A stretch of 64,000 nt of DNA from Methylacidimicrobium sp. B4 (GCF_017310545.1 NZ_CP066203.1:992001-1056000), one strand, 5' to 3'. Shown: positions 1 to 64,000, counted from the stretch's first letter. The notes: a model not told the origin generated them from the sequence alone. Translations and numbers: made by a program.

Positions 1-69
1 GAGTTTTCCCTCAGCGCGTCGGAGATCCCTCCCACTCCGATGATCTATGCCTTTCGAGGCACGCCATGA
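1..69 (+). CDS. C-terminal end of an unidentified upstream gene (partial)
   Basis: The first frame is open from the window edge to a TGA at 67-69, encoding about 22 residues ending in IYAFRGTP. The stop overlaps the purD start in an ATGA arrangement, the same coupling used by several gene pairs in this window. That suggests purD is the downstream member of an operon. The fragment is too short to identify, and a second frame is also open here, so this is a weak call. Confidence 0.4.
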   Translation, partial: EFSLSASEIPPTPMIYAFRGTP

Positions 70-1367
70 AGGTGCTGGTCGTCGGAGGCGGTTCGCGCGA
101 GCATGCCCTCTGCTGGGCGCTCCGTCAGGACCCGGCGGTGGAACGCATCTACGCCGCACCCGGTAATGCCGGCACGGCGCTGCTCGCCGACAACCTGCCG
201 ATCGCCGCCGATGACATCGACTCTCTCGCTCACCAAGCCCAAGAGCTACGGCCGGACTTGACCATCGTCGGACCCGAAGCCCCCCTCTGCGCCGGCATCG
301 CCGACACATTCGGCCGGCACGGCCTTCCGGTCTTCGGTCCGACTCGTCGTGCGGCACGACTGGAAGGGAGCAAAGTGTGGACGAAGGAGCTCGCACGGCG
401 CTTCGGCATCCCGACCGCGGAGGCGCATTCCTTTGACGATCCCCGCCAAGCGCTCGCCTTCAGCCGCCGCTTCCCCTTTCCCCAGGTCATCAAGGCGGAC
501 GGCCTCGCTTCCGGCAAGGGGGTGTTCATCGCAACGGACTTTGCGCAAGCCCGGGATGCCATTACTTCCCTGATGGAGCGTCGCCTTTACGGATCGGCCG
601 GGCACCGCATCCTGGTCGAGGCCTTCCTGGAAGGAGTCGAGCTCTCCGCTTTCGCTCTTTTTGATACCCGGCAATACACGATCCTGGGTTTCGCCCACGA
701 CTACAAGCGGATCAACGATGGGGATTCCGGGCCCAATACGGGCGGTATGGGCGCGTTTTTGCCGAGCCCTTTGCTCTCCCCCTCCCTCGTCCGGCAGATC
801 GAGGAATCGATCTTTTCCCGACTGCATGCCGCCTGCATCGAGGAGAAGCTCGAATACCGCGGAGTCCTTTACGCGGGGCTCATGGTGACCGAGAAGGGCC
901 CTTTCCTCCTGGAGATCAATGTCCGCTTCGGGGACCCCGAGGCGCAGGTGCTCCTTCCGTCCCTGAGAACGCCTCTCAGCGAAATCGCCCAAGCGGTTTG
1001 CCGCGACGAGCTGAGCGGGCTTCGTCTGGTCCGACATCCGCGCTCGGTCGTGGGTGTGGTGATCGCGTCCTCCGGGTATCCCGACAACCCTCGGCAGGGC
1101 GACCGGATTACCCTTTCTGACTCCCCGTCCTCGGCGTCGGGAAGGCAGGGCGTTCTCTTTCACGGCGCCACCAAGCGGAACCAAGGGCTTCTCCGAACGG
1201 CCGGCGGGCGGGTGTTCACCGCCGTCGGGTGGGGCGATCGCCTCTCCGAGGCTAGATTGCACGCGTACCAAGAGGTAGACGCGGTGTCCTTCCCTGGAAT
1301 GCACTTCCGCAAGGATATCGCCAGCTCCCTGGCCGGCCATCCCGTGGCCGAGCCTCACGAGGCCTAG
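66..1367 (+). CDS. purD: Phosphoribosylamine--glycine ligase (GARS)
   Basis: Catalyses the ATP-dependent joining of glycine to 5-phosphoribosylamine, the second step of de novo purine synthesis in the cytoplasm. The 433-residue length is normal for the family. The N-terminal VLVVGGGSREHAL motif is the PurD signature. The ATP-grasp domain shows KADGLASGKGV at about residues 142-152 and the metal/ATP motif EINVRFGDPEAQ near residue 284. The start is the ATG overlapping the preceding stop. Other pur genes are not in the window, so purine genes appear scattered here. Confidence 0.97.
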   Translation: MKVLVVGGGSREHALCWALRQDPAVERIYAAPGNAGTALLADNLPIAADDIDSLAHQAQELRPDLTIVGPEAPLCAGIADTFGRHGLPVFGPTRRAARLEGSKVWTKELARRFGIPTAEAHSFDDPRQALAFSRRFPFPQVIKADGLASGKGVFIATDFAQARDAITSLMERRLYGSAGHRILVEAFLEGVELSAFALFDTRQYTILGFAHDYKRINDGDSGPNTGGMGAFLPSPLLSPSLVRQIEESIFSRLHAACIEEKLEYRGVLYAGLMVTEKGPFLLEINVRFGDPEAQVLLPSLRTPLSEIAQAVCRDELSGLRLVRHPRSVVGVVIASSGYPDNPRQGDRITLSDSPSSASGRQGVLFHGATKRNQGLLRTAGGRVFTAVGWGDRLSEARLHAYQEVDAVSFPGMHFRKDIASSLAGHPVAEPHEA

Positions 1368-1373
1368 CCCGCC

Positions 1374-1401
1374 TTGCGTTTCCGCCGACCCCGATTATAC
1401 T
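1374..1401 (+). promoter_or_regulatory. Candidate sigma70 promoter of htpX
   Basis: TTGCGT at 1374-1379 and TATACT at 1396-1401 are separated by 16 bases. The -10 ends seven bases before the ATG at 1409, and no Shine-Dalgarno sequence lies between them. Transcription would start at or next to the start codon, which points to a leaderless mRNA. Confidence 0.45.
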
Positions 1402-1408
1402 ATTGCCC

Positions 1409-2317
1409 ATGATCAAGCGCATCTTGCTATTGACGGTCACCAACGTCGCAGTCCTGGTACTGCTGACGGCCGTCATCTCGGTATTGCACCTCGATCGCTG
1501 GCTCACCGCAGCCGGCATCAATTATCCGCTTCTTCTCGTCTTCTCCTTGGTCGTCGGCTTCACAGGAAGCTTCCTCTCGCTCGCCATCTCGAAATGGATG
1601 GCCAAGATGACCTACAACATCCAGGTCATCGATGCTCCACAGACCGACGGAGAAGAATGGCTGGTCCATACCGTGCGGGAGCTTGCGGCCCGCGCCCGGA
1701 TCGCCATGCCGGAAGTTGGCATCTACCAGAGCCCGGAGGTCAACGCGTTCGCTACGGGACCTTCCCGCTCCAACGCGCTCGTTGCGGTGAGCACGGGCCT
1801 TCTCTCCCAGATGGATCGCCACCAGATCGAAGGCGTTCTCGGTCACGAGATCACGCACATCTCAAACGGGGACATGGTCACCATGACCCTGCTCCAAGGC
1901 GTGGTGAATACCTTCGTGGTCTTTCTTTCCCGCATCATCGGCGTAGCGATTGACAGCTTCCTTAGCCGCGGCGAGGAGGAGCGCCGAGGCGTCGGAATGG
2001 GATTCTACATCGGCATGTTCCTCTCCGAGATCGTATTAGGACTGCTCGCCTCCTTCATCGTCGCCTGGTATTCGCGGCAGCGGGAGTTCCGGGCAGACGC
2101 AGGGAGTGCTCGAATCGCCGGCCGAGAGGCCATGCTTTCGGCGCTTCGCGGGCTCCAGGCCCTCACCGAGGGCGGACCGGTGATCGATGAGCGCTCGGCG
2201 AGCCTCAGCTCCCTCAAGATCAACGGAAAACCGGGCGGCTTTCTCTCCCTGTTGGCCAGCCATCCTCCGCTGGAAGAGCGAATCGCGGCCTTGGAGCGCC
2301 TCCCGGAACCCGCCTGA
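1409..2317 (+). CDS. htpX: Membrane-embedded zinc metalloprotease HtpX
   Basis: M48-family protease of the inner membrane that degrades damaged membrane proteins, usually alongside FtsH. The 302-residue protein has two N-terminal membrane segments (about 5-25 and 31-55), the zinc site GHEITHISNGD near residue 145, two further hydrophobic stretches, and the third-ligand region EFRADAGSARIAG. A TTG at 1403 would add two residues (Met-Pro). I chose the ATG at 1409 because it sits correctly behind a TATACT -10 box. The gene follows purD by about 40 bases but seems to have its own promoter. Confidence 0.95.
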   Translation: MIKRILLLTVTNVAVLVLLTAVISVLHLDRWLTAAGINYPLLLVFSLVVGFTGSFLSLAISKWMAKMTYNIQVIDAPQTDGEEWLVHTVRELAARARIAMPEVGIYQSPEVNAFATGPSRSNALVAVSTGLLSQMDRHQIEGVLGHEITHISNGDMVTMTLLQGVVNTFVVFLSRIIGVAIDSFLSRGEEERRGVGMGFYIGMFLSEIVLGLLASFIVAWYSRQREFRADAGSARIAGREAMLSALRGLQALTEGGPVIDERSASLSSLKINGKPGGFLSLLASHPPLEERIAALERLPEPA

Positions 2318-2337
2318 CTGCTCTTCGGCCGGTACGC

Positions 2338-3315
2338 TTACGTCGGGGGAGCCGGAGGCACCAGGACGATCTTTCCGGAGGCTCCCGGCTCCATCACAAG
2401 TCTCTGCGCCTGCGCTGCCGCAGTCATGGGCAGCACGGCTCGAATGACGGGCCGCAGGAGCCCTTTCTCCAGACGTGCGGCCACTCCGGATGCGACAATG
2501 CGCCGTTCTCCGGCGGAAGCGCAGAAGAGCGACATCCCCAGGACGGAAAGATCCCGGGCGATCAACCCGCGCGGATCGATCTCAACGAGCCCTCGCGACC
2601 CGATGACGACGACCTTCCCTCCCGGAGCGGTGACGTCGCAGTCCTTTCCCAGGTTGGCGTTCGCCAGCATCTCGAGCACGATGTCGACACCCTTTCCCTT
2701 GGTGATCTCCAAGATCTGGCGAAAATGCTCGGGGGATCGATGATCCAAGGAGTGATGCGCGCCTTCCCGGGTAATGAGTCGCCTCCCCTCTTCCCCGCCT
2801 GCGGTCCCGATGACGACCAGTCCGGCCGCGCGAGCGAGCTGGACGGCCGCCAGGCCCACGCTTCCGCTCGCTCCGTGGACCAGGACCACCTCTCCTGCCT
2901 CCGCCTGAGCACGCAGAAAAAGCGCTCGATAGGCGGTTCCAGCGGGAATTCCAACGGCGGCTCCGCGAGCGAAATCGAGCGCTTCCGGAAGAAGCTCCGC
3001 CTCTTCGCAGGGGCAGACCACTTTCTCGGCGTAGGAGCCCGTTTTCCCTCGCAACGAAAAGTAGACGCGGTCCCCCGGACGGAACCGGCAGGCTCCCTCT
3101 CCGACGTCCTCGACCACGCCTGCCCCGTCGAACCCCGGGATGAGCGGCAGAGCCGCGGTGGGGTATCCACCCGATCGAAGGGAGACATCGATCGGATTGA
3201 CCCCCGCTGCCCCCACGGAGAGGAGAAGCTCACCCGCTCCCGGACGCGGGTCTTCCCGCTCTTCCCACGACAGGACCTCCGGGCCTCCGTACGTTCTGAT
3301 GACGATGGCATGCAT
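2338..3315 (-). CDS. Zinc-type alcohol dehydrogenase-like / quinone oxidoreductase
   Basis: Medium-chain dehydrogenase/reductase of about 325 residues, NADPH:quinone oxidoreductase (QOR) branch. It has an N-terminal GroES-like domain (GFDGAGVVEDVGEGACRF), the nucleotide-binding motif GASGSVGLAAVQLA near residue 150, and the downstream VVVIGSRG strand. It lacks the usual zinc-binding cysteine cluster, as is normal for this branch. The start is placed at the ATG giving MHAIVIRTYGG, which matches family N-termini; the longer frame adds 12 unlikely residues. The substrate is unknown. It is convergent with htpX. Confidence 0.88.
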   Translation of the reverse strand: MHAIVIRTYGGPEVLSWEEREDPRPGAGELLLSVGAAGVNPIDVSLRSGGYPTAALPLIPGFDGAGVVEDVGEGACRFRPGDRVYFSLRGKTGSYAEKVVCPCEEAELLPEALDFARGAAVGIPAGTAYRALFLRAQAEAGEVVLVHGASGSVGLAAVQLARAAGLVVIGTAGGEEGRRLITREGAHHSLDHRSPEHFRQILEITKGKGVDIVLEMLANANLGKDCDVTAPGGKVVVIGSRGLVEIDPRGLIARDLSVLGMSLFCASAGERRIVASGVAARLEKGLLRPVIRAVLPMTAAAQAQRLVMEPGASGKIVLVPPAPPT

Positions 3316-3431
3316 GCGCCCGATCCTGAAGCCGGACGGCGGTCGGGGCAAGGTTGCTGTCCTGACCGAATTTGCGGGGAGCCCGATTTTTCCTTCCTTT
3401 TCCGGGTAAGACTTCCTAGGGTCTCGTCATC

Positions 3432-3860
3432 ATGCAGACTAGCGCGCGCAACTGTTTCACAGGAAAGATCGTCGTCATCAAGAAAGGTCCCATTCTCGCT
3501 GAGCTGGAGATTGCGATCGGCAAAGAGGCCTCGCTCATCTCCCACATCGCCTTCGCAAGCCTCTCCGAGCTGGGTCTTGCGATCGGCTCACCGGTTCAAG
3601 CATTGGTCAAAGCTTCCCAGGTGATCTTGCTTACCGAAGCACCCCCGGTTCGCCTGAGCACGCGAAACCGCTTTTGCGGATCGGTGGCGGCCCTCCAACC
3701 GGGTGCGGTCAACACCGAGGTGGTGATCCGGATCGAAGACGGGCTGTCCGTGGTTGCGATCGTCACCAACGAGTCGGCGAAGGAGCTCGATCTCCAGGTT
3801 GGCAGCCGAGCCTGTGCCGCTTTCACTCCCTCGAGCGTTCTGCTCGCGGTCCCTGCGTAG
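3432..3860 (+). CDS. Molybdenum-pterin/molybdate-binding protein with two Mop (TOBE) domains
   Basis: A 142-residue protein made of two tandem Mop/TOBE repeats. Each begins with an (S/T)xRNxFxGxV-like motif (SARNCFTGKIV at residue 4 and STRNRFCGSVA near residue 78) and ends in a conserved hydrophobic strand. Di-Mop proteins (molbindins) bind molybdate or tungstate and buffer it in the cytoplasm. moaA-moaD-moaE at the far end of the window indicate that molybdenum cofactor is made here. The last 38 bases overlap thiE convergently. Confidence 0.85.
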   Translation: MQTSARNCFTGKIVVIKKGPILAELEIAIGKEASLISHIAFASLSELGLAIGSPVQALVKASQVILLTEAPPVRLSTRNRFCGSVAALQPGAVNTEVVIRIEDGLSVVAIVTNESAKELDLQVGSRACAAFTPSSVLLAVPA

Positions 3861-4539
3861 CCGGACCGCCCGCCAGCAGCCCCTTCGGACCGAGCAGGGC
3901 CGCGACCTCGCGGCAGTACGCCTCGATATCGGCGGCATGGAGAATGGCCGAAACCATCACGACCCGATCCGCTCCGGCGTCCAATACCTCGGGCAGGTTC
4001 TCCTTCCGGATTCCTCCGATGCAGAAGAACGGCTTGCTCAAGCGTTTCCGCACCTCCCCAATCAGGGACAGACCGACCGGCTCGGCCTCGGGCTTCGTCG
4101 GAGTGGCGAAGATGGGTCCGACCGCAATGTAGTCCGCACCCTCCCGCTCCGCAGCCAATGCCTGATCGAGCGAGTGGGTTGACCTTCCGATCAACTGCCC
4201 ATCGGCCAGAATCGTCCTCGCCTCCGCGGTCGAGAGATCCGCTTGCCCTAGATGGACGCCGTCCGCGTCGCACCGACAAGCGAGCAGAGGCCAGTCGTTG
4301 ATCAGGAGAAGGACGTGGCCCGAGTCGGCCACTCGCCGTAATGACCGGGCCAGCTCTTCCAGGGATTCCGGCTCATGGCCCTTCGCTCGCAGCTGGAGGA
4401 CGTCGACCCCGCCGGCCACCATCCGCTCGGCCGCATGGACCGGGTCGTTCGCCCCCAACACTCCCAGGTCGACGATCCCGTAGAGACGAGACTGGCGCAG
4501 GCGCAGCTTCCGAAGCCATCGCCGCTCCTCGCCGCTCAT
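3823..4539 (-). CDS. thiE: Thiamine-phosphate synthase
   Basis: Couples the hydroxymethylpyrimidine diphosphate and thiazole phosphate halves into thiamine monophosphate. It is a 238-residue TIM-barrel protein. Visible features are LYGIVD at the first strand, LQLRAKG, GVHLGQADL, IGRSTHSL and YIAVGPIFATPTKP, the last being the thiazole-phosphate loop. Its ATG overlaps the accC stop (ATGA), so it should be translated with accC. The N-terminus is about 15 residues longer than typical and basic. No TPP riboswitch precedes the accC-thiE pair. Confidence 0.93.
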   Translation of the reverse strand: MSGEERRWLRKLRLRQSRLYGIVDLGVLGANDPVHAAERMVAGGVDVLQLRAKGHEPESLEELARSLRRVADSGHVLLLINDWPLLACRCDADGVHLGQADLSTAEARTILADGQLIGRSTHSLDQALAAEREGADYIAVGPIFATPTKPEAEPVGLSLIGEVRKRLSKPFFCIGGIRKENLPEVLDAGADRVVMVSAILHAADIEAYCREVAALLGPKGLLAGGPATQGPRAERSRE

Positions 4540-5906
4540 GGGCGCGCGACCTTCTGCGCCCCCTTGGAAGCCAGCAGCCGGGGCAGGAAGGTGGTGGAAT
4601 ACTGGCCTCTGCGGAAGTCGGGATCCTGAAGAATCGCCTTCCCGACAGGGACGGTCGTCTTGATCCCCTCGAGCACAAGCTCATCCAAAGCTCGTCCCAA
4701 GCGCGCCAGGGCATCTTCCCGCGTCTGGCCGGATGCGATGATCTTGGCGAGCATCGAATCGTAATAGGGAGGGATCGTCGAACCGAGAACCAGGTGGGAG
4801 TCGATGCGAATGCCAGGGCCGCCGGGAAATTGAAGAGCCTCGACCTTCCCCGGAGAGGGACGAAAATCCTGCCAGACATCTTCCGCGTTGATGCGCATCT
4901 CGATCGCATGCTGGAGGGGCTCCCGCGACTCCCAACTCTTATCCAGGGGATAGCCCGCCGCGATCTTGATCTGCTCTTTCACCAGGTCGATCCCATAGGC
5001 CTGCTCCGTCACGGGATGCTCGACCTGAATCCGAGCGTTCATCTCGATGAAATAGAAATTGCCGGCCCCGTCGACGAGAAACTCGACGGTCCCGACGTTT
5101 TCGTAGCGAATGGATTCCGCCAGCCGAACCGCAGCCCGGCCCATCTTCTTCCGCAATCCAGCATCGAGGATGGGAGAGGGAGACTCCTCCAGAAGTTTTT
5201 GATTCTTGCGCTGAATCGAGCAGTCGCGCTCGCCCAGATGGATGACCCGTCCTCGCTGATCCCCGACTACTTGAATCTCCACGTGGTGCGGATCCTCGAT
5301 CAGCTTCTCCACATAGAGGCTCCCATCCCCAAAAGCCTTTTCCGCCTCGACGCGTGCGGCATGAAACCCCTGGACCAGGCTGACATCATTGTGGGCGACC
5401 CGCATGCCCTTTCCACCCCCGCCAGCCACGGCCTTCAGCACGATCGGGAACCCGATCCGCCGCGCCGCCTTCAGTGCCTCCTGCTCGCTCTCGACGACCC
5501 CTTCGCTCCCAGCAGGAACAGGAACCCCGATCTTCCTCGCATGGAAACGCGCCTGCACCTTGTCCCCCACCTTGGCGATCGTGGAGGCCGCCGGTCCGAT
5601 AAACCGGATGTTGCAGCTCGCACAGATCTCGGCAAAGCTGGCGTTTTCCGCAAGAAAGCCATATCCGGGGTGGATGGCATCCACATCTCCGATCTCCGCC
5701 GCGCTGATGATGCGGTCCACACGGAGGTAGCTCGAAACGGCCGGCCCCGTTCCGATGCAGATCGCTTCATCTGCCAACCGCACGGCCAAGGAGTCCCGAT
5801 CCGCGTCGGAGTAGACGACCAGGGTCCGTACCCCAAGCTCGCGACACGCCCGAATGACCCGGACCGCAATCTCTCCCCGATTCGCGATGAGGATCTTGCT
5901 AAACAT
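4536..5906 (-). CDS. accC: Biotin carboxylase (acetyl-CoA carboxylase subunit)
   Basis: Carboxylates the biotin carried by BCCP, the first half-reaction of acetyl-CoA carboxylase. The protein is 456 residues, standard length. It opens with MFSKILIANRGEIAVRVIRA, carries the glycine-rich ATP loop AGGGGKGMR near residue 162 and the active-site segment EMNARIQVEHPVTE near residue 287. The start at 5906 fits the family; the longer frame adds 18 residues. accB is not adjacent, which is unusual because accB-accC is the common order; thiE follows instead. Confidence 0.96.
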   Translation of the reverse strand: MFSKILIANRGEIAVRVIRACRELGVRTLVVYSDADRDSLAVRLADEAICIGTGPAVSSYLRVDRIISAAEIGDVDAIHPGYGFLAENASFAEICASCNIRFIGPAASTIAKVGDKVQARFHARKIGVPVPAGSEGVVESEQEALKAARRIGFPIVLKAVAGGGGKGMRVAHNDVSLVQGFHAARVEAEKAFGDGSLYVEKLIEDPHHVEIQVVGDQRGRVIHLGERDCSIQRKNQKLLEESPSPILDAGLRKKMGRAAVRLAESIRYENVGTVEFLVDGAGNFYFIEMNARIQVEHPVTEQAYGIDLVKEQIKIAAGYPLDKSWESREPLQHAIEMRINAEDVWQDFRPSPGKVEALQFPGGPGIRIDSHLVLGSTIPPYYDSMLAKIIASGQTREDALARLGRALDELVLEGIKTTVPVGKAILQDPDFRRGQYSTTFLPRLLASKGAQKVARP

Positions 5907-6057
5907 CCCTATCGTCCGTCCGCGCTCTGGACGGGCCTCCCAAGCAGCCTCCCAGGTCATGCCCGCCCCTTGGGGGCTCAGGAGAGCTCGCTTCCGCTCC
6001 TTCTGGCCGGAATGAAATCATCTTTCGGGGAAGCCCCCCCTTCGCCGCTCTTCGCGA

Positions 6058-6660
6058 TCAGGCCAAAGGCTCGCCCAGTTGATAGCGGACGAAGCGTCGG
6101 ACGACGATGTTCTCCCCGATCTGGCCGATCTTTGCTGCCAATACCTCGCGCACCGTCGCGTTCTGATCCTTGATGAAGGTCTGCTCCAGGAGGCAGTTCG
6201 TCGCAAAAAACTTCTCCAACCTTCCCGCAACGATCTTTTCCAGGATCGCCGGCGGCTTCCCGACATTATCAGCAGCAATCTCTTCGCGCACCCGCTCGAC
6301 TTCCGCCGCGGGCACCTGATCCCGGCTTACATATTGGGGATTCGCCGCAGCAATCTGGAGGGTGATATCCTTGACCAGATCCCGAAAGGCCGAGTTCCGC
6401 GCGACGAAATCGGTTTCGCAGTTGACCTCCACCAGAACCCCCACCTTGTCTCCGACGTGAATGTAGGAGGCGATTACCCCTTCGGGAGTCTCCCGGGCAG
6501 ACTTCTTCTGGGCCTTGGCAATCCCCTGCTTCCACAGCCACTTCTCCGCCTCCTCCAGCGCCCCGCCGGACTGCTCGATCGCTCGCTTGCAGTCCATGAT
6601 TCCAGCCCCGGTTTTCTCCCGAAGCTCCTTGATGAGCTCGACCCCGATCGGTTCTTTCAT
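6058..6660 (-). CDS. tsf: Elongation factor Ts
   Basis: Nucleotide-exchange factor that regenerates EF-Tu-GTP. From the chosen start it is 200 residues, the compact form rather than the 280-residue enterobacterial one. It shows the family N-terminus VKELREKTGAGIMDCKRAI-like segment and the core VEVNCETDFVARN motif. An ATG ten codons upstream (6690) is an alternative start; neither site has a clear Shine-Dalgarno. It lies 56 bases downstream of rpsB in the classical rpsB-tsf order, but pyrH and frr do not follow. Confidence 0.96.
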   Translation of the reverse strand: MKEPIGVELIKELREKTGAGIMDCKRAIEQSGGALEEAEKWLWKQGIAKAQKKSARETPEGVIASYIHVGDKVGVLVEVNCETDFVARNSAFRDLVKDITLQIAAANPQYVSRDQVPAAEVERVREEIAADNVGKPPAILEKIVAGRLEKFFATNCLLEQTFIKDQNATVREVLAAKIGQIGENIVVRRFVRYQLGEPLA

Positions 6661-6716
6661 GTTCCCGTCACTGTTTTCGGCTATCGACATCGAGGCGCCG
6701 TACCCCGCAGAAGCCC

Positions 6717-7484
6717 CTACACCGAAGCGACATCCGCCAGCGAATCCGGAGAAGCCGCTTCCTCGCCAGCGGTCGCCGTTTCCGCGGCGACGGCGGGTTT
6801 CCATCCGAGCCGCATCTTCCCCTCGATCACGGATTGGTTGAGCTCCCGGAGGATCAGCCGGATCGAACGGATCGAGTCGTCATTGGCCGGAATCGGAAAA
6901 TCGATCCCCTCCGGGTCGGCATTCGTATCGACGATCGCCACGATCGGAATGCGCAGCTTCCTGGCTTCCGAGACGGCAATCGCTTCGCGCACGACATCCA
7001 CCACGATCAACACCTCGGGTATTCTTTCCATCCCCCGGATGCCCCACAGATGCCGGTGCAGCTTGGCGTTCTCCCGGCGAAGAACGGCAACCTCCTTCTT
7101 GGGCATCCGATCCATCAGGCCCTTCTCTTCAAGATGATCGATCCACCGCATCCGCTCGACCGATTTGCGGATCGTAACGAGGTTCGTAAGCGTTCCCCCC
7201 AGCCAGCGATGACTGACATAGAAGGATTCACTGCCCTCCGCGCACTCCCTGACCATCGGCTCCGCCTGCCTCTTGCAGCCCACGAAAAGCACCTTGCCGC
7301 CCTCTTCCGACACCTTCTCCAGGAAGCGCGCCGCGTTCTCCAACTGTTGCCTCGTCTGCTCCGGATCGATCCAATGGATGCCACCCCGCGAACCGGCGAG
7401 ATACCGCCGCATCCGAGGATGCCACTTGTCGGTCCGATGACCGAAGTGCACCCCGGCCTCGATCAATGCCTTTACGTCCACCAT
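6717..7484 (-). CDS. rpsB: 30S ribosomal protein S2
   Basis: Small-subunit ribosomal protein of 255 residues. The diagnostic segments are ALIEAGVHFGHRTDKWHPRM at the N-terminus, HRWLGGTLTN near residue 92, and PIVAIVDTNADPEGIDFPIP with IPANDDSIRSI near residues 180-205. The start ATG has an AAGGA at suitable spacing upstream on the minus strand. It is the first gene of the rpsB-tsf unit. The C-terminal 25 residues are alanine-rich and likely disordered. Confidence 0.98.
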   Translation of the reverse strand: MVDVKALIEAGVHFGHRTDKWHPRMRRYLAGSRGGIHWIDPEQTRQQLENAARFLEKVSEEGGKVLFVGCKRQAEPMVRECAEGSESFYVSHRWLGGTLTNLVTIRKSVERMRWIDHLEEKGLMDRMPKKEVAVLRRENAKLHRHLWGIRGMERIPEVLIVVDVVREAIAVSEARKLRIPIVAIVDTNADPEGIDFPIPANDDSIRSIRLILRELNQSVIEGKMRLGWKPAVAAETATAGEEAASPDSLADVASV

Positions 7485-7748
7485 CTCCTATCCTTGCTTT
7501 GCGATGCGGATCCGTTTCATCCCGGCTTTCCGCGTCTTTTTGCGAGCCCTTCCCGAGCGGGCACGACCGAGCCGCTTCCCGCGCCTTTCCTGGACCCTTC
7601 TCCCTCCTGCATTCCGTGCGAAATTGCCACGCTACGCGATGAACCAGCGTCCTGCCAAGCCAAATCGCTGCCGCCCGCGCCATCCCGCAAAAAGAGGGGA
7701 AATGGATTTGACAGCGGGAGCGTAAGAGGCTAGCAGAAACTGAACTTA

Positions 7749-8516
7749 TTGATGATGAAATCGGGCCAGCTGCTCACCAGCCGCATACGGGCGCCCCTTG
7801 GAGCCTTGCCCCTTCTCGCCCTGGTGCTTCTCCCGACCCACCGAGTCGGGGCCGCCTCGGAAAAGGGTTCCCTCCCATGGCACAAGAGCATCGTGACGAC
7901 CGTGTTTTGGATCGGGCAGGGGAGGACGCCCATCAGCGCGGCAACGAATGTCGCCAGCGCATGGGACGTCCATTGGACTCGCAACTACGGAGGACTCGAC
8001 GATCCCAGTCGCCGCGTCGGCTACCTTCCCCGCCGCTTCGCGGTGACGCTCAATCCGTTCTACGTGGCCCTGCCGTTCAATGACGTTGCCTATCCCGATC
8101 TGGCTCGACGATGGGTGCCCTGGTATCACGAGCCCTCCCGAGGCGGTCGCTACGTCTCACAATGCAAGGGCCACTGGGTGCAAATCCGACACAAAGGCAA
8201 GGTCGCCTACGGTCAGTGGGAAGACGTCGGGCCGCTCCGCTCCGATTTCCCGTCCTATGTCTTCGGACCGGATCGACCCCAGATGTACAATGGCGCGGGC
8301 CTCGACGTCTCTCCTGCGCTCAGGGATTACCTCGGCTTGCACGGCCTGGACCTCACAGATTGGCGCTTCGTCTCGGAGGAGGAAGTTCCCCCCGGCCCGT
8401 GGATGAAATATGGGGAGCAAGCGATCCTGTTGCGCGCGATCCTGAATGAGGAGCGAAGGGCAGCCGCGCAATCCTCCCCGATGTTCGCGCCGGCGCTCTT
8501 TCCCGGCCAGCGGTAG
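7749..8516 (+). CDS. Secreted protein, possible double-psi beta-barrel (RlpA-like) fold
   Basis: A 255-residue protein with a signal peptide-like N-terminus (hydrophobic core LGALPLLALVLLP, cleavage probably after GAA near residue 36). The segment KGKVAYGQWEDVGP followed by GLDVSPALRDYLGL resembles the VxDRGP...IDLSxAAxxxLG pattern of double-psi beta-barrel proteins such as RlpA, suggesting a cell-wall or glycan-binding role. That assignment is inference from pattern. Two cysteines are few for a structural clue. The gene is transcribed away from rpsB after a 264-base gap in which I see no other gene. Confidence 0.6.
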   Translation: MMMKSGQLLTSRIRAPLGALPLLALVLLPTHRVGAASEKGSLPWHKSIVTTVFWIGQGRTPISAATNVASAWDVHWTRNYGGLDDPSRRVGYLPRRFAVTLNPFYVALPFNDVAYPDLARRWVPWYHEPSRGGRYVSQCKGHWVQIRHKGKVAYGQWEDVGPLRSDFPSYVFGPDRPQMYNGAGLDVSPALRDYLGLHGLDLTDWRFVSEEEVPPGPWMKYGEQAILLRAILNEERRAAAQSSPMFAPALFPGQR

Positions 8517-8712
8517 CTCCCCGCTCCCATAAGCGCTTCATGCTCGACGCGACTCGCGGGGCCCGTTCGTGCCGGTTTCGACGCGGGGCGACATGCCCTG
8601 ACCTTCGTTGCCCGGGAACGGGCGGCCTTCTACCATCTCCCGACGTCTCGAAGAATGGATTCGCGCAAGAGGGCAACGCCGGAGGCCGCCGCCCGATACG
8701 GCGGACCAAGCC

Positions 8713-9258
8713 ATGATCAACCTCGTTTACTTTGATCTCGAGACGCAGAAGGGAGCGAACGAAGTCGGCGGATGGCGCAATAAGGGCGCGATGCGCATGT
8801 CTCTCGGTGTGACCTACGGCACGGCCCGGCAGGGTTACCAGATCTATGCGGAGCAAGACGTCGAAGCCCTCCTTCAAGAGCTCCGGAGCGCAGACTTAGT
8901 GGTCGGATTCAACGTCCTCGGTTTTGATTTCCCCGTGCTCGAAGCCTACACCATATTCGATCTACAGGATCTGCCCACGTTGGATCTCCTGCGCGACGTG
9001 GAGGCACAAACCGGGAGGCGCATGAGCTTGGAGAGCCTCGCGCGGGCGACTCTCGGCATCGGGAAGACGGCAGAGGGAGTGCAGGCTCTCCGCTGGTGGA
9101 AGGAGGGCAAGCTCCTCCAGATCGCCGAGTACTGCTGTTATGACGTAAAGGTCACCCGCTTGCTCCATGAGCACGGCGCGCGCCACGGAGAAATCTACTA
9201 CTTCAACGAACAGACGCAGCGCAAAGAAGCCATCCCGGTGCGCTGGACACCGTCCTGA
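8713..9258 (+). CDS. Predicted DEDD-type 3'-5' exonuclease (RNase H-like fold)
   Basis: A 181-residue protein. VYFDLETQ at residues 4-11 is exonuclease motif I (D, E). VVGFNVLGFDFPVL near residue 62 is motif II. YCCYDVKVTRLLHEHG near residue 140 is motif III with its aspartate. The arrangement matches stand-alone YprB/DEDD nucleases. The ATG at 8713 is chosen because motif I lies directly behind it; the longer frame adds 35 residues of no family character. It is 18 bases upstream of the Fur-family gene and may be cotranscribed with it. Confidence 0.75.
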   Translation: MINLVYFDLETQKGANEVGGWRNKGAMRMSLGVTYGTARQGYQIYAEQDVEALLQELRSADLVVGFNVLGFDFPVLEAYTIFDLQDLPTLDLLRDVEAQTGRRMSLESLARATLGIGKTAEGVQALRWWKEGKLLQIAEYCCYDVKVTRLLHEHGARHGEIYYFNEQTQRKEAIPVRWTPS

Positions 9259-9276
9259 GAAGACAGAAGAGCCCGC

Positions 9277-9648
9277 ATGGAACGGATCACGCAACAGAAG
9301 CTCGCGATTGCCGCCGTGCTGGAAGGCGCGGAGACCCCGCTGACCCCCCCCGAAATTCTTGCCCGGGCATCCAAGGCGGTGCCTCGCCTCGGTGTTGCCA
9401 CCGTCTATCGAGCCCTCCGTTCGCTCCGGAAAGAAAAGAAGATCGTCGTTGTGGAGATTCCCGGCGAGCCTCCCAGGTACGAAACCGCAACCCGCGGGCA
9501 CCACCACCATTTCTTCTGCAACGACTGCCGCCGGGTCTTCGAGGTTCCGGACTGCTCCTCAAAGCTGGCCGAACTCGCCCCGCCCAAGTTTCAAGTCCTC
9601 GATCACGAAATCATCCTTTACGGAAGGTGCCCCGACTGCCAAGGCTGA
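9277..9648 (+). CDS. Fur-family metalloregulator (Fur/PerR/Zur type)
   Basis: A 123-residue winged-helix repressor. The N-terminal DNA-binding half has the pattern TPPEILARASKAVPRLGVATVYR with the recognition-helix motif GVATVYRAL. The C-terminal half has the HHHHFFC metal-binding histidines, CNDC near residue 82, and a final CPDC, giving the two CxxC pairs of a structural zinc site. Which metal or peroxide it senses cannot be told from sequence. It sits between a DEDD nuclease and a convergent sigma54 activator; no iron transporter is adjacent. Confidence 0.92.
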   Translation: MERITQQKLAIAAVLEGAETPLTPPEILARASKAVPRLGVATVYRALRSLRKEKKIVVVEIPGEPPRYETATRGHHHHFFCNDCRRVFEVPDCSSKLAELAPPKFQVLDHEIILYGRCPDCQG

Positions 9649-9683
9649 AGCGGATTCTTCCCAGGCGCAAAGAGCGCCGGCGG

Positions 9684-11156
9684 TCAATCGCGAGGAGCTT
9701 CGGTCACGCCGAGGCGTCGCAAGTCGGTTACGCGCAGGCCGAGCATCTCGGCGGCCCCTCTCTCATCGCCGCCCTGTCGGCTTGCGATCCGTTCGACCAG
9801 GCGCTCCAGAAGCTTCGGGACGACCTCGGTGGTGCCATTCTGCCAGACGAGCTCGGTGAGGAGTTGCACCGCCTGGTCCAGCACGCGTTCTTCCACGGAG
9901 AGCCGCCCTCCGGGCGCCGCGGAGAGTTCCTCCTGAATTTCTTCCGGGAGGTTGCTCACCTCGATCGTGGTGCTCGCCGCCAGAACCATGGCGCGTTGAA
10001 CGACGTTTTCGAGCTCCCGGATGTTTCCCGGCCATGGGTAGGCCTGCAACGCCCGCATCGCGTCAGGCGCAATCCGTGTCGCCGCTTGAGGCAGGTAGCG
10101 CCGATGCTTCTGAAGAAAATGAGCGGCGAGAGCGGGAATGTCTTCGGCACGTTCGCGCAGCGGAGGCAGGGAGACTCGAACCACGTTGAGGCGATAAAAG
10201 AGGTCGGCCCGAAATTCCCGGCGCTGTACCGCCGTTGCCAGATCCTTGTTCGTCGCGGCGATCACGCGCACATCGGTCCGGATCGACTCGTTGCTCCCCA
10301 GCCGGGAGACCTCGCCCTCCTGAAGCACCCGCAAGATCTTGCTCTGGGTCGCCAGCGGCATCTCGCCGATCTCATCCAGGAAAATGGTGCCTCCGTCGCC
10401 CTGCTCAAACTTGCCGATGCGCTGCGCCATCGCTCCGGTAAAGGATCCCCGTTCGTGCCCGAAGAGCTCGCTCTCCAACAGATTTTCGGGAATGGCCGCG
10501 CAGTTGATCGCAATGAACGGCTTGTTCGATCGCATGCTATGCTGATAGATGGCCCGAGCGATCAATTCCTTCCCGGTGCCGCTCTCCCCGGTGATCAGCA
10601 CGGTCGCGTTGGTCTTCGCCACCTGTCCCACCAGCTTGTAGACCTTCTGCATCGCCGCGCTGTCCCCGACGAGTGAGAGCCCCTGACGATCCGCAACCAT
10701 GGCCGCCGCCTGGCCTTCTTCCTGGGCGAGACGGGCCGCCTCGAGGGAACGCTCGATCAGGTGGCGGAGCTCGGGTATGTCGAAGGGCTTGAGGATATAA
10801 TCGTACGCCCCGAGCTTCATGGCTTCGATGGCCGTATGGGAGGTCCCGTAGGCGGTCATCATCAGGACGATCGCCTTCGGCGCCAGGCGTTTCATCTCCC
10901 GGAGCGTCTCCAGGCCGTTCTTGCCGCCCATCCGGATATCCATGATGACGACTTCCGGCGGCTCCTTCCGGAGCATCTCGATCGCCGCCTCTCCCGATGG
11001 GGCGGCTCGAACCTGGATCGGCAGATCCTCCAGCAACCTCTGGAAGGAATAGTGCACGTCCGGTTCGTCATCGACGACGAGAATGGACCGCCGATGGGCG
11101 GGTTCTTGCTCCTCTTTCACCGGCTTGTCCGTCTCTTTGGCAGTGGTCACGCACAT
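9684..11156 (-). CDS. NtrC-family sigma54-dependent response regulator
   Basis: A 490-residue activator with an N-terminal receiver domain (acidic pair DDEP, phosphoacceptor in VVIMDIRMGG near residue 75, K in the TAYGTS region). The AAA+ domain follows with Walker A GESGTGKE, the sigma54-contact loop GSFTGA, and Walker B TIFLDEIGEM. The C-terminus carries a Fis-like helix-turn-helix (ERGAAEMLGLRVTDLRRLGV) that is shorter than the usual GIxRxTLxxKL form. No partner histidine kinase or clear target operon is adjacent. Confidence 0.93.
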   Translation of the reverse strand: MCVTTAKETDKPVKEEQEPAHRRSILVVDDEPDVHYSFQRLLEDLPIQVRAAPSGEAAIEMLRKEPPEVVIMDIRMGGKNGLETLREMKRLAPKAIVLMMTAYGTSHTAIEAMKLGAYDYILKPFDIPELRHLIERSLEAARLAQEEGQAAAMVADRQGLSLVGDSAAMQKVYKLVGQVAKTNATVLITGESGTGKELIARAIYQHSMRSNKPFIAINCAAIPENLLESELFGHERGSFTGAMAQRIGKFEQGDGGTIFLDEIGEMPLATQSKILRVLQEGEVSRLGSNESIRTDVRVIAATNKDLATAVQRREFRADLFYRLNVVRVSLPPLRERAEDIPALAAHFLQKHRRYLPQAATRIAPDAMRALQAYPWPGNIRELENVVQRAMVLAASTTIEVSNLPEEIQEELSAAPGGRLSVEERVLDQAVQLLTELVWQNGTTEVVPKLLERLVERIASRQGGDERGAAEMLGLRVTDLRRLGVTEAPRD

Positions 11157-11281
11157 GAAAAATGGAGCCCTTTCCTACGGGAGCCAAGAGGAAAATCCGC
11201 CCGCGACTCTTCCCCTGGGCCGATGCAGGCGCACCACCGGCGAATTTGCCAAAGATCCAGCCGGACTGTATCCTCGGGCCC

Positions 11282-11776
11282 ATGGATCTCGTACGCGCCG
11301 CCCGGCGGCTTCCCAGTGGGCGATTGGCCCTTCTCGTTGCTTGGATTCTTCCCCTGCTCTTCTCGGCCCCCGCTTTCGCCGAGTCTTCGCACTGGCTGAC
11401 GGATTTCCCCGCAGCCCTCAAGGAAGCCAAAGCCCAGAAGAAGCTGATTCTGGTCAACTTTACTGGCTCGGACTGGTGCCCCTGGTGCCAGAAATTGGAC
11501 AAGGAAGTTTTTTCCACCCCGGACTTTCAGCAGTACGCCAAGGAACGCTTGGTCCTGCTCGAGATTGACTTCCCCCAACGCAAACCGCAATCGGAAGCGT
11601 TGAAACGGCAGAACAAGGAATTGGCGGACCGCTATCACATCGAAGGTTTCCCCACGATCGTCCTGCTCGATGCCGAAGGGCAGGAAGTCGCGTCCTTGGG
11701 GTACATGCCTGGGGGGCCCAAGCCCTTCCTGGATAAGGTGGAGGAGCTCCGTCAGAAGGCTGCCGCCGGGAGTTGA
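11282..11776 (+). CDS. Periplasmic thioredoxin-like protein
   Basis: A 164-residue protein with a signal peptide (LALLVAWILPLLFSAPAFA, cleavage near residue 33) and a thioredoxin fold. The redox motif is WCPWC at residues 65-69, preceded by LILVNFTGSD, and the cis-proline is in GFPTIVLLD. WCxWC with a following KLDKEVF is typical of thioredoxin_7/DsbD-gamma-like proteins that reduce or repair periplasmic disulfides. The start at 11282 is chosen because it begins the signal peptide; the longer frame adds 40 residues without secretion character. Confidence 0.85.
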   Translation: MDLVRAARRLPSGRLALLVAWILPLLFSAPAFAESSHWLTDFPAALKEAKAQKKLILVNFTGSDWCPWCQKLDKEVFSTPDFQQYAKERLVLLEIDFPQRKPQSEALKRQNKELADRYHIEGFPTIVLLDAEGQEVASLGYMPGGPKPFLDKVEELRQKAAAGS

Positions 11777-11915
11777 GTGGCCGCCCCCCCCGGCGCGAGA
11801 TCGGGCGCAAGCACAAGCCGCTCGACCCATCGCCTTCCGGGATTCAAAAAAGACTTCCTCAAACGTTCCGCTTCCTCTACGATTCGCCCGCATCCGTTTT
11901 CCGGAACCCACAACT

Positions 11916-12308
11916 ATGAAACTCCAATGGTCCCTTGGGGCGAAGGCCCTGTCGGCGAGCGCCCTGGCGCTCTTTCTGTCTCTCCCGCTTCATGCACAGG
12001 ACGCTTCGAGCTCCTCCGAGGCAGTGGCGGGCCAGAACTCCACGCAAGAGAGCCCGTCCCCTCAGTCCGTTCATCCCCGGTGGCACCGCCAAGCTCGGGA
12101 AAATCATGAGAGGATGCGGCGCCTCATGGAGCGACAGGACGCCGAGCTGCGTCGACTGACCGACGCGATGAACCAGGCCCCGCCCGAGAAGAAGCTCGAC
12201 CGGGCCTGCGCCGTGATCAACAAGCTCGTGGAACAGCGAAGGGAGATGCATTCCGAGATGGAAGGGATGCACCAGAAGATGATGCATCAAGCAGACGCCG
12301 GGAAGTAA
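11916..12308 (+). CDS. Small secreted helical protein, paralogue of the next gene
   Basis: A 130-residue exported protein: signal peptide (ALSASALALFLSLPLHAQ), a low-complexity linker, then an amphipathic helical region from about residue 62 (RMRRLMERQDAELRRLTDAM and KLVEQRREMHSEMEGMHQKM). The same RxxxxxQDxELxRL...KLxEQRRxxHxE pattern occurs in the protein at 12486-13013, so they are tandem paralogues. The layout recalls Spy/CpxP-like periplasmic helical proteins, but no LTxxQ motif is visible and the function is unknown. Confidence 0.65.
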   Translation: MKLQWSLGAKALSASALALFLSLPLHAQDASSSSEAVAGQNSTQESPSPQSVHPRWHRQARENHERMRRLMERQDAELRRLTDAMNQAPPEKKLDRACAVINKLVEQRREMHSEMEGMHQKMMHQADAGK

Positions 12309-12485
12309 CTTTGACCTCCACCGCTCCGCGGTGCCGGACGGTTGTCTGCCGCCCGCGGAGAAGGAAGGAGATCGGGCCGGATCTCGCAACCTCGCCATGC
12401 TCCGGAGGGGATCCCGCTGCGACTTCTAGAATGCGGCTGGGTACCCGCCGCCTTTCCGTCGTGATCCCACCCAGCCCTTTTCCCC

Positions 12486-13013
12486 ATGACGCTTTCGCAT
12501 AAGCGACACTCCTCCGTCGATTCGATTCGATCGCCTCTTCTTCCCCGCATTCGCCTCGCGCTCGTGACGCTTGCGCTCCCGGTCATTGCTTCCCTTCTGC
12601 CCTTGGGGGTTGCACAGCCGATCGCTCCCCCTGCCGGCGGTCCCCGCCACCCTACTCCCGCACAGCAGCGGCAGATTCAGCAGATGCAAGAGCACCTGCG
12701 AAAGATGGTCCGCGAACAGGACGACGAGCTGGAGCGGCTGATCTCCGAATTGCACGGAGCCTCCCGCGATCAGAAGATCGATCTCCTCACCCGCATCGTC
12801 ACCCGTCTCATCGAGCAGCGAAGGGCCTTTCACCAGGAAAGCGAATCGGTCCGCCTGAGGATTCTCGACATGCAGAATCCGCCGGCCCCGCTCCCGCGGG
12901 CGCCCGATACGGCCGCCCCCGCCCCTGCCGTGGAGCAGCCTTCTTCCGCTCAGCCGGCGGATACTCCGCCACCGGCTTCCGACCAGGGCTACGTTCCCCA
13001 ACAGCCGCAGTAA
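12486..13013 (+). CDS. Small secreted helical protein, paralogue of the previous gene
   Basis: A 175-residue exported protein with a longer basic N-region, a hydrophobic core (LALVTLALPVIASLLPLG), a helical core (KMVREQDDELERLISEL, then RLIEQRRAFHQESESVRLRI), and a proline/alanine-rich tail of about 45 residues. The helical core aligns with the preceding gene, showing a tandem duplication that gained a disordered tail. A role on the periplasmic side of the envelope is likely; no enzyme motif is visible. Confidence 0.65.
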   Translation: MTLSHKRHSSVDSIRSPLLPRIRLALVTLALPVIASLLPLGVAQPIAPPAGGPRHPTPAQQRQIQQMQEHLRKMVREQDDELERLISELHGASRDQKIDLLTRIVTRLIEQRRAFHQESESVRLRILDMQNPPAPLPRAPDTAAPAPAVEQPSSAQPADTPPPASDQGYVPQQPQ

Positions 13014-13035
13014 CGCTCAGGTTCCAGCGGACGGC

Positions 13036-13269
13036 CTATCGCCCGCCTCCATCGAATTCCGCATCGACCTCTTCGACGACGTCATGATCGAGAAACTCCG
13101 CATAGGCCGGAGGCGGCCCCTTCTCGCGCTTCAGCAGACGATACCCGGCCCATGCAAAGCTCCCCATCGCAGCCATCCCGAGAAGGAGCAGGAAGAGCGT
13201 CGCGGCCAGCGCGGCATGCTCGGGTCGATCTCCACAGCAAGCGACGATCGGGTGGTGAGCAAGCAGCAT
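13036..13269 (-). CDS. Small single-pass membrane protein downstream of coxA
   Basis: A 77-residue protein with a hydrophobic segment at about residues 20-43 (AALAATLFLLLLGMAAMGSF) followed by a basic stop-transfer region and an acidic C-terminal tail. The ATG at 13269 has a good AGAAGGG ribosome-binding site; the longer frame lacks one. It lies 182 bases downstream of coxA on the same strand, so a small accessory subunit of the oxidase (like CcoQ or CtaF-type peptides) is possible, but this rests on position only. Confidence 0.55.
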   Translation of the reverse strand: MLLAHHPIVACCGDRPEHAALAATLFLLLLGMAAMGSFAWAGYRLLKREKGPPPAYAEFLDHDVVEEVDAEFDGGGR

Positions 13270-13451
13270 AGTCAGCCCTTCTTCCTTTCGCCTCCGGATT
13301 CGCTCTCGCCCATCGCGCAACCTGCGACCACCTCCGCGCGGCCGCTCCTCCAGGCCCGCGGCCGCTTCGCGCCCCTCCGGGTGCCATTGGCCGGCCACCC
13401 TTTCCCGGCGGCGCCTCGAAGCGCTACCCGGTCGAGCGCATCACTCCTTGA

Positions 13452-15293
13452 CTAAACGTGCGCCGGTTCGCTCCGTACCTTCTCCTCGGCTCCCGGCTCC
13501 CACTGAGGGAGAAAATCCCTCTGCGCCCCGGGTACGCTATACTCGTAGGGCCCACGATAGACGGAAGGAGCGACCGGAAAGTTCCCATGCGCGAGAGGCG
13601 GGGTCGGAGTCGCCCATTCGAGGGTCGTGGCCTGCCACGGATTCTCCGACTTCGCCTTCTCTCCATGTTTGGCACTCCAAAAGAAGTTGATGATGAAGGG
13701 AATTTGCGCAAGCGCGAGCAGCCACGCGGAGATCGACATCACGTGGTTGAGCCAGAGGACGTTCTGCGCGTACTGCCATCCCGCTCCGCCATCGTACCAT
13801 CGCCGGTGAACGCCGTTCATGCCCTGAATGAGCATGGGGAAGAAGACGCCGTTGAAGAAAAGAAGCGTCGGCCAGAAATGAAGCTTCCCGAGGAATTCAT
13901 TCATCATGCGACCCGTCACCTTCGGATACCAGTAGTAGATCCCGGAGAAAAGCGCCATGAGCGAGGTCGGCGCCATCATGTAATGGAAATGCCCGACGAC
14001 GTAGTAGGTATCGTGAAGGACCAGATCCGACGAGCTCCAGCCGTTCGGAAGCCCGGTCAGGCCGCCAATGGCGAAGAGTGGCAACCAGGACAAGGCGAAG
14101 AGCATCGGCAGGTTGATGCGGATCGATGCTCCCCACAGTGAGAGAAGAAATACGGTCCCAATGAGCACGGAGGGAATCGAGATGAGCGTCGTGAAGATCT
14201 GGAAGAAGGTCGTCACCCCCTGGCCCATGCCGGTCATGTACATGTGGTGAGCCCAGACGACCATCCCGAGGAATCCGATGGCGATTTCGGAGTAGACGAT
14301 CATGCGGTAGCTCCAGAGAGGTCGACGCGTGTTGTTCGTCCAGATTTCCGCAATGATCCCCATGGTCGGAAGGATCTGGACGTAGACCTCGGGATGGCCG
14401 AGAAACCAGAAGAGATGCTGCCAGAGAAGGGGCGCGCCACCTCCGCTGACGGCCACCCGCTGGCCTCCGACGATCAATCCGTCGGGAGAGAAGAAGCTCG
14501 TTCCGGCAAGCCGGTCCATGAGCTGCATGACGGCGGCGGACTCGAGCGGTGGGAAGGCCAAGAGCATGAGAAAGGCCGTCACGAGCTCGGACCAGACGAA
14601 GATCGGGAGCCGCATCCAGGAGAGCCCCGGGGCGCGGAGCTGGAAGATCGTCGTGATCATGTTGACGGTCCCCAGCAGAGAGCCGGTGATGTTGAAGGCC
14701 ATTCCGAGCAGCCAGAGCGTTTGCCCGTTGAGCACCGGGTGAAAGCCGGGACCGGAGTCGGCCAGATTGGCGAGCGGGGGGTAAGAGGTCCATCCCGACT
14801 TCGCCGCTCCTCCGGGAACGAAGAAGCTCGCCACCATGATGACGACACCCACGAAGAAGCACCAGAAGCTCGCCATATTGAGCCGAGGGAAGGCCATGTC
14901 GGGAGCCCCGAGCTTGAGCGGGACGATGTAGTTTCCGAACCCGGCGAAGAGCGCAGGCACCAGAGCCATGAAGATCATAATGGTTCCGTGGATCGCTCCA
15001 AAGGAGTTGTACAACTGCGGAGTCATCACCCCGCCCGGCGCCATGTTGACCCCCACGAGCTGCTGCAGCAGCTGCGCGAAGAGGGGAACGGGCTTCCCGG
15101 GGTAGGAGAGCTGCCAGCGCATGAAGATCATGAGGACAAAACCGAAGAGCCCCATCAGGAGGGAGGTGATCATGTACTGGATGCCGATCACCTTGTGATC
15201 GGTCGAGAAGACCCACTGTCTCCACCAGGGCAGAGCCGCTTCGTGCCCATGCTGCCCCGGATGCACCGGATTTTCCGTCATATGGCCGTCCAT
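13452..15293 (-). CDS. coxA: Cytochrome c oxidase subunit I (aa3 type, A1 family)
   Basis: Catalytic subunit of a proton-pumping heme-copper oxidase in the inner membrane, 613 residues. All ligand motifs are present: GHPEVYVQILPTMG (CuB histidine, cross-linked tyrosine, D-channel glutamate, which marks A1), VWAHHMYMTGM (CuB pair), and DTYYVVGHFHYMM (heme ligands). The ATG at 15293 follows a strong GAGGAGGAAGAGGG ribosome-binding site. Subunits II and III and heme biosynthesis genes are absent here: upstream is a glycosyltransferase, downstream only a 77-residue membrane protein. Confidence 0.97.
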   Translation of the reverse strand: MDGHMTENPVHPGQHGHEAALPWWRQWVFSTDHKVIGIQYMITSLLMGLFGFVLMIFMRWQLSYPGKPVPLFAQLLQQLVGVNMAPGGVMTPQLYNSFGAIHGTIMIFMALVPALFAGFGNYIVPLKLGAPDMAFPRLNMASFWCFFVGVVIMVASFFVPGGAAKSGWTSYPPLANLADSGPGFHPVLNGQTLWLLGMAFNITGSLLGTVNMITTIFQLRAPGLSWMRLPIFVWSELVTAFLMLLAFPPLESAAVMQLMDRLAGTSFFSPDGLIVGGQRVAVSGGGAPLLWQHLFWFLGHPEVYVQILPTMGIIAEIWTNNTRRPLWSYRMIVYSEIAIGFLGMVVWAHHMYMTGMGQGVTTFFQIFTTLISIPSVLIGTVFLLSLWGASIRINLPMLFALSWLPLFAIGGLTGLPNGWSSSDLVLHDTYYVVGHFHYMMAPTSLMALFSGIYYWYPKVTGRMMNEFLGKLHFWPTLLFFNGVFFPMLIQGMNGVHRRWYDGGAGWQYAQNVLWLNHVMSISAWLLALAQIPFIINFFWSAKHGEKAKSENPWQATTLEWATPTPPLAHGNFPVAPSVYRGPYEYSVPGAQRDFLPQWEPGAEEKVRSEPAHV

Positions 15294-15559
15294 CCCTCTT
15301 CCTCCTCCACTTCCTCCAGCTTCCTCGCGCCGACTCCGGGGCCGCCCAAGGGCCCGCCGCCGGACCAAAGGCCCGCTATCGCTGCATCAGGGTAGCCGCC
15401 AGTGGTTGCGCGGGCTATTCTGGTGGTCTCCTCTCCTTTCCCTCAGGCAAGATCCGGGGGGATGCATCCGAGCAACCCGGTACACTCACCGGAGTTTTGC
15501 TCGCCGGGCGGCGGAATCGGGGACGAACGCCGGCAAGCAGGAATCGGCCGCGGAAGTCT

Positions 15560-16372
15560 CTATCCGCGAGCGACAACCTGGGGCGCGCCTTCCGCTCCAA
15601 TGGGCGGAGGCTGCTTGCCGAACTGGCGCTCGTAAAGCTTGGCGTACCGAACGAAAGTCGCCAGTGCAGTAACCGTGGCGATGTAGAGACCCGGAAATCC
15701 GTCCAGAAAGCCCAGCCGGAAGAAATAGCCCCGCAAAAAGCGCCAGAGAGGTCGGAAGAAGAGGTCCGACCAGCGAAAGCCTATGCCTCTTCCCTGCCGT
15801 TCGTCGGCAAATGCCGCCGCAAACGCCGGGATTTTCCGCACGTTGTCTTCCACGGTGGGGAACGAATAGTGGAGCAGATCCACCCGCATCTTCCTCACCC
15901 GACCGTCAAGAATCAGCTTGTCGTGCTCCCGATTCCCCCCCCATCGGCCGCGATCCCGGCGAAAGAGGCGCAGGTTATAGTCGGGATACCAATCTCCGTG
16001 CGTAATCCATCGGTTGAGGAACCATGTCTTACGGCGAAAGGATGCGCCGTCGAACTTTCCTTCCTCGCCGGAAAAGAACTCTTCAACCGCCTTTCGCATC
16101 TCGAGCGAAACTTCCTCGTCCGCATCGAGCCCCAGGACCCAGGGCCGCGTAGCCAGGGAGAGCGCCACATTCTTCTGGTCGCGGCGGCAGGTCCAGGCGC
16201 GCTCCTCAACGCGGGCTCCGAACTCGCGGGCAATCTCTGGTGTCGGGTCGGTGCAATCGTTGACGACGACGACGATCTCTTCCACCCAGCCAGCGACGCT
16301 TCCCAGGCTGCGCGGAAGGTTGCGCGCCTCGTTGCAGGCGATCATCGTCACGGAGATCGGCAGCTTCCTCAT
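15560..16372 (-). CDS. Glycosyltransferase family 2, LPS-core glucosyltransferase type
   Basis: A 270-residue GT-A enzyme. The N-terminal ISVTMIACNEARNLPRSLGS and the WVEEIVVVVNDCTD strand bind nucleotide-sugar; LGLDADEEV is the metal-binding DxD-like motif. KTWFLNRWITHGDWYPDYNLRLFRR is the signature of the WaaE/KdtX-like group that adds glucose to the inner LPS core. The C-terminal 60 residues are hydrophobic and aromatic and may anchor it to the membrane. It is followed upstream by a polysaccharide deacetylase on the same strand (34 bases apart). Confidence 0.87.
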   Translation of the reverse strand: MRKLPISVTMIACNEARNLPRSLGSVAGWVEEIVVVVNDCTDPTPEIAREFGARVEERAWTCRRDQKNVALSLATRPWVLGLDADEEVSLEMRKAVEEFFSGEEGKFDGASFRRKTWFLNRWITHGDWYPDYNLRLFRRDRGRWGGNREHDKLILDGRVRKMRVDLLHYSFPTVEDNVRKIPAFAAAFADERQGRGIGFRWSDLFFRPLWRFLRGYFFRLGFLDGFPGLYIATVTALATFVRYAKLYERQFGKQPPPIGAEGAPQVVARG

Positions 16373-16406
16373 CCGCTCGGTTTGCTCCTCTCCTCCGGCA
16401 GCCCTT

Positions 16407-17180
16407 TCATCCCGGCATGAGCCCAAAGAGGGTCCGCAGCGTACGCGGGGGGCGGCATGCCGTGATCCGCCGAAGAAGGAAGGGATCGGCCCCCACCCCG
16501 TTGATCCCCCGCTCGACGGTGCAGGCCGTCCGATAACCCGCCTCAGCAACGAGATCCCGAATCTGCGGGTTCCAATCCCCGTAGGGATAAGAAAAGTGCT
16601 CGATGGACCGCCCGAAGAGATCTTCGAGCTTCTTCTTCCCGTCCACGATCTCTCGTCGCGCCTCCGAAAGCGTCAGCCGGGTGAGCGACGCATGGGTCAA
16701 GGTGTGCCCGCCGATTTCATGCCCGGCTTGCATCCACTCCCGTATCTGCACCTCGTCCATCAGCGCCGCGGGCTTTTCCCCAATCGCCAGATCCCACTCA
16801 TTGGAGCTGCCAATCCGCTCCGCCACCAAAAAGACGATCGCGCGGAAACCCTGCTCGCCCAGGAGCGGAAAGGCCTCTTGGTGCAGGCTGGCATAGCCGT
16901 CGTCGAAGGTGAGGCAGACCCGTTTCCGAATGGGACTGCTGGGGCAGGCAAATTCCGCCAGACCCATGGATGTCCAGCCGTTTGCCTTCCATTCACACAG
17001 CTGTCTCGCCAGGAGCCAGGTCGGAAGGTAGAGACCTCGAAAGCGCGCCCCATGCGGGGGCGAGCCGATCTTGTGATACATCAGGATCGGTGCCGCCTCG
17101 GCAAAACGCTTCCGGTAGGCCCAGAGATTGGTGTAGGGGGGCAGCGCATCCGCCGGGGGAAGAGCGGGAGAGAGGGCCAT
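16407..17180 (-). CDS. Polysaccharide deacetylase (NodB homology domain)
   Basis: A 257-residue carbohydrate esterase family 4 protein. Motif 1 is VCLTFDDGYAS near residue 87 (catalytic base and metal aspartates), motif 2 is GHEIGGHTLTHASL near residue 152 (metal histidines), and FSYPYGDWN is motif 3. No signal peptide is evident, so it likely acts on a cytoplasmic or membrane-associated glycan intermediate. Its neighbours are three glycosyltransferases, pointing to surface-polysaccharide or LPS modification. A second, exported deacetylase is at 24067-24828. Confidence 0.88.
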   Translation of the reverse strand: MALSPALPPADALPPYTNLWAYRKRFAEAAPILMYHKIGSPPHGARFRGLYLPTWLLARQLCEWKANGWTSMGLAEFACPSSPIRKRVCLTFDDGYASLHQEAFPLLGEQGFRAIVFLVAERIGSSNEWDLAIGEKPAALMDEVQIREWMQAGHEIGGHTLTHASLTRLTLSEARREIVDGKKKLEDLFGRSIEHFSYPYGDWNPQIRDLVAEAGYRTACTVERGINGVGADPFLLRRITACRPPRTLRTLFGLMPG

Positions 17181-17250
17181 ATCCTCGAATACTCTAGATG
17201 AAGTAGGTTCTGGATCGCAAACCTCCGCTGCGTTTTGCCAAGATTCTTGC

Positions 17251-18273
17251 GTGAAGGAGGCAGGAAACGGGGGCTACGCGGCTCCGAAGGCGATCTCGCC
17301 CACCGAGGGTGCGGGGGAGACGAGAAAAGGGGAACCTCTGGTCTCGGTCATCATCGTCACGCGGAATACCCGCGACCTTGTCCGCGAGGCGATCCGCTCC
17401 GTGGAAGCGAGCGAGGTCTCCTTTCCGTTGGAGACGATTCTCGTCGACAACGGTTCGACGGACGGCACGGCCGAGGGGATTCCTCCCGCCTTCCCGAAGC
17501 TCGTCTATCTCCGTTTTCCCCGCAACCTCGGCTTCGCCGCAGCCGTCGACCGAGCGGCCGAGCGGAGTCGCGGAAAGTATCTCCTGCTCCTCAACAGCGA
17601 CGCACGTCTCGAATCGGATGCGCTCGAACGCGCCGTGCAGTGGATGGAAACGCATCCCGAATGCGGCATCGCCGGAGCCCGATTGCGGAACGAGGACGGG
17701 AGCCCGCAAAATTCGATCGCGAACTTTCCCAGCCTCTGGACCGAACTCGGCAACAAGGCTCTCCTCCGACGCCTCTTTCCCCACCGCTATCCCGGGAAAG
17801 AACGTCCCGCCACCCATCCCACCGCGGTCGATTCGGTCATCGGAGCCTTCTTCCTCACGCGCGCCGCTCTCTGGCAGCGACTGCGCGGCATGGACGAGGG
17901 CTTTTTTTTCTTCCTGGAGGAGACGGACTTCTGCTATCGGGCGCGGCTGGCCGGCTTTGCGGCCTACCACCTCCCCGACGTTCACGTCTGGCACGGCCAA
18001 GGGCGAAGTGCCGCCGCATCCCCTGCGGCCGCCCGAATCGAATACTGGCGATCCCGTTATCGCTACTTTTCGCTCCATGCCCCGCGGTCGCACCAAGCTT
18101 GCCTGCGCCTCGTCCTGCCCCTCCGTCTCGCCATGGAATTGGCTGGGGACATCCTGATCTTCCCCTTTCGGGGAACCCGCCCGCGCTTCCGGGAGAGGAT
18201 GGGCGTGCGCTGGGCTCTTCTCCTCTGGCACTTGGCGGGAAGGCCAGATCGCATGGGGCTGCCTCGTGACTGA
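17251..18273 (+). CDS. Glycosyltransferase family 2, rhamnosyltransferase-like
   Basis: A 340-residue GT-A enzyme with a short disordered N-terminus and then PLVSVIIVTRNTRDLVREAI. VDNGSTDGTAEGI is the nucleotide-sugar region and YLLLLNSDARLE is the DxD-like site. FFLTRAALWQRLRGMDEGFFFFLEETDFCYRAR is the WbbL-type acceptor region of rhamnosyltransferases. It starts at a GTG. The last 8 bases overlap the following glycosyltransferase gene, so the two are cotranslated. The sugar and acceptor cannot be specified. Confidence 0.87.
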   Translation: MKEAGNGGYAAPKAISPTEGAGETRKGEPLVSVIIVTRNTRDLVREAIRSVEASEVSFPLETILVDNGSTDGTAEGIPPAFPKLVYLRFPRNLGFAAAVDRAAERSRGKYLLLLNSDARLESDALERAVQWMETHPECGIAGARLRNEDGSPQNSIANFPSLWTELGNKALLRRLFPHRYPGKERPATHPTAVDSVIGAFFLTRAALWQRLRGMDEGFFFFLEETDFCYRARLAGFAAYHLPDVHVWHGQGRSAAASPAAARIEYWRSRYRYFSLHAPRSHQACLRLVLPLRLAMELAGDILIFPFRGTRPRFRERMGVRWALLLWHLAGRPDRMGLPRD

Positions 18274-19459
18274 ACCTCCCTCCATCCTCCAAGTCGATTC
18301 CCTGCTCAGCGGCGGCGGTACGGACGTGCAGGCGATTCTTCTGGCCGCCGGGCTGCAACGGTTGGGATGCCCGGTCGCCTTGGCGGCCCCCCCCTCGGGG
18401 AGCTTGGCTCCCGAGGTCGAACGGCGAGGCATCCGGCTCCTTCCGATCCCGCAAAACAAGGTGAGCCTCGTGCTCTCGCTCGCGCGATGGATCCGGATAG
18501 GCGGCTTCTCGATCGTCCACGCACATCACGGCCGAGACTACTGGCCCACCATCCTCGCGGTACGCTTGGCCGGCAGTGGAGCCGCCGCCCTGCTGACTCG
18601 TCATATGGCCAAGAGCCCGAGCTCCTGGCCGAGCCGAAGATTTCTCTTGAATGCCTCGGATGGCATGATCGCGGTGTCGCAATTCGTCTACCACGTGCTG
18701 ACAGAAGGCGATTATGAGCCGGAATCGACCGATGGGGAGCGGCGCTCCCGTCCGCCGATCTCAGGAAATGGTGCCAAGATCCACACGATCCTTCCGGGAA
18801 TCGAGGTGGAGCGCTTTCGACCAACCGAAGAGGCCCGCGAGCGGAGTTCCTGGGGCTTTGGGCCCGAGCATCGCATATTCGGCCTGGTTGGTGGGTGCTC
18901 CTTTCCGCATGGCAAAGGGCAGGAGATCTTCCTGGAAGCCGCGGCCCTCGCTCATGCCGCCCTACCACACGCTCGATTCCTGCTCCTGGGCAGCGGCAAC
19001 ATGCAGGACTACCTGGCCGAAAAGGCACGCGCCCTGGGGCTCGAAGGCAAGGCCCTTTTCCTCTCCCATTGCCACCGGATGCCGGAGTTCCTGAATTCGA
19101 TCGACTGCTTGGTACGGCCTGGGATCGGGACCGAGGCGCTGGGACTGGCGATCCTCGAGGCCTTGGCCTGCGGAAAGCCGGTCATCGCCGGAGCGATTGA
19201 CGGGGTCCCCGAAGCCTTCGTCTCCGAGAGGGCAGGCAGGCTCCTGGATCGCTCGACGCCCCAAGCCCTCGCCTCGGCCATGGAGGAGCTGGCCCGGGAG
19301 CCGCCCCTCACCCTTTCGCAACGGTGGGCGCTCCACGAAGAGGTGGCCAAGCGCTTCTCCTCCGAGATCCTCGCCGAGCGGACGCTGGCGCTCTATCGTC
19401 AGCTCGCCGCGCCATCCGGCGATCGCCCGGCAGGAGGCCGCAGGTGGGCTACTGAGTGA
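18266..19459 (+). CDS. Glycosyltransferase family 4 (GT-B fold)
   Basis: A 397-residue GT-B enzyme. The N-terminal domain begins ILQVDSLLSGGGTDVQAILL, with the acceptor loop at HAHHGRDY. The C-terminal domain has GGCSFPHGKGQEIFLEA, FLLLGSGNMQDYL, and the donor-binding E-x7-E region GIGTEALGLAILEALACGKPVIAG. It starts at a GTG inside the end of the preceding gene (8-base overlap). The pair probably extends a cell-surface glycan such as the LPS core. Its 3' end overlaps the convergent FIST gene by 11 bases. Confidence 0.88.
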   Translation: MTEPPSILQVDSLLSGGGTDVQAILLAAGLQRLGCPVALAAPPSGSLAPEVERRGIRLLPIPQNKVSLVLSLARWIRIGGFSIVHAHHGRDYWPTILAVRLAGSGAAALLTRHMAKSPSSWPSRRFLLNASDGMIAVSQFVYHVLTEGDYEPESTDGERRSRPPISGNGAKIHTILPGIEVERFRPTEEARERSSWGFGPEHRIFGLVGGCSFPHGKGQEIFLEAAALAHAALPHARFLLLGSGNMQDYLAEKARALGLEGKALFLSHCHRMPEFLNSIDCLVRPGIGTEALGLAILEALACGKPVIAGAIDGVPEAFVSERAGRLLDRSTPQALASAMEELAREPPLTLSQRWALHEEVAKRFSSEILAERTLALYRQLAAPSGDRPAGGRRWATE

Positions 19460-20711
19460 TTGCCTCGTCGGCCAAGAGCCATAGGGTGATCGTCTGGTTG
19501 TGATGGCCGACCGTTCCCGCGACCGTCGTGCCGGTCTCTCCGTAGGTCGACGCGCCGACCACCGCCACATGCTCGCCCAGCTCCTCGCGAATGACCCGAA
19601 CCTCGGCCGCGCCGGAACCCAGGCGGAGCGCCTGCTGATGGCAAAGAATGCAGTTAAAGGCGACGACCGCCGCCACGCGTCTCGGGTTGCCGGCATCGGC
19701 CAGCGCCCGTCGGACCGCAACCCGGACCGACTCGACGCGGCTCTGTGCGTCCGCCTCCAGAAGGGTCAGGCCGCTCCCCACCGGGATCGCGGAAAAGAAG
19801 ACGATCGAACCGTCTTCCCGGATCGCCGCCGGACTGCGCACCTGCCAGTAGTTCGCGGTGACCTCGATGATCCCCATCGGATGGCTGTTGAACCGCTCCT
19901 GCGCCTCCCGCCAACCGGAGGCGCCGACTAACTCCGCATAGACGTCGGCCGCCGGGCGATGGTCGAGTGTCTTCACCACCCTCCCCTCGCTCTCGGTCAC
20001 GAAGGCGCCTTTGGCCCCTACCGGCCGGAAGGCGTTGGCCATCCCGACCCCGTTCTTGAGGGTCGTGGCGATCCCCAAAAGAGAGAGAGCCCCTTTGTGG
20101 CTCTCTCCATTCCCATGGGCAAAGGTCTCGGTAACCCGATCCAGGTAAAGCCGGTCCGCCGCGGTTCCTCCCACGACGCGAGCTCCTCGTCCCACGGCAC
20201 GAGAGATCCCTCGCAAGACGGCCTCCTCGGTGCCGACGCTCGAATGGCCCACCAGGAGAGTGAAGGGATTGGCGCGGAGCATTCCGGAAGCGCTCTTGCC
20301 CGTAAAGGCGACGTAGAGAAGCTCCGGGCTGAAGAGGACTCCGTCGAAGGCCTGCCGTGTCAATTCCGCCGCCCTCTCTTCCTCCGCGCCGTCGAGCTTG
20401 CCCATGACGACGCAGGGAGCCAGCAGATCTCCCCGCTGCTCGATGGCCAGAAGGAGAATCCCCTCCGTCGAGAGATCCCCCTGCTCCCCATTGAAATGAC
20501 CAGCGCACGAAAACCCCCACGACTGCCCTCCCAGGCCGCTCCGAACCTCCCGGGCAATCCGCTCCTGGTCAAGAGAGCTCGAGGCGAAGAGGATCGTCAG
20601 CGTCGGATTGCGGATTCCCTGGCTCCGCAGCTTGGCCAATGCTTCCTCAAGATCCGCTCCGTAGGCTACGGCTGTGCGAACAAAATGTCCCGAATCACCT
20701 GGCTGATCCAT
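19449..20711 (-). CDS. FIST-domain sensory protein
   Basis: A 420-residue soluble protein with FIST_N (about residues 30-225) and FIST_C (about 240-395). It contains TLTILFASS, the repeated glycine/cysteine-rich WGFSCAGHFNGEQG, and VVAFNCILCHQQALRLG with EVAVVGASTYGETG-like segments near the end. FIST domains are proposed to bind small ligands such as amino acids in signalling pathways. No kinase, cyclase or chemotaxis domain is attached or adjacent, so the output partner is unknown. Confidence 0.82.
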   Translation of the reverse strand: MDQPGDSGHFVRTAVAYGADLEEALAKLRSQGIRNPTLTILFASSSLDQERIAREVRSGLGGQSWGFSCAGHFNGEQGDLSTEGILLLAIEQRGDLLAPCVVMGKLDGAEEERAAELTRQAFDGVLFSPELLYVAFTGKSASGMLRANPFTLLVGHSSVGTEEAVLRGISRAVGRGARVVGGTAADRLYLDRVTETFAHGNGESHKGALSLLGIATTLKNGVGMANAFRPVGAKGAFVTESEGRVVKTLDHRPAADVYAELVGASGWREAQERFNSHPMGIIEVTANYWQVRSPAAIREDGSIVFFSAIPVGSGLTLLEADAQSRVESVRVAVRRALADAGNPRRVAAVVAFNCILCHQQALRLGSGAAEVRVIREELGEHVAVVGASTYGETGTTVAGTVGHHNQTITLWLLADEAITQ

Positions 20712-20964
20712 GCACTACCTCCTTTGTACGCTGGACGGTCTCGAGACGAACGTCCCGGGGGATCGATCTTGTTTGTCCTCGTGAGACACAATCAGCAACG
20801 CCGGCCAAAGGCAAGATCGCAGCGCTGCCGGTCCTTCCCTCGATCCGTCCGCCGCCTCATCCGGCGCCTCGGGGATGGGGATGGCCCCCACCGCGCAACG
20901 ACAACCAAAGGAGTCCCGCGCACGACTCGCTCTCGCTCTCCTAAGAAGCGCTCAGGCTGTATCC

Positions 20965-21729
20965 TTATCGTCCGAAAGCATAGCCCAGGCCCACCACCAC
21001 GTTGTTGCTCAGCATATGGCCCGCGACGACTTCCCCGGACGGGTAGGAATAGGAAATGGCCCCCGTCCAGCCGAAGAAGGACTCGAAACGCAACGACCAG
21101 CGTGCATCGAGGTGATAACGCATCCCGAGATCGACAAGCAAGACGGGCACGACGGCGGTCGAGGACGCCTCGCTTCGGCTCTCTGAGGTGAGGAACCCCG
21201 CCCCAGCGCCCAGCCCGAGAATCGGCTCCCAGGCCCCCATGCGGTACCCCACGGTTCCAAAGAGGACGGTGAATCCGCCGCTCACGGCATCGGCTCTACC
21301 CCGACCGCCGATCTGCGTCGAGATTCCCGCCGCATTGTAGGCTCCAGTCAACTCGAGGGTGAAGCTGAAGTGGCCGGTCTTCTGCGGATTGTACCAGTAG
21401 TAGCCTCCGGTCGGGGAGAGGATCGTCGTAAAATCCTCCTGGGAGCGGACCGGGGCTCCGGTGGCAGGCACAAATCCGGAGGAGAAGCGATTCCACTGGG
21501 TTCCCACGAATCCCGCGACAAACCACGAATTTCCTTCGTCACCTCGGGACGGCTGCGCAGCCGATCCTTGCGTCAGGATCACCCCCTCTCCTCCCTCTCC
21601 GCTCCAGCCAAGGGCGGTCCGAGCTCCCACCACGAGGAGCAAGAAGAGGAAGCGCCCCACCCTGTTGCCTCTCTTCGTCGAGCTGCAGAGTCGCGCGGGC
21701 AGCCCCGTTCTGCGGACGAAATGTTGCAT
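20965..21729 (-). CDS. Outer-membrane beta-barrel protein
   Basis: About 254 residues from the ATG at 21729 (an in-frame ATG at 21762 would add 11). A hydrophobic export segment (RFLFLLLVVGARTALG) is followed by alternating aromatic/hydrophobic strands typical of an eight-to-ten-strand barrel: FVAGFVGTQWNRF, GGYYWYNPQ, FSFTLELTGAYN, YRMGAWEPILGLGAGAGF, and the closing VVVGLGYAFGR. The final residue is Arg rather than Phe. It resembles OmpA-like or OprF-like porin domains in general form only; function is unknown. Confidence 0.7.
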   Translation of the reverse strand: MQHFVRRTGLPARLCSSTKRGNRVGRFLFLLLVVGARTALGWSGEGGEGVILTQGSAAQPSRGDEGNSWFVAGFVGTQWNRFSSGFVPATGAPVRSQEDFTTILSPTGGYYWYNPQKTGHFSFTLELTGAYNAAGISTQIGGRGRADAVSGGFTVLFGTVGYRMGAWEPILGLGAGAGFLTSESRSEASSTAVVPVLLVDLGMRYHLDARWSLRFESFFGWTGAISYSYPSGEVVAGHMLSNNVVVGLGYAFGR

Positions 21730-21873
21730 TTCCACGAAGCGCCGGAGCATCGTCCATGCCATCCGTGGCCGCTTCGGGCTGATCCGCGAATGGCCGGACT
21801 TCCGCCTCCGGCATCGTATGGAGCACGGACATCCCCTGTCCGGAAAGACGACGCTCGTTCAACGGGGAAGCGC

Positions 21874-22644
21874 TTACGCCTTCCCTTGGGTTTCGGCAAG
21901 GAAACGCTGCGCCGCCTCCCGGATCGTACCGGCAAGATCCGCCTTGGGCTCGACGAAGCGCGGCCGGAACCAAGGGAAAAGGCCGACCAGGTCGTGAAAG
22001 ACCAGGATCTGGCCGTCGCACTCCGCGCCCGAGCCGATCCCGATCGTCGGGATACGGAGGCTCCGTGTGATCTCGGCCGTCAGCGCGGCATCCGCCGCCT
22101 CGACCACGACGCTGAACGATCCCGCCTCCTCGACCGCTCGTGCATCCGCAATCAGCCTCTCCCTCTCCTCCGGAAGACGCCCGACCCTGCGAAACCGCGC
22201 GCCCACGCGCTGCGGCAGCAGTCCGATATGCGCCATCACGGGGATGCCGGCTCCGGTAAGCCTCCGGATGGCACCGCTCTCCTCGAGCCCCCCTTCCAGC
22301 TTCACCGCTTCGGCTCCCGCGCCCACCAGGGCCTTCCCGGTGGCCAAAGCGTCCTCGGGCGTCAAGCAGGTCCCCGCCGGGCAATCGGCCACGACGAGGG
22401 CGCGGGGCTTGGCCCGCGCCACCGCGGCAACGTGCGGAAGCAGCTCGCTCAACTGCAGAGAGGTCGTATCCGGATAGCCCAAGACCACCATCGCCAGAGA
22501 ATCCCCCACGAGGAGGACGGGGATCCCGACTTCGTCGAGCAGCCGGGCCGTAGGATAATCGTAGGCGGTCAACGCCGCGATCTTCTCCCTTGTCCCCTTC
22601 CGGCTACGAACCCACTCCGGTGTGACTTTCGATGAGTCGGTCAT
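21874..22644 (-). CDS. panB: 3-Methyl-2-oxobutanoate hydroxymethyltransferase
   Basis: Transfers a hydroxymethyl group from 5,10-methylene-THF to alpha-ketoisovalerate, the first committed step of pantothenate synthesis. A 256-residue barrel enzyme with ALTAYDYPTARLLDE, the metal-binding LLVGDSLAMVVLG, AVKLEGG, VMAHIGLLPQ, and IGIGSGAECDGQILVFHD. The start at 22644 gives the family N-terminus; it lies 41 bases inside the end of folK, so the two folate-linked genes are translationally coupled. panC is not nearby. Confidence 0.96.
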   Translation of the reverse strand: MTDSSKVTPEWVRSRKGTREKIAALTAYDYPTARLLDEVGIPVLLVGDSLAMVVLGYPDTTSLQLSELLPHVAAVARAKPRALVVADCPAGTCLTPEDALATGKALVGAGAEAVKLEGGLEESGAIRRLTGAGIPVMAHIGLLPQRVGARFRRVGRLPEERERLIADARAVEEAGSFSVVVEAADAALTAEITRSLRIPTIGIGSGAECDGQILVFHDLVGLFPWFRPRFVEPKADLAGTIREAAQRFLAETQGKA

Positions 22645-23095
22645 AAAGCTCCTGGACCGTGCAGGAAAAGCCCGGAAGATGGAGCTGGGGTGCGATTTCC
22701 GCAAGCGGTCCCAGCACAAAGCTGCGGCAAGCGAGGCGCGGGTGCGGCAAGGTCAACTCGGGGGTGTTTCTCACGAGAGTGCCGCAGTAGAGGAGGTCGA
22801 GATCGAGGGGGCGGGGCGCGTTCCGCTGCCTCGTTCGCGCCGGCGGCCGACCCACCCTTCCCTCGAAGGTGAGCAGAGAGGCCAGGAGGTCTTCGGGAGG
22901 ACCATCCCAGTCGATCTCAACGACGGCGTTCAAGAACTCCCTCGAACCCGGAGGGCAATCGACCGGATCGCTTTTCCAGACCGAGGAACGGAGGAAATAG
23001 GAGCTCTTCGAGAGCTTTTGGAGAAAGGCAAACCCTTCCTCCATCCGAACCTCTCTCTCCCCCAGGTTGGAACCCAAAGCAATTCCGGCTCGCAC
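22604..23095 (-). CDS. folK: 2-Amino-4-hydroxy-6-hydroxymethyldihydropteridine pyrophosphokinase
   Basis: Adds pyrophosphate to 6-hydroxymethyldihydropterin in folate synthesis. The 163-residue protein shows the N-terminal GIALGSNLGERE, FLRSSVWKSDPV, FLNAVVEI and the HPPK signature RNAPRPLDLDLLYCG near residue 90, followed by LPHPRL. The first gene of the folK-panB pair; PanB consumes methylene-THF, so both genes touch folate chemistry. A 170-base gap separates it from the divergent phosphoheptose isomerase gene and should hold both promoters. Confidence 0.95.
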   Translation of the reverse strand: MRAGIALGSNLGEREVRMEEGFAFLQKLSKSSYFLRSSVWKSDPVDCPPGSREFLNAVVEIDWDGPPEDLLASLLTFEGRVGRPPARTRQRNAPRPLDLDLLYCGTLVRNTPELTLPHPRLACRSFVLGPLAEIAPQLHLPGFSCTVQELYDRLIESHTGVGS

Positions 23096-23265
23096 GCTAT
23101 CTCCTCTCCCAGACTTGCGAATTTTCCCATCTCAGGCAAGCTGCTCCTCATGCCCCCAACTTTTTCTCCGCAGCCGCCCCGGAAGCCCACGCTGTCCCCT
23201 CAGAGTGTCGGCTCGGGAGCGGCAAGAGGGATCGGTGAGCGTTGGGGCCTTCAAGACCTCGAACG

Positions 23266-23859
23266 ATGAAAGGGATCGAATCCATCGTCCGCGCAAGCGC
23301 GCAAGAGCTGGAAGAGGCGCTGCTCCTGGCCCAAGAGAGCTTCCCCACTCTCGAAACGGCGGCCGCCCTTTGCGTCCAGACGCTTGAGCGGGGAGGGACC
23401 CTCTTCACGGCGGGCAACGGAGGAAGTGCGGCCGACGCACTCCATATCGCCGAAGAGCTTCTCGGTCGCTACCGCTCGGATCGGCCCCCCCTGCCCGCCG
23501 TTTCGCTCGCGGCCGATCCGACGACGCTCACCTGCATTGGGAACGATTTCGGATTTTCCGAGGTTTTCTCCCGGCAATTGGCCGCGCTGGCGCGGCCGGG
23601 AGATCTCTTCCTCTGTTTTTCAACCAGCGGGGCATCTGCGAATATCCTTTCGGCTCTTCGCATGGCCAAGAGTCGTTCCATCCAGTCAATCGCTTTCCTC
23701 GGCAAGGACGGGGGCCCCGCCGCCGCGGAAGCGGACGTCGCCTGGATCGTTCCAAGCCGCTCCACGGCGCGAATTCAAGAGCTGCACACCTGGGGGTTGC
23801 ACGTCATTCTCGAATGCGTAGAGACCGCATTGCGCAAGCTCGAATTTGCCCGCTCCTAG
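23266..23859 (+). CDS. gmhA: Sedoheptulose-7-phosphate isomerase (GmhA-like SIS protein)
   Basis: A 197-residue SIS-domain protein. GNGGSAADALHIAEELLGRY (residues about 51-70) matches the GmhA/DiaA phosphosugar site, and CFSTSGASANIL is the second phosphate loop. Its job would be the first step of ADP-heptose synthesis for the LPS inner core, consistent with the nearby core glycosyltransferases. DiaA, a replication-initiation regulator of the same fold, is the main alternative. The ATG at 23266 is preferred over an upstream TTG. Confidence 0.82.
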   Translation: MKGIESIVRASAQELEEALLLAQESFPTLETAAALCVQTLERGGTLFTAGNGGSAADALHIAEELLGRYRSDRPPLPAVSLAADPTTLTCIGNDFGFSEVFSRQLAALARPGDLFLCFSTSGASANILSALRMAKSRSIQSIAFLGKDGGPAAAEADVAWIVPSRSTARIQELHTWGLHVILECVETALRKLEFARS

Positions 23860-23917
23860 GAAGGGCCGAACGGCGACGGAACACGCCAGGGGTCCGCTGC
23901 GAAAACTCAGGATCCCT

Positions 23918-23993
<76 letters not shown>

Positions 23994-24023
23994 CCGCTCT
24001 CCGCCTTCGCAAGCGAAAAGGGC

Positions 24024-24051
24024 ATTCTCTCGCGAAAACCGGGAATGTCAA
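24024..24051 (-). promoter_or_regulatory. Candidate promoter of tRNA-Phe
   Basis: On the minus strand TTGACA (24046-24051) is followed after 16 bases by GAGAAT (24024-24029). The predicted start lies about 22-24 bases before the tRNA 5' end. The consensus -35 and position fit a stable-RNA promoter. A 12-base palindrome TTCGCAAGCGAA lies in the leader. Confidence 0.55.
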
Positions 24052-24066
24052 CGCTCGGCCGACGCT

Positions 24067-24828
24067 CTACGCAGTCCGGGGATTGCCCAGGAAGCCCGAG
24101 ATCGTGGTCAATTCAAATCCCCGTTCGAGAAGGCCATCCAGAATGCGACCGACGACTTCGGCGGTCTGAAGATGAAGGTCGTGCATGAGGACGATCGACC
24201 CCGGGCGTGCCTGGGTCAAAACGGTCTCCAGGATCCGCTCCGTTCCTGGACGAGCCCAATCGCGCGTGTCGACGTTCCAGAGGACGACTCCCAGACCCTC
24301 CTGCGCGGCGAGCGGGGCCTGAGCGGGACGGAAAGAGCCGTAGGGCGGTCGCATCCAGCACGGTCGGAACCCGGTCGACTGCTCGATCACCTCCTGTGTC
24401 TTCTGCAGCTGGGACAACACTTGCGGGGCGGGAAGGCGCCCGAGCTGCGGATGCGTGTACGAGTGGTTTCCGATCTCATGCCCTTCCCCCCGGACCCGGT
24501 GGGCCAGGGAGGGCGCTGCCGCCACCCGTTCTCCGATCATGAAGAAGGTCGCGGAAAGCTGCCGTTCGCGCAGGGCGGCCAGAACCTTTTCCGTCACCCC
24601 GGGAGTCGGCCCGTCATCAAAGGTGACGGCAATCCTCCGTCCAAGCCCCGGGCCATGATTCACGAAGTGGACGCCAGCGGCAGCCGACCCGGCTACGGCG
24701 GCCGCGCGGCGAACGCTCTCTGGCCCGCCGGGAGCCGCAGCCTGTGCCGCCCAACCGAGTGCTGGAGAGGCCAAGCCCACGCCCAGCGCGGCCAGCTTTT
24801 GCAGAAAATCGCGTCGAGAAAGGTCCAT
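24067..24828 (-). CDS. Exported polysaccharide deacetylase
   Basis: A 253-residue carbohydrate esterase family 4 protein. The N-terminus MDLSRRDFLQKLAALGVG is a twin-arginine-type export signal (SRRDFLQ). The NodB domain has RIAVTFDDGPTPGVT, HEIGNHSYTHPQLG, the RPPYGSFRPA motif, and VLMHDL near the C-terminus. It would deacetylate peptidoglycan or another envelope glycan outside the cytoplasm. The start at 24828 places the Tat motif at the N-terminus; the longer frame is unlikely. It is divergent from citrate synthase. Confidence 0.9.
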   Translation of the reverse strand: MDLSRRDFLQKLAALGVGLASPALGWAAQAAAPGGPESVRRAAAVAGSAAAGVHFVNHGPGLGRRIAVTFDDGPTPGVTEKVLAALRERQLSATFFMIGERVAAAPSLAHRVRGEGHEIGNHSYTHPQLGRLPAPQVLSQLQKTQEVIEQSTGFRPCWMRPPYGSFRPAQAPLAAQEGLGVVLWNVDTRDWARPGTERILETVLTQARPGSIVLMHDLHLQTAEVVGRILDGLLERGFELTTISGFLGNPRTA

Positions 24829-25028
24829 AGTTGAAATCGAAGGTGGCCACGAGGATAATGCCGCCGATCCCTCCTTGGCAATCTCGCTCTGTCCTATCCA
24901 TTGCCTGGAGTCGGGTCTTGCCCGGGGTAGCGGGCCCTGGTAGGTTGCACGACGCGATCGACGACGAAAGCAACGCCGGGATGGGTACCGCCAAGAGATC
25001 AACAGAGATCAAGATGAGGGAAACGGTG

Positions 25029-26153
25029 ATGCCACAAAAGAACGCGAGCGGCCTTGAAGGAATCATGGCGGGGGAAACGGCCTTGAGCACGGTCGGCAAG
25101 GAAGGGCTCGACCTGACCTATCGAGGCTATTCCATCCGCGACCTGGCGGCAGCCGCCTCCTTTGAGGAAGTGATCTATCTTCTGCTCTACGGGAGCCTGC
25201 CGGCACGGGCTGAGCTCGATCGCTACCGGAGCCTGCTGATTACCCTGAGAGACCTCCCTCCGCCCCTTCGGGTGATCCTGGAGCAGCTGCCTCCCACGGC
25301 AAACCCCGTGGATGTTCTGCGCACGGGCTGCTCCGCCTTGGGCACGCTCGAGCCGGAGGGGCAGGACCGCGACGCCCATGCGATCGCCAACCGGCTCTGC
25401 GCCAGCTTTCCGTCGATGCTCCTCTACTGGTTTCACTTCCATCGGAACGGGAGGCGAATCGAGACGCGGGCGGAAGCGCATCCGACCGTAGCCGATCACT
25501 TTCTCTACCTGCTCCGTGGAGAGCCCCCCTCGGCCCTCCACGCGCGGACGCTCGATGCGGCGCTCATCCTCCATGCCGAGCACGAGTTCAACGCTTCCAC
25601 CTTCGCCTGTCGCGTGATCATTTCGACCCTTTCGGATTTCTATTCGGCCGTCACCGGGGGAATCGGGGCGCTGCGCGGACCCCTGCATGGAGGAGCCGAC
25701 GAGGGGGCGATGAAGCTCCTCGAACGGTTTTCCTCTCCCGACGAGGCGGAGGCAGGCGTCAGGAAGATGCTCGAGAAGAAGGAAAAGGTCATGGGGTTCG
25801 GCCATCGGGTCTATAAGGATGGCGACCCTCGCGCCCCGATCATCAAAGGACTGGCGGGGCAGCTCGCCGAAGAAGCGGGCGATCGCACGCTCTTCCCGAT
25901 CGCCGAACGGATCGAAAGCCTGGTCTTCTCGGAGAAGGGGCTCTATCCCAACATCGATTTTTATAGCGCCGTCGCTTACCACTTCCTCGGAATCCCGACC
26001 TTTCTCTTCACCCCCCTCTTCGTCATCTCCCGCACCTCTGGATGGGCGGCCCATATCCTTGAGCAGCGAGCCCACAACCGGCTCATTCGGCCGCTGGCTG
26101 TCTATACCGGACCGGCGCCGCGGCCCTTCCCGAGCATGGAAGAACGATCGTAG
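25029..26153 (+). CDS. gltA: Citrate synthase
   Basis: Condenses oxaloacetate with acetyl-CoA at the entry of the TCA cycle. The 374-residue length matches the short type I/methylcitrate synthase-like group. It has the substrate-loop histidine in LHAEHEFNASTFACRV, GALRGPLHGGADEGAMKLL, MGFGHRVYKDGDPRAP (CoA and catalytic site), and the final VISRTSGWAAHILEQ with catalytic region. The start is placed at the ATG at 25029 with AGGGA upstream; ATGs at 25014 and 24981 are alternatives. 2-Methylcitrate synthase activity cannot be excluded. Confidence 0.93.
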   Translation: MPQKNASGLEGIMAGETALSTVGKEGLDLTYRGYSIRDLAAAASFEEVIYLLLYGSLPARAELDRYRSLLITLRDLPPPLRVILEQLPPTANPVDVLRTGCSALGTLEPEGQDRDAHAIANRLCASFPSMLLYWFHFHRNGRRIETRAEAHPTVADHFLYLLRGEPPSALHARTLDAALILHAEHEFNASTFACRVIISTLSDFYSAVTGGIGALRGPLHGGADEGAMKLLERFSSPDEAEAGVRKMLEKKEKVMGFGHRVYKDGDPRAPIIKGLAGQLAEEAGDRTLFPIAERIESLVFSEKGLYPNIDFYSAVAYHFLGIPTFLFTPLFVISRTSGWAAHILEQRAHNRLIRPLAVYTGPAPRPFPSMEERS

Positions 26154-26264
26154 CCGCCGTTTCTCCCGAGGCATCGTTCCTCTCCAAGATCGAAAGTGCT
26201 CGCCATCCCCGCCGCTCGAATTCCCAAGCCCCGTTTGCGCCGACCGGCCTGAGGGCGGGAGAGG

Positions 26265-28289
26265 ATGCTGGTGAACCCGTACTGGCCGACGCCCGCGATC
26301 GATCCCCGCAAGATCGAGACGGCATGGCGGCCGCTTTTCGCCGACACGCTCTCGAGAATTTCGGCCGAGTTCGACCAACGATTCCCGAAAGTGGGAGGTG
26401 CGTGGCCGCCGGGCAGAGATTGGCTCCCGGGCCAGCCTCCGCTCTTTCTTGCAGCCCCCTCCGGGGGAGCGGGCACAACCACCCTCCTCGGAACCCTGTT
26501 GCGGCGGATGGAGGGCAAGGCCGTGCCGATCTACCTTCGCCCCTTCCGCAATCCCCTCGGCCCGTGGAAAGCGCTGCTCCGGACGGTCGGAGAGGAGATG
26601 GCGCTCCCCGATCGCCCGCGCGCACTGTATCCATGGCCCGAAGAGCCGAGCCGGGTCCAGGTTTTTGCCAACGAGATTCTCAGCACCCTCGCCTCTCGGC
26701 TTGTCAGTCAAGGGCGGATCCGGGACTCCCGTCTTCGCTCGGCGGTCCGCTTCTTGCGCCGCCATCCCTCCAAGATCCTGCTCGAAGGCCTCGTTCCGGA
26801 GTGGGCTCAATGGCTCCGCCTCGACTTCGCAAGGATCATTCCCGCCGCCGAGGAGCTGCTGTCGGAGCTCGGATCTTGGGGAGATCATCCCCAGAACTGG
26901 CTTTGGGCGATTCATGGGCTGGCCGTGCGCACGGAAGATCGCGTCGTCCAAGAGGCCTGCCGCCGGTGGGTGTTCGGGGAGCCGATCGATTGGGCGCAGG
27001 CGATTCGGGCAAACCTGTCGATCGCCCCGAACGAGCCAGCAACGGAGCCGCTCACGGGTGAGGAAGATCTTTGCCGAAGACACATGGAGGACCTGCTGCG
27101 CCTGAGCGGCCTTTCCAAACCCTTCCTCTTCGCTTTCGACAATGTGGATGCGTGGGGAGCCGAGGGGGAGCTCGCCTCGGCCGCAGGCCGGCTTCTCGAG
27201 GGCTTGCAGGCAGCTCCCCCGGCTTTCCTCTTGCTGGGAGGCCGCCTCGGGCCTTGGAATGCCACGGTCCTCCCACATTGGTCTGAGCGCCAGCGCAGCC
27301 TTCTCTCCCCCCTCTCGCCACTCCGCGAGGTCGAGAGATCGGAAGCCGCGGAGCTCCTGGAAGAGCGGCTCGAACGATTCGAGGGTCCCCGGTCGAGGGT
27401 CCCTTCGGACTGGCTCGCAGCCGCCTACCGGGATCGGAGTTCCCTGCCGGTGCGTCATCTCCTCCTCTCCTGCGCCATCCGGTGGAACGAGGAGCATTCG
27501 CTCCATCCGGAGCCATCCTCGCTCTCCGTGCGGTGGCTCCACGACGCAAGGCTCCAGTGGGAGATGGCGAGCCTCAATCTCCCCTGGCGCTGGATTGCGG
27601 AATGGGCTCTCCTGCCCCTGGAAGCGCCTGCAGATTTTCCCTGGCAGCGAGAAGACACCGGCTCCCTGGGTCTCCTTTGCGCACGAAGGACGTTGCCGGA
27701 GGCCGATCTCTTCCTTTTTCCGCAGCCGGGGGCTTGCGGAACCGACGTCCGGGCTTTTCAGGCTTTCCTGGAGAAGGCGGCATCCACAGCAAGAGGGTGC
27801 GGCCGCACGCTCGAATCCTACGGCCTGGTGTTCGAGCGGGAAGAGTCGACGGCTCTCACGCATCGGAGCCCGCCCGATCGAGGGTCACCCGAGCTAGCCC
27901 TCCTGCGCGTCCCGACCGAGGCACTCCTCGACCTTGCCGCCGCCGTCTCCCTCTCGATTTCCTTCCGCCGAGAGGAAGGATGCCCGGCGGCGGAAGAAGC
28001 CACCCGCAACCGCGCGGAAGAGATTCTCTCGTCCTGGCACGCCCGGCTTCCCGCGTCGACTCCTCCCGCTCGAGCGGCTCCCAGACGCGAGCTTCTCTCC
28101 TTACCGATGATCGAGGCCGTCCGCGACGCTGTACGAGCCAAACGGACCCTTCCCTTGAGCGGGCTGCTGGAGCGTCTGCCCAGGCAGGTCAGCCGCAAAC
28201 AGGTGCTCTCTGCCGCAGCCATCCTTTCGGAAGTCCAAGTGCGCACCGGCCCTACGCTCGAACCCCTCTTCTGCTGGCAACCGTCCTAG
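26265..28289 (+). CDS. Divergent AAA-like P-loop ATPase of unknown function
   Basis: A 674-residue soluble protein. The segment PLFLAAPSGGAGTTTLL (about residues 59-75) has the shape of a Walker A loop but carries GAGTTT where GKT/S is expected, so the usual lysine is missing. FLFAFDNVDAW near residue 287 resembles Walker B, and FLLLGGRLG a following strand. The order recalls STAND or ORC/Cdc6-like ATPases. The C-terminal half is leucine/arginine-rich and probably helical. GGGAGAGG precedes the ATG. It is convergent with the TPR gene; no partner is obvious. Confidence 0.6.
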   Translation: MLVNPYWPTPAIDPRKIETAWRPLFADTLSRISAEFDQRFPKVGGAWPPGRDWLPGQPPLFLAAPSGGAGTTTLLGTLLRRMEGKAVPIYLRPFRNPLGPWKALLRTVGEEMALPDRPRALYPWPEEPSRVQVFANEILSTLASRLVSQGRIRDSRLRSAVRFLRRHPSKILLEGLVPEWAQWLRLDFARIIPAAEELLSELGSWGDHPQNWLWAIHGLAVRTEDRVVQEACRRWVFGEPIDWAQAIRANLSIAPNEPATEPLTGEEDLCRRHMEDLLRLSGLSKPFLFAFDNVDAWGAEGELASAAGRLLEGLQAAPPAFLLLGGRLGPWNATVLPHWSERQRSLLSPLSPLREVERSEAAELLEERLERFEGPRSRVPSDWLAAAYRDRSSLPVRHLLLSCAIRWNEEHSLHPEPSSLSVRWLHDARLQWEMASLNLPWRWIAEWALLPLEAPADFPWQREDTGSLGLLCARRTLPEADLFLFPQPGACGTDVRAFQAFLEKAASTARGCGRTLESYGLVFEREESTALTHRSPPDRGSPELALLRVPTEALLDLAAAVSLSISFRREEGCPAAEEATRNRAEEILSSWHARLPASTPPARAAPRRELLSLPMIEAVRDAVRAKRTLPLSGLLERLPRQVSRKQVLSAAAILSEVQVRTGPTLEPLFCWQPS

Positions 28290-28332
28290 CCACACCTCCA
28301 CTCTTCCTGCCATTCTTCGGCACGGCGGGTCA

Positions 28333-30867
28333 TCACGATCCTTCCTCGAAGAGAAAGTGATCCCGCCGGAGCCGATTGACCGTCTCATGGAACTCCTCCC
28401 GGGTGGGTCCCCCCAGCTCCTCCATCTTGCGGTAGATGGTCACCGCCCCTCTCCAATCCTGGGCCTTTTCCTTTAGGGAAGCCGCCTGAATCCCGGCTTC
28501 GATCCTCCAACGAATCTCGGGCGCGTTGCGCCTTCCCGCACCCTCTTTCGTCGACTCCAGGCGGCCGTCCAAAACGTCGAGGTAGACCGCGAGGGCATCG
28601 TCCTCCTTCCCCTGCTTTTGCAAGGACACCCCTTGCTTGAACCCCGCTTCGTCACGCTCCGATGGGTCGGCCCCCTTTTCTTTCAGGACCGCGGCAAACA
28701 CCCTTGCCGCCTCCGCATAACGCTTGGGATCCGCTGAGCTCCCCGCAAAGAGGCAATCTCCCTTGCGAAGCAGCGCTTCGGTTCGGATCGGCCCGGATGG
28801 GCTCTCCTCCAGCACGGCATCGAAAAGAATGATCGCATTGGCATATTCGCCCAGATCCTGATCGATCTTCCCTTGCAAGAGACGGGCTTCGGCTTTCCAC
28901 GAGGAGCTCTCGGGAATGCGATCCAAGAGATGGAGGGCCTCCACGAGATCGTGTCGACCGACGGCGGCCTTGGCCGCCCAGTAGTAGGCGGAATCGGCCA
29001 AGGGGCTCTGGGGATAGTCCTGTGCGACGCGCTCGAAGTCCGCCTGCGCGTCGGCGTAATCCTGGGCATTGTAACAGAACTGCGCGGCCCCGAAGAGCGC
29101 CCTCGGTGCCACCGATCCCGAGGCCTTGTCAGCCGCAAGATCCGCCAGCCGCTGCCTTGCCTCCGCCTCGCTCAGCTTCCCGCTGCGGTAGCCGGCGAAG
29201 GCGCCCCGGTACAAGGCTTCCGGCACGAGAGGATCCTCGGGATAGCCCCGAACCAGCCGCTCGTAGGCCGCAAACGCCCTGGCATCCTCTCCGGATTCCG
29301 CATAGAGCGCCGCCAGCCGCATCAGGAACTGCGGATAGCTCGACCGAAGACCAGGCTCTCGTAACCCGTCCTCCAGCACCCGCTCCGCCTCTCTCGATCG
29401 CTCGAGCTCTTGCAAGAGCGTCGCCTCGAGCAGCACGAGGCGAGCGCGCAAGGGACTCTCGGGGAAACGATCGACAAAGGACTTTTTGATGCTTTCGAAC
29501 TCCTCGATCCGCCTCTCCCGCGCCAAGGCGGTCAAGCGATTGAAGAAGCTTTCCTCCGTGAAAATGCCCGCTCCCTCCGCGACGCGGAACTCTTCCTCGG
29601 CAGAAGCCGCATCGCCTCGAACCAAGGCAATTTCCCCCAGGCGAAAGGCGGAATAGGGAGCCAAAGCCCCACCCCCTTTCTCCACCAGCCGAAGGGAGCG
29701 CGCGGCGGCATCCCATGCTTCGTCCTCCTGATAGAGTCGACCGAGCGCGTAACGGATCGCCGCATCCGACTCGGGTCCGAGCTTCCGCCGAGCGACCTCC
29801 TCCAACAGCGCCTCCGCTCCCTCCCTGTCGCCGCTTTTCGCCCGGGCCTGGGCCATCGCAAAAGCCAGCCGCGCCTCCCCTTCGCGGCCCTTCTTGCTCC
29901 GCTGGATCTCCCCCAGCCTCCTTTCCGCCTCGGGAAGGCGCTGGAGTGTCGCCGCGCTCTCCAAATAGCGCTCGCTGGCCCGGAGCCAAAGACTCCGCTT
30001 CTCCTCGAGCTCCAGCGCCTTTTCCAGCGCGGCCATCGCCTTGCCGCTTGCGCCCAACTTCTCGTACGCCTCGCCCAGGCCGAGGTAAGCCTGCGCAAGC
30101 AACTCCCTCGGCGCACGTCCCATCCGCACCACCGCCTCGTAGAGCGGAACGGCTCGAGCGGGTTCTTCCATTCTCCGCAGCTCGGCCAGCCAGAAGCGTG
30201 CCTCGCAGAGGGTGTCGTCGGTCCGATTGTCCTCTCGCACCAGTGGCTCGAAGAGGGCTTCTGCCTCCTCGCGACGACCCAGGGAGAGCGCCATCCGCGC
30301 CTGAACGAGAACGGCGCGCGTTCTGGCTTCGCCCGCCGGGCCATGGGCCAGATCCTTCAAAACAGATTCCGCTTCCTCCACCTTCCCTGCCCGCCACAAG
30401 CACCACCCGAGAGCGAGCTTTGCCCGCTGCGCGAGCGGCCCCGGGAGGGGTTTGTCCAGTGCCGCCCGATAGTCGGGAATGGCTTCGGACCATCGCTCCA
30501 AGGCGCAAAGGCATTCCGCCCGCCAGAAGAGCGCCTCTCCCGCCGCAGGCTTCGGCAATCGATTCCGAGCGACCGGGGCGAGCAGCTCCTCCGCGGCCCG
30601 GTAACGCCCGAGGAAATAGAGCGCTTTGGCCTCGAGCAGCCTGGCACTCGAGGCGAGCGGGCTGGCCGGAAACCGATTCCGAAAGCGCTCCACCTCCTGC
30701 ACGCAGCGATCGAAGAGGCCGTCCTCGAAGGCGGTGAGCGCCGGCGCCAACGCTTCTTCCTGAGCGCCCGCCCGATCGAGTCCGCCCGCCCAGAAAAGGA
30801 AGGACAGGGAGAGACTGAGGATGGTCAGCCCGAAGCCGTTCGGCTTGGACGATCGTTCTTCCCTCAT
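28333..30867 (-). CDS. Large exported TPR-repeat protein
   Basis: An 844-residue protein with a signal peptide (LTILSLSLSFLFWAGGLDRAGA) followed by tandem tetratricopeptide repeats along nearly the whole length, for example ALYFLGRYRAAEELLAPV, YLGLGEAYEKLGASGKAMAAL and YYWAAKAAVGRHDLVEALHLL. It resembles periplasmic YbgF/CpoB-like scaffolds and TPR lipoproteins that organise envelope complexes. Its ATG overlaps the uvrA stop by four bases (ATGA), so it should be translated from the same mRNA as uvrA, an odd pairing of DNA repair and an envelope scaffold. Confidence 0.78.
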   Translation of the reverse strand: MREERSSKPNGFGLTILSLSLSFLFWAGGLDRAGAQEEALAPALTAFEDGLFDRCVQEVERFRNRFPASPLASSARLLEAKALYFLGRYRAAEELLAPVARNRLPKPAAGEALFWRAECLCALERWSEAIPDYRAALDKPLPGPLAQRAKLALGWCLWRAGKVEEAESVLKDLAHGPAGEARTRAVLVQARMALSLGRREEAEALFEPLVREDNRTDDTLCEARFWLAELRRMEEPARAVPLYEAVVRMGRAPRELLAQAYLGLGEAYEKLGASGKAMAALEKALELEEKRSLWLRASERYLESAATLQRLPEAERRLGEIQRSKKGREGEARLAFAMAQARAKSGDREGAEALLEEVARRKLGPESDAAIRYALGRLYQEDEAWDAAARSLRLVEKGGGALAPYSAFRLGEIALVRGDAASAEEEFRVAEGAGIFTEESFFNRLTALARERRIEEFESIKKSFVDRFPESPLRARLVLLEATLLQELERSREAERVLEDGLREPGLRSSYPQFLMRLAALYAESGEDARAFAAYERLVRGYPEDPLVPEALYRGAFAGYRSGKLSEAEARQRLADLAADKASGSVAPRALFGAAQFCYNAQDYADAQADFERVAQDYPQSPLADSAYYWAAKAAVGRHDLVEALHLLDRIPESSSWKAEARLLQGKIDQDLGEYANAIILFDAVLEESPSGPIRTEALLRKGDCLFAGSSADPKRYAEAARVFAAVLKEKGADPSERDEAGFKQGVSLQKQGKEDDALAVYLDVLDGRLESTKEGAGRRNAPEIRWRIEAGIQAASLKEKAQDWRGAVTIYRKMEELGGPTREEFHETVNRLRRDHFLFEEGS

Positions 30868-33743
30868 GTTCTCAGGGCCCGCAGGCTCTTCTTGGTGGAC
30901 GGCGACGCCTCTTGCTGCTCTCGCAGGAATCGGCCCGTCCAGCTCGCCGGATTCTTCGCCACCTGCGCTGGACTCCCTTGGGCGACCACCCGTCCTCCGC
31001 CCTCACCCCCTTCGGGCCCCAGATCGATCAAGTAGTCGACCCGCTGCAGCACCCGCAGGTTATGCTCGATCAGAATGATCGTGTTGCCCGCGTTCCTCAA
31101 CAGGATTAGGACCTCCATGAGCCTCTCGATGTCGGCGAGATGGAGCCCCGTCGTCGGCTCGTCGAGAATGTAGAGCGTTCTTGCGGATGCCGGCCGACCG
31201 AGCTCGGCCGCTAGCTTCAGCCGCTGGGCCTCACCGCCCGAAAGACTCGTTGCCGATTGGCCGAGACGGAGGTACCCGAGCCCGACCCGAGCCAGCATGT
31301 CGAGCTTCTCCCAAATGGCGGGAACCGGGCGGAAAAACTCGCGGCCTTCGTCCACCGCCATCGCGAGTACCTCCGCAATGTTCTTCCCCCGATAGGTCAC
31401 TTCCAGGGTTTCCTGGTTGAACCGCTTCCCCTCGCACGATTGGCAGGGGACATAGACCGGGGGCAAGAAGCTCATTTCGACCTCGATCACCCCTTGCCCT
31501 TGACATCGTTCGCATCGCCCGCCGGGAACGTTGAAGCTGAACCGCTCGGGCCCATAGCCACGCACCCGCGCGGCGGGGAGTCGGGAGAAGAGCATCCGAA
31601 GCTCCTGAAAGGCCCCGGAGAAGGTTAAGGGATTCGAGCGGGGTGACCGTCCAATCGGCTCTTGATCGATGACGACCAGCCTCTCCAGCTCTTCAGCGCC
31701 TTCGATGCGATCGTGAGCCCCCGGCTCCGCTCGCGCACCGTGCAGCCGCCGCTGCAACGCCCGACAGAGAACGTCGTTGACGAGCGTGCTCTTTCCCGAG
31801 CCGCTCACTCCCGAGACGGCGGTCAGGCCGCCCAGCGGAAATCCCACCGTGATGTTCCGGAGATTATTCGCCCGAGCTCCAATCACGCGCAGCCACCCCT
31901 CCCCGGACGATCGACCGCTCTCCTCTCCACGAAGCGTGGGTTCACGGAGAAAGCTTCCCGTGATCGAATGGGGACGGCTCAAGACCTCCTGGGGAGGGCC
32001 CGCTCCAAGGAGCCTTCCCCCCAGCGGCCCCGCTCCCGGGCCCAGCTCGACGAGATAATCGGCTCCCAGGATCGTCTCCTCGTCGTGCTCCACCACCACC
32101 ACCGTGTTCCCCAAGTCGCGCAACTCCGCCAAAAGACCGAGCAGCCGCCGATGGTCACGCGGATGGAGGCCGACACTCGGCTCGTCGAGCACGTAAAGAA
32201 CCCCGCTGAGGCGCGCACCCATCTGTGTCGCCAAGCGAATCCGCTGGGCTTCTCCCCCCGAGAGAGTGCGCGTTTCCCGATCGAGGGTGAGGTAACCCAA
32301 GCCCGCTCTCCGCAAAAATTCGAGCCGCTGGCCAAGCTCGCGAAAGATGTCGGCCGCCACTGGCTGCTTTTCCGCAGGAATAGGGATCGCTTCGAGCCAG
32401 CGCTCCGCCTCCTCGACCGAAAACGCGGTAACCTCCCAAATGTTCCGCGGCGTCCAGCCGCTGGCGTGAATCGTCACCGCCAGGACCTCCGGGCGGAGGC
32501 GGGCACCCCGGCAGGAACGGCAAACGCTCGGCGACAAAAAGGGACGAAGCTTCGCGCGCAGAGTCGAAGAGCGGGCATCCCGGTAGAGCCGCTCCAGACC
32601 AGGGAGAACCCCTTCGAAGGAGATCCCCGGCTTTCGCCGCTTCCGCGCCGGCAACCCTTCGCGCTCCGTTCCCTGCAGAACGGCCTGCCGGAAGGCTTCC
32701 GCACACTCCGCCCACGGCCGGCCCATCTCTTCGCCGAAGGCTTCGGCCAGCATGGCGAGCTCCTTTCGATACATCGCCTGCAAGGCCTTGCCCAGCTTGC
32801 GCCATGGAGCAATCGGCATCTCCACCAGGGGCAGCGAGGGATCCGGCACGACCGCGTTCGGGTCGAAAGCGAGCTCCGTCCCGAGGCCGTGGCAGGCGGG
32901 GCAAGCTCCCAGCGGATTGTTGAACGAAAAATGGCGAGGGGAATACTCGGGGAATCGGAAGCCGGTCTCCGGGTCGAAATGACGATCGCTCAAGAGGCGC
33001 TCCCCGCTCTCCCCCTCCGGCGTCCGGTAAGGAAGGATGACCACTCCTTCTCCGGTCTTGAGGGTCAGCTCGAGCGAATCGTGCAGCCGGCTTCTCGCTT
33101 CGGATTCGCAGCGGAGACGATCGATGAGGACCTCCAGCGTGTACGGTGCCTTCCCGCGCAAGCTCTCCGCCTCCTCCAGCTCGACGAGATCTCCGTTGAT
33201 CCGAGCCCGGATGAATCCGCGGCGTCGAATCCGCTCGACCGCCTCGGATAGCTCCTTCCGGCTTCCCTCCCGAATCACCGGAGCCAAGAGCTGAATCGAC
33301 GTCATGGGCGGCAGGGCGAGGATCTCCTCGATCATCTCCGGCACGGTGTACCGCCGCAGCGGTTTCCCCGTCTGCGGATGATGGGGGATGCCGAAGTGCG
33401 CGAAGAGAAGACGCAGGAACTCGGAGATGTCGGTCGCTGTGGCCACCGTCGACCGCGGGCTGCTTCCCGAGGTCCGCTGCTCGATCGCAATGGCCGGGGA
33501 GAGCCCCTCGATCCGGTCGACGTCGGGCTTTTCCCACGCACCAAGGACTTGCCGCGCATAGGTCGATAAGCTCTCGACGTAGCGACGCTGTCCCTCGGCA
33601 TAGAGCGTGTCAAAGGCGAGGGACGATTTCCCGGAGCCGCTCACCCCCGTGATGACGATGAGCCGATTGCGCGGGAGATCGACGTCGATGTTCTGCAGGT
33701 TGTGCTCTCGCGCCCCGCGAATCTGGATCCACTGCTCTCCCAT
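30864..33743 (-). CDS. uvrA: UvrABC excinuclease subunit A
   Basis: DNA-damage sensor of nucleotide excision repair; a 959-residue twin ABC ATPase. The N-terminal Walker A is [14 protein letters not shown], the second is [14 protein letters not shown]; both LSGGEAQR signatures and Walker B/DEP motifs are present. The zinc module [11 protein letters not shown]...CQSCEGKRF is intact in the second half. In the first half, the usual upstream CxxC is replaced ([19 protein letters not shown] region) while [10 protein letters not shown] remains. The start is the ATG giving [15 protein letters not shown]. The stop overlaps the TPR gene. Confidence 0.96.
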
Positions 33744-33974
33744 TCCCACCGTCCGGCTGCTCTGCGCCGCCGCGATCGAGGACAACTTATCATCCCCCCC
33801 GAGGCGGTCAACTCTCCAGAGAAGCCCAGGGGTGGGCGACGGCGCCCGCGAAACCGGGTCCTCGACCGGAGGCAAGCGGGAGAGCGGCCGCAAACATGAA
33901 GAAAAAATCATGAGCACCGGCTGCACCCGGCCTTTAAGATCCCGGGCGATGTACCATCCCCGCCCCGGGAGCCG

Positions 33975-34673
33975 ATGAAGCGGATCGTCGAACCCGAGTG
34001 GATCGACCAGCTCGATCCCGCGAGCCTCGAAGCGCGGCGGACCCGAGGGGAGCTACGGCGAATGAACGCCCTGATGCGGAATTTCGACTGGTTTCGGGCT
34101 CAGCTCGCCCGCCATCCCTCTCTCTTCGGGCGGGGCTTGGAGCTCGGAGCGGGGGATGGGCACCTTGGGGCTTATCTATTCGCCGATCCAACGACCCGAC
34201 GACGGCTCGATCTGGTCGGCATCGATCGCATCGGCAGGCCGCCCGCATGGCCGGAGGATTGGCGCTGGGAACAAAAGGATATCCTCCGGTTTGAAGGGTG
34301 GCGCGACTTCCCTCTGCTCCTTGCCAACATGGTTCTCCACCACTTTTCGGCGGAAGAGCTCGCGCTGCTCGGTTCCCGGATCCGCGACTCCTGCCGGTTG
34401 CTGCTCGCGCTGGAGACCGCTCGGAGAGGGATGCACCTGGCCCAGGTGCGTGCGCTGCGCGTCTTCGGAATCTTGGGGCCGGTCGGGTACCACGATGCAT
34501 CGACCAGCATCCAGGCGGGGTTCGTCGGGGAAGAGCTTCCCCAACTTCTCGGTCTCCCCTCCTCGGAGTGGCATTGGCAGATCCGTTTGACCTTCTTCGG
34601 AGCGTACCAGCTCGTTGCCGAAAGGCGATCGTCAGGCGTGCCGGCTAGAACGCGACAGTTTCGCCGAGCTTGA
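33975..34673 (+). CDS. Class I SAM-dependent methyltransferase
   Basis: A 232-residue protein with a Rossmann-type SAM site: [15 protein letters not shown] near residue 53, an acidic LVGIDRIG at strand 2, QKDIL, and [15 protein letters not shown] at motif IV/post-motif. The substrate is not evident. It starts from its own region divergent to uvrA (231-base gap including an A-rich stretch near 33900) and is convergent with the metallo-hydrolase, overlapping it by 29 bases. Confidence 0.72.
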
Positions 34674-35652
34674 GCACCCGGAAGGAGTGCTCCGGAACGC
34701 CGAGAAGCTTCCGGGCCTCCGCCAGGAGGCGCACCGGTTCGTTCCATGGCTCATCGGAGAGACGAAATGTCCCCCAATGCATCGCCAGCGACATCGCAGC
34801 CCCGAGATCCAGGTGGAGTTGAACCGCTTCCCTGGGATTGAGGTGGAGTGGCTGCTGCAACCAGGATGGTCGATAGGCTCCGATGGGCAGGAGAGCCAGA
34901 TCGACGGGTCCCAGACGCCGGCCCAAGTCTGTATGAAAGCGGGCATACCCCGTGTCGCCGGCGAAGAAGATGCGATGGTTTCCGGCAGAAATGAGCCAGC
35001 TGCACCAGAGGGATCGATCGCGGTCGAAGGGCGTTCGTGCCGAGGCGTGCTGTGCGGGGAGGCAGAGAAGCCGCCAGGAGTCGCCCGTGATAAAATCTCC
35101 CCAGCCGAGCTCGGCTACCTGGCGGAACCCCCATCCCTCGATGAGGGGGCCGAGGCCGAGGGGACAGCAGACGAGCGTCGTCCGAGGAAGCTGGCGGAAG
35201 CTGGCTCGGTCACAGTGATCAAAGTGGGAGTGGCTGAGCAGGATGAGGTCGGGAGGCGGGCATTCCTCGACGCGGAAAGGGGAGGGACGGCGGCGGCGCA
35301 ATCCCGGAACGGGCCAGGGAGCGCAATAGTCGCCGAGAAGCGGATCGGTCAAGATGGTCAGCCCATCGAGCTGAAGAAGAAAGGTCGAATGGCCAAGCCA
35401 CGTTGCCAAGATGCGCGCAGCCGGCGGCTTGCGTAGCGCGGCCCAGTCGACCCGGACCTCCTCCGGGAAAGAGGCTGCCCCGGCGGCCTCCTCTTCGCCG
35501 CTCGGAGGCCGGGAAGCAAGCTTCCACCGGAGGACGTCTCTCCAGTGAGGGACCCAGGGGCTGTCGATATTGCAGAAGCGTCCGCTTTTCTGGCGAACGA
35601 TCCATGGGAAGCCGGGCACGCGCTCCGGTCTATGCCGTATCATCCCGCCCAT
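34645..35652 (-). CDS. Metallo-beta-lactamase-fold hydrolase, NAPE-PLD/UlaG-like
   Basis: A 335-residue metal hydrolase. HSTFLLQLDGLTILTDPLLGDY, then ILLSHSHFDHCD (HxHxDH zinc site near residue 145) and FFAGDTGY are the signature of the family that contains N-acylphosphatidylethanolamine phospholipase D and UlaG. DLALLPIGAY and ALAMHWGTF-like segments complete the fold. The start overlaps the end of the oxidase-like gene by 23 bases, so it is probably the last gene of the eight-gene operon. A lipid phosphodiester substrate is an inference. Confidence 0.82.
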   Translation of the reverse strand: MGGMIRHRPERVPGFPWIVRQKSGRFCNIDSPWVPHWRDVLRWKLASRPPSGEEEAAGAASFPEEVRVDWAALRKPPAARILATWLGHSTFLLQLDGLTILTDPLLGDYCAPWPVPGLRRRRPSPFRVEECPPPDLILLSHSHFDHCDRASFRQLPRTTLVCCPLGLGPLIEGWGFRQVAELGWGDFITGDSWRLLCLPAQHASARTPFDRDRSLWCSWLISAGNHRIFFAGDTGYARFHTDLGRRLGPVDLALLPIGAYRPSWLQQPLHLNPREAVQLHLDLGAAMSLAMHWGTFRLSDEPWNEPVRLLAEARKLLGVPEHSFRVLKLGETVAF

Positions 35653-36967
35653 CCCCTTCGCCCGGAAGCAGGGCGAGCAGCCACGAAAGAGAAACGGCCG
35701 TCATGCCCGCTCCCGCAACGACCCGCAGCCAGTAGAGCGGGCGCACCTCCGCAGCGTGGTGCCATAGCCATCCAGGGGTCCGCGCCTCGTTCCATCCCAC
35801 GGCACAGAGCACGAGGAGGTGGAAGAGCAGTCCCAGATGCCACAAGGAGAACCGGACGGGTTCCCGCAAGCGGCCCGGGTCCGCTGAATGTGCCGCCGCC
35901 AGCTGAAGGAGGAGAAGCATGTTCAGGCTGGTCAGCATGCCAGCCATCGCGATGTGCGCATGGGCAACCAGCAGATGGGAGAACTTCGCAGCATCGAGGA
36001 GGCCAGGGAGGAAAAAGGCGAAGCCGGTCAGCACCAGGGCCGTCCACCACCCGGCGAAGGAAATTCCCCAGAGCCGGCAGCCGGCGGCCCATCCGCAGGA
36101 GTGGAGGTAGAGCGGCAGCAGCGGGATCCAAAGTAGCAGGCTCGCCAATGCCCCGATCTGCCTCCCGTCCCGGTTGGACTGGTCCCCGTGACCGAGCAGG
36201 AGGTAGAGCAGGCTTTCCGCGAGAAAGCATCCCCAAAATAGCCGTTCCACGCGCCGGTTGCGGCACGGGATCTCCAGGAGGTGCGGGAGAAGCCCCAGGA
36301 TCAGCACGACAGCCAAGGTGGAACCGAGGAGATTGGTGCCTGTCGGCCCTCCGCTCGTCGGATTGATGGGCGGATAGAGCTGCGGCTTGGTTGCGGTCCA
36401 GATCGCCAGAGGTACCGTGCCGAGCCCGGCAAGAACGAGCCAGTCGAGAACCGATGGGGTGCATGCCGAGCCCTCGCTCCTTCCCTGACCGTGGCTGGCT
36501 CGCCTTCGGCGGAAGAGAACAAAAGCCAGCATCCCCCAGAGGCCGACGAGCATGGCGACAAAGCAGATCCGCGCAAGCCCAGACCAATCGAGGAAGAGCT
36601 TGCCGCTGGTCTCCCCTCGGAGCCACCAGGCGCCGCCCAGCGCAAGAACCCAGGACCAGAGCCCGAAAGCCCAGCGTGCCAGGAGCAGGGCGGCGGGTCG
36701 GCGAGGTAGCCACCGGTTCAAGAGGACGCCAACCGCTGGAAGCGAGCACCATCCGTAGAGCTGCCAGTCGAGATGGAGAGCCATCCACCTCCCGTACCCG
36801 GCTGGGCCCGACAGATCGGCCAGCCCCGGGCAGGCCAGCAGAAGTGCAAGCCAGAGACCGATTAGGTTTGCCGCGCTCAACCATAGGAGGCTGAAGCCGG
36901 CAGTGATGCGGAAGAGCCCAGCCCGGAACGCCACCGCATCCTCCTGCTCGCCGAGGAGAGAGTTCAT
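35630..36967 (-). CDS. Heme-copper-oxidase subunit I-like membrane protein without visible CuB site
   Basis: A 445-residue protein with about 12 membrane segments, the subunit I topology. ALHLDWQLYGW in segment 2 places His65 where the low-spin heme ligand sits, and LLVAHAHIAMAG in segment 10 (about residues 334/336) gives the HxH heme pair. I see no HPEVY-type or HH motif for CuB in segments 6-7. CcoN and NorB relatives are the closest by style. The ATG at 36967 has GAGG upstream; the longer frame adds 21 residues. It lies 69 bases downstream of the YceI gene. Confidence 0.75.
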   Translation of the reverse strand: MNSLLGEQEDAVAFRAGLFRITAGFSLLWLSAANLIGLWLALLLACPGLADLSGPAGYGRWMALHLDWQLYGWCSLPAVGVLLNRWLPRRPAALLLARWAFGLWSWVLALGGAWWLRGETSGKLFLDWSGLARICFVAMLVGLWGMLAFVLFRRRRASHGQGRSEGSACTPSVLDWLVLAGLGTVPLAIWTATKPQLYPPINPTSGGPTGTNLLGSTLAVVLILGLLPHLLEIPCRNRRVERLFWGCFLAESLLYLLLGHGDQSNRDGRQIGALASLLLWIPLLPLYLHSCGWAAGCRLWGISFAGWWTALVLTGFAFFLPGLLDAAKFSHLLVAHAHIAMAGMLTSLNMLLLLQLAAAHSADPGRLREPVRFSLWHLGLLFHLLVLCAVGWNEARTPGWLWHHAAEVRPLYWLRVVAGAGMTAVSLSWLLALLPGEGDGRDDTA

Positions 36968-37036
36968 GGTGCAGACCTCGGGAGCGGTCCGCCCTGCGGG
37001 ACGGACCGCCCGTTCGCCCGAAGATCGCAATCGGTT

Positions 37037-37654
37037 CTATTGGGGAAGGACGAAGGCGAATCGATAGTCGATCGGAATCGTGGTCCCGACCGTCATGAAC
37101 GCCTTCTTGATCTGCGGCAGCCCGTATTGGAGCGTATCAACGGTCGTCTTGCCGGAAACCAGGATCCGGCTTCCTTCTCGCCACCAGAGGGCGTTGCTGT
37201 TGAGCGGCTGCCGGACTCCGTTGAGCTCAAAGGTCCCGGAAATGGCAACGCGAGCGGGGGCCTGGGCAGTAGCGGTCGCGCAGTCGCCCGAGAGGACGCG
37301 GATCCCTTCGCATTGAAACGAGGCTTGCGGATGGAGCTTGGCGTGGAGCCAATGGAACATCTCCTCATCCCGCTTCTTGTGGAAGGTGGTAACGCCCGCA
37401 ACCGGGAAGACGAGCGAAGCCTTCTGGATCGACGGTATCCCGGCGCCGTCCCAATCGGCACTCCCCGTGATCCGGGTTTCCGCCCCGTGAAAATCGTGAA
37501 GGAAGGAATCTCCGACGAATTTGACATAGCTCTTGCTGCTATCGACCGGTATCGAGACCGGGGCGGCGGTGGCCCATCCAGCCCACGCAAGAGCGCCGGG
37601 CAGAAGAAGGATTCTAAGGAAGCGAAGGATCGATCGGTTATGGAATGCGGACAT
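37037..37654 (-). CDS. YceI-family lipocalin-like periplasmic protein
   Basis: A 205-residue exported protein. The signal peptide has the core ILLLPGALAWAGWATAA. The mature part begins VSIPVDSSKSYVKFVGDSF, then the beta-barrel pattern LVFPVAGVTTFHKKRDEEM, VAISGTFELNGVRQPLN and VSGKTTVDTLQYGLPQI. Characterised YceI proteins bind long isoprenoids such as octaprenyl chains. AGGAG lies upstream of the ATG. It sits between a cytochrome c fusion and an oxidase-like protein in an operon that begins with a polyprenyl synthase, which supports an isoprenoid ligand. Confidence 0.88.
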   Translation of the reverse strand: MSAFHNRSILRFLRILLLPGALAWAGWATAAPVSIPVDSSKSYVKFVGDSFLHDFHGAETRITGSADWDGAGIPSIQKASLVFPVAGVTTFHKKRDEEMFHWLHAKLHPQASFQCEGIRVLSGDCATATAQAPARVAISGTFELNGVRQPLNSNALWWREGSRILVSGKTTVDTLQYGLPQIKKAFMTVGTTIPIDYRFAFVLPQ

Positions 37655-37705
37655 CGTTGCTCTACTCCTGTTGATCTGTTGCTCTCTCTGCCGTGCGCGC
37701 CTCGA

Positions 37706-39661
37706 CTAGGGCGCACGCATCGGCTCGCTCCCTTGCGTCGACAATCGGGCGACGTAGGCGGCGAGTCCGAGAATCTTCGAATCCTCCAAGGTTTCATGAC
37801 CGGCCATCGTCGTGCCGGGAATTCCAAACTTGATGATCCGGGCCAAAACGATGAGGCGCCCTGCGGCCTCCTCGGTCGTGCCCGCTCCCCAGGAACTTCG
37901 GGTCAGGTCGCTCGGCGGGGGAGATCCCACGAGCTTGGCGAGAGGCCCGTCGCCATGCCCGGAGACGCCGTGGCATTGCGCGCAGCTTTCCGCAAAGAGC
38001 TTGGCACCGGTTGCGGGATCGGCCGGCCGGCTCTCCGGAGCGGGGAGCCATCGGATTGCTGCCGCCGCCCGATCCTCCCGGGTCGACGCTCCGAGCTCCT
38101 CCAGGTAGGCAATCAGCGCCTCGCCACAGGGGTTTCCGTCCGCGAAGAGGTGCGCATAGGACGGCATGCGTGATTCCGGGACGAGGGAGCGCGGATCGAT
38201 CAGGTGGAGCCGGTTCCACTCGGGCGAGCGGCGGTTGCCTACGCGGAGCAGGTCGGGCCCCTGGCGCCGATTGCCGATGAGCGGAGGAATCTCTTCCTTC
38301 CGATCCAGTGGCGGCTGCGCAGGTCCCCACCACTCTTCGTCCCGGCTGCCCGGTCGAATGTATTGCGAATGGCAATGGATGCAGCCCTCGCGGATGTAGA
38401 CCTCTCTGCCCAGCTCCCTCCCGCCCTCGGGCGACGAGGATCTCCGGGAAGGAAGAAGCGGCTCCTCCGGCAGCTGGGAAGAGAGAAGGCCGATAGCTCC
38501 CAATCCCGCCCAATAGGGGACGGAGCGGGGCGCCGTGGCGAGCGAGGCCACACGGGGGAAGAGAAGGCAGACACCGACAACCCCCAGCGAGGCGGCCAGG
38601 AATGCTCCGGGAATCGCATGGAGATCTTGGGCCATCCCGATTCCCATCGCCGAGCCGCACCACCCGGCGACCGCGTACAGGATGGCGGCACGCCAAGCCG
38701 CTGCGCCCAATGTCGTTCGGTTCGACAGACAGCCTGGAGCGAAGACCAGTGCGGCGGAGTAGAGGGAAACCCCGGCCGGATAGAGCCAGCCCGCGGCTCT
38801 GGCGCCCATGCCGGCGCCGCCGACCATGGCCGCGGACCCGGCCAGCAAGAGGAACGAGAGCGCGAGCACGCCCCGGAGCCCACCCCGATCGAGATACCAG
38901 CCGCCCGCGCAGGCCGCGAGGAAGTGAACGAGGCCGTTTCTCCACTGGAGTCTTGGCTCCCCCCAAGCGAATCGGTTGAGGTTGGGAGTGGCTTCCAAGA
39001 TGCTGAAGCAGGCCGAATCGACCCAGACCAGGACCAGAAAGACAACGACGATCGCTCGGAAGCCAGAAGCCGGTCGGGCATGAGGGGGGAGTGCTGGCGG
39101 ATCCTCCGGCTCTTTCAGGAAGCGGGTCGCGACCGCTCCGAGACCGCACGCACCGGCGGCCGCTGCCGCCTGGATCCAGGCCGAGCCGGCGAAGAGAGTC
39201 GGCACGTTGCAAACCGCATAGGCGATGCCGGTTCCAAGCCCGATCTGGAAGCCCCGACGCCGGGGATCGAGCAGGACAGCGACGCTCGCGGAGAGCGTTA
39301 CGGTGAGGATTCCCACCGATCCACCAATCCCGGCGGCAAGAAACGCAAACGAGGCGGCGCTGCGCGCCATGGTCGAGAGAAGAGCGGCGGCTCCGCTGAC
39401 CACAAAACTGACGAGCAGCAATTTTCGCAGACGGGATCTCCGAAAGAGACGGGCCGCCGCCAGGCTGCCCGCCACGCCGCCGCATCCCATTGCGAGAAGG
39501 ACGCCCCGGAGGCCGCTCCCGCCGACGCCCTGGGCCTGGATCAAACCCAGAAACCCAAACTGGGCGAAGAGGAGGAAGTCGACGTAGGTTGCCGCGATGG
39601 CCACGACGGCGGCCGCAGCAGCCGGTACGGAAACTGCAGAAGTCGGGAGGCGGTCAGGCAT
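37706..39661 (-). CDS. MFS-like 12-TM domain fused to CcoO-type cytochrome c and a second cytochrome c
   Basis: A 651-residue fusion. Residues about 10-385 form roughly 12 membrane helices in the style of a major facilitator. One more helix (about 392-410) precedes a CcoO-like cytochrome: REGCIHCHSQYIRP near residue 425, GPDLLRVG, and DPRSLVPESRMPSY with the axial Met near residue 497. A second class I cytochrome has CAQCHG near residue 559 and GTTMAGHE as distal ligand. The start at 39661 overlaps the preceding gene by 8 bases. Electron transfer on the periplasmic side is implied; any transported substrate is unknown. Confidence 0.85.
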   Translation of the reverse strand: MPDRLPTSAVSVPAAAAAVVAIAATYVDFLLFAQFGFLGLIQAQGVGGSGLRGVLLAMGCGGVAGSLAAARLFRRSRLRKLLLVSFVVSGAAALLSTMARSAASFAFLAAGIGGSVGILTVTLSASVAVLLDPRRRGFQIGLGTGIAYAVCNVPTLFAGSAWIQAAAAAGACGLGAVATRFLKEPEDPPALPPHARPASGFRAIVVVFLVLVWVDSACFSILEATPNLNRFAWGEPRLQWRNGLVHFLAACAGGWYLDRGGLRGVLALSFLLLAGSAAMVGGAGMGARAAGWLYPAGVSLYSAALVFAPGCLSNRTTLGAAAWRAAILYAVAGWCGSAMGIGMAQDLHAIPGAFLAASLGVVGVCLLFPRVASLATAPRSVPYWAGLGAIGLLSSQLPEEPLLPSRRSSSPEGGRELGREVYIREGCIHCHSQYIRPGSRDEEWWGPAQPPLDRKEEIPPLIGNRRQGPDLLRVGNRRSPEWNRLHLIDPRSLVPESRMPSYAHLFADGNPCGEALIAYLEELGASTREDRAAAAIRWLPAPESRPADPATGAKLFAESCAQCHGVSGHGDGPLAKLVGSPPPSDLTRSSWGAGTTEEAAGRLIVLARIIKFGIPGTTMAGHETLEDSKILGLAAYVARLSTQGSEPMRAP

Positions 39662-40109
39662 CGTTCGGAAATCTTCGCCGAAGCAAGACGAATTGGAGCA
39701 ATGCCCAGAAGCCGTCGGTGAGCGATACGCTGCTCCAGGCGCGATCCATGCCTCCGGAAGCAATCTCCACGCTGACGAAGCAGCAGACGGCGGCTCGCAG
39801 GAGGGCGGTCAGCTCCCAGACGGTGCGCAAGGAACCGGCGCGGCGGGCGACTCGCCAGCAGAAAAGGCCGTAAAAGTAACTGGCCCCGACCGCCGCGACA
39901 AAGACTCCAACGAACTGCGTCCAGGCGAGGTCTCCGGCAGGCGCAACGCCCATCCGGGAGAGAGTCCTCTCCGGAGCAAGCAGCAGGCAGACGCCGGTGG
40001 CCAGATCGCCTCCCCCGGCAAGGAGGCTGATCGCGACGGCCGCCTTTGCGCCCTTTTCTTGGAGCCACGCCCTCCTCGGGCCTTCCGGAACGGCGGAAAG
40101 CGAGCTCAT
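39654..40109 (-). CDS. Small four-helix membrane protein of unknown function
   Basis: A 151-residue protein with about four hydrophobic segments (AAVAISLLAGGGDLATGVCLLL, FVGVFVAAVGASYFYGLF, TALLRAAVCCFVSVEIA, WALLQFVLL). I do not recognise the family; DoxX-like quinone-linked proteins have similar size and topology but no motif confirms that. Its ATG overlaps the ABC ATPase stop by four bases and its end overlaps the cytochrome fusion by eight, so it belongs to the same operon. Confidence 0.65.
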   Translation of the reverse strand: MSSLSAVPEGPRRAWLQEKGAKAAVAISLLAGGGDLATGVCLLLAPERTLSRMGVAPAGDLAWTQFVGVFVAAVGASYFYGLFCWRVARRAGSLRTVWELTALLRAAVCCFVSVEIASGGMDRAWSSVSLTDGFWALLQFVLLRRRFPNDA

Positions 40110-40822
40110 AAGGGAAGAGCCTGTCCTTGATGGACCCGGAGGACCCGGCGGCAGCCCTCGGCGAAGCGCCGCTCGTGCGTGGCGAGGATCACGGAGGCCC
40201 CCTCCTCGGCGACCAACCGAAGGAGCAGTTCGAAGACGAGATCCGCAGTCTTCTCGTCGAGCGCGCCGGTCGGCTCGTCGGCAAAAATCACCTGCGGCTG
40301 ATTCATCAGGGCCCGACAGATCGCGGTACGCTGCCGCTCCCCGCCGGACAGCGTCTGAATCCGGCTCGCGAGCCGATGGGAGAGGCCGACCTTCTCCGCG
40401 AGATGGCGCGCGCGGGCGTCGGCCTCCTTGGGCGGCCGTCCCGCCGCCAGGCAGGGAATCCGCAGGTTTTCAAGCAGCGTCAAATCCGGAATCAGGTTGT
40501 GCAGCTGAAAGACGAATCCTATAGAGCGTCGGTATAGCTGAAGGCGGGTCTCCTCGCCGGCTGGATCGAGCCCGAGAATGAAGACCTCGCCTCGATCCGG
40601 CCGCTCCAATCCACTGAGCAGGTGAAGAAGGGTACTCTTTCCGGAACCCGAGGAACCCCAGAGCGCCACCATCTCCCCACGGCTGATCTCCAGGCTGACT
40701 CCCTGGAGGACCGGAGTCTGCCCATGATCAAAGCTCTTCCAGAGGTCCCGGGCGACGATCGCCTTCGCCGATTTTACCTCTGCGGCGGCGGGGAAATGGC
40801 TATGGGGTTCTTGGGGATTCAT
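40106..40822 (-). CDS. ABC transporter ATP-binding protein, LolD/MacB type
   Basis: A 238-residue ATPase. Walker A is [19 protein letters not shown] near residue 60, the Q-loop FVFQLHNLIPDLT, the signature LSGGERQRTAICRAL near residue 150, Walker B VIFADEPTGALD, and the switch histidine in VILATHERR. It pairs with the overlapping permease (ATGA). This class does not pump across the membrane like classical importers but drives lipoprotein or lipid extraction and periplasmic mechanics. The start at 40822 gives a sensible N-terminus. Confidence 0.93.
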   Translation of the reverse strand: MNPQEPHSHFPAAAEVKSAKAIVARDLWKSFDHGQTPVLQGVSLEISRGEMVALWGSSGSGKSTLLHLLSGLERPDRGEVFILGLDPAGEETRLQLYRRSIGFVFQLHNLIPDLTLLENLRIPCLAAGRPPKEADARARHLAEKVGLSHRLASRIQTLSGGERQRTAICRALMNQPQVIFADEPTGALDEKTADLVFELLLRLVAEEGASVILATHERRFAEGCRRVLRVHQGQALPL

Positions 40823-41931
40823 TCGTAACGCAGAGCTTCTGCGGGTGCGATGCGGGAGGCAAAATAGGCGGGATAGAATGCACCCGCGATCGCGGTAACC
40901 AGAGTGACCAGGGCGACGCCTGCCAAGAGATCCGCTCGAAGAGAGGCGCGGACATAGCCCTGGAGCTGAGGCGCCGCATTCATCGCTGCGAGCGCGGCCA
41001 GGCCCGCAACGCATCCGCCCAGGCTTCCCAAACCGGAAAGGACCACCGCTTCCCCCAGGATGAGGCTCGCGACCTGTCGTCGAGAGAAGCCGCAGACCCG
41101 CAGAACCGCAATCTCCCGAACGCGGGCGAAAACCGACATCAGCATCGTGTTGGCTACGCCCATGCCTCCAAGGAGGAAAGAGCAGATCCCGATCGCCCAG
41201 CTCGTGACATTGAGGATGCGAAACTGGGAGTAGGAGCGATTGAACTCCTTGTCCTCGAGAGCGATCAGATCCGGGAAGCGTTCATCGATCAGCTTCCGGA
41301 AGGCATCGAAGCTCGCCCCCGGGCGGAGCTCCACCGTGGCCAGCGAGGCCTGGGACTCCTTGTGAAAGAACTCTTGGGCCAGCGGCAAGGGAAAGAAGAC
41401 GCCCCCGTCCTCGAAGCCGTTTGCCGTCCGCAAAATGCCCCCGACGAGAAAGCGGCGGCTCCCGATCTGGATCTCCTCTCCCATCGCCTTCTTGAGGAAG
41501 GAGGCAGCTCGTTCGCCCAAGCAGACCGCACCCCTATCTTGGCCGAAGCGGGAGAGTGAACCGCCCAGCCAGCGGGCATGGCGGAGGCGCGGGTTATCGG
41601 CATCCACTCCAAAGCAGGTAATGATGGGATGGTTGGGAGAGCTGACGATTCCCACGAGCAGAGGGTCCACTCGTTTCACCAAACCAAGCTTTCGGATCTC
41701 CTCGAGCTGCGAGGCGCGCACGCTGCTGAAGAAGAGGTCGGAGACATTCCTCTCGAACAGAATGAACTGGCTCTCCGTCGACAGGATGTTCTGAAACATT
41801 CCGACCGCCCCCAGCACGATAGAAACGATGCAGAGCATGGAAGCAGCTCCAAAGCCGATCCCGGAAGCCGTTATGAGGCTGCGGAGCTTGTGACGGCGAA
41901 TGTTAAGAAAGATGAGCCTGAGAAAATCCAT
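40819..41931 (-). CDS. ABC transporter permease, FtsX/MacB type
   Basis: A 370-residue permease with one N-terminal membrane helix (LRSLITASGIGFGAASMLCIVSIVLG), a periplasmic MacB-PCD-like domain of about 200 residues, and three C-terminal helices (SWAIGICSFLLGGMGVANTMLMSVFARVREI coupling region, AVVLSGLGSLGGCVAGLAAL, ALVTLVTAIAGAFYPAYFAS). It begins 29 bases inside the polyprenyl synthase gene. The periplasmic domain suggests it handles a periplasmic-face hydrophobic substrate; an isoprenoid product of the preceding enzyme is a guess. Confidence 0.88.
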   Translation of the reverse strand: MDFLRLIFLNIRRHKLRSLITASGIGFGAASMLCIVSIVLGAVGMFQNILSTESQFILFERNVSDLFFSSVRASQLEEIRKLGLVKRVDPLLVGIVSSPNHPIITCFGVDADNPRLRHARWLGGSLSRFGQDRGAVCLGERAASFLKKAMGEEIQIGSRRFLVGGILRTANGFEDGGVFFPLPLAQEFFHKESQASLATVELRPGASFDAFRKLIDERFPDLIALEDKEFNRSYSQFRILNVTSWAIGICSFLLGGMGVANTMLMSVFARVREIAVLRVCGFSRRQVASLILGEAVVLSGLGSLGGCVAGLAALAAMNAAPQLQGYVRASLRADLLAGVALVTLVTAIAGAFYPAYFASRIAPAEALRYE

Positions 41932-43024
41932 GCCAGTTGATCTCTCGCACTTTGAGCAGAGAGGAAGCCAGTCGTTCCGAAATCGCCTGTTGTACCGGCT
42001 TTAGAAAGCCGAATCGCCGATCCCCGGCCAGGAGATTCACCGCGCGGCGCGCAAGGGCGGAGAGTCGAAGCAGGGAAGCCACGGTCCTTTCCCGGCCGAC
42101 CGCAAGGAGTAGATTCGGCCTGCAAAGATGCGCATCCCTTCCCTCCGCCAACAGGACGAGGGAGACCGGTTCGCTCGCGTCATGAATGTCATCGATCCCT
42201 TGGTAGAGCAACCCCCAGTAGACGCTGATGCGATGGAGCAGGAGCCGCTGCCGCGCCGGGAGATTGGCCGCCAAGGAGGGGAAGCCAAGAGCCAATCGGA
42301 TCAGGGGAACGGTCTTCCCTAAGGCAATCCTCAGGACTTCCCGTCGGCCTCCCGTTCGGTACGCCAGATCTTCCGCCTGTCCGTTGACAATGCCACCCGA
42401 TCCAAGGCAGCGCTCGAGGAGCCGGCACGCCTCCGTCTGCCTCCGCGTGGGAATCCGCGTGCTCACTTCGCCGAAAAGCGCATAGGCCCGGGTGATGAGC
42501 GCGAGGCTCCCCAGGATCGCGGTAGGTTCCCCATGCAGAAGATGCAGGCAAATTCGACCGCGCCGCTCCCTGGAATCATCCATGCATGGCAGGTCGTCCA
42601 GCAGCAGCGAAGCAATGTGAAAATATTCGATGGCACAAGCGAACTTTTTCGCAAGCTCCGTAGAGAATCCCACGGCAACCATCGCTCCGTAGGCGAGTTG
42701 GGCCCGGAAGAGGCTCCCGGAGTTGGTCAGTGATCGGAGAATCGCGACCCGCAAGGAGCGTTGCATTCCGGCGCGGATCGGGGCGTTGGACTGGAGCGAT
42801 TCAGACAATACTTTTCGAAAGCATCTCTCATTACACATGAAACTTTTTTCATAGATGAATAAACATTCATATTTCCGCTCGGAGTTCTCAAGCAATGCAG
42901 GATGGCACGATAAATTCTCGCTGGGCATTGTTCGGAATTGAGAGAGGAACGCGATCGTCCTGATCGACTGAAAAATTGACCGCATGATCGCAAGATTCGC
43001 CTCCATGTCAAGATCCAAGGCCAT
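41903..43024 (-). CDS. Polyprenyl (isoprenyl) diphosphate synthase
   Basis: A 373-residue trans-prenyltransferase. The first aspartate-rich motif is LLLDDLPCMDDSRERRG near residue 137, the second is YQGIDDIHD near residue 275. The size residue before the first motif and the chain length (GGPP-like or longer) cannot be read. The first about 85 residues are unusual, lower in GC and not family-like; an internal ATG at 42838 is a possible alternative start. It is the first gene of an eight-gene operon with redox and lipid-handling proteins. Confidence 0.83.
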   Translation of the reverse strand: MALDLDMEANLAIMRSIFQSIRTIAFLSQFRTMPSENLSCHPALLENSERKYECLFIYEKSFMCNERCFRKVLSESLQSNAPIRAGMQRSLRVAILRSLTNSGSLFRAQLAYGAMVAVGFSTELAKKFACAIEYFHIASLLLDDLPCMDDSRERRGRICLHLLHGEPTAILGSLALITRAYALFGEVSTRIPTRRQTEACRLLERCLGSGGIVNGQAEDLAYRTGGRREVLRIALGKTVPLIRLALGFPSLAANLPARQRLLLHRISVYWGLLYQGIDDIHDASEPVSLVLLAEGRDAHLCRPNLLLAVGRERTVASLLRLSALARRAVNLLAGDRRFGFLKPVQQAISERLASSLLKVREINWHGFSQAHLS

Positions 43025-43162
43025 GTCATGGTTGGATCCGGGCGAATCATAACGCGTAAGTGGAAGATAGATAGAGACTATTACTAGTCACACTGCGGGT
43101 TACGGAACTGGCCCGAAGCCCCGCATGGCCACCCTATGCGGATCGCGCCACCCTCCCACTCC

Positions 43163-44014
43163 TCACCCGGGATCGATCGCAGGCTTCCGGAACAAGCCCC
43201 AGAGAAACTCCTGGTTCCCGGAGCCGCCGAGGATGGGGGAGGGAAGGATTCCGCGATCCTCGCACTCTGGGAATGCCCCTACCCAACGGCGCATCTCCTC
43301 CACGACGCGTTCGCGCACTCCCGGATCTCGGACGATCCCCCCCTTGCCGACCTCCGCCCGACCGGCCTCGAACTGGGGCTTGATCAGCGCGATGATCCAG
43401 CCCTCCGGCCGGACGAGGGGCAAGAGCGCCGGAAGCACCAGGCGCAGCGAAATGAAGGAGACATCAACCGTCGCCAAGTCGACGACCTCTCCGAGGTTTT
43501 CCGGACGAAGCAGGCGGGCATTGATCCCCTCGCGCACGATGACGCGCGGGTCCTGCCGGAGCTTCCAGTGGAGCTGCGCTCGGCCCACGTCGAGAGCGAT
43601 GACCCGCCGAGCGCCATGCTGCAAGAGGCAGTCGGTGAACCCGCCGGTGGACGCTCCGACATCGAGGCAGGTCGAACCCGAGGGGTCGAGGGAGAAGCCG
43701 CGGAGCGCCGCCTCGAGCTTATGCCCTCCGCGGCCAACATAACGATCAGGCTGCTCCAGCCGGAGATGCGCCTCGGGATCGACCAGGCGGCTCGGCTTGT
43801 CCGCAAGCGCTTCCCCGATTCGGACCCTTCCGGCCAAGATTGCCCGCTGCGCCGCATCCCGGCTCTCGCAGAGCCCCCGCTCGACCAGGGCGAGATCGAG
43901 CCTGAGCCTGCGGGGTGCCGCGTTCTTGCGTGCTCCTGCGTTCGCAAGCCTCATCCCCTCCGTTCTCCGGCGTTTCTTTTCTTCTCCGCGCATCGTCTCT
44001 GCGTTATTTTCCAT
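43163..44014 (-). CDS. tlyA: TlyA-family RNA methyltransferase (S4 + FtsJ domains)
   Basis: A 283-residue protein. An S4 RNA-binding domain (LRLDLALVERGLCESRDAAQRAILAGRVRIG) is followed by a FtsJ/RrmJ-type SAM domain with CLDVGASTGGFTDCLLQ, VIALDVGRAQL, DVSFISLRLVLP and the K in LIKPQFEAG. TlyA proteins 2'-O-methylate 16S and 23S rRNA. GAGG lies upstream of the ATG. The gene is divergent from the ActC-ActD fusion. Confidence 0.92.
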   Translation of the reverse strand: MENNAETMRGEEKKRRRTEGMRLANAGARKNAAPRRLRLDLALVERGLCESRDAAQRAILAGRVRIGEALADKPSRLVDPEAHLRLEQPDRYVGRGGHKLEAALRGFSLDPSGSTCLDVGASTGGFTDCLLQHGARRVIALDVGRAQLHWKLRQDPRVIVREGINARLLRPENLGEVVDLATVDVSFISLRLVLPALLPLVRPEGWIIALIKPQFEAGRAEVGKGGIVRDPGVRERVVEEMRRWVGAFPECEDRGILPSPILGGSGNQEFLWGLFRKPAIDPG

Positions 44015-44122
44015 ACTAGCCTCATTCGGCAGGAAAGACAGCGCGCCCGCGCGGCCCGAAAGCGCTCCTCAAAGGGGGGAAGCGCCTCCCCGAGCGGCCC
44101 GCCGGCGGAGGGACAGGGTAAT

Positions 44123-46171
44123 ATGAAAGAAGGTTACTCTGCATCGGCCCCCTGGCGACCTCCCGGCGCTTCGGCCGAAGGCCAACCCCCGGCGTCGGCA
44201 GCCGGGCCTCTCGATCGTCCCCCCCTGTTGGAACCGCCTGGGACAATTGCCTCGGTTACCCAGGGAGTCTGCCAATTCCTTGAGCGGCCCGCTCCAGCCT
44301 GGTGGCTCCCGGCCACGATCGTCACGGGCCTGGTTGCCACGCTCGTCCTGGCGGCCAACGCCTACCTGGTGGGCACGGGGGTCGGCGTCTGGGGGGTCCA
44401 GGTGCCCGTCGTCTGGGGATTCGCCATCATCAACTTCGTTTTCTGGATCGGCATCGGCCATGCCGGAACCCTGATCTCTGCCATTCTCCTGCTCACCCGC
44501 CAAAAATGGCGCAACTCCCTCAACCGCGCCTCGGAGGCGACCGCCATCTTCGCGGTCGCCTGCGGAGCGATCTTCCCGGCGATCCACGTCGGCCGCCAAT
44601 GGATGGCTTGGTACCTGATCCCGGTCCCGCAATACATCGCGATCTGGCCGAACTTTCGCGCGCCGCTTCTCTGGGATGTAGCCGCCGTCCTCACCTATCT
44701 CACCGTCTCGGTGCTCTACTGGTATCTGGGAATGATCCCCGACTTCGCCACCCTCCGCGAAAGGGAGAAGCATCCCTGGCGTCGGAAGCTCTTTGCCATC
44801 CTCTCGATGGGTTGGTCGAGCTCGGCCCGGGAGTGGAACCACTACGAAATGGGCTATCTCTGCTTGGCGGGCCTCCTCGCACCCCTGGTTCTCTCGGTCC
44901 ACTCCTTCGTCTCCTGCGACTTCGCGGCCACGATCCTGCCCGGCTGGCATGCGACCATCTTCCCTCCCTACTTCGGCGCCGGGGCGATCTTCGGCGGCTT
45001 CGCCGTGATCCTGGTTCTTCTCATCCCTCTGCGGGCCCTCATGCCCGAGCTGAAGGAGTTTATCCTGCCGATCCACATTGAGCAGATGGCCAAATGGCTC
45101 CTGACAACGGGCTCCCTGGTCGGCTACGTCTACTTGACCGAGCTCTTCCTCGCCTGGTACAGCGCCAATCCGTTCGAGCGCTACGCATTCTGGAATCGGA
45201 TCACCGGGCCCTATGCTCCCGAGTTCTGGGGCATGCTCACCTGCAACGCGATCGCGCCGCAGCTCCTCTGGTTCCGGGCGGTCCGGAGGAGACCCTGGAT
45301 CGTCTTCGGCGTAGCCGTTCTGGCCAATATCGGCATGTGGCTCGAGCGCTTCGTCATCATCGTAATCTCTCTCCACCGGGATTTCCTTCCCTCGTCCTGG
45401 AGCCTCTACCATCCCACCTGGATCGACATCGGGCTCCTGGTCGGCTCGGTGGGCCTCTTTCTCTTCCTCTTCCTCCTCTTTCTCCGCTTTCTTCCGATCA
45501 TCGCCATGTTCGAGGTGAAGGCGCTCTGCAACGGTGCCGCGGAGGTCACCTCTGCTTCGCCCGAGCCGCCGAAGGCCTCCCTCGCTGACCTGGAGCACGC
45601 GACGTTCGGCCTGGGAGCCCGGTTCCCCTCCGCCGCCGCTCTTTGTCGAGCCGGTCGGGCGCTGCGGGAGAAGGGCTTTCGGCGAATCGAGCTCTATTCT
45701 CCTTATCCCTTCCACGGGCTGGCGGAGGCCGCGGGGCACGGAAAGAGCTGGGTCTCCGCCTGCGTCCTGGGAGCGGGAGCGCTCGGCTTCTGTATCGCAG
45801 TTTGCCTGGAGATCTTCACCTCGATCCCGCGCCCCGCCCCCCTGCGCGGCCTGCTCTCGAGCCATCTGCTCGATCTCTTTTTCCCGCTGGTCGTACAAGG
45901 CAAGCCCTACATCAGCCTTCCGGCATTCTTCGCCGTCGTCTTTGAAACGACCGCCCTTTTCTCCGCATTCGGAGCGGTGCTCGGCATTCTCCTGGCCAGC
46001 TCGCTTCCCCGCTTCCACCGGCCGCTCTTCGATTGGGACCTCTTCAGCAGAAGAAGTCAGGACGACGGCTTCTTTCTCCTCGTCGAGCGCCGGGATCCCC
46101 GGTTTTCCGCGGATCTCCCCCGGCTCCTGAAAGAGATCGGAGCCTTGGAGATCCGTGCGATTCCGGAATGA
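44123..46171 (+). CDS. ActC-ActD fusion (NrfD-like quinol-interacting membrane protein plus DUF3341)
   Basis: A 682-residue fusion. Residues about 50-460 form ten membrane helices of the NrfD/PsrC family in its ActC form, for example IHVGRQWMAWYLIPVP, WSSSAREWNHYEMGYL and WHATIFPPYFGAGAIFGG. Residues about 500-680 are an ActD/DUF3341 domain (ALREKGFRRIELYSPYPFHG, two helices, FFLLVERRDPRF). In alternative complex III these are separate subunits oxidising quinol for cytochromes. ActA, ActB, ActE and ActF are absent here. The ATG at 44123 starts the family region; the ORF upstream is an antisense artefact of tlyA. Confidence 0.9.
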   Translation: MKEGYSASAPWRPPGASAEGQPPASAAGPLDRPPLLEPPGTIASVTQGVCQFLERPAPAWWLPATIVTGLVATLVLAANAYLVGTGVGVWGVQVPVVWGFAIINFVFWIGIGHAGTLISAILLLTRQKWRNSLNRASEATAIFAVACGAIFPAIHVGRQWMAWYLIPVPQYIAIWPNFRAPLLWDVAAVLTYLTVSVLYWYLGMIPDFATLREREKHPWRRKLFAILSMGWSSSAREWNHYEMGYLCLAGLLAPLVLSVHSFVSCDFAATILPGWHATIFPPYFGAGAIFGGFAVILVLLIPLRALMPELKEFILPIHIEQMAKWLLTTGSLVGYVYLTELFLAWYSANPFERYAFWNRITGPYAPEFWGMLTCNAIAPQLLWFRAVRRRPWIVFGVAVLANIGMWLERFVIIVISLHRDFLPSSWSLYHPTWIDIGLLVGSVGLFLFLFLLFLRFLPIIAMFEVKALCNGAAEVTSASPEPPKASLADLEHATFGLGARFPSAAALCRAGRALREKGFRRIELYSPYPFHGLAEAAGHGKSWVSACVLGAGALGFCIAVCLEIFTSIPRPAPLRGLLSSHLLDLFFPLVVQGKPYISLPAFFAVVFETTALFSAFGAVLGILLASSLPRFHRPLFDWDLFSRRSQDDGFFLLVERRDPRFSADLPRLLKEIGALEIRAIPE

Positions 46172-46192
46172 GAGGAGACGGGACGATTGCCC

Positions 46193-46639
46193 TCAAGCCC
46201 TTTCTCCAGCCTCGGGAGCTGAGGAGAGGATGGGCAGCGACCGTTCTCCGACCTTCTCGCCGTTGACGAGAATCACGATCGAATAGAACGCCGGCTGCGG
46301 CACGAGGAAGGGAGGCATCGGGATGGGAAGATCGAGAACCGCCTGCTCATCGAACGGCGGGGCCTCCTCTGGAAACTGGATCTGCCCCGAGGCGCTCGCC
46401 AGGACATGGCCCGATTTCGGCTCTTCGACCCGGGTCGCAATATCGAGCCGTGACACTCGTCCCCGCAAATGGGTGAGCCAGACCGTGATGAAGAATGGAG
46501 GGGTCGGAAAGGGAAACTTGGGCAACCGAAGCTGCCCAAAGGAGTTCACCAGAGAGAGCTTTTCGGTACCCTTCTCTCGCACCACCAGATCCGAGAGCAC
46601 GATCGCCGGACAGAGAACGGGCTCCTGCACCACGACCAT
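46193..46639 (-). CDS. Conserved hypothetical protein, beta-rich
   Basis: A 148-residue protein without a signal peptide. It is predicted to be mostly beta strands: AIVLSDLVVREKGTEKLSLV, FPTPPFFITVWLTHLRG, IATRVEEPKSGHVLASASGQI, FYSIVILVNGEKVGERSLPI. The pattern resembles the DUF6941 group of uncharacterised cytoplasmic proteins, but I cannot confirm this. It is convergent with the ActC-ActD gene and separated from the small secreted gene by about 110 bases. Confidence 0.55.
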   Translation of the reverse strand: MVVVQEPVLCPAIVLSDLVVREKGTEKLSLVNSFGQLRLPKFPFPTPPFFITVWLTHLRGRVSRLDIATRVEEPKSGHVLASASGQIQFPEEAPPFDEQAVLDLPIPMPPFLVPQPAFYSIVILVNGEKVGERSLPILSSAPEAGERA

Positions 46640-46750
46640 TCACCATAGGAAGGACCGCCTTGAGAAGCAAGCGGCTCCGTTCCTGGAAGTTGCGACGGGC
46701 ACGACTTTTCGCAGGAACCGGTTCCGCGAGTCCGCCGCTCCAGGCCGACC

Positions 46751-47221
46751 CTATCCCTCCTTCGAGGCGAACTGCGCCTTGAGCTCCTTCTCCATTTTCT
46801 CCCGAAGCTCCTTCCGCTGCCCCTCGGTCTCCTTCCAGATCTGGTGAGCAATCTCTTCCCGGCGCTTCCAATATTCGCGCTCGAAAGCCGCCTTCTGATC
46901 GTCGGAAAGCTTCAGGCCCAGCCGCTCCGCTTCCCTCTCGGCCGCGCGGTGATGCTCCATGCGCACCCGAGCGATTCGCTCCAGGAACTTTCCCTTTTGG
47001 CCGAGACCCATTTTCTGGAACCGGGGCCACTTTTCCAGCTCCGCCAGCAAGCGGTCATCGGGCAGCTCCAGGAGCTGAACGATCTTCTGCCTCGCTTCCC
47101 ATTGACACTCCTCCGGCGCTTGCCCATCCGGGCCGGGGCGATCGCCCGCCCGCAAGGAGGTTCCTCCAACCACCACGCCCGCAATAAAGCAAGCGGCTAA
47201 AACGAGCTCGCTTCTTCCCAT
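46751..47221 (-). CDS. Secreted/periplasmic coiled-coil protein
   Basis: A 156-residue protein with a short signal peptide or anchor (LVLAACFIAGVVVGGTSLRAG), then a charged helical body with LLELPDDRLLAELEKWPRFQ and a C-terminal run rich in E, K and R (REEIAHQIWKETEGQRKELR), likely a coiled coil. The segment RLLAELEKWPRFQKM with FLERIARVR resembles DUF3106-like proteins. The start lies inside the end of the 47197-47556 gene (25-base overlap), so they are coupled. Confidence 0.6.
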   Translation of the reverse strand: MGRSELVLAACFIAGVVVGGTSLRAGDRPGPDGQAPEECQWEARQKIVQLLELPDDRLLAELEKWPRFQKMGLGQKGKFLERIARVRMEHHRAAEREAERLGLKLSDDQKAAFEREYWKRREEIAHQIWKETEGQRKELREKMEKELKAQFASKEG

Positions 47222-47556
47222 AAGGCGGTTTCTCCCTGTTCTCCCGGCTCCGCCGAGAGTTGCTCCTGAAGCCATCCAACGTCTTCCGCCGCCGGGTTGG
47301 AGTCGATCGAAGCCAAGGCGGCGTGGGTCAAACCCGTTTCCCGCCCCTGTCCCCGGTTGACCAGCCAAGCCGCCAAGCCCCCTCCGCCAACGACAAGGGA
47401 GAGGGAAACGGCGCAGACCCACCCGAGCCGAGCTCGGCGCCTGCGCCGGCTCTTCTCGACGGCAAGCCGGGCAAGGGTCCTCGCAGCGAGCGACCCGTCC
47501 GGAACGGAAGGCCGCGCCTGCTTGAGGAGCTGCCAGAGCGGATCTTGTTCGTCCAT
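47197..47556 (-). CDS. Small membrane protein, anti-sigma-like layout
   Basis: A 119-residue protein: a cytoplasmic 45-residue N-terminus (LWQLLKQARPSVPDGSLAAR), one basic RRRRR-flanked membrane helix (LGWVCAVSLSLVVGGGGLAAWL) and an acidic periplasmic tail. The layout is that of small anti-sigma factors, which sit with a periplasmic partner such as the coiled-coil protein encoded next, but no sigma-factor gene is upstream; a DUF72 gene is. Function unknown. Confidence 0.55.
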   Translation of the reverse strand: MDEQDPLWQLLKQARPSVPDGSLAARTLARLAVEKSRRRRRARLGWVCAVSLSLVVGGGGLAAWLVNRGQGRETGLTHAALASIDSNPAAEDVGWLQEQLSAEPGEQGETALWEEASSF

Positions 47557-47644
47557 GCATCAGGATCCAACCCGAGGCCATCCACTTTGTCGCGGGTTTT
47601 TCTCGCCCAACGGGATCTCCCCGAACGCGGCCGCCCGGGATCGC

Positions 47645-48541
47645 TCAGGAACCCATGCCCGCGAGGAGCTCCTGGAAGCGGGCGGCGTTGCGCACCCCGT
47701 AGTCTCGATAGCAGTTGTTGAAAAGGACATGGATCTGCGAAGCGCGCAGGGACCGGACTCCGCGGGCAATCTCGCGAAGCTCCGCATCATCGTACAGGTA
47801 CCGGAAGCGATCGGCAGCGGAGGCGAGATTCCGGGCCATCCAGGTTTCCCGGTTTCTTCCGTGCAGACGCACCACCGCGATCTCGGACGACGGAATCGTC
47901 CAGAGAGCCGGAACGCTCGTGCGGGTTCCCTGCGGCTCGTCGACGATCACGGGAATCCACCCGTGCTGAGCCTCCCACTGGAGCGTCTCTTCGGCCCGCC
48001 CGCCGGAAAACCAGGTCGCGTTCCGGAACTCGACAGCGATCCGAAAGCCCTCGAGCCGCTCTCCACACAGCACCAGATGCGCGACATTCTCCCGACCGTA
48101 GGCAAACCAGGGAGGAAATTGGAGGAGAACGACGCCGAGCTTCCCGGCCTCCTTGAGCGGTGCGAGGCCCTCACGAAAGCGCCTCCAAAGCTCCTGGCGC
48201 GTTTCTTCGGCCAGATCCCGGTAGTAGATCCTTTCCCGGGGTTCCCGGCCGGCGGGGGGCCGCAGATCGGGAGGAAGGGCGGTCTGGGAGGCGGGATGTT
48301 GCGTGAAGAGGCGGAAGGCCTTGCAGTCGAAAACGAAGCCGGCGGGAGTCCTTTCCACCCACCGCTTGGCGTTTTCCGGCCGGGGAAGCGCGTAGTAGGT
48401 CGAGTCGATTTCGACGAGAGGGAAATGAGCCGCGTAGTAGCGCAAGCGCGACGCCGCATCCCGGGCTTCCGCGGGATACCAGCCGGAGCCCAGGAGCGTA
48501 GGATCCGTCCACGAAGCCGTACCGACCAGGACGAGCACCAT
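47645..48541 (-). CDS. DUF72-family protein (YecE-like TIM barrel)
   Basis: A 298-residue protein of the YecE/DUF72 family. Typical segments are VGTASWTDPTLLGSGWYP, LVEIDSTYYALPRPENAKRW, FVFDCKAFRLFTQH, VVLLQFPPWF, VEFRNATWF and VRLHGRNRETW, ending in IHVLFNNCYRDYGVRNA. The family is a TIM barrel of unknown biochemistry. It follows the sugar epimerase gene by 24 bases on the same strand. Confidence 0.9.
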   Translation of the reverse strand: MVLVLVGTASWTDPTLLGSGWYPAEARDAASRLRYYAAHFPLVEIDSTYYALPRPENAKRWVERTPAGFVFDCKAFRLFTQHPASQTALPPDLRPPAGREPRERIYYRDLAEETRQELWRRFREGLAPLKEAGKLGVVLLQFPPWFAYGRENVAHLVLCGERLEGFRIAVEFRNATWFSGGRAEETLQWEAQHGWIPVIVDEPQGTRTSVPALWTIPSSEIAVVRLHGRNRETWMARNLASAADRFRYLYDDAELREIARGVRSLRASQIHVLFNNCYRDYGVRNAARFQELLAGMGS

Positions 48542-48565
48542 CTTCTCTACTGGAATCCTGCCCGC

Positions 48566-49588
48566 CTACGACTCCGAGAGGTGGACGGCGACCTCCCGGT
48601 ACCACGAGACGAATCTCTCGATCCCCACCGCAAGCGGCGTGCTCGGGGCAAATCCGGCCTCTTCCTCGAGCTCGGTCGTATCCGCAGCTGTCGCGGTCAC
48701 GTCCCCGGGTGGAGTCGGCGAAAAGCGGAGGATCGCCCGCCGTCCGACCGCCCGTTCAATCGCTTCCACCAGCTCGCGGACGGAGAGAGGGGTCCGGTTG
48801 CCGATATTGAAAATCCGGTAGGGAGCCGAGCTGCGCGAGGGATCTGGATGAGCCGGATCCCAGCCCGGATCGGCGGCGGCCCTCCGAGGAATCAAGCGCG
48901 CAACCGCTTCAATCACATCGTCGACATAGGTGAAATCTCGCCGCAGCTCTCCTTTGCCGTACACCTCGATCGGCTCGCCGCCCAGGATGGCGCGCGTAAA
49001 CGAAAAGTAGGCCATGTCGGGCCGACCCCACGGACCGTAGACGGTGAAAAAGCGCAAGCCGGTGGTCGGCAGCCGATAGAGATGGCTGTAGGAATGTGCG
49101 AGCAGCTCGGTGGCCCGCTTGGTCGCGGCGTAGACGCTCGCGGGATGGGCCACGGAATCGCGCACGGAAAACGGGAGGGAAGCATTGAGCCCATAGACCG
49201 AGCTCGAGCTCGCATAGAGAAGATGCGGCGGGGGGGAGGCGCGGCGGGCGGCCTCGAGCAGGTGGACGGTGGCGAGGACGTTGTCCTCCACGTAGGCGGC
49301 CGGTTCGCGGAGGCTGTAGCGGACACCCGCCTGGGCTGCGAAGTGGACGATCGCCTCCGGCCGCTCCCGCGCAAGGAGGTCATCGATCGGCTTCGGATGA
49401 CGCAGATCGAGCCTTTCGAAACGGAAGGAGGGGGCTTCCGCAAGAAGGCGCACCCTCGCCTCCTTGAGCGCTACGGAGTAGTAGGCGTTGACGTTGTCGA
49501 CCCCGACAACCTCCCCGCCACTCCCCAGGAGCCGGCGGGCAAGGGAAAACCCGAGGAAGCCAGCGCAGCCGGTGATCAGAATCTTCAT
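48566..49588 (-). CDS. NAD-dependent sugar epimerase, UDP-glucuronate 4-epimerase-like
   Basis: A 340-residue extended short-chain dehydrogenase. ILITGCAGFLGFSLARRLL binds NAD, VGVDNVNAYYSVALKEARV is the nucleotide-ribose region typical of UDP-glucuronate 4-epimerases, SSSSVYG gives the serine and SVYAATKRATELLAHSYSHLY the YxxxK catalytic pair. GPWGRPDMAYFSF is a further epimerase hallmark. The product would feed galacturonate into the LPS or another glycan. Its ATG overlaps the UbiD stop by four bases. Confidence 0.92.
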   Translation of the reverse strand: MKILITGCAGFLGFSLARRLLGSGGEVVGVDNVNAYYSVALKEARVRLLAEAPSFRFERLDLRHPKPIDDLLARERPEAIVHFAAQAGVRYSLREPAAYVEDNVLATVHLLEAARRASPPPHLLYASSSSVYGLNASLPFSVRDSVAHPASVYAATKRATELLAHSYSHLYRLPTTGLRFFTVYGPWGRPDMAYFSFTRAILGGEPIEVYGKGELRRDFTYVDDVIEAVARLIPRRAAADPGWDPAHPDPSRSSAPYRIFNIGNRTPLSVRELVEAIERAVGRRAILRFSPTPPGDVTATAADTTELEEEAGFAPSTPLAVGIERFVSWYREVAVHLSES

Positions 49589-51078
49589 GGCTGGCGTACC
49601 CCCTTGCCCTCCCTCCTCTGCGGAAATCGCGCAAAAAGCTCGCGAGAGAGATCGACCGGAAGCGAAACCTCTTCGGGCCATGGCCGCGGGTAGCCTTCGG
49701 CGGGCAATTTCCGGGTGGCGTCGATCCCGACATGGCTCCCCATGTTCGGAGTCGCCTGCGCATGATCCAGGCTGTCGCACGGCCCCCGGGTGAAGAGAAA
49801 GTCTCGCTCGGGATCGACGTTGGCGCAGAGGTGGAAGAGCACGTCGGCGGTGTCGTGGACATTGACCTCGGCATCGACGACGACCAGGATCTTCGTAAAC
49901 ATCATCTGCCCCATGCCCCAGAGGCCATGCATCACCTTGTAGGCCTGATAGGGATACTGCTTGCGGATGCTCACGAAGACCAGGTCGTGGAAGACCCCTT
50001 CTGGGGGGAGGGCCAGATCGACGATCTCCGGGAAGGTCGCCTGCAGCACCGGGAAGAGGAGGCGGACGCTCGCGGTCCCGAGATAAAAGTCCTCCATCGG
50101 AGGCTTGCCGACGATCGTTGCCGGATAGACGGCGTCCTTCCGGTGGGTGATCGAGGTGAGATGGAAGACCGGGTAGGGCTCGACCGGAGTGTAGAAGCCG
50201 GTGTGATCCCCGAACGGTCCCTCCGGACGAAGCTCCGGAGGCTCCACATACCCCTCGAGGACAAAATCGGCGGTTGCGGGAACCTCGAGATCGACCGTTT
50301 CGCAGCGCACCAGAGGAATCCCCTTCTTTCGCAGAAATCCCGCGAAGAGCACCTCGTCGACACCATCCGGAAGGGGAGCCGTGGCGGCGAAGGTCAGGAT
50401 CGGGTCGCCTCCCAGGCAGACGGCAACCGGCATCCGCCCTCCTTTCCCCCAATACCCCGTTTCGTGGCGAGCACCCACCTTGTGAATCTGCCAGTGCATT
50501 CCGGTGGTCACCCGGTCGTAAACCTGCATCCGGTACATGCCGACATTGCGCTTCCCGGTCTTCGGATCCTTCGTAAAGACCTGCGGCAGGGTGATGAAGG
50601 GACCTCCGTCCTTCGGCCAGCATCGGAGAACCGGAAGGGAACGCAGATCGGTCTCCGCCGAAGGTCCCATGCTGACGATCCGGTCGCGGCAGGGTCCGTC
50701 CTCCACCCGGTGGGGCCTGCACCGAGCCAGAGCGAGCGCCTTGCCCAAGAGCTCCCACCCTTCCCGAAACGAACGGGGCGGCTCGGCATGAAGCAGCGCG
50801 CGGATCTCTTCGACGAGCTTCTCCAAAGGCCTGCCCAGGACGAGCTCCATCCGGCGCTCGGAGCCAAAGGCGTTGATCAACACCGGGAAGGGGGAAATCG
50901 ACCCGTCAGAGAGCAGCGGCTTCTCCACGAGCAGAGCATCCCCCCCTCCGGGAGCCTTCATCTCCCGATCGGCCAGTGCGGTAATTTCCAGATCGGTGCG
51001 CACCGGTTCCGAGATCCGGACCAGCTCCCCTTCCCTCTCCAGCAGCCGGGCAAAGTCGGCAAACGATTCGCACTCCAT
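49585..51078 (-). CDS. ubiD: UbiD-family decarboxylase
   Basis: A 497-residue enzyme that uses prenylated FMN to decarboxylate aromatic or unsaturated acids; in many bacteria it acts in ubiquinone or menaquinone synthesis. Signature regions are VGMYRMQVYDRVTTGMHWQ, EVLFAGFLRKKG, and the catalytic stretch EGPFGDHTGFYTPVEPYPVFH (E-R-E type site). The start at 51078 fits family N-termini. UbiX, needed to make the cofactor, is not adjacent. Coupling with a sugar epimerase is functionally unexplained. Confidence 0.92.
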   Translation of the reverse strand: MECESFADFARLLEREGELVRISEPVRTDLEITALADREMKAPGGGDALLVEKPLLSDGSISPFPVLINAFGSERRMELVLGRPLEKLVEEIRALLHAEPPRSFREGWELLGKALALARCRPHRVEDGPCRDRIVSMGPSAETDLRSLPVLRCWPKDGGPFITLPQVFTKDPKTGKRNVGMYRMQVYDRVTTGMHWQIHKVGARHETGYWGKGGRMPVAVCLGGDPILTFAATAPLPDGVDEVLFAGFLRKKGIPLVRCETVDLEVPATADFVLEGYVEPPELRPEGPFGDHTGFYTPVEPYPVFHLTSITHRKDAVYPATIVGKPPMEDFYLGTASVRLLFPVLQATFPEIVDLALPPEGVFHDLVFVSIRKQYPYQAYKVMHGLWGMGQMMFTKILVVVDAEVNVHDTADVLFHLCANVDPERDFLFTRGPCDSLDHAQATPNMGSHVGIDATRKLPAEGYPRPWPEEVSLPVDLSRELFARFPQRREGKGVRQP

Positions 51079-51329
51079 GGATAGACCCGCCTCTTCCCTC
51101 GACGGACGAGAGGTCAGGATACCCAAGGGATCGGAGAAAGCCGAAGGAAAATGCAATTGGGTAGCGCTCCCCATCCGCGCGGGGCGCGGCCTTCGCCCTC
51201 TGGCCGTGGTCGCCTCCCCTTCGGCAACGGTGGGCCCGGGCGCCTCTCTGGCCACGCCAGGCCCTTCCGCCTTTCACCAGCCTCATGCTCTTTAGCCGGA
51301 AGCTGTGAGCCTCGATGGCTCGCGGTCGT

Positions 51330-52037
51330 TCAGCGCGGCCCGGGAGCCTCCTCCAGGAGCAGAGTCTCGATGTCATTGAGGACCACCTGGGGCACCAGGA
51401 ACGCGCTGCTGTAGATCTCCCGTATCTCTCCGGCCTTATCCATCAGAAATACCTTGAGCACGTGGCTTACCTCCTGCTTCCCCTCAGGCCCGGAAACCAG
51501 CATCAGATCCTGCCCAAAGCCGTCGAGCAGGGGAATTACGGCCTTCTGTGAACGCGGGGTCAAGAAATGCCACCGCAAACCATGCGAATCCGTGATCCTC
51601 CCTCCCCCGTACTGGCGCATCACCTCGGGGGTGTCATGCTGCGGATCAAAGCTCAGCGTCACAAGGCGCACCTTTCCCTGAAGCGAAGCTCTCTTCTCGA
51701 GCTCTCGCTCGATGCGCTGAAGCACGGCATAGGCGAGCGGGCAGCCCTTGGCGTCTCGGCAGCTCGTGTAGATGAAGGAAAGCAGGGTGATTTTCCCCGT
51801 GGTGAACTGCGAAAGGCGCTTCTCCTTGCCATCGATGTCGAGAACCATGCCATCGGGCGCCGGCATGATTCTCTCCAGCCGGTAGCTGCCCGGAGCCGGC
51901 GGCACGAGATCGAAATCGACCGGCGACTGCACGCCATGGGATTGGCCTGCGGGCATCACGGAAGAATCCGCCGCCATGGCCAGAGTGGCCATCAGGATAG
52001 AGCAAGATGCGGCAGCGCAGAGGAGGGTTCTCCTCAT
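51330..52037 (-). CDS. SCO1/SenC-like copper chaperone of the methanethiol oxidase locus
   Basis: A 235-residue thioredoxin-fold protein with a signal peptide (AASCSILMATLAMAA). FIYTSCRDAKGCPLAYA supplies Cys93 and Cys99, and HVLKVFLMD near residue 192 the third ligand, His. The two cysteines are five residues apart, not three as in classical SCO (CxxxC). SCO proteins insert copper into oxidases; here the neighbour is the copper enzyme MtoX, 98 bases upstream on the same strand. The start at 52037 begins the signal peptide. Confidence 0.87.
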   Translation of the reverse strand: MRRTLLCAAASCSILMATLAMAADSSVMPAGQSHGVQSPVDFDLVPPAPGSYRLERIMPAPDGMVLDIDGKEKRLSQFTTGKITLLSFIYTSCRDAKGCPLAYAVLQRIERELEKRASLQGKVRLVTLSFDPQHDTPEVMRQYGGGRITDSHGLRWHFLTPRSQKAVIPLLDGFGQDLMLVSGPEGKQEVSHVLKVFLMDKAGEIREIYSSAFLVPQVVLNDIETLLLEEAPGPR

Positions 52038-52135
52038 CGTGCTGCCTGAACGAGGCAAAGCCGATGCTCTTGTGATCGCTGCGGACGCCTCATTCCGTAA
52101 AAAGGAGGGCAAGAGGTTGATCTTGCGAAGGCGAC

Positions 52136-53464
52136 CTATTGGGAAGCCGCCCGCGCTTCCGGCCGGTAAGCCGGCCTGATCGACTTGGATCCAAACTTCA
52201 TATGATGGGGACGGCCCAGTTGCTGTTGATAGAAGTCGATCTGGAAAGCCGGCTTGAGCTCTTCGCCGTTCCAATTGTAGGCTTTGAGGAACTGTTCGTC
52301 ATCAGGCCCTTTCTTATCCCAGTTCGAGAGCAGCGATGAGGTGAAATAGAGCCGTTTCCCATCCCAGCTCTCCGAAACCATGTTGACCTGCTTGCCAATC
52401 GTCGTCTCGTATACCTGCTTCGGATGCTCTGGATCCGAGATATCAAAGTAATGGGCCTTCCCATCCAGGAAGGTATCGACCCATAAGCCTCTGCCATCGT
52501 GGGTGATGCTGATGTCCACCGGGATGGCGAGCTGAGAGGGGTCGCCAACGGTCGCCACTTCCTTCGCCTGCCACTCTCCTTGAGCATCCTGCTTGATGAG
52601 CCAGAGCTTGGAGGTCAGGGCCGTAGCCGTCATGGCCCAGGCATCTCCCGGCTTCAAGGACCAGCGGATCTCGAGAGGCGCACCAGGGACGCTGAAGATC
52701 TTTTCCGGCTTCATGGCCTTGAGGTCCCAGAGCACCATGGTGTTCCCAAACTGCTTCATGGCCTCCTGATCCTTCATCAAGGTCCCTAAATCCATCATGT
52801 AATTGTTCCAGCCGGTGAAGCTGGAAGTAAGCAGGACATTCCTTTGGGGGTTGATCCCGATATCGTAGCCGTAACCGTCGCCGCCATCCGTCGTCGGCAT
52901 GGGATAGGAGGTGATGAATTTTCCGCTGTTGGTATAAAGGGCCATGCCCGTCACGCCCCCATGATCCTTGCTGTTGGAGAGCGCCTGGATCAGCATCCGT
53001 CCGGGCAGAGCATAAAAGGTGTGCGGGCCGACATAGCCGGTTTCCTTCACCATATTGCTGATCGTCCTGACCATCCTGGGCTTGGCAGGGTTGCTCGCGA
53101 CGTCGAATACGTAGATCTTGCTGCTATCCAGATCGCCAGCCCAGAGGTAGCGGCGATCGTCTGTGAGGCCCACGTGGTGCGCTTCCCCGCGCCCTCCCAC
53201 AGACAGAGTGGCGATCACCTTGCCGTAGTGCTTCGACTTGGGGTTCGCATCCACGGTCACCAGCTTGTCGGATCCGTCGCCCATCCCCTTGACTCCCAGA
53301 GTCCATACGTAGACGTAGTCCTCCTGCCCCTTGATGAGGTCGGCGATGTAGGGGGAGTTGCAGGTCTCATCGGCTTGGGTCACCAGCGGATCGGCCGCGC
53401 TCGCTATTGCCACGACAAGGAATAGCGCCCACAGCGATTTTTTGAGCCGAATCGATTGCCACAT
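52136..53464 (-). CDS. mtoX: Methanethiol oxidase (SBP56 family)
   Basis: A periplasmic copper enzyme that oxidises methanethiol to formaldehyde, hydrogen sulfide and hydrogen peroxide. 442 residues with a signal peptide (LWALFLVVAIASAADPLV). It is the selenium-binding-protein-like seven-bladed propeller: GEAHHVGLTDDRRYLWAGDL, GYVGPHTFYALPGRMLI, DIGINPQRNVLLTSSFTGW, and the C-terminal GRPHHMKFGS. Histidine pairs HH and HxF in these repeats are the likely metal site. I chose the ATG at 53464, with GAGGA upstream; one at 53479 is possible. Confidence 0.93.
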   Translation of the reverse strand: MWQSIRLKKSLWALFLVVAIASAADPLVTQADETCNSPYIADLIKGQEDYVYVWTLGVKGMGDGSDKLVTVDANPKSKHYGKVIATLSVGGRGEAHHVGLTDDRRYLWAGDLDSSKIYVFDVASNPAKPRMVRTISNMVKETGYVGPHTFYALPGRMLIQALSNSKDHGGVTGMALYTNSGKFITSYPMPTTDGGDGYGYDIGINPQRNVLLTSSFTGWNNYMMDLGTLMKDQEAMKQFGNTMVLWDLKAMKPEKIFSVPGAPLEIRWSLKPGDAWAMTATALTSKLWLIKQDAQGEWQAKEVATVGDPSQLAIPVDISITHDGRGLWVDTFLDGKAHYFDISDPEHPKQVYETTIGKQVNMVSESWDGKRLYFTSSLLSNWDKKGPDDEQFLKAYNWNGEELKPAFQIDFYQQQLGRPHHMKFGSKSIRPAYRPEARAASQ

Positions 53465-53914
53465 GCGCGTTTTCCTCATCTTTGAGCCCACGGGCCGTCT
53501 TTTCACGAGGTTGTGGCCTTTTCCCCCACTTACCCGAGGAGGCAGGTCGCACCCGTTTTCGCCTGTCGTCCCCAATGCAACGGTTGCTCCACTTGTGCCG
53601 GTCACGATAGGGCGAAAGGCGCGGCCGAGCAAGCTTCCCGCTGAATTTTCCGCCGGCGCCACTCGACGGGCTTCGGGCTCGCCGCTTTTCCTGGTGGATC
53701 CAGCCGCCAACGGGTGCCAGCCGGTGCCCGCAATCTCTTCTGCTTCGCCGGGTTTCCCGGGCATTGCTCCCGAGGCCATGGTGGGGTGCTCCGCAGGCAG
53801 AGGGGCATTTCCAGAGTGTTTTGCCCTTTCGGTGCCATCCCTCCTTCCCCCGCGGCTCCTTCCGGCTGATGGTGGGAGTCGCCGAAGCGATGCATTGGCC
53901 AGCGAATCAACGTC
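53465..53914. other. 450-base gap upstream of mtoX with no supported gene
   Basis: Lies between the mtoX start and the cysH stop, both on the minus strand. Open frames here have no family character and continue only as N-terminal extensions of mtoX. It should contain the mtoX promoter and leader. A run near 53804-53860 resembles part of a glycine riboswitch core, but pairing elements are missing. No strong -35/-10 pair stood out. Confidence 0.5.
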
Positions 53915-54727
53915 TTACGACGCCGATGTGCTCCCCGGACGGGAATGGAGGCCACACTCGCGCTTCCACCCGAAAAAGCGGGTCTCTTCCGGCAGCATCC
54001 CCTCCTCCCAGGGGCGGCTGGTCGGGACATCGCCTACCGAGACATAGCCTCGGGAAGCGAGGGGATGCCGGGGGATCCCCCACTCCTCGAAATAGGCCTC
54101 CACCTCTTCGTCGCTCCAATCGACAATCGGATGGAGCTTGGCGACCCCCCCTTGCCACTGGAGAGCCGGCAGCTCCGCCCGTGTCTTTGCCTGCGAGCGG
54201 CGCAAACCCGCCAGCCAGCAGGCCGCGCCCAGATCCTCCAGCGCCCGGCGCATCGGCTCGACCTTCCGGAGCTCATTATACCGATCCAGGCCCTCCACCC
54301 CCTCTTCCCAAAGGCGTCCGTAGCGGGCCTCGAACCAAGCGGCGGAAAGGGGAGCTCGAGCCACGTGGAGCCGGAGCCCGAGCCGCTCGGTGAGCAGGTC
54401 GGCATACCGGTAGGTTTCGGGAAAGAGATAGCCCGTGTCGACGAATACCACCGGAATGTCCGGCCGCAGCCGCGTGGCCAGATGCAGAAGCACACCAGCC
54501 TGGATGCCGAAGCTCGAGCTCAGCACCACCCGGTCACCGAACCGCGCAAAGGCCCATTGGAGCCGCTCTGCGGCGCTCCGCCCCTCCAGGTCCGCTTCCG
54601 TTGCCCTCGTCTCGCCCGCTTCCCTTTCGCCGTTCTTGCTCTCCCTTCCTTCCTGTGATTGCCTTTCCTCAGGTTGGGAAGAACGGGAAGCACCGCCATG
54701 CCGCTGGAAATCGCTTGGCTTTTTCAT
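53915..54727 (-). CDS. cysH: Phosphoadenylyl-sulfate (PAPS) reductase
   Basis: Reduces PAPS to sulfite with thioredoxin in assimilatory sulfate reduction. 270 residues. SSSFGIQAGVLLHL is the PP-loop, VVFVDTGYLFPETYRYAD follows, and GYVSVGDVPTSRP precedes the catalytic ECGLH at the C-terminus. The paired cysteines of iron-sulfur APS reductases are absent, so it is the PAPS type, which agrees with the CysC domain encoded in cysNC. The first 45 residues are hydrophilic, S/E/R-rich and not family-like, but GGGAG before the ATG supports this start. Confidence 0.93.
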   Translation of the reverse strand: MKKPSDFQRHGGASRSSQPEERQSQEGRESKNGEREAGETRATEADLEGRSAAERLQWAFARFGDRVVLSSSFGIQAGVLLHLATRLRPDIPVVFVDTGYLFPETYRYADLLTERLGLRLHVARAPLSAAWFEARYGRLWEEGVEGLDRYNELRKVEPMRRALEDLGAACWLAGLRRSQAKTRAELPALQWQGGVAKLHPIVDWSDEEVEAYFEEWGIPRHPLASRGYVSVGDVPTSRPWEEGMLPEETRFFGWKRECGLHSRPGSTSAS

Positions 54728-54737
54728 ATCTCCCGTT

Positions 54738-54749
54738 AGTCTATAGACT
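54738..54749. promoter_or_regulatory. Perfect 12-bp palindrome between cysH and cysD
   Basis: AGTCTATAGACT lies in the 23-base gap between the divergent cysH and cysD start codons, one base before the cysD ATG. Both strands read TATAGA as a possible -10; on the minus strand TTGCTC sits 16 bases upstream of it. It could be a regulator operator and shared promoter element. cysD has no Shine-Dalgarno at this position. Confidence 0.45.
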
Positions 54750-54750
54750 C

Positions 54751-55557
54751 ATGAGTAATTTGAGCAAGCTTGAATCCCAGAGCATCTTCCTTCTCCGAGA
54801 GGCCTACCGGACCTTCCAGCGCGTCGGGATGCCCTGGTCGATGGGGAAAGACTCGAATGTGCTTCTCTGGCTTGCGCAGAAGGCCTTCTGCGGCCGGATC
54901 CCGTTTCCGGTTCTCCACATCGACACCACGTACGAGTTTCCGGAGATGATCGAGTTTCGCGCATGGGCGCAGCAGCATTACGGCCTTCAGCTCATCGTGA
55001 AGATCAACGAGGAGGCGATTGCCCGTGGGGTCGGCTACGCCACCCATGACCCCGTGACGGTGACCCACGAGCTCAAGACCGTCGCCCTCCAGCAGGCCCT
55101 GGCCGAATACCAATGGGATGCCTTGATCACAGGCATCCGACGCGACGAGGACCCGACTCGGGCCAAGGAACGATACTTTTCGCCGCGCTCTTCTGAAGGA
55201 GAGTGGAACTACAAGAACCAGCCGCCGGAATTCTGGAACCAGTTTGCGCTTCCCCCGAAGGGCGCGGGCGGCCATGTCCGGGTGCAACCGCTCCTCGACT
55301 GGACCGAATACGATATCTGGCTCTACATTCGACGGGAAAAGATCCCCATTCCGCCTCTCTACTTCGCGCGGGAGGGCAAGCGTTTCCGCTCGATCGGCTG
55401 CCAGCCGATCACGCACCCGGTACCCAGTGCCGCATCGACGGTGGACGAGATCATCGCCGAGCTCTACGCGACGCGCACCCCCGAGCGGGCCGGGCGGGCG
55501 CAGGATCATCACGAGCGAAACGCCATGCAAAAGCTCCGCGCCAAAGGATTCCTATAA
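54751..55557 (+). CDS. cysD: Sulfate adenylyltransferase subunit 2
   Basis: ATP sulfurylase catalytic subunit, 268 residues, which makes APS from sulfate and ATP together with CysN. LESQSIFLLREAYRTFQ, then the PP-loop region WSMGKDSNVLLWLAQKAF, HIDTTYEFPEM, ITGIRRDEDPTRAKERYFSPR, VRVQPLLDWTEYDIW, and the C-terminal REGKRFRSIGCQPITHPV are all typical. The start at 54751 matches family N-termini, although the palindrome in front leaves no ribosome-binding site. It precedes cysNC by 22 bases. Confidence 0.97.
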   Translation: MSNLSKLESQSIFLLREAYRTFQRVGMPWSMGKDSNVLLWLAQKAFCGRIPFPVLHIDTTYEFPEMIEFRAWAQQHYGLQLIVKINEEAIARGVGYATHDPVTVTHELKTVALQQALAEYQWDALITGIRRDEDPTRAKERYFSPRSSEGEWNYKNQPPEFWNQFALPPKGAGGHVRVQPLLDWTEYDIWLYIRREKIPIPPLYFAREGKRFRSIGCQPITHPVPSAASTVDEIIAELYATRTPERAGRAQDHHERNAMQKLRAKGFL

Positions 55558-55579
55558 GGAGAAGAAGGAGCGAACTGTC

Positions 55580-57502
55580 ATGCATTTTTCTGCCTCGGAA
55601 GAAGTTCTGCCGATCGTCGTGATCGGCCACGTAGACCATGGAAAATCGACTTTGATCGGCCGCCTGCTCTTCGATACGGGCTCGGTCCCAGAAGGCAAGG
55701 CCGAAGAGCTCGCCCGGGCCGCCGCGGCCGAAGGGGTGCCCTTCGAGCATGCGTTCTTGCTCGATTCCCTTCTCGAGGAACAGGCTCAGAACGTGACCAT
55801 CGATACCACCGAGATCCGGTTTCGGACGGAAAGGCGGCGGTATGCGATCATCGATGCCCCCGGCCACAAGGAGTTCCTGAAGAATATGCTCTCCGGGGCA
55901 GCACGAGCGCAGGCGGCCGTCCTCGTCGTCGATGCCCGGGAAGGGGTTCGCGAGCAGACGCGGCGGCACGCGATGCTCCTCCCGATCCTCGGTATCCGCC
56001 ACATCCTCGCTGCCGTCAACAAGATGGACTTGGTGGACTATTCCGAAGACCGCTACCGGGAGATCTCGGATTCTCTGACCGCTCTCTTCGCGGAGCTCGG
56101 ACTCCCGGAACCGACCTCTCTCCCGCTATCGGCGCGGGAGGGAGAGAACATCGTCCAGCCGAGTGCCCGAATGCCCTGGTTCGGAGGAGGGGCTCTCCTC
56201 GAGGCGCTCGATTCTGTTCCTTCCCCTTCTCGCCTCGATGCGCTACCGCTCCGCTTCGCGGTGCAGGATGTCTATCGCCGGGGAGCGGACCGCCTGGTGG
56301 CTGGGCGGCTGGAAACCGGAACGCTCCGCGTGGGAGAAGAGCTTCTTTTCTGGCCCGGCCGCAAGCGCGCCCGCCTGCGCTCCTTTGCGGAGTGGCCTCC
56401 GGAATCGACCCCGCGGGAGGCTTCCGCGGGTCGATCGACCGCACTGATCCTCGAAGAGGAGATCTTCGTCGAACGAGGAATGATCGCAAGCTCCCTCGAC
56501 CATGGGCCGATCGAGGCGCGCGAATTTCCCGCCAAGATGTTCTGGCTCGGACCCGACCCACTCCGCCTCGGCGAAACGTACGAGCTGCGCCTGATGACCC
56601 AGTCGGTCGGAGCGCGCGTCACGGAAGTCGACCGGGTCATCGACGCGGAAACCCTCTCCGTCCAAGATTCCTGCAAACCGGGGGTAGAGGCCAACGAGAT
56701 CGCGGAGGTGCTCGTCCGCACCCAGCGGCCGCTCGCCTTCGACAATGCGTCCGAGATCGCCCAGACCGGGCGATTCATCCTGGCTAAGGATGGGCGGATC
56801 CTCGGCGGAGGCATCGTCCTGGGCGCACGCTACCCAAGAGCCTCCCTGCCTCCGGTTCATCAGAGCAGCCCGCTTTTCTGGACCGAAGGAGAGATCGACC
56901 GGAACGAACGAGCGCGCGCCCTCGGCCATCGGGGTGCCATCCTCTGGTTCACCGGCCTCTCCGGCGCGGGCAAATCGACGCTGGCGATCCAGTTGGAAGC
57001 CCAGCTCTTCCGCCGCGGAATCTGGGCCTACGTCCTCGACGGGGACAACCTGCGCCACGGACTCTCCAGCGACCTGGGGTTCAGCGCCCAAGACCGGCGG
57101 GAAAACATCCGGAGAGCCGCGGAGGCCGCTCGCGTTCTCGCCGACGCGGGCCTGGTAGCGATCGTCGCCTTGATCTCTCCGTTTCGGGCCGACCGCCGGA
57201 AGGCGCGCGAGATCGCTGAAGCCGCAGGCATCCCCTTCCGCGAGATCTTCGTTCATGCTCCCCTCGAAGTCTGCCGGGCGCGCGATCCAAAGGCTCTCTA
57301 CGCCCGGGCCGAGCGCGGGGAGATCCCGGAATTCACGGGAGTCGACTCCCCCTACGAGGTTCCCGAGAATGCCGAGCTCGAGCTCCCCACCCACCAGCTC
57401 TCGCCCGCCGAGTGCCTGGAACGATTGACGAAGCTCGCCCAAGCGGCGATCGCTCTTCCGAATCGGCCTTCCTTGCGCGAGGACCCGGCAGCGAATATCT
57501 GA
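55580..57502 (+). CDS. cysNC: Bifunctional sulfate adenylyltransferase subunit 1 / adenylylsulfate kinase
   Basis: A 640-residue fusion. The N-terminal CysN GTPase (about 1-430) has GHVDHGKSTLIGRLL, DAPGHKEFLKNM and NKMDLV, and stimulates CysD. The C-terminal CysC kinase (about 440-625) has WFTGLSGAGKSTLA, VLDGDNLRHGLSSDLGFS and ALISPFRADR, and phosphorylates APS to PAPS. AGAAGGAG precedes the ATG at 55580, which removes the long upstream extension of the frame. With cysD and the divergent PAPS reductase, it gives the route from sulfate to sulfite. Confidence 0.97.
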   Translation: MHFSASEEVLPIVVIGHVDHGKSTLIGRLLFDTGSVPEGKAEELARAAAAEGVPFEHAFLLDSLLEEQAQNVTIDTTEIRFRTERRRYAIIDAPGHKEFLKNMLSGAARAQAAVLVVDAREGVREQTRRHAMLLPILGIRHILAAVNKMDLVDYSEDRYREISDSLTALFAELGLPEPTSLPLSAREGENIVQPSARMPWFGGGALLEALDSVPSPSRLDALPLRFAVQDVYRRGADRLVAGRLETGTLRVGEELLFWPGRKRARLRSFAEWPPESTPREASAGRSTALILEEEIFVERGMIASSLDHGPIEAREFPAKMFWLGPDPLRLGETYELRLMTQSVGARVTEVDRVIDAETLSVQDSCKPGVEANEIAEVLVRTQRPLAFDNASEIAQTGRFILAKDGRILGGGIVLGARYPRASLPPVHQSSPLFWTEGEIDRNERARALGHRGAILWFTGLSGAGKSTLAIQLEAQLFRRGIWAYVLDGDNLRHGLSSDLGFSAQDRRENIRRAAEAARVLADAGLVAIVALISPFRADRRKAREIAEAAGIPFREIFVHAPLEVCRARDPKALYARAERGEIPEFTGVDSPYEVPENAELELPTHQLSPAECLERLTKLAQAAIALPNRPSLREDPAANI

Positions 57503-57584
57503 CTCTGTGCCTCTCCCCCCTCGCGCCGAATCGATACGGCGATGGATCAAGAATGTCCTTGACAGAGGTGGGTGCTTTTAGCAT

Positions 57585-57595
57585 GGGTAGTACCC
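57585..57595. promoter_or_regulatory. 11-bp palindrome GGGTAGTACCC upstream of the 57630 gene
   Basis: A perfect inverted repeat with a one-base centre, 34 bases before the ATG of the next gene. A consensus TTGACA (57559-57564) lies 20 bases in front of it, but no good -10 at 16-18 bases follows. It may be an operator covering the promoter of the 57630 gene. Confidence 0.35.
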
Positions 57596-57629
57596 GTTAT
57601 ACGGACAGATAACAAACAAGGAGACTTCG

Positions 57630-58058
57630 ATGGCTATCACTGGGAACCCGCCGCTCTTTCCGGAATCTGGGGGCGGTGAGATTCTGTCTAAACGCGACCT
57701 CAAGAGCCCTCTGCCGGAAGTCATGGGCGGCGGCAAGCAGAGTTTTCTGCCAGACGATCTACGGATCAAGAATCCAGCCGGCAATGTCTCCCCGCAAGGC
57801 ACGGATGCCAAGCAGCCTACGCTGCGCGTGACGAATCCGACAGACCGAGATTTCCAGTTTTCGCATCACGACAAGGAGTATCTGCTCCCCAAAGGAGAGG
57901 TGGTCGAGCTTCCCGAGGAGGTGTGCCAGTTTGGTCTAGCGTATGGTTCCAATGGGAACGACGCAGGCTTTGGTCGCGCCTGTCGAATGAACGGGATTCG
58001 GAGCCCCGACGAGGCTAAGAAGCTTTTCAGCCAGTTGAAATTCGATCCCGCTGCATAG
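57630..58058 (+). CDS. Hypothetical protein, 142 residues
   Basis: No family recognised. The protein is soluble and glycine/proline-rich at the N-terminus (GNPPLFPESGGGEIL), with a central LRVTNPTDRDFQFSHHDKEYLLPKGEVVELPEEV and a C-terminal DEAKKLFSQLKFDP. The central part looks like a compact beta domain. A strong AAGGAG ribosome-binding site and an upstream palindrome argue that it is expressed. It follows the sulfate-assimilation genes on the same strand after 127 bases and precedes the accessory patch; origin by transfer is possible. Confidence 0.6.
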   Translation: MAITGNPPLFPESGGGEILSKRDLKSPLPEVMGGGKQSFLPDDLRIKNPAGNVSPQGTDAKQPTLRVTNPTDRDFQFSHHDKEYLLPKGEVVELPEEVCQFGLAYGSNGNDAGFGRACRMNGIRSPDEAKKLFSQLKFDPAA

Positions 58059-58195
58059 CGGGACGAGGAGTCAGCTCCGGCTCCGGTCGAGAGTCAGAAG
58101 CGTGAATGACTGACCAACCGCTTCGCCTTTCTTCGAACGATACTCCGTAAGGAACGGGGGCAAGCTACCGTGCGCCTCGCCCTGCCTTCTACCGG

Positions 58196-58411
58196 CTATT
58201 CATCCTCTTCTTCGTCGTCGTAACCCGTGATCGAGAAGTTCCGGATAACCGGCTGGTCGTTCCGGAAGACGTCGATCGGCTCCTGGCCGATCGTGCCAAA
58301 TCCGACCGGGCCAGCTTGGTAGTAGTAAAATGGCTTACCGTCGAAGTAACCCATGCTGAGCGGGCCTAACGAGCACGATCCCGCAATGATTCCGTAAGCA
58401 AGTAGCTTCAT
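58196..58411 (-). CDS. Small exported or envelope protein, 71 residues
   Basis: MKLLAYGIIAGSCSLGPLSM may be a weak signal or lipoprotein-like peptide, followed by an aromatic GYFDGKPFYYYQAGPVGFG and an acidic end (YDDEEEDE). A purine-rich AGGGAGGGCGAAGGA lies directly before the ATG. No homology is recognised. The acidic tail and aromatic patch suggest a surface or metal-binding peptide, but this is not testable from sequence alone. Confidence 0.45.
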   Translation of the reverse strand: MKLLAYGIIAGSCSLGPLSMGYFDGKPFYYYQAGPVGFGTIGQEPIDVFRNDQPVIRNFSITGYDDEEEDE

Positions 58412-58480
58412 TCCTTCGCCCTCCCTGCAACAGAGCCCAGTTCCCGACTCTCCCTGGACAACCCGGGCCCACCCTCTCCC

Positions 58481-58654
58481 TCAAGCCCCCCCGCCGCGCG
58501 AGCGGAGCAAATCTCGCACCGGAGATTCTACGACCTCTGGGACTGAAATGTCACTCTCTTCCACCGCCTGCCTTACCTCCAGGCCGATACGAGCGCGATG
58601 CTTCGGGTCTCTGCAGATCCGCCCGGCGACATAGGCTACCTGGGCTTCGGGCAT
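58481..58654 (-). other. Short open frame of uncertain status beside the toxin remnant
   Basis: From an ATG at 58654 the frame encodes 57 residues (MPEAQVAYVAGRICRDPKHR to the end LLRSRGGGA). It has no recognised family or clear ribosome-binding site. It lies where a HigA-like antitoxin would be expected after HigB but shows no helix-turn-helix. Gap 58412-58480 holds nothing I can name. Confidence 0.2.
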
Positions 58655-58677
58655 CTCTTTCCCCGCGAGCGGGGCGC

Positions 58678-58869
58678 CGGATCGTTGGTCGGCGAAAAGG
58701 TCATCCGCTAACCGCCGGAACGGCTCACGGCATACTCGCCAGCCCGATCCCCGGTCAGCGGGTGCGGGTTGCCGGCCACCAGCTCGGCCACCGTCTGCGC
58801 CGCGCCCAAATCGCCCAGCCGTGCCTTGAGCTTGCGCGCACAGTCGTTGCCCAGTTTCTTCCGCGCCAT
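58678..58869 (-). pseudogene. HigB-like (RelE/ParE fold) toxin remnant with an in-frame stop
   Basis: Reading from the ATG at 58869 gives ARKKLGNDCARKLKARLGDL, then AELVAGNPHPLTGDRAGEYA and SGG, a stop (TAG, 58708-58710), then RMTFSPTNDP in the same frame. This matches the HigB pattern ARKLRARLxDL...NPHPLKGDRAGxxAV...GGWRLxFEPxNDP, with the W codon apparently turned to TAG. The N-terminal about 30 residues and the antitoxin are missing. It is decayed. Confidence 0.6.
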
Positions 58870-59339
58870 GGCCTCGCAAGCACCGACGCAGTTGGGGCTG
58901 CGGCCGTTACCTCAAATTTCGAATCAGCGCGACGCGGCGGCGGACGCGGTTTCGGCGGTCATCGTGGCGTGGGCGTCGGTCACCGCGCCGTTGTGGCGGG
59001 CGGCCACTGGTGGACCCTATGGCGTCGGCGCTTGCTGGCGTTCGAGCCTCATCGGCTATGTCTGGATTTGTCAGTGATCAGCTACCGACGCGAACCTGTT
59101 GCGCCGCGTTGAAAACTGACGAGCGCCGCGGTCGTTTCGCGCGACGCTCGACATCGCGGAGCGTTTGGCGCCGTCCGCCAATCAATGGACATTCACCCGA
59201 ATGTCGCGCCGATCTCGGTCCAAGGTCCGCGTTGGCTCACGCAGAGTCGGTCGCGACGGGATCAGGAAAGACCGTATTGGGTTCACCAGCTTTTGTCCCC
59301 ACCTCCGTCCACCGGGCGCCAAACGCCAAGTTCTCCCCC
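58870..59339. other. 470-base stretch without a supported gene
   Basis: No frame on either strand has family character; long open frames here are side effects of high GC. Base pattern resembles the neighbouring transglutaminase region rather than the chromosome core, so it is probably residual transferred DNA. It borders the decayed HigB-like gene on one side. Confidence 0.4.
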
Positions 59340-60149
59340 TTACCCTGGCAACTCGTCCACCCAGACCTTGAAACTCTTCAAGACATGGGGGCCGAACGAA
59401 TGGACCAGCGGCACGTCGGCAGCGTCGCGGCCGCGCGCCATCAGGATGCGGCCGACGCGCAAGCCGTTGTTGCGCGGATCGAACGCCCACCATCGGCCGC
59501 CGAGAAAGACCTCCATCCAGGCACAGAAATCCTGCGCTTCATACGGCGGCGGCAGGCCGACGTCGCTGATATAGCCCACGCAATAGCGCGACGGAATGTT
59601 CATGCAGCGGCAGAAGGCGATGGCGAGATGAGCAAAGTCGCGGCAGACACCGACACATTTTTGATTGGCCTGCGCCGCGGTGCGCGTCGCGGCGCAATCC
59701 AGATAGTCGAATTTCAGGCGATTGTAAACATGATCGCAGATCGCCTGCACCCTGGCCCAGCCGGGGAGCGCATGTTCGAACAATCTCCACGCCTCGTCGG
59801 ACAGAAGGTCGGTGTCGCAATAGCGGCTGCCGAGCAGGAACTGGATCGTCTCGTCGGGCAGATTCTGGATCGGATGCTCGACCGCGTCCAGGCCGACCGG
59901 ATCAGTCGCGCCGGAGACATGAATCACCGCGTCGGCGTGAAACCTGATGTCGCCGGTCGGCGCGACGAGACGAAAAACAAAATTGCCGAAACTGTCGTGA
60001 TAGGTCGAAACCGGAACCTGCGGCTCGACCCGAAGGACATCCGGCTCCTCAAGCTGTCCGACCAGGGAATGATGGACGTGCAACATCCCGATCATCGGCG
60101 TCGGCTTCGGCGTCCGATAGGTCATGTCGTAACCAAAACGAATGCGCAT
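59340..60149 (-). CDS. Transglutaminase-like cysteine protease-fold protein
   Basis: A 269-residue protein with an N-terminal beta domain and a transglutaminase core. KCVGVCRDFAHLAIAFCRCM near residue 165 holds the catalytic Cys, and DFCAWMEVFLGGRWWAFDPRNN near residue 207 the Asp. The second catalytic position, usually His in DFHAW, is Cys. The sequence style is that of alphaproteobacterial members of the family, and the gene sits in a decayed patch beside an IS, so horizontal transfer is likely. A truncated gene end lies 19 bases upstream. Confidence 0.8.
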   Translation of the reverse strand: MRIRFGYDMTYRTPKPTPMIGMLHVHHSLVGQLEEPDVLRVEPQVPVSTYHDSFGNFVFRLVAPTGDIRFHADAVIHVSGATDPVGLDAVEHPIQNLPDETIQFLLGSRYCDTDLLSDEAWRLFEHALPGWARVQAICDHVYNRLKFDYLDCAATRTAAQANQKCVGVCRDFAHLAIAFCRCMNIPSRYCVGYISDVGLPPPYEAQDFCAWMEVFLGGRWWAFDPRNNGLRVGRILMARGRDAADVPLVHSFGPHVLKSFKVWVDELPG

Positions 60150-60168
60150 TCAAAAGACTCAATTCGGG

Positions 60169-60286
60169 TTAGATCGGCAGGACGACCCGGCGTTGCGACC
60201 CGATCGCGGCATCGAGGCAAGCGCGGGGTGTGGAGACTGTTCCGATGCCGGCGACGTGGAACCAGCGCAGGTAGTTGTCGAAATAT
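60169..60286 (-). pseudogene. 3' end of a gene truncated by the insertion sequence
   Basis: Directly outside the IS boundary the minus strand is open for 38 residues (YFDNYLRWFHVAGIGTVSTP to the stop at 60169-60171), ending 19 bases before the transglutaminase start. It reads like the C-terminus of a real protein that was cotranscribed with the transglutaminase. The rest is not found on the other side of the IS, where moaE begins. The family is not identified. Confidence 0.5.
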
Positions 60287-60316
60287 GCCTCTTCGCTGAT
60301 TCAAGTGGGTAGAGCG
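60287..60316 (+). repeat. Left terminal inverted repeat of the insertion sequence
   Basis: Thirty bases running GCCTCTTCGCTGATTCAAGT to 60316. They align without gaps to the right end with about 24 identities; the TCGCTGA block and the AGTGGGTA block are exact. The transposase stop (60301-60303) lies inside this repeat. Confidence 0.7.
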
Positions 60317-61510
60317 GGAAGATCGAGCCGCAACTTTCCGGCTTTGAGGAACGCGGCAATTCTCAGGTAGCGAAAGCTTCGAAAGCCTCTGGCCATTCTT
60401 TTGGCCAGCTGGATCAGCCCGTTGATCGCGTCGATGGTTCCGTTGGTGATCCGGCTCTGGAGAAAGGCGATGATTCCCCCCAGATGCTCTTTGATGGTTT
60501 TGGAGAGTCTTCGGAAGGGGGCAAGCCGACTGCGATCCGCCCACCGGAACCACCAGCGGAGCTCTTGGGGATCCTCCTGGGAGAGGATCTCTTGGAGAGC
60601 CCCCCGCAACCCAATGGCTCTTCCCAATCGAGGATAGGCGGCGCAAAGGGAGCTCCGCAGACCCTTCTGCTCCTCGCTTCGCGTCCATTCGTTACCTCGG
60701 AGCGCCCAGAGGCTTCCTTTCGGCAGCAACCCTTGACGCCCGAACTCCTTGCGCACCTGGTCGACCGCCTCTCCCGCCATCGGCATGAGAGGGAAAGGAT
60801 CGAAAATCCTCTCCGCCTTCGGAAAAAACTCCCGGGCTCCAGAGATGGAAGAGGGGCTCATATCCATGCAGATCGCTTCGATCTGCCCCGGATCGGCATT
60901 CTGTTCCTTCCTCTCCTTGGCGAAGGCCTCCAGAGCCTCCTTTCCTCTCCCCTCGGCAAGGAAGAGCCGCTTCCGGCTCTCCGCATCGGTAACGACCGTC
61001 ACGGAACGGTGGCCCCGCTTGCTACTGGTCTCATCCGCCAGGATCTTCTTGACCTCGCTCCAGTCCTCGCGTCGGTAGGCCTTTTCCACGGAATGCCCCA
61101 AGACCCGCCAGAGCCGGGGTTCTTGCTCCTTGAGCATCTCCGCCATCGCGGAAACCGACATCTCCCGGGAAAGCATCCAAATGACCGCCTCCCTCATGAG
61201 AGTAAACCCGCTCCCCGCCCTGGCCCAAGGAACCTCCACCAGCCGAACTCCATGCTCCGGACAGTCGATCCGAGGCACCCGAGCGAGCCACTCGGTCCGA
61301 TACTGCCAGAAGTTCATGTGCCTCCACCGCTTCTCCACCGTGTCGTGTACGGGGGAAGCTCTTCGACATTCCGGAGAGGCGAACCGATGACCTTGCTCAA
61401 AACTCGAGCCAGATCTTCAGAGTATGCTCCTTCGCAGAAGGCTCACTCCGGCTCACCTTCCCTTCCGAACCCAGTTGCAGCGCCGCAGCGACAAGCTTGT
61501 TTGCGTCCAT
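60301..61510 (-). pseudogene. ISL3-family transposase with a +1 frameshift
   Basis: Starts at the ATG at 61510 (MDANKLVAAALQLG), runs 37 codons to TTT TGA (61397-61402), and resumes in the +1 frame as EQGHRFASPECRRASPVHDT, then WRHMNFWQYRTEWLARVPRI through to 60301. The joined product is about 403 residues, normal for ISL3. The zinc finger shows Ser for two expected Cys; the DRFH-like motif reads DPFP, and TNGTIDAINGLIQ replaces NGxxEGxN. These changes suggest decay. A programmed shift at UUU UGA is an alternative. Confidence 0.8.
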
Positions 61511-61669
61511 CCCGCAAGCATCCACCAGGCAGCCCGGTCTGGCCATCCGCTGTCAAGGAGGATCGACGAAGTCGAAGTGCCCTTGACGGCCTCCTTTCTC
61601 CCAATAAATCCGTCGAAGACCGATGGCAAGAACCCCGCTTCTTGCCATCCCTTAACCAAAATCCGCTCT

Positions 61670-61699
61670 CCCCTTACCCACTCAATTCAGCGAGGAGCC
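61670..61699 (-). repeat. Right terminal inverted repeat of the insertion sequence
   Basis: Read on the minus strand it begins GGCTCCTCGCTGAATTGAGT and continues to 61670. The GGCTC start is typical of ISL3-family ends. It lies 14 bases downstream of the moaE stop. Confidence 0.7.
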
Positions 61700-61712
61700 A
61701 CTCCCCCTCTCG

Positions 61713-62144
61713 TTAGGAGGGCCGCTCGGCAACGGTCGAGGGGCTGACCTTCTCGGGACGGGAAGGAACGGCGGCCTTCCAGATGGGAACGTCCGCCTTG
61801 AGCCTCTGAATGACCTCTTCGGCGATCCGGAAGGCACTCCCGCGCCTTTCGGCGGCGACGCGCAGGTAGAGAGAGGGCTCTCCGACCGGAACGGTGCCAA
61901 GCCGATGAATCAGGACAAGGTCGTGGCAGACTCCACGATCGGACACCTCCTCCGCGATCCGCTCGAGCTCCTTCTGAGCCATCGCGCGGTAAGCCTCATA
62001 GTCGAGCGCGGCAATCGGCTCGCCCCCTTCCCGGCCACGGACGATCCCGAAAAATTCGACGACTGCTCCCGAAGAGCCGTCCAAGGGGAAGGGGATCGAC
62101 GGGCGCTCGATGGGCTCGTCGATCAGCGAAATCGAGATGCCCAC
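61713..62144 (-). CDS. moaE: Molybdopterin synthase catalytic subunit
   Basis: Large subunit of molybdopterin synthase, 143 residues, which puts dithiolene sulfur from MoaD into cyclic pyranopterin. EFFGIVRGREGGEPIAALDYEAY, MAQKELERI, HRLGTVPVGEPSLYLRVA and LKADVPIWKAAV (active lysines) are the family pattern. It lies three bases behind moaD and is the last gene of moaA-moaD-moaE; an IS ends 14 bases beyond its stop. Confidence 0.95.
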   Translation of the reverse strand: MGISISLIDEPIERPSIPFPLDGSSGAVVEFFGIVRGREGGEPIAALDYEAYRAMAQKELERIAEEVSDRGVCHDLVLIHRLGTVPVGEPSLYLRVAAERRGSAFRIAEEVIQRLKADVPIWKAAVPSRPEKVSPSTVAERPS

Positions 62145-62147
62145 GAT

Positions 62148-62399
62148 TCACCCCCCGCTTACCGGCGGAATCACCGCCAGCTCCTCGGCCTCCCCGATCG
62201 GGCAGTCCCAGGAGCAATATTCGAGATCGAGGCTCACCCGGGCCCCAAGGATCTTTTCAAAAAATCCGGGAGAGATCCTTTCGAGGAGCTGGTGCGGCGT
62301 CTCTTCGGGATCGACAACGATGGAGCGCTCCCGGAAGCCCAGGAGCTCCCTGGCCTGCGCAAAGAGCAGAAGGCGAACCGTTCTGGCCTCGCCACCCAT
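62148..62399 (-). CDS. moaD: Molybdopterin synthase sulfur-carrier subunit
   Basis: An 83-residue ubiquitin-like protein with strands VRLLLFAQARELLG and AEELAVIPPVSGG. The C-terminal Gly-Gly is the thiocarboxylate site. The central part is slightly longer than in MoaD from E. coli and includes two cysteines. One base separates its start from the moaA stop. Confidence 0.92.
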   Translation of the reverse strand: MGGEARTVRLLLFAQARELLGFRERSIVVDPEETPHQLLERISPGFFEKILGARVSLDLEYCSWDCPIGEAEELAVIPPVSGG

Positions 62400-62400
62400 C

Positions 62401-63381
62401 TCATCCTCCCAAGGCGGTCATCGCTCGCTCGGGCTCGTAGTAGTCCCGGAAGGAGTGCTCGAGCGGCTTGCGCCGGAGTGTGTCGAGAAAGGCCGCTCGC
62501 AGCCCCTCCCGGTCGATCGCCGGGCGCAGGAAGGGGCGCAGATCGACTTCCATCTGGTTCCCCAGGCAGGGGCGAAGCCTCCCATCGGCCGTCAGGCGCA
62601 TCTTGTTGCACTGCTCGCAAAAGTGGAGGTCGCTCAGCGCGCCGATGAAGCCCACCGTCACTCCCCGCCTCTCCATCCGGAAGTAGCGCGCGGGACCGAA
62701 GCCCAGGGACCCTTCGACCGGCTCGAGCCGGTCTTGGCTCTCCAGCTTCCGGCGCACCTCGGATGCGGGAAGGAAGTTCTCCGGCCGGAGCACTTCCCGG
62801 GAAGTCACTGGCATGAGCTCGATGAACCGGAGAATGAGCTGCCGTTCTGCCGCAAAGGCGAGCAACGGGTCGATCTGGTCTTCGTTGCGATGGCGCAAGA
62901 GGACCGTGTTGAGCTTGATCGACGGAAAGCCGAGCCGGCGGATGGCCTCGATTCCCTCGAGCACCGGGGCGAGATAGCCTCCGGTGATCTCGTAGTACCG
63001 CTTCGGGTCGAGTGCATCCAGGCTGATGTTGATTCCCGCAAGCCCCGCTTCCCGCAGCGGGACCGCCAAGCCCGCCAGACGAGTCCCGTTGGTCGAAAGC
63101 TTGACACTCCGGACACCCGGGGTGCGTACGATCTCGCGCACGAGATCGGGCACTCCTGGCCGGACCAGGGGCTCTCCGCCCGTGATGCGAAAATCGGTAA
63201 ACCCGAGATCGACGGCGACCGCCACGGTCGCAAGGATCTCCTCGTAGCTGAGAAGGTCCTCCTGTTGCCTCCAGCCGGAAAACTCCCGCGGGAAGCAGTA
63301 GAGACAGCGCTCGTTGCAGCGATCCGTCACCGAAATCCGCAAATAATGGACGGAACGCCGGAAGCTATCCTGAGAGCTCAC
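62401..63381 (-). CDS. moaA: GTP 3',8-cyclase (radical SAM)
   Basis: Starts molybdenum-cofactor synthesis by rearranging GTP. 326 residues. LRISVTDRCNERCLYCFP has the CxxxCxxC radical-SAM cluster, FTDFRITGGEPLVRPG follows, and CEQCNKMRLTADGRLRPCLG holds the second 4Fe-4S cluster cysteines. It ends in GG as required for activity. First gene of moaA-moaD-moaE; moaC is not here. Confidence 0.97.
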   Translation of the reverse strand: MSSQDSFRRSVHYLRISVTDRCNERCLYCFPREFSGWRQQEDLLSYEEILATVAVAVDLGFTDFRITGGEPLVRPGVPDLVREIVRTPGVRSVKLSTNGTRLAGLAVPLREAGLAGINISLDALDPKRYYEITGGYLAPVLEGIEAIRRLGFPSIKLNTVLLRHRNEDQIDPLLAFAAERQLILRFIELMPVTSREVLRPENFLPASEVRRKLESQDRLEPVEGSLGFGPARYFRMERRGVTVGFIGALSDLHFCEQCNKMRLTADGRLRPCLGNQMEVDLRPFLRPAIDREGLRAAFLDTLRRKPLEHSFRDYYEPERAMTALGG

Positions 63382-63421
63382 ACACCCCTTTCCTGTCGCA
63401 AAGGGTCGATTCGGTTTGGTT

Positions 63422-63841
63422 TCACCCGTAGCTCTTGAAAAACTTCCGCTTGTCTCCTTCGGTCGAGGGCTCTGGTTGCGAAGGCCCGATCACGGGGGCC
63501 TGCGCCGGCTCCGCCGCTCCGGCGCCAGCGGTCTCCGACGTGGAGCGCGGAGCGGACGACACTCTTCCACGGTTCCGGCTCGCCTCTACGTAGGCCAGCC
63601 GAAGCTCGGTAAGCGCACCCGTGAGAAACGCCTGCTCGTTCGGCTGGAGGTTCCCGCGCGTCTTCACTTCGAGCGCTTCCAAATGATCGATGAGCTCCCG
63701 TGCCTCTGGAAGCCGCGGCTCCATCGCCTCCATGCCCGGGAGTGGAATGCGTCCCAGCAGCATGAGCACATGCTCGATCTGCATCTGCAGGTGGCGCGCG
63801 AAACGGGCCTGAACTTCTGTATCCGAAAGAGAATCATGCAT
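63422..63841 (-). CDS. DUF1844-like small protein
   Basis: From the ATG at 63841 the protein is 139 residues: FARHLQMQIEHVLMLLGRIP near residue 12, ARELIDHLEALEVKTRGNLQ, and a proline/alanine-rich tail. The helical first part resembles DUF1844 proteins (often encoded beside peptidases or trigger enzymes). A longer start at 63910 would overlap the next gene. Function unknown. Confidence 0.6.
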   Translation of the reverse strand: MHDSLSDTEVQARFARHLQMQIEHVLMLLGRIPLPGMEAMEPRLPEARELIDHLEALEVKTRGNLQPNEQAFLTGALTELRLAYVEASRNRGRVSSAPRSTSETAGAGAAEPAQAPVIGPSQPEPSTEGDKRKFFKSYG

Positions 63842-63890
63842 AGGCAACCAAACGTTCTTTTCGGGCGAGCCACAACCACTTTCTGCAAAC

Positions 63891-64000
63891 TTACGGACGA
63901 ACGACCCCAATCACATACCCCTGGCTTTGAAAATAGGTCCGAAGAACGCGGTTGACCTCGTCCAGGGACATCGCCTTCAAGCGGAGGAGCCTCCGCTCGT
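63891..64000 (-). CDS. C-terminus of a probable M16-family peptidase (partial)
   Basis: The minus strand is open from the window edge to the TAA at 63891-63893. The visible residues include RLLRLKAMSLDEVNRVLRTY and end GYVIGVVRP. The LxxMSLxxVNRVLRxYF...VVxP pattern is the C-terminal helix and last strand of M16 zinc peptidase domains. Only about 35 residues are visible. It ends 49 bases before the DUF1844-like start. Confidence 0.55.
   Translation of the reverse strand, partial: ERRLLRLKAMSLDEVNRVLRTYFQSQGYVIGVVRP

Follow-up and report, generated by a model that had tools for sequence, protein, structure and literature searches.

The window, by which we mean the whole 64,000-nucleotide stretch analysed here, is part of the 2.37 Mb single-contig genome of Methylacidimicrobium sp. 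B4. It contains a run of eight genes, all on the minus strand, within a block located between uvrA and tlyA. Domain families were called with Pfam and NCBIfam, and the features are as follows.

41903..43024, minus strand: prenyl synthase (trans-isoprenyl diphosphate synthase, CrtE/IspA-like; a dedicated paralogue); PF00348, 4e-23
40819..41931, minus strand: FtsX/MacB/LolCE-type permease with a periplasmic core domain; PF12704 (MacB_PCD), PF02687 (FtsX) and the MacB and LolC structures
40106..40822, minus strand: LolD-like ABC ATPase (ABC_tran); TIGR02211, 5e-66, under its cut-off
39654..40109, minus strand: small four-helix membrane protein; weak DUF4345 matches in 3 of 16 relatives
37706..39661, minus strand: fusion of a 12-helix MFS-like domain, one anchor helix, a CcoO-type cytochrome c and a second c-type cytochrome
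37037..37654, minus strand: YceI lipocalin with a signal-peptide-like N terminus; PF04264, 8e-15
35630..36967, minus strand: CcoN-like homologue of heme-copper oxidase subunit I without CuB ligands ('oxidase-like')
34645..35652, minus strand: NAPE-PLD-like metallo-hydrolase (Lactamase_B_2), a looser member; human NAPE-PLD, 6.5e-58
33975..34673, plus strand: methyltransferase-like gene, convergent with the eight-gene run; weak Methyltransf_12, 0.0076
33813..43160, no strand: block between uvrA and tlyA, absent in genomes G021 and G017; blastn and tblastn of the empty junctions

A reading made from the sequence only had described eight genes on one strand with seven close junctions, and the coordinates recomputed from the sequence agree with it. 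The prenyl synthase and permease genes overlap by 29 bp, the permease and ATPase genes by 4 bp, the ATPase and small membrane protein genes also by 4 bp, and the small membrane protein and fusion genes by 8 bp; gaps of 51 bp (fusion to YceI) and 69 bp (YceI to the CcoN-like gene) follow, and the CcoN-like and NAPE-PLD-like genes overlap. The NAPE-PLD-like gene probably starts at 35643. The synthase gene is almost certainly drawn too long at its start, with the true start further in, because its homologues align from about residue 70 only; a start near 42835 or 42770 is probable. The 5' part of the synthase gene as drawn is AT-rich and carries the one promoter-like site (43011-42984), a single match being also what chance would give. 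Elsewhere in the window, another COX1 oxidase is encoded at 13452-15368, and an ActC-ActD gene adjoins the block.

Within the genus the block is larger than the eight genes and includes the convergent methyltransferase-like gene, copies of which (71-77% identical) adjoin it in G022 and G020. In two sister species (G021 and G017) tlyA comes immediately after uvrA, where the window has 9.3 kb (about 33813-43160) between them; the block and the methyltransferase-like gene therefore come and go as one piece. The corresponding junction of G018 holds an unrelated insert with frames that resemble, by eye, a recombinase and a TnpB-like protein. The ActC-ActD gene stands beside tlyA even where the block is absent.

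The search for the same gene order in other genomes that had been proposed with the sequence-only reading was run, and the cluster recurs: seven of the eight genes are found clustered in about 20 further Verrucomicrobiota genomes, which represent at least four families and two classes, with conservation in families f12 (by inference the Opitutaceae), f11, f5 and f38. In the order to which the window belongs, four of 62 genomes (G000, G020, G022 and G008) carry the full-length fusion, and the same four carry the CcoN-like protein. Among 388 genomes of the phylum, the CcoN-like profile identified 20, with E values from 1e-66 downward and no other match below the limit of 1e-8, and the MFS profile identified the same 20 together with three that have an unfused MFS gene alone. 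Unfused MFS genes lie beside an apparent histidine-biosynthesis run in Opitutaceae-like genomes (naming by eye), which is uninformative. The class of G098 yielded one further true CcoN-like member, in G454; the other matches in that class, near 1e-11, cover the first 160 positions only and occur within long open frames, as ordinary CcoN-CcoO proteins would. Viral contigs and plasmids contained no CcoN-like relatives, and a scan of genome contigs with the fusion returned one close relative only, in a 'Candidatus Methylacidiphilaceae' genome.

Neighbourhoods were compared in nineteen 20 kb loci and in the loci of the order. The usual gene order is YceI, synthase, permease, ATPase, CcoN-like protein, small membrane protein and fusion, with a response regulator and a histidine kinase 3' of the fusion in eight loci. 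The closest group for this two-component pair is CopRS/CusRS, with scores under the cut-offs, and its response regulators score near the HprR, CusR and PmrA types. The order in the genus of the window differs, with YceI and the CcoN-like gene placed after the fusion and followed by the NAPE-PLD-like gene. In four loci (G225, G237, G098 and G271) the CcoN-like gene has no ABC pair next to it, and G271 carries YceI and the synthase together on a different contig. Three genomes (G178, G225 and G237) encode the MFS part as a separate gene at another location, and three that carry the CcoN-like gene (G178, G338 and G415) lack the synthase. Thus, neither the ABC pair nor the synthase is indispensable. 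The small membrane protein was undetected in several loci with a profile that may miss members. A search for other conserved neighbours outside the core found none with a broad distribution, most of the clusters obtained being antisense frames. Pairwise distances for the seven families correlate with r mostly of 0.8-0.94, and of 0.36-0.57 for several ATPase pairs, for which two loci matched another ATPase; these correlations mostly reflect shared descent and add little.

The NAPE-PLD-like hydrolase, which the sequence-only reading had counted as an eighth member, is a looser one. Of the 20 genomes with a homologue, 10 have one at a distance of up to about 10 kb from the cluster, and in G454 one lies beside it; these genomes of several Mb have one to four NAPE-PLD-like genes each, and we estimate, without a formal calculation, that such proximity is far above chance. 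The membership thus survives as a loose linkage. The claim that the genes form one membrane system is backed by the conserved clustering, the joint presence and the empty site, and we consider it very likely that the cluster encodes one functional unit.

The CcoN-like family profile matches only cbb3-type CcoN chains in the PDB, and comparison using hhalign with CcoN sequences from the same order gave 95% over 415 columns. The family alignment displays 12 hydrophobic peaks. Pfam and NCBIfam returned the families that had been named from the sequence for most of the cluster; the exceptions are the MFS part, which scores weakly, and this oxidase-like protein, which has no Pfam match of its own, COX1 being matched by 11 of the 21 family members. 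A structure prediction for the window protein from one sequence gave a pLDDT of 51 and a pTM of 0.30 and was set aside. The invariant histidines of the family are His65, His336 and His338, with no others. From established knowledge of CcoN and from the alignments, whose helix VI and VII regions are weak, we take His65 to correspond to a ligand of the low-spin heme and His336 and His338 to the helix X pair, His336 presumably being the heme b3 ligand. The heme ligands of a cbb3 CcoN, that is, two histidines for low-spin heme b and one for heme b3, are accordingly all represented. The CuB site of the C family (cbb3) of heme-copper oxygen reductases is formed by a histidine in helix VI and a His-His pair in helix VII. 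In the family alignment the helix VI histidine is absent from all members, which have G-G-[PA]-T-G instead, and helix VII has no invariant histidine: an HGxxSHH motif is present in this region in many f12 members, f11 is without it and the window reads HGDQSNRD. Judged by these residues, the protein is a relative of cbb3 CcoN that appears to have no copper site. As the CuB site is gone, the complex should not reduce O2 in the usual way, and we think it likely that it would not be an ordinary oxygen reductase.

The fusion of the window matches FixO (7.8e-27) and Cytochrom_C (9.7e-11) in Pfam. FixO is matched in all 19 fusion members and the second c-type domain in 18 of them, and the fusion family matches CcoO structures at 1e-32. 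The invariant residues Cys427, Cys430 and His431 (CxxCH) and Met499 (the Met ligand) are those of a CcoO heme c domain. The assignment of this region to CcoO of a cbb3 oxidase is therefore correct as regards the domain, which is genuine, but the CcoN-like partner is without CuB. In the MFS part, MFS_1 is matched in 2 of 19 members (best 8e-5) and MCT1/2 at 3e-3; its alignment contains 12 hydrophobic peaks plus one anchor, and its conserved charged, His or Met residues are Asp215, His246 and Met343 (84%). A role as a CcoA copper importer was considered and rejected: the conserved motifs of CcoA are MxxxM and HxxxM (PMC6362234), and the MFS part has neither conserved and no such Met pairs.

The cluster synthase has the two Asp-rich motifs (DDxxxxD and DDxxD) and the basic residues of trans-isoprenyl diphosphate synthases, the residues conserved in the family alignment being these motifs together with K, Q and RR. 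Its family profile is closest to IspA and GGPPS structures (to 1.6e-52), and in 20 of 23 genomes it comes as a third paralogue in addition to two that look like housekeeping enzymes. The permease most resembles MacB and LolC among solved structures. On the curated models the ABC pair falls short of LolCDE, with 222 bits against a cut-off of 308 for LolD (TIGR02211) and 62 against 362 for LolCE. The best solved relative of the YceI family is BcnA (5ixh, 2.6e-16); the window YceI shares only about 20-27% identity with the Opitutaceae-type YceI. The NAPE-PLD-like protein is similar to human NAPE-PLD over its full length (4qn9, 6.5e-58 over 21-332) and carries the zinc motif HxHxDH as HSHFDH.

The sequences show that a cbb3-derived cytochrome complex has been inherited together with its own prenyl synthase, a LolCDE/MacB-type ABC pair and a YceI lipocalin. 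The explanation that we prefer, with a probability of roughly 40%, is an electron exchange between this cytochrome and an isoprenoid that is synthesized, extracted and transported by products of the cluster. The complex would pass electrons between a membrane- or carrier-bound isoprenoid (quinone-like or a polyprenyl lipid) and the periplasmic c-type hemes. The isoprenoid would be produced by the cluster synthase, lifted from the inner membrane by the ABC pair, ferried across the periplasm by YceI and re-reduced or re-oxidized by the cytochrome. A redox role follows from the two c-type heme motifs and from the retention of all three histidines that ligate heme, and a link to an isoprenoid is supported by the dedicated synthase and by a YceI closest to BcnA. 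The redox-isoprenoid mechanism put forward in the sequence-only reading is thus plausible; that the isoprenoid itself serves as the electron carrier is a tentative proposal, at somewhat less than even odds. That a copper-less cbb3 descendant and an MFS module redox-cycle the dedicated isoprenoid of the operon in a new envelope redox pathway is put forward with a little more reserve. The likeliest use, by analogy with the proposal for BcnA and LcoA, may be the protection of envelope lipids from oxidation, although we regard this as doubtful.

Other explanations start from the same hemes. The complex could be a quinol or isoprenoid dehydrogenase in which a lipid carrier is oxidized and electrons flow through CcoO and the second cytochrome to a normal oxidase, which would make it an auxiliary branch of respiration. 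The heme b ligands and two c-type hemes would indeed form a wire from membrane to periplasm, the window holds another COX1 oxidase (13452-15368) with an ActC-ActD gene next door to the block, and verrucomicrobial methanotrophs use menaquinol and several oxidases (PMC8498564). We nevertheless find this rather unlikely, as it leaves the dedicated synthase, YceI and the ABC pair unexplained, and ActC-ActD keeps its place at tlyA in genomes that have no block. The invariant His336 and the loss of the CuB ligands would also suit a reductase with heme b3 only, whose open heme site reduces nitric oxide, peroxide or an organic peroxide, and the similarity of the response regulators to HprR, CusR and PmrA types is in keeping with this; however, no link to nitrogen genes was seen in the loci and the three-histidine second metal site, which to our knowledge the NO reductases of the heme-copper superfamily retain, is absent here, so that this explanation seems less likely again.

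The two-component genes also raise the idea of a redox or gas sensor, in which a retired oxidase informs the adjacent histidine kinase, which controls lipid genes, of the redox state. The pair follows the fusion in eight loci, but it is missing from the window, from the f11 clusters and from several f12 clusters, which makes a sensor improbable. A working oxidase that holds its copper through other helix VII residues is more improbable still: the HGxxSHH motif of many f12 members would be the candidate site, whereas no member has the helix VI histidine, f11 is without the motif and the window has HGDQSNRD. Finally, the splitting of the modules (YceI and synthase apart in G271; the MFS part apart in G178, G225 and G237) could be taken to mean that unrelated genes are neighbours by chance, which is scarcely credible given their recurrence over families and classes, their joint presence and their absence in one piece.

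If the preferred reading, electron exchange between the cbb3-derived cytochrome and the isoprenoid of the cluster, is true, the cluster would be a conserved example of the heme-copper oxidase scaffold being put to use again without copper, with a genetic tie to isoprenoid synthesis and to transport by a lipocalin. It offers clear deletion targets for the question of what YceI carries and what reduces its cargo. Some genes that annotation would label as cbb3 oxidase subunits are probably not oxygen reductases. We found no equivalent in the open-access literature, either for CuB-less relatives or for the gene combination, and the earlier statement that none has been described stands for that literature and for the genomes of one phylum.

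Several known systems share features with the cluster. As with CcoA, the MFS copper importer for cbb3 oxidase, an MFS-type protein is tied to a CcoN/CcoO pair, but here the MxxxM and HxxxM motifs are not conserved and the partner has no CuB to fill. The ABC pair shares with LolCDE and MacB, type VII ABC systems that extract lipids or other substrates from the inner membrane, a permease with a periplasmic core and FtsX domain and a LolD-like ATPase; it differs in having a single short permease gene and scores under the LolD and LolCE cut-offs. The CcoN fold with three heme-ligand histidines, the bona fide CcoO heme c domain and the CcoP-like cytochrome c domain are shared with cbb3 CcoNOP, whereas the CuB ligands are missing, CcoO is fused behind an MFS-like domain and isoprenoid, lipocalin and ABC genes are present in the cluster. 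The closest plan is that of BcnA-LcoA, a YceI lipocalin and a membrane cytochrome b561 that are encoded together and both of which reduce lipid peroxidation, the re-reduction of a bound quinone by LcoA being the suggestion of the authors; YceI proteins bind ubiquinone-8 or polyprenyl lipids, and isoprenoids have been found in their barrels (PMC9113575). In both systems a periplasmic YceI is encoded alongside a membrane heme b protein. Because domain calls identified no cytochrome b561 partner among the cluster genes, the resemblance is a likeness of plan and not membership: the heme protein of the cluster derives from CcoN and has c-type partners, and a dedicated synthase and an ABC pair have been added.

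ActC (NrfD-like) and ActD of alternative complex III are joined in a single gene at window positions 44123–46168. Relatives of this fused gene adjoin tlyA in two of the compared genomes as well (G018 and G021), and it therefore lies outside the block of genes found between uvrA and tlyA in the window. The uvrA–tlyA junction of G018 is occupied by an insert (about 13500–15690 of locus L123), the frames of which, as judged by eye, look like serine recombinase and TnpB-like genes.

Within the block, a methyltransferase-like gene (window 33975–34673) is convergent to the eight-gene run, and a distant homologue of it (4.8e-17) adjoins the CcoN-like cluster of genome G271 in locus L081. The gene that fuses MFS-like, CcoO-type and second c-type cytochrome regions is split over two overlapping frames in genome G022 (L019 140–2085), owing to an apparent frameshift near L019 1489–1525 that is either real or an assembly fault.

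Elsewhere in the window, positions 13452–15368 encode a complete COX1, subunit I of a heme-copper oxidase of the ordinary kind, and positions 52136–53779 contain a gene resembling that of the selenium-binding protein SBP56, the family of which includes methanethiol oxidase as one member.
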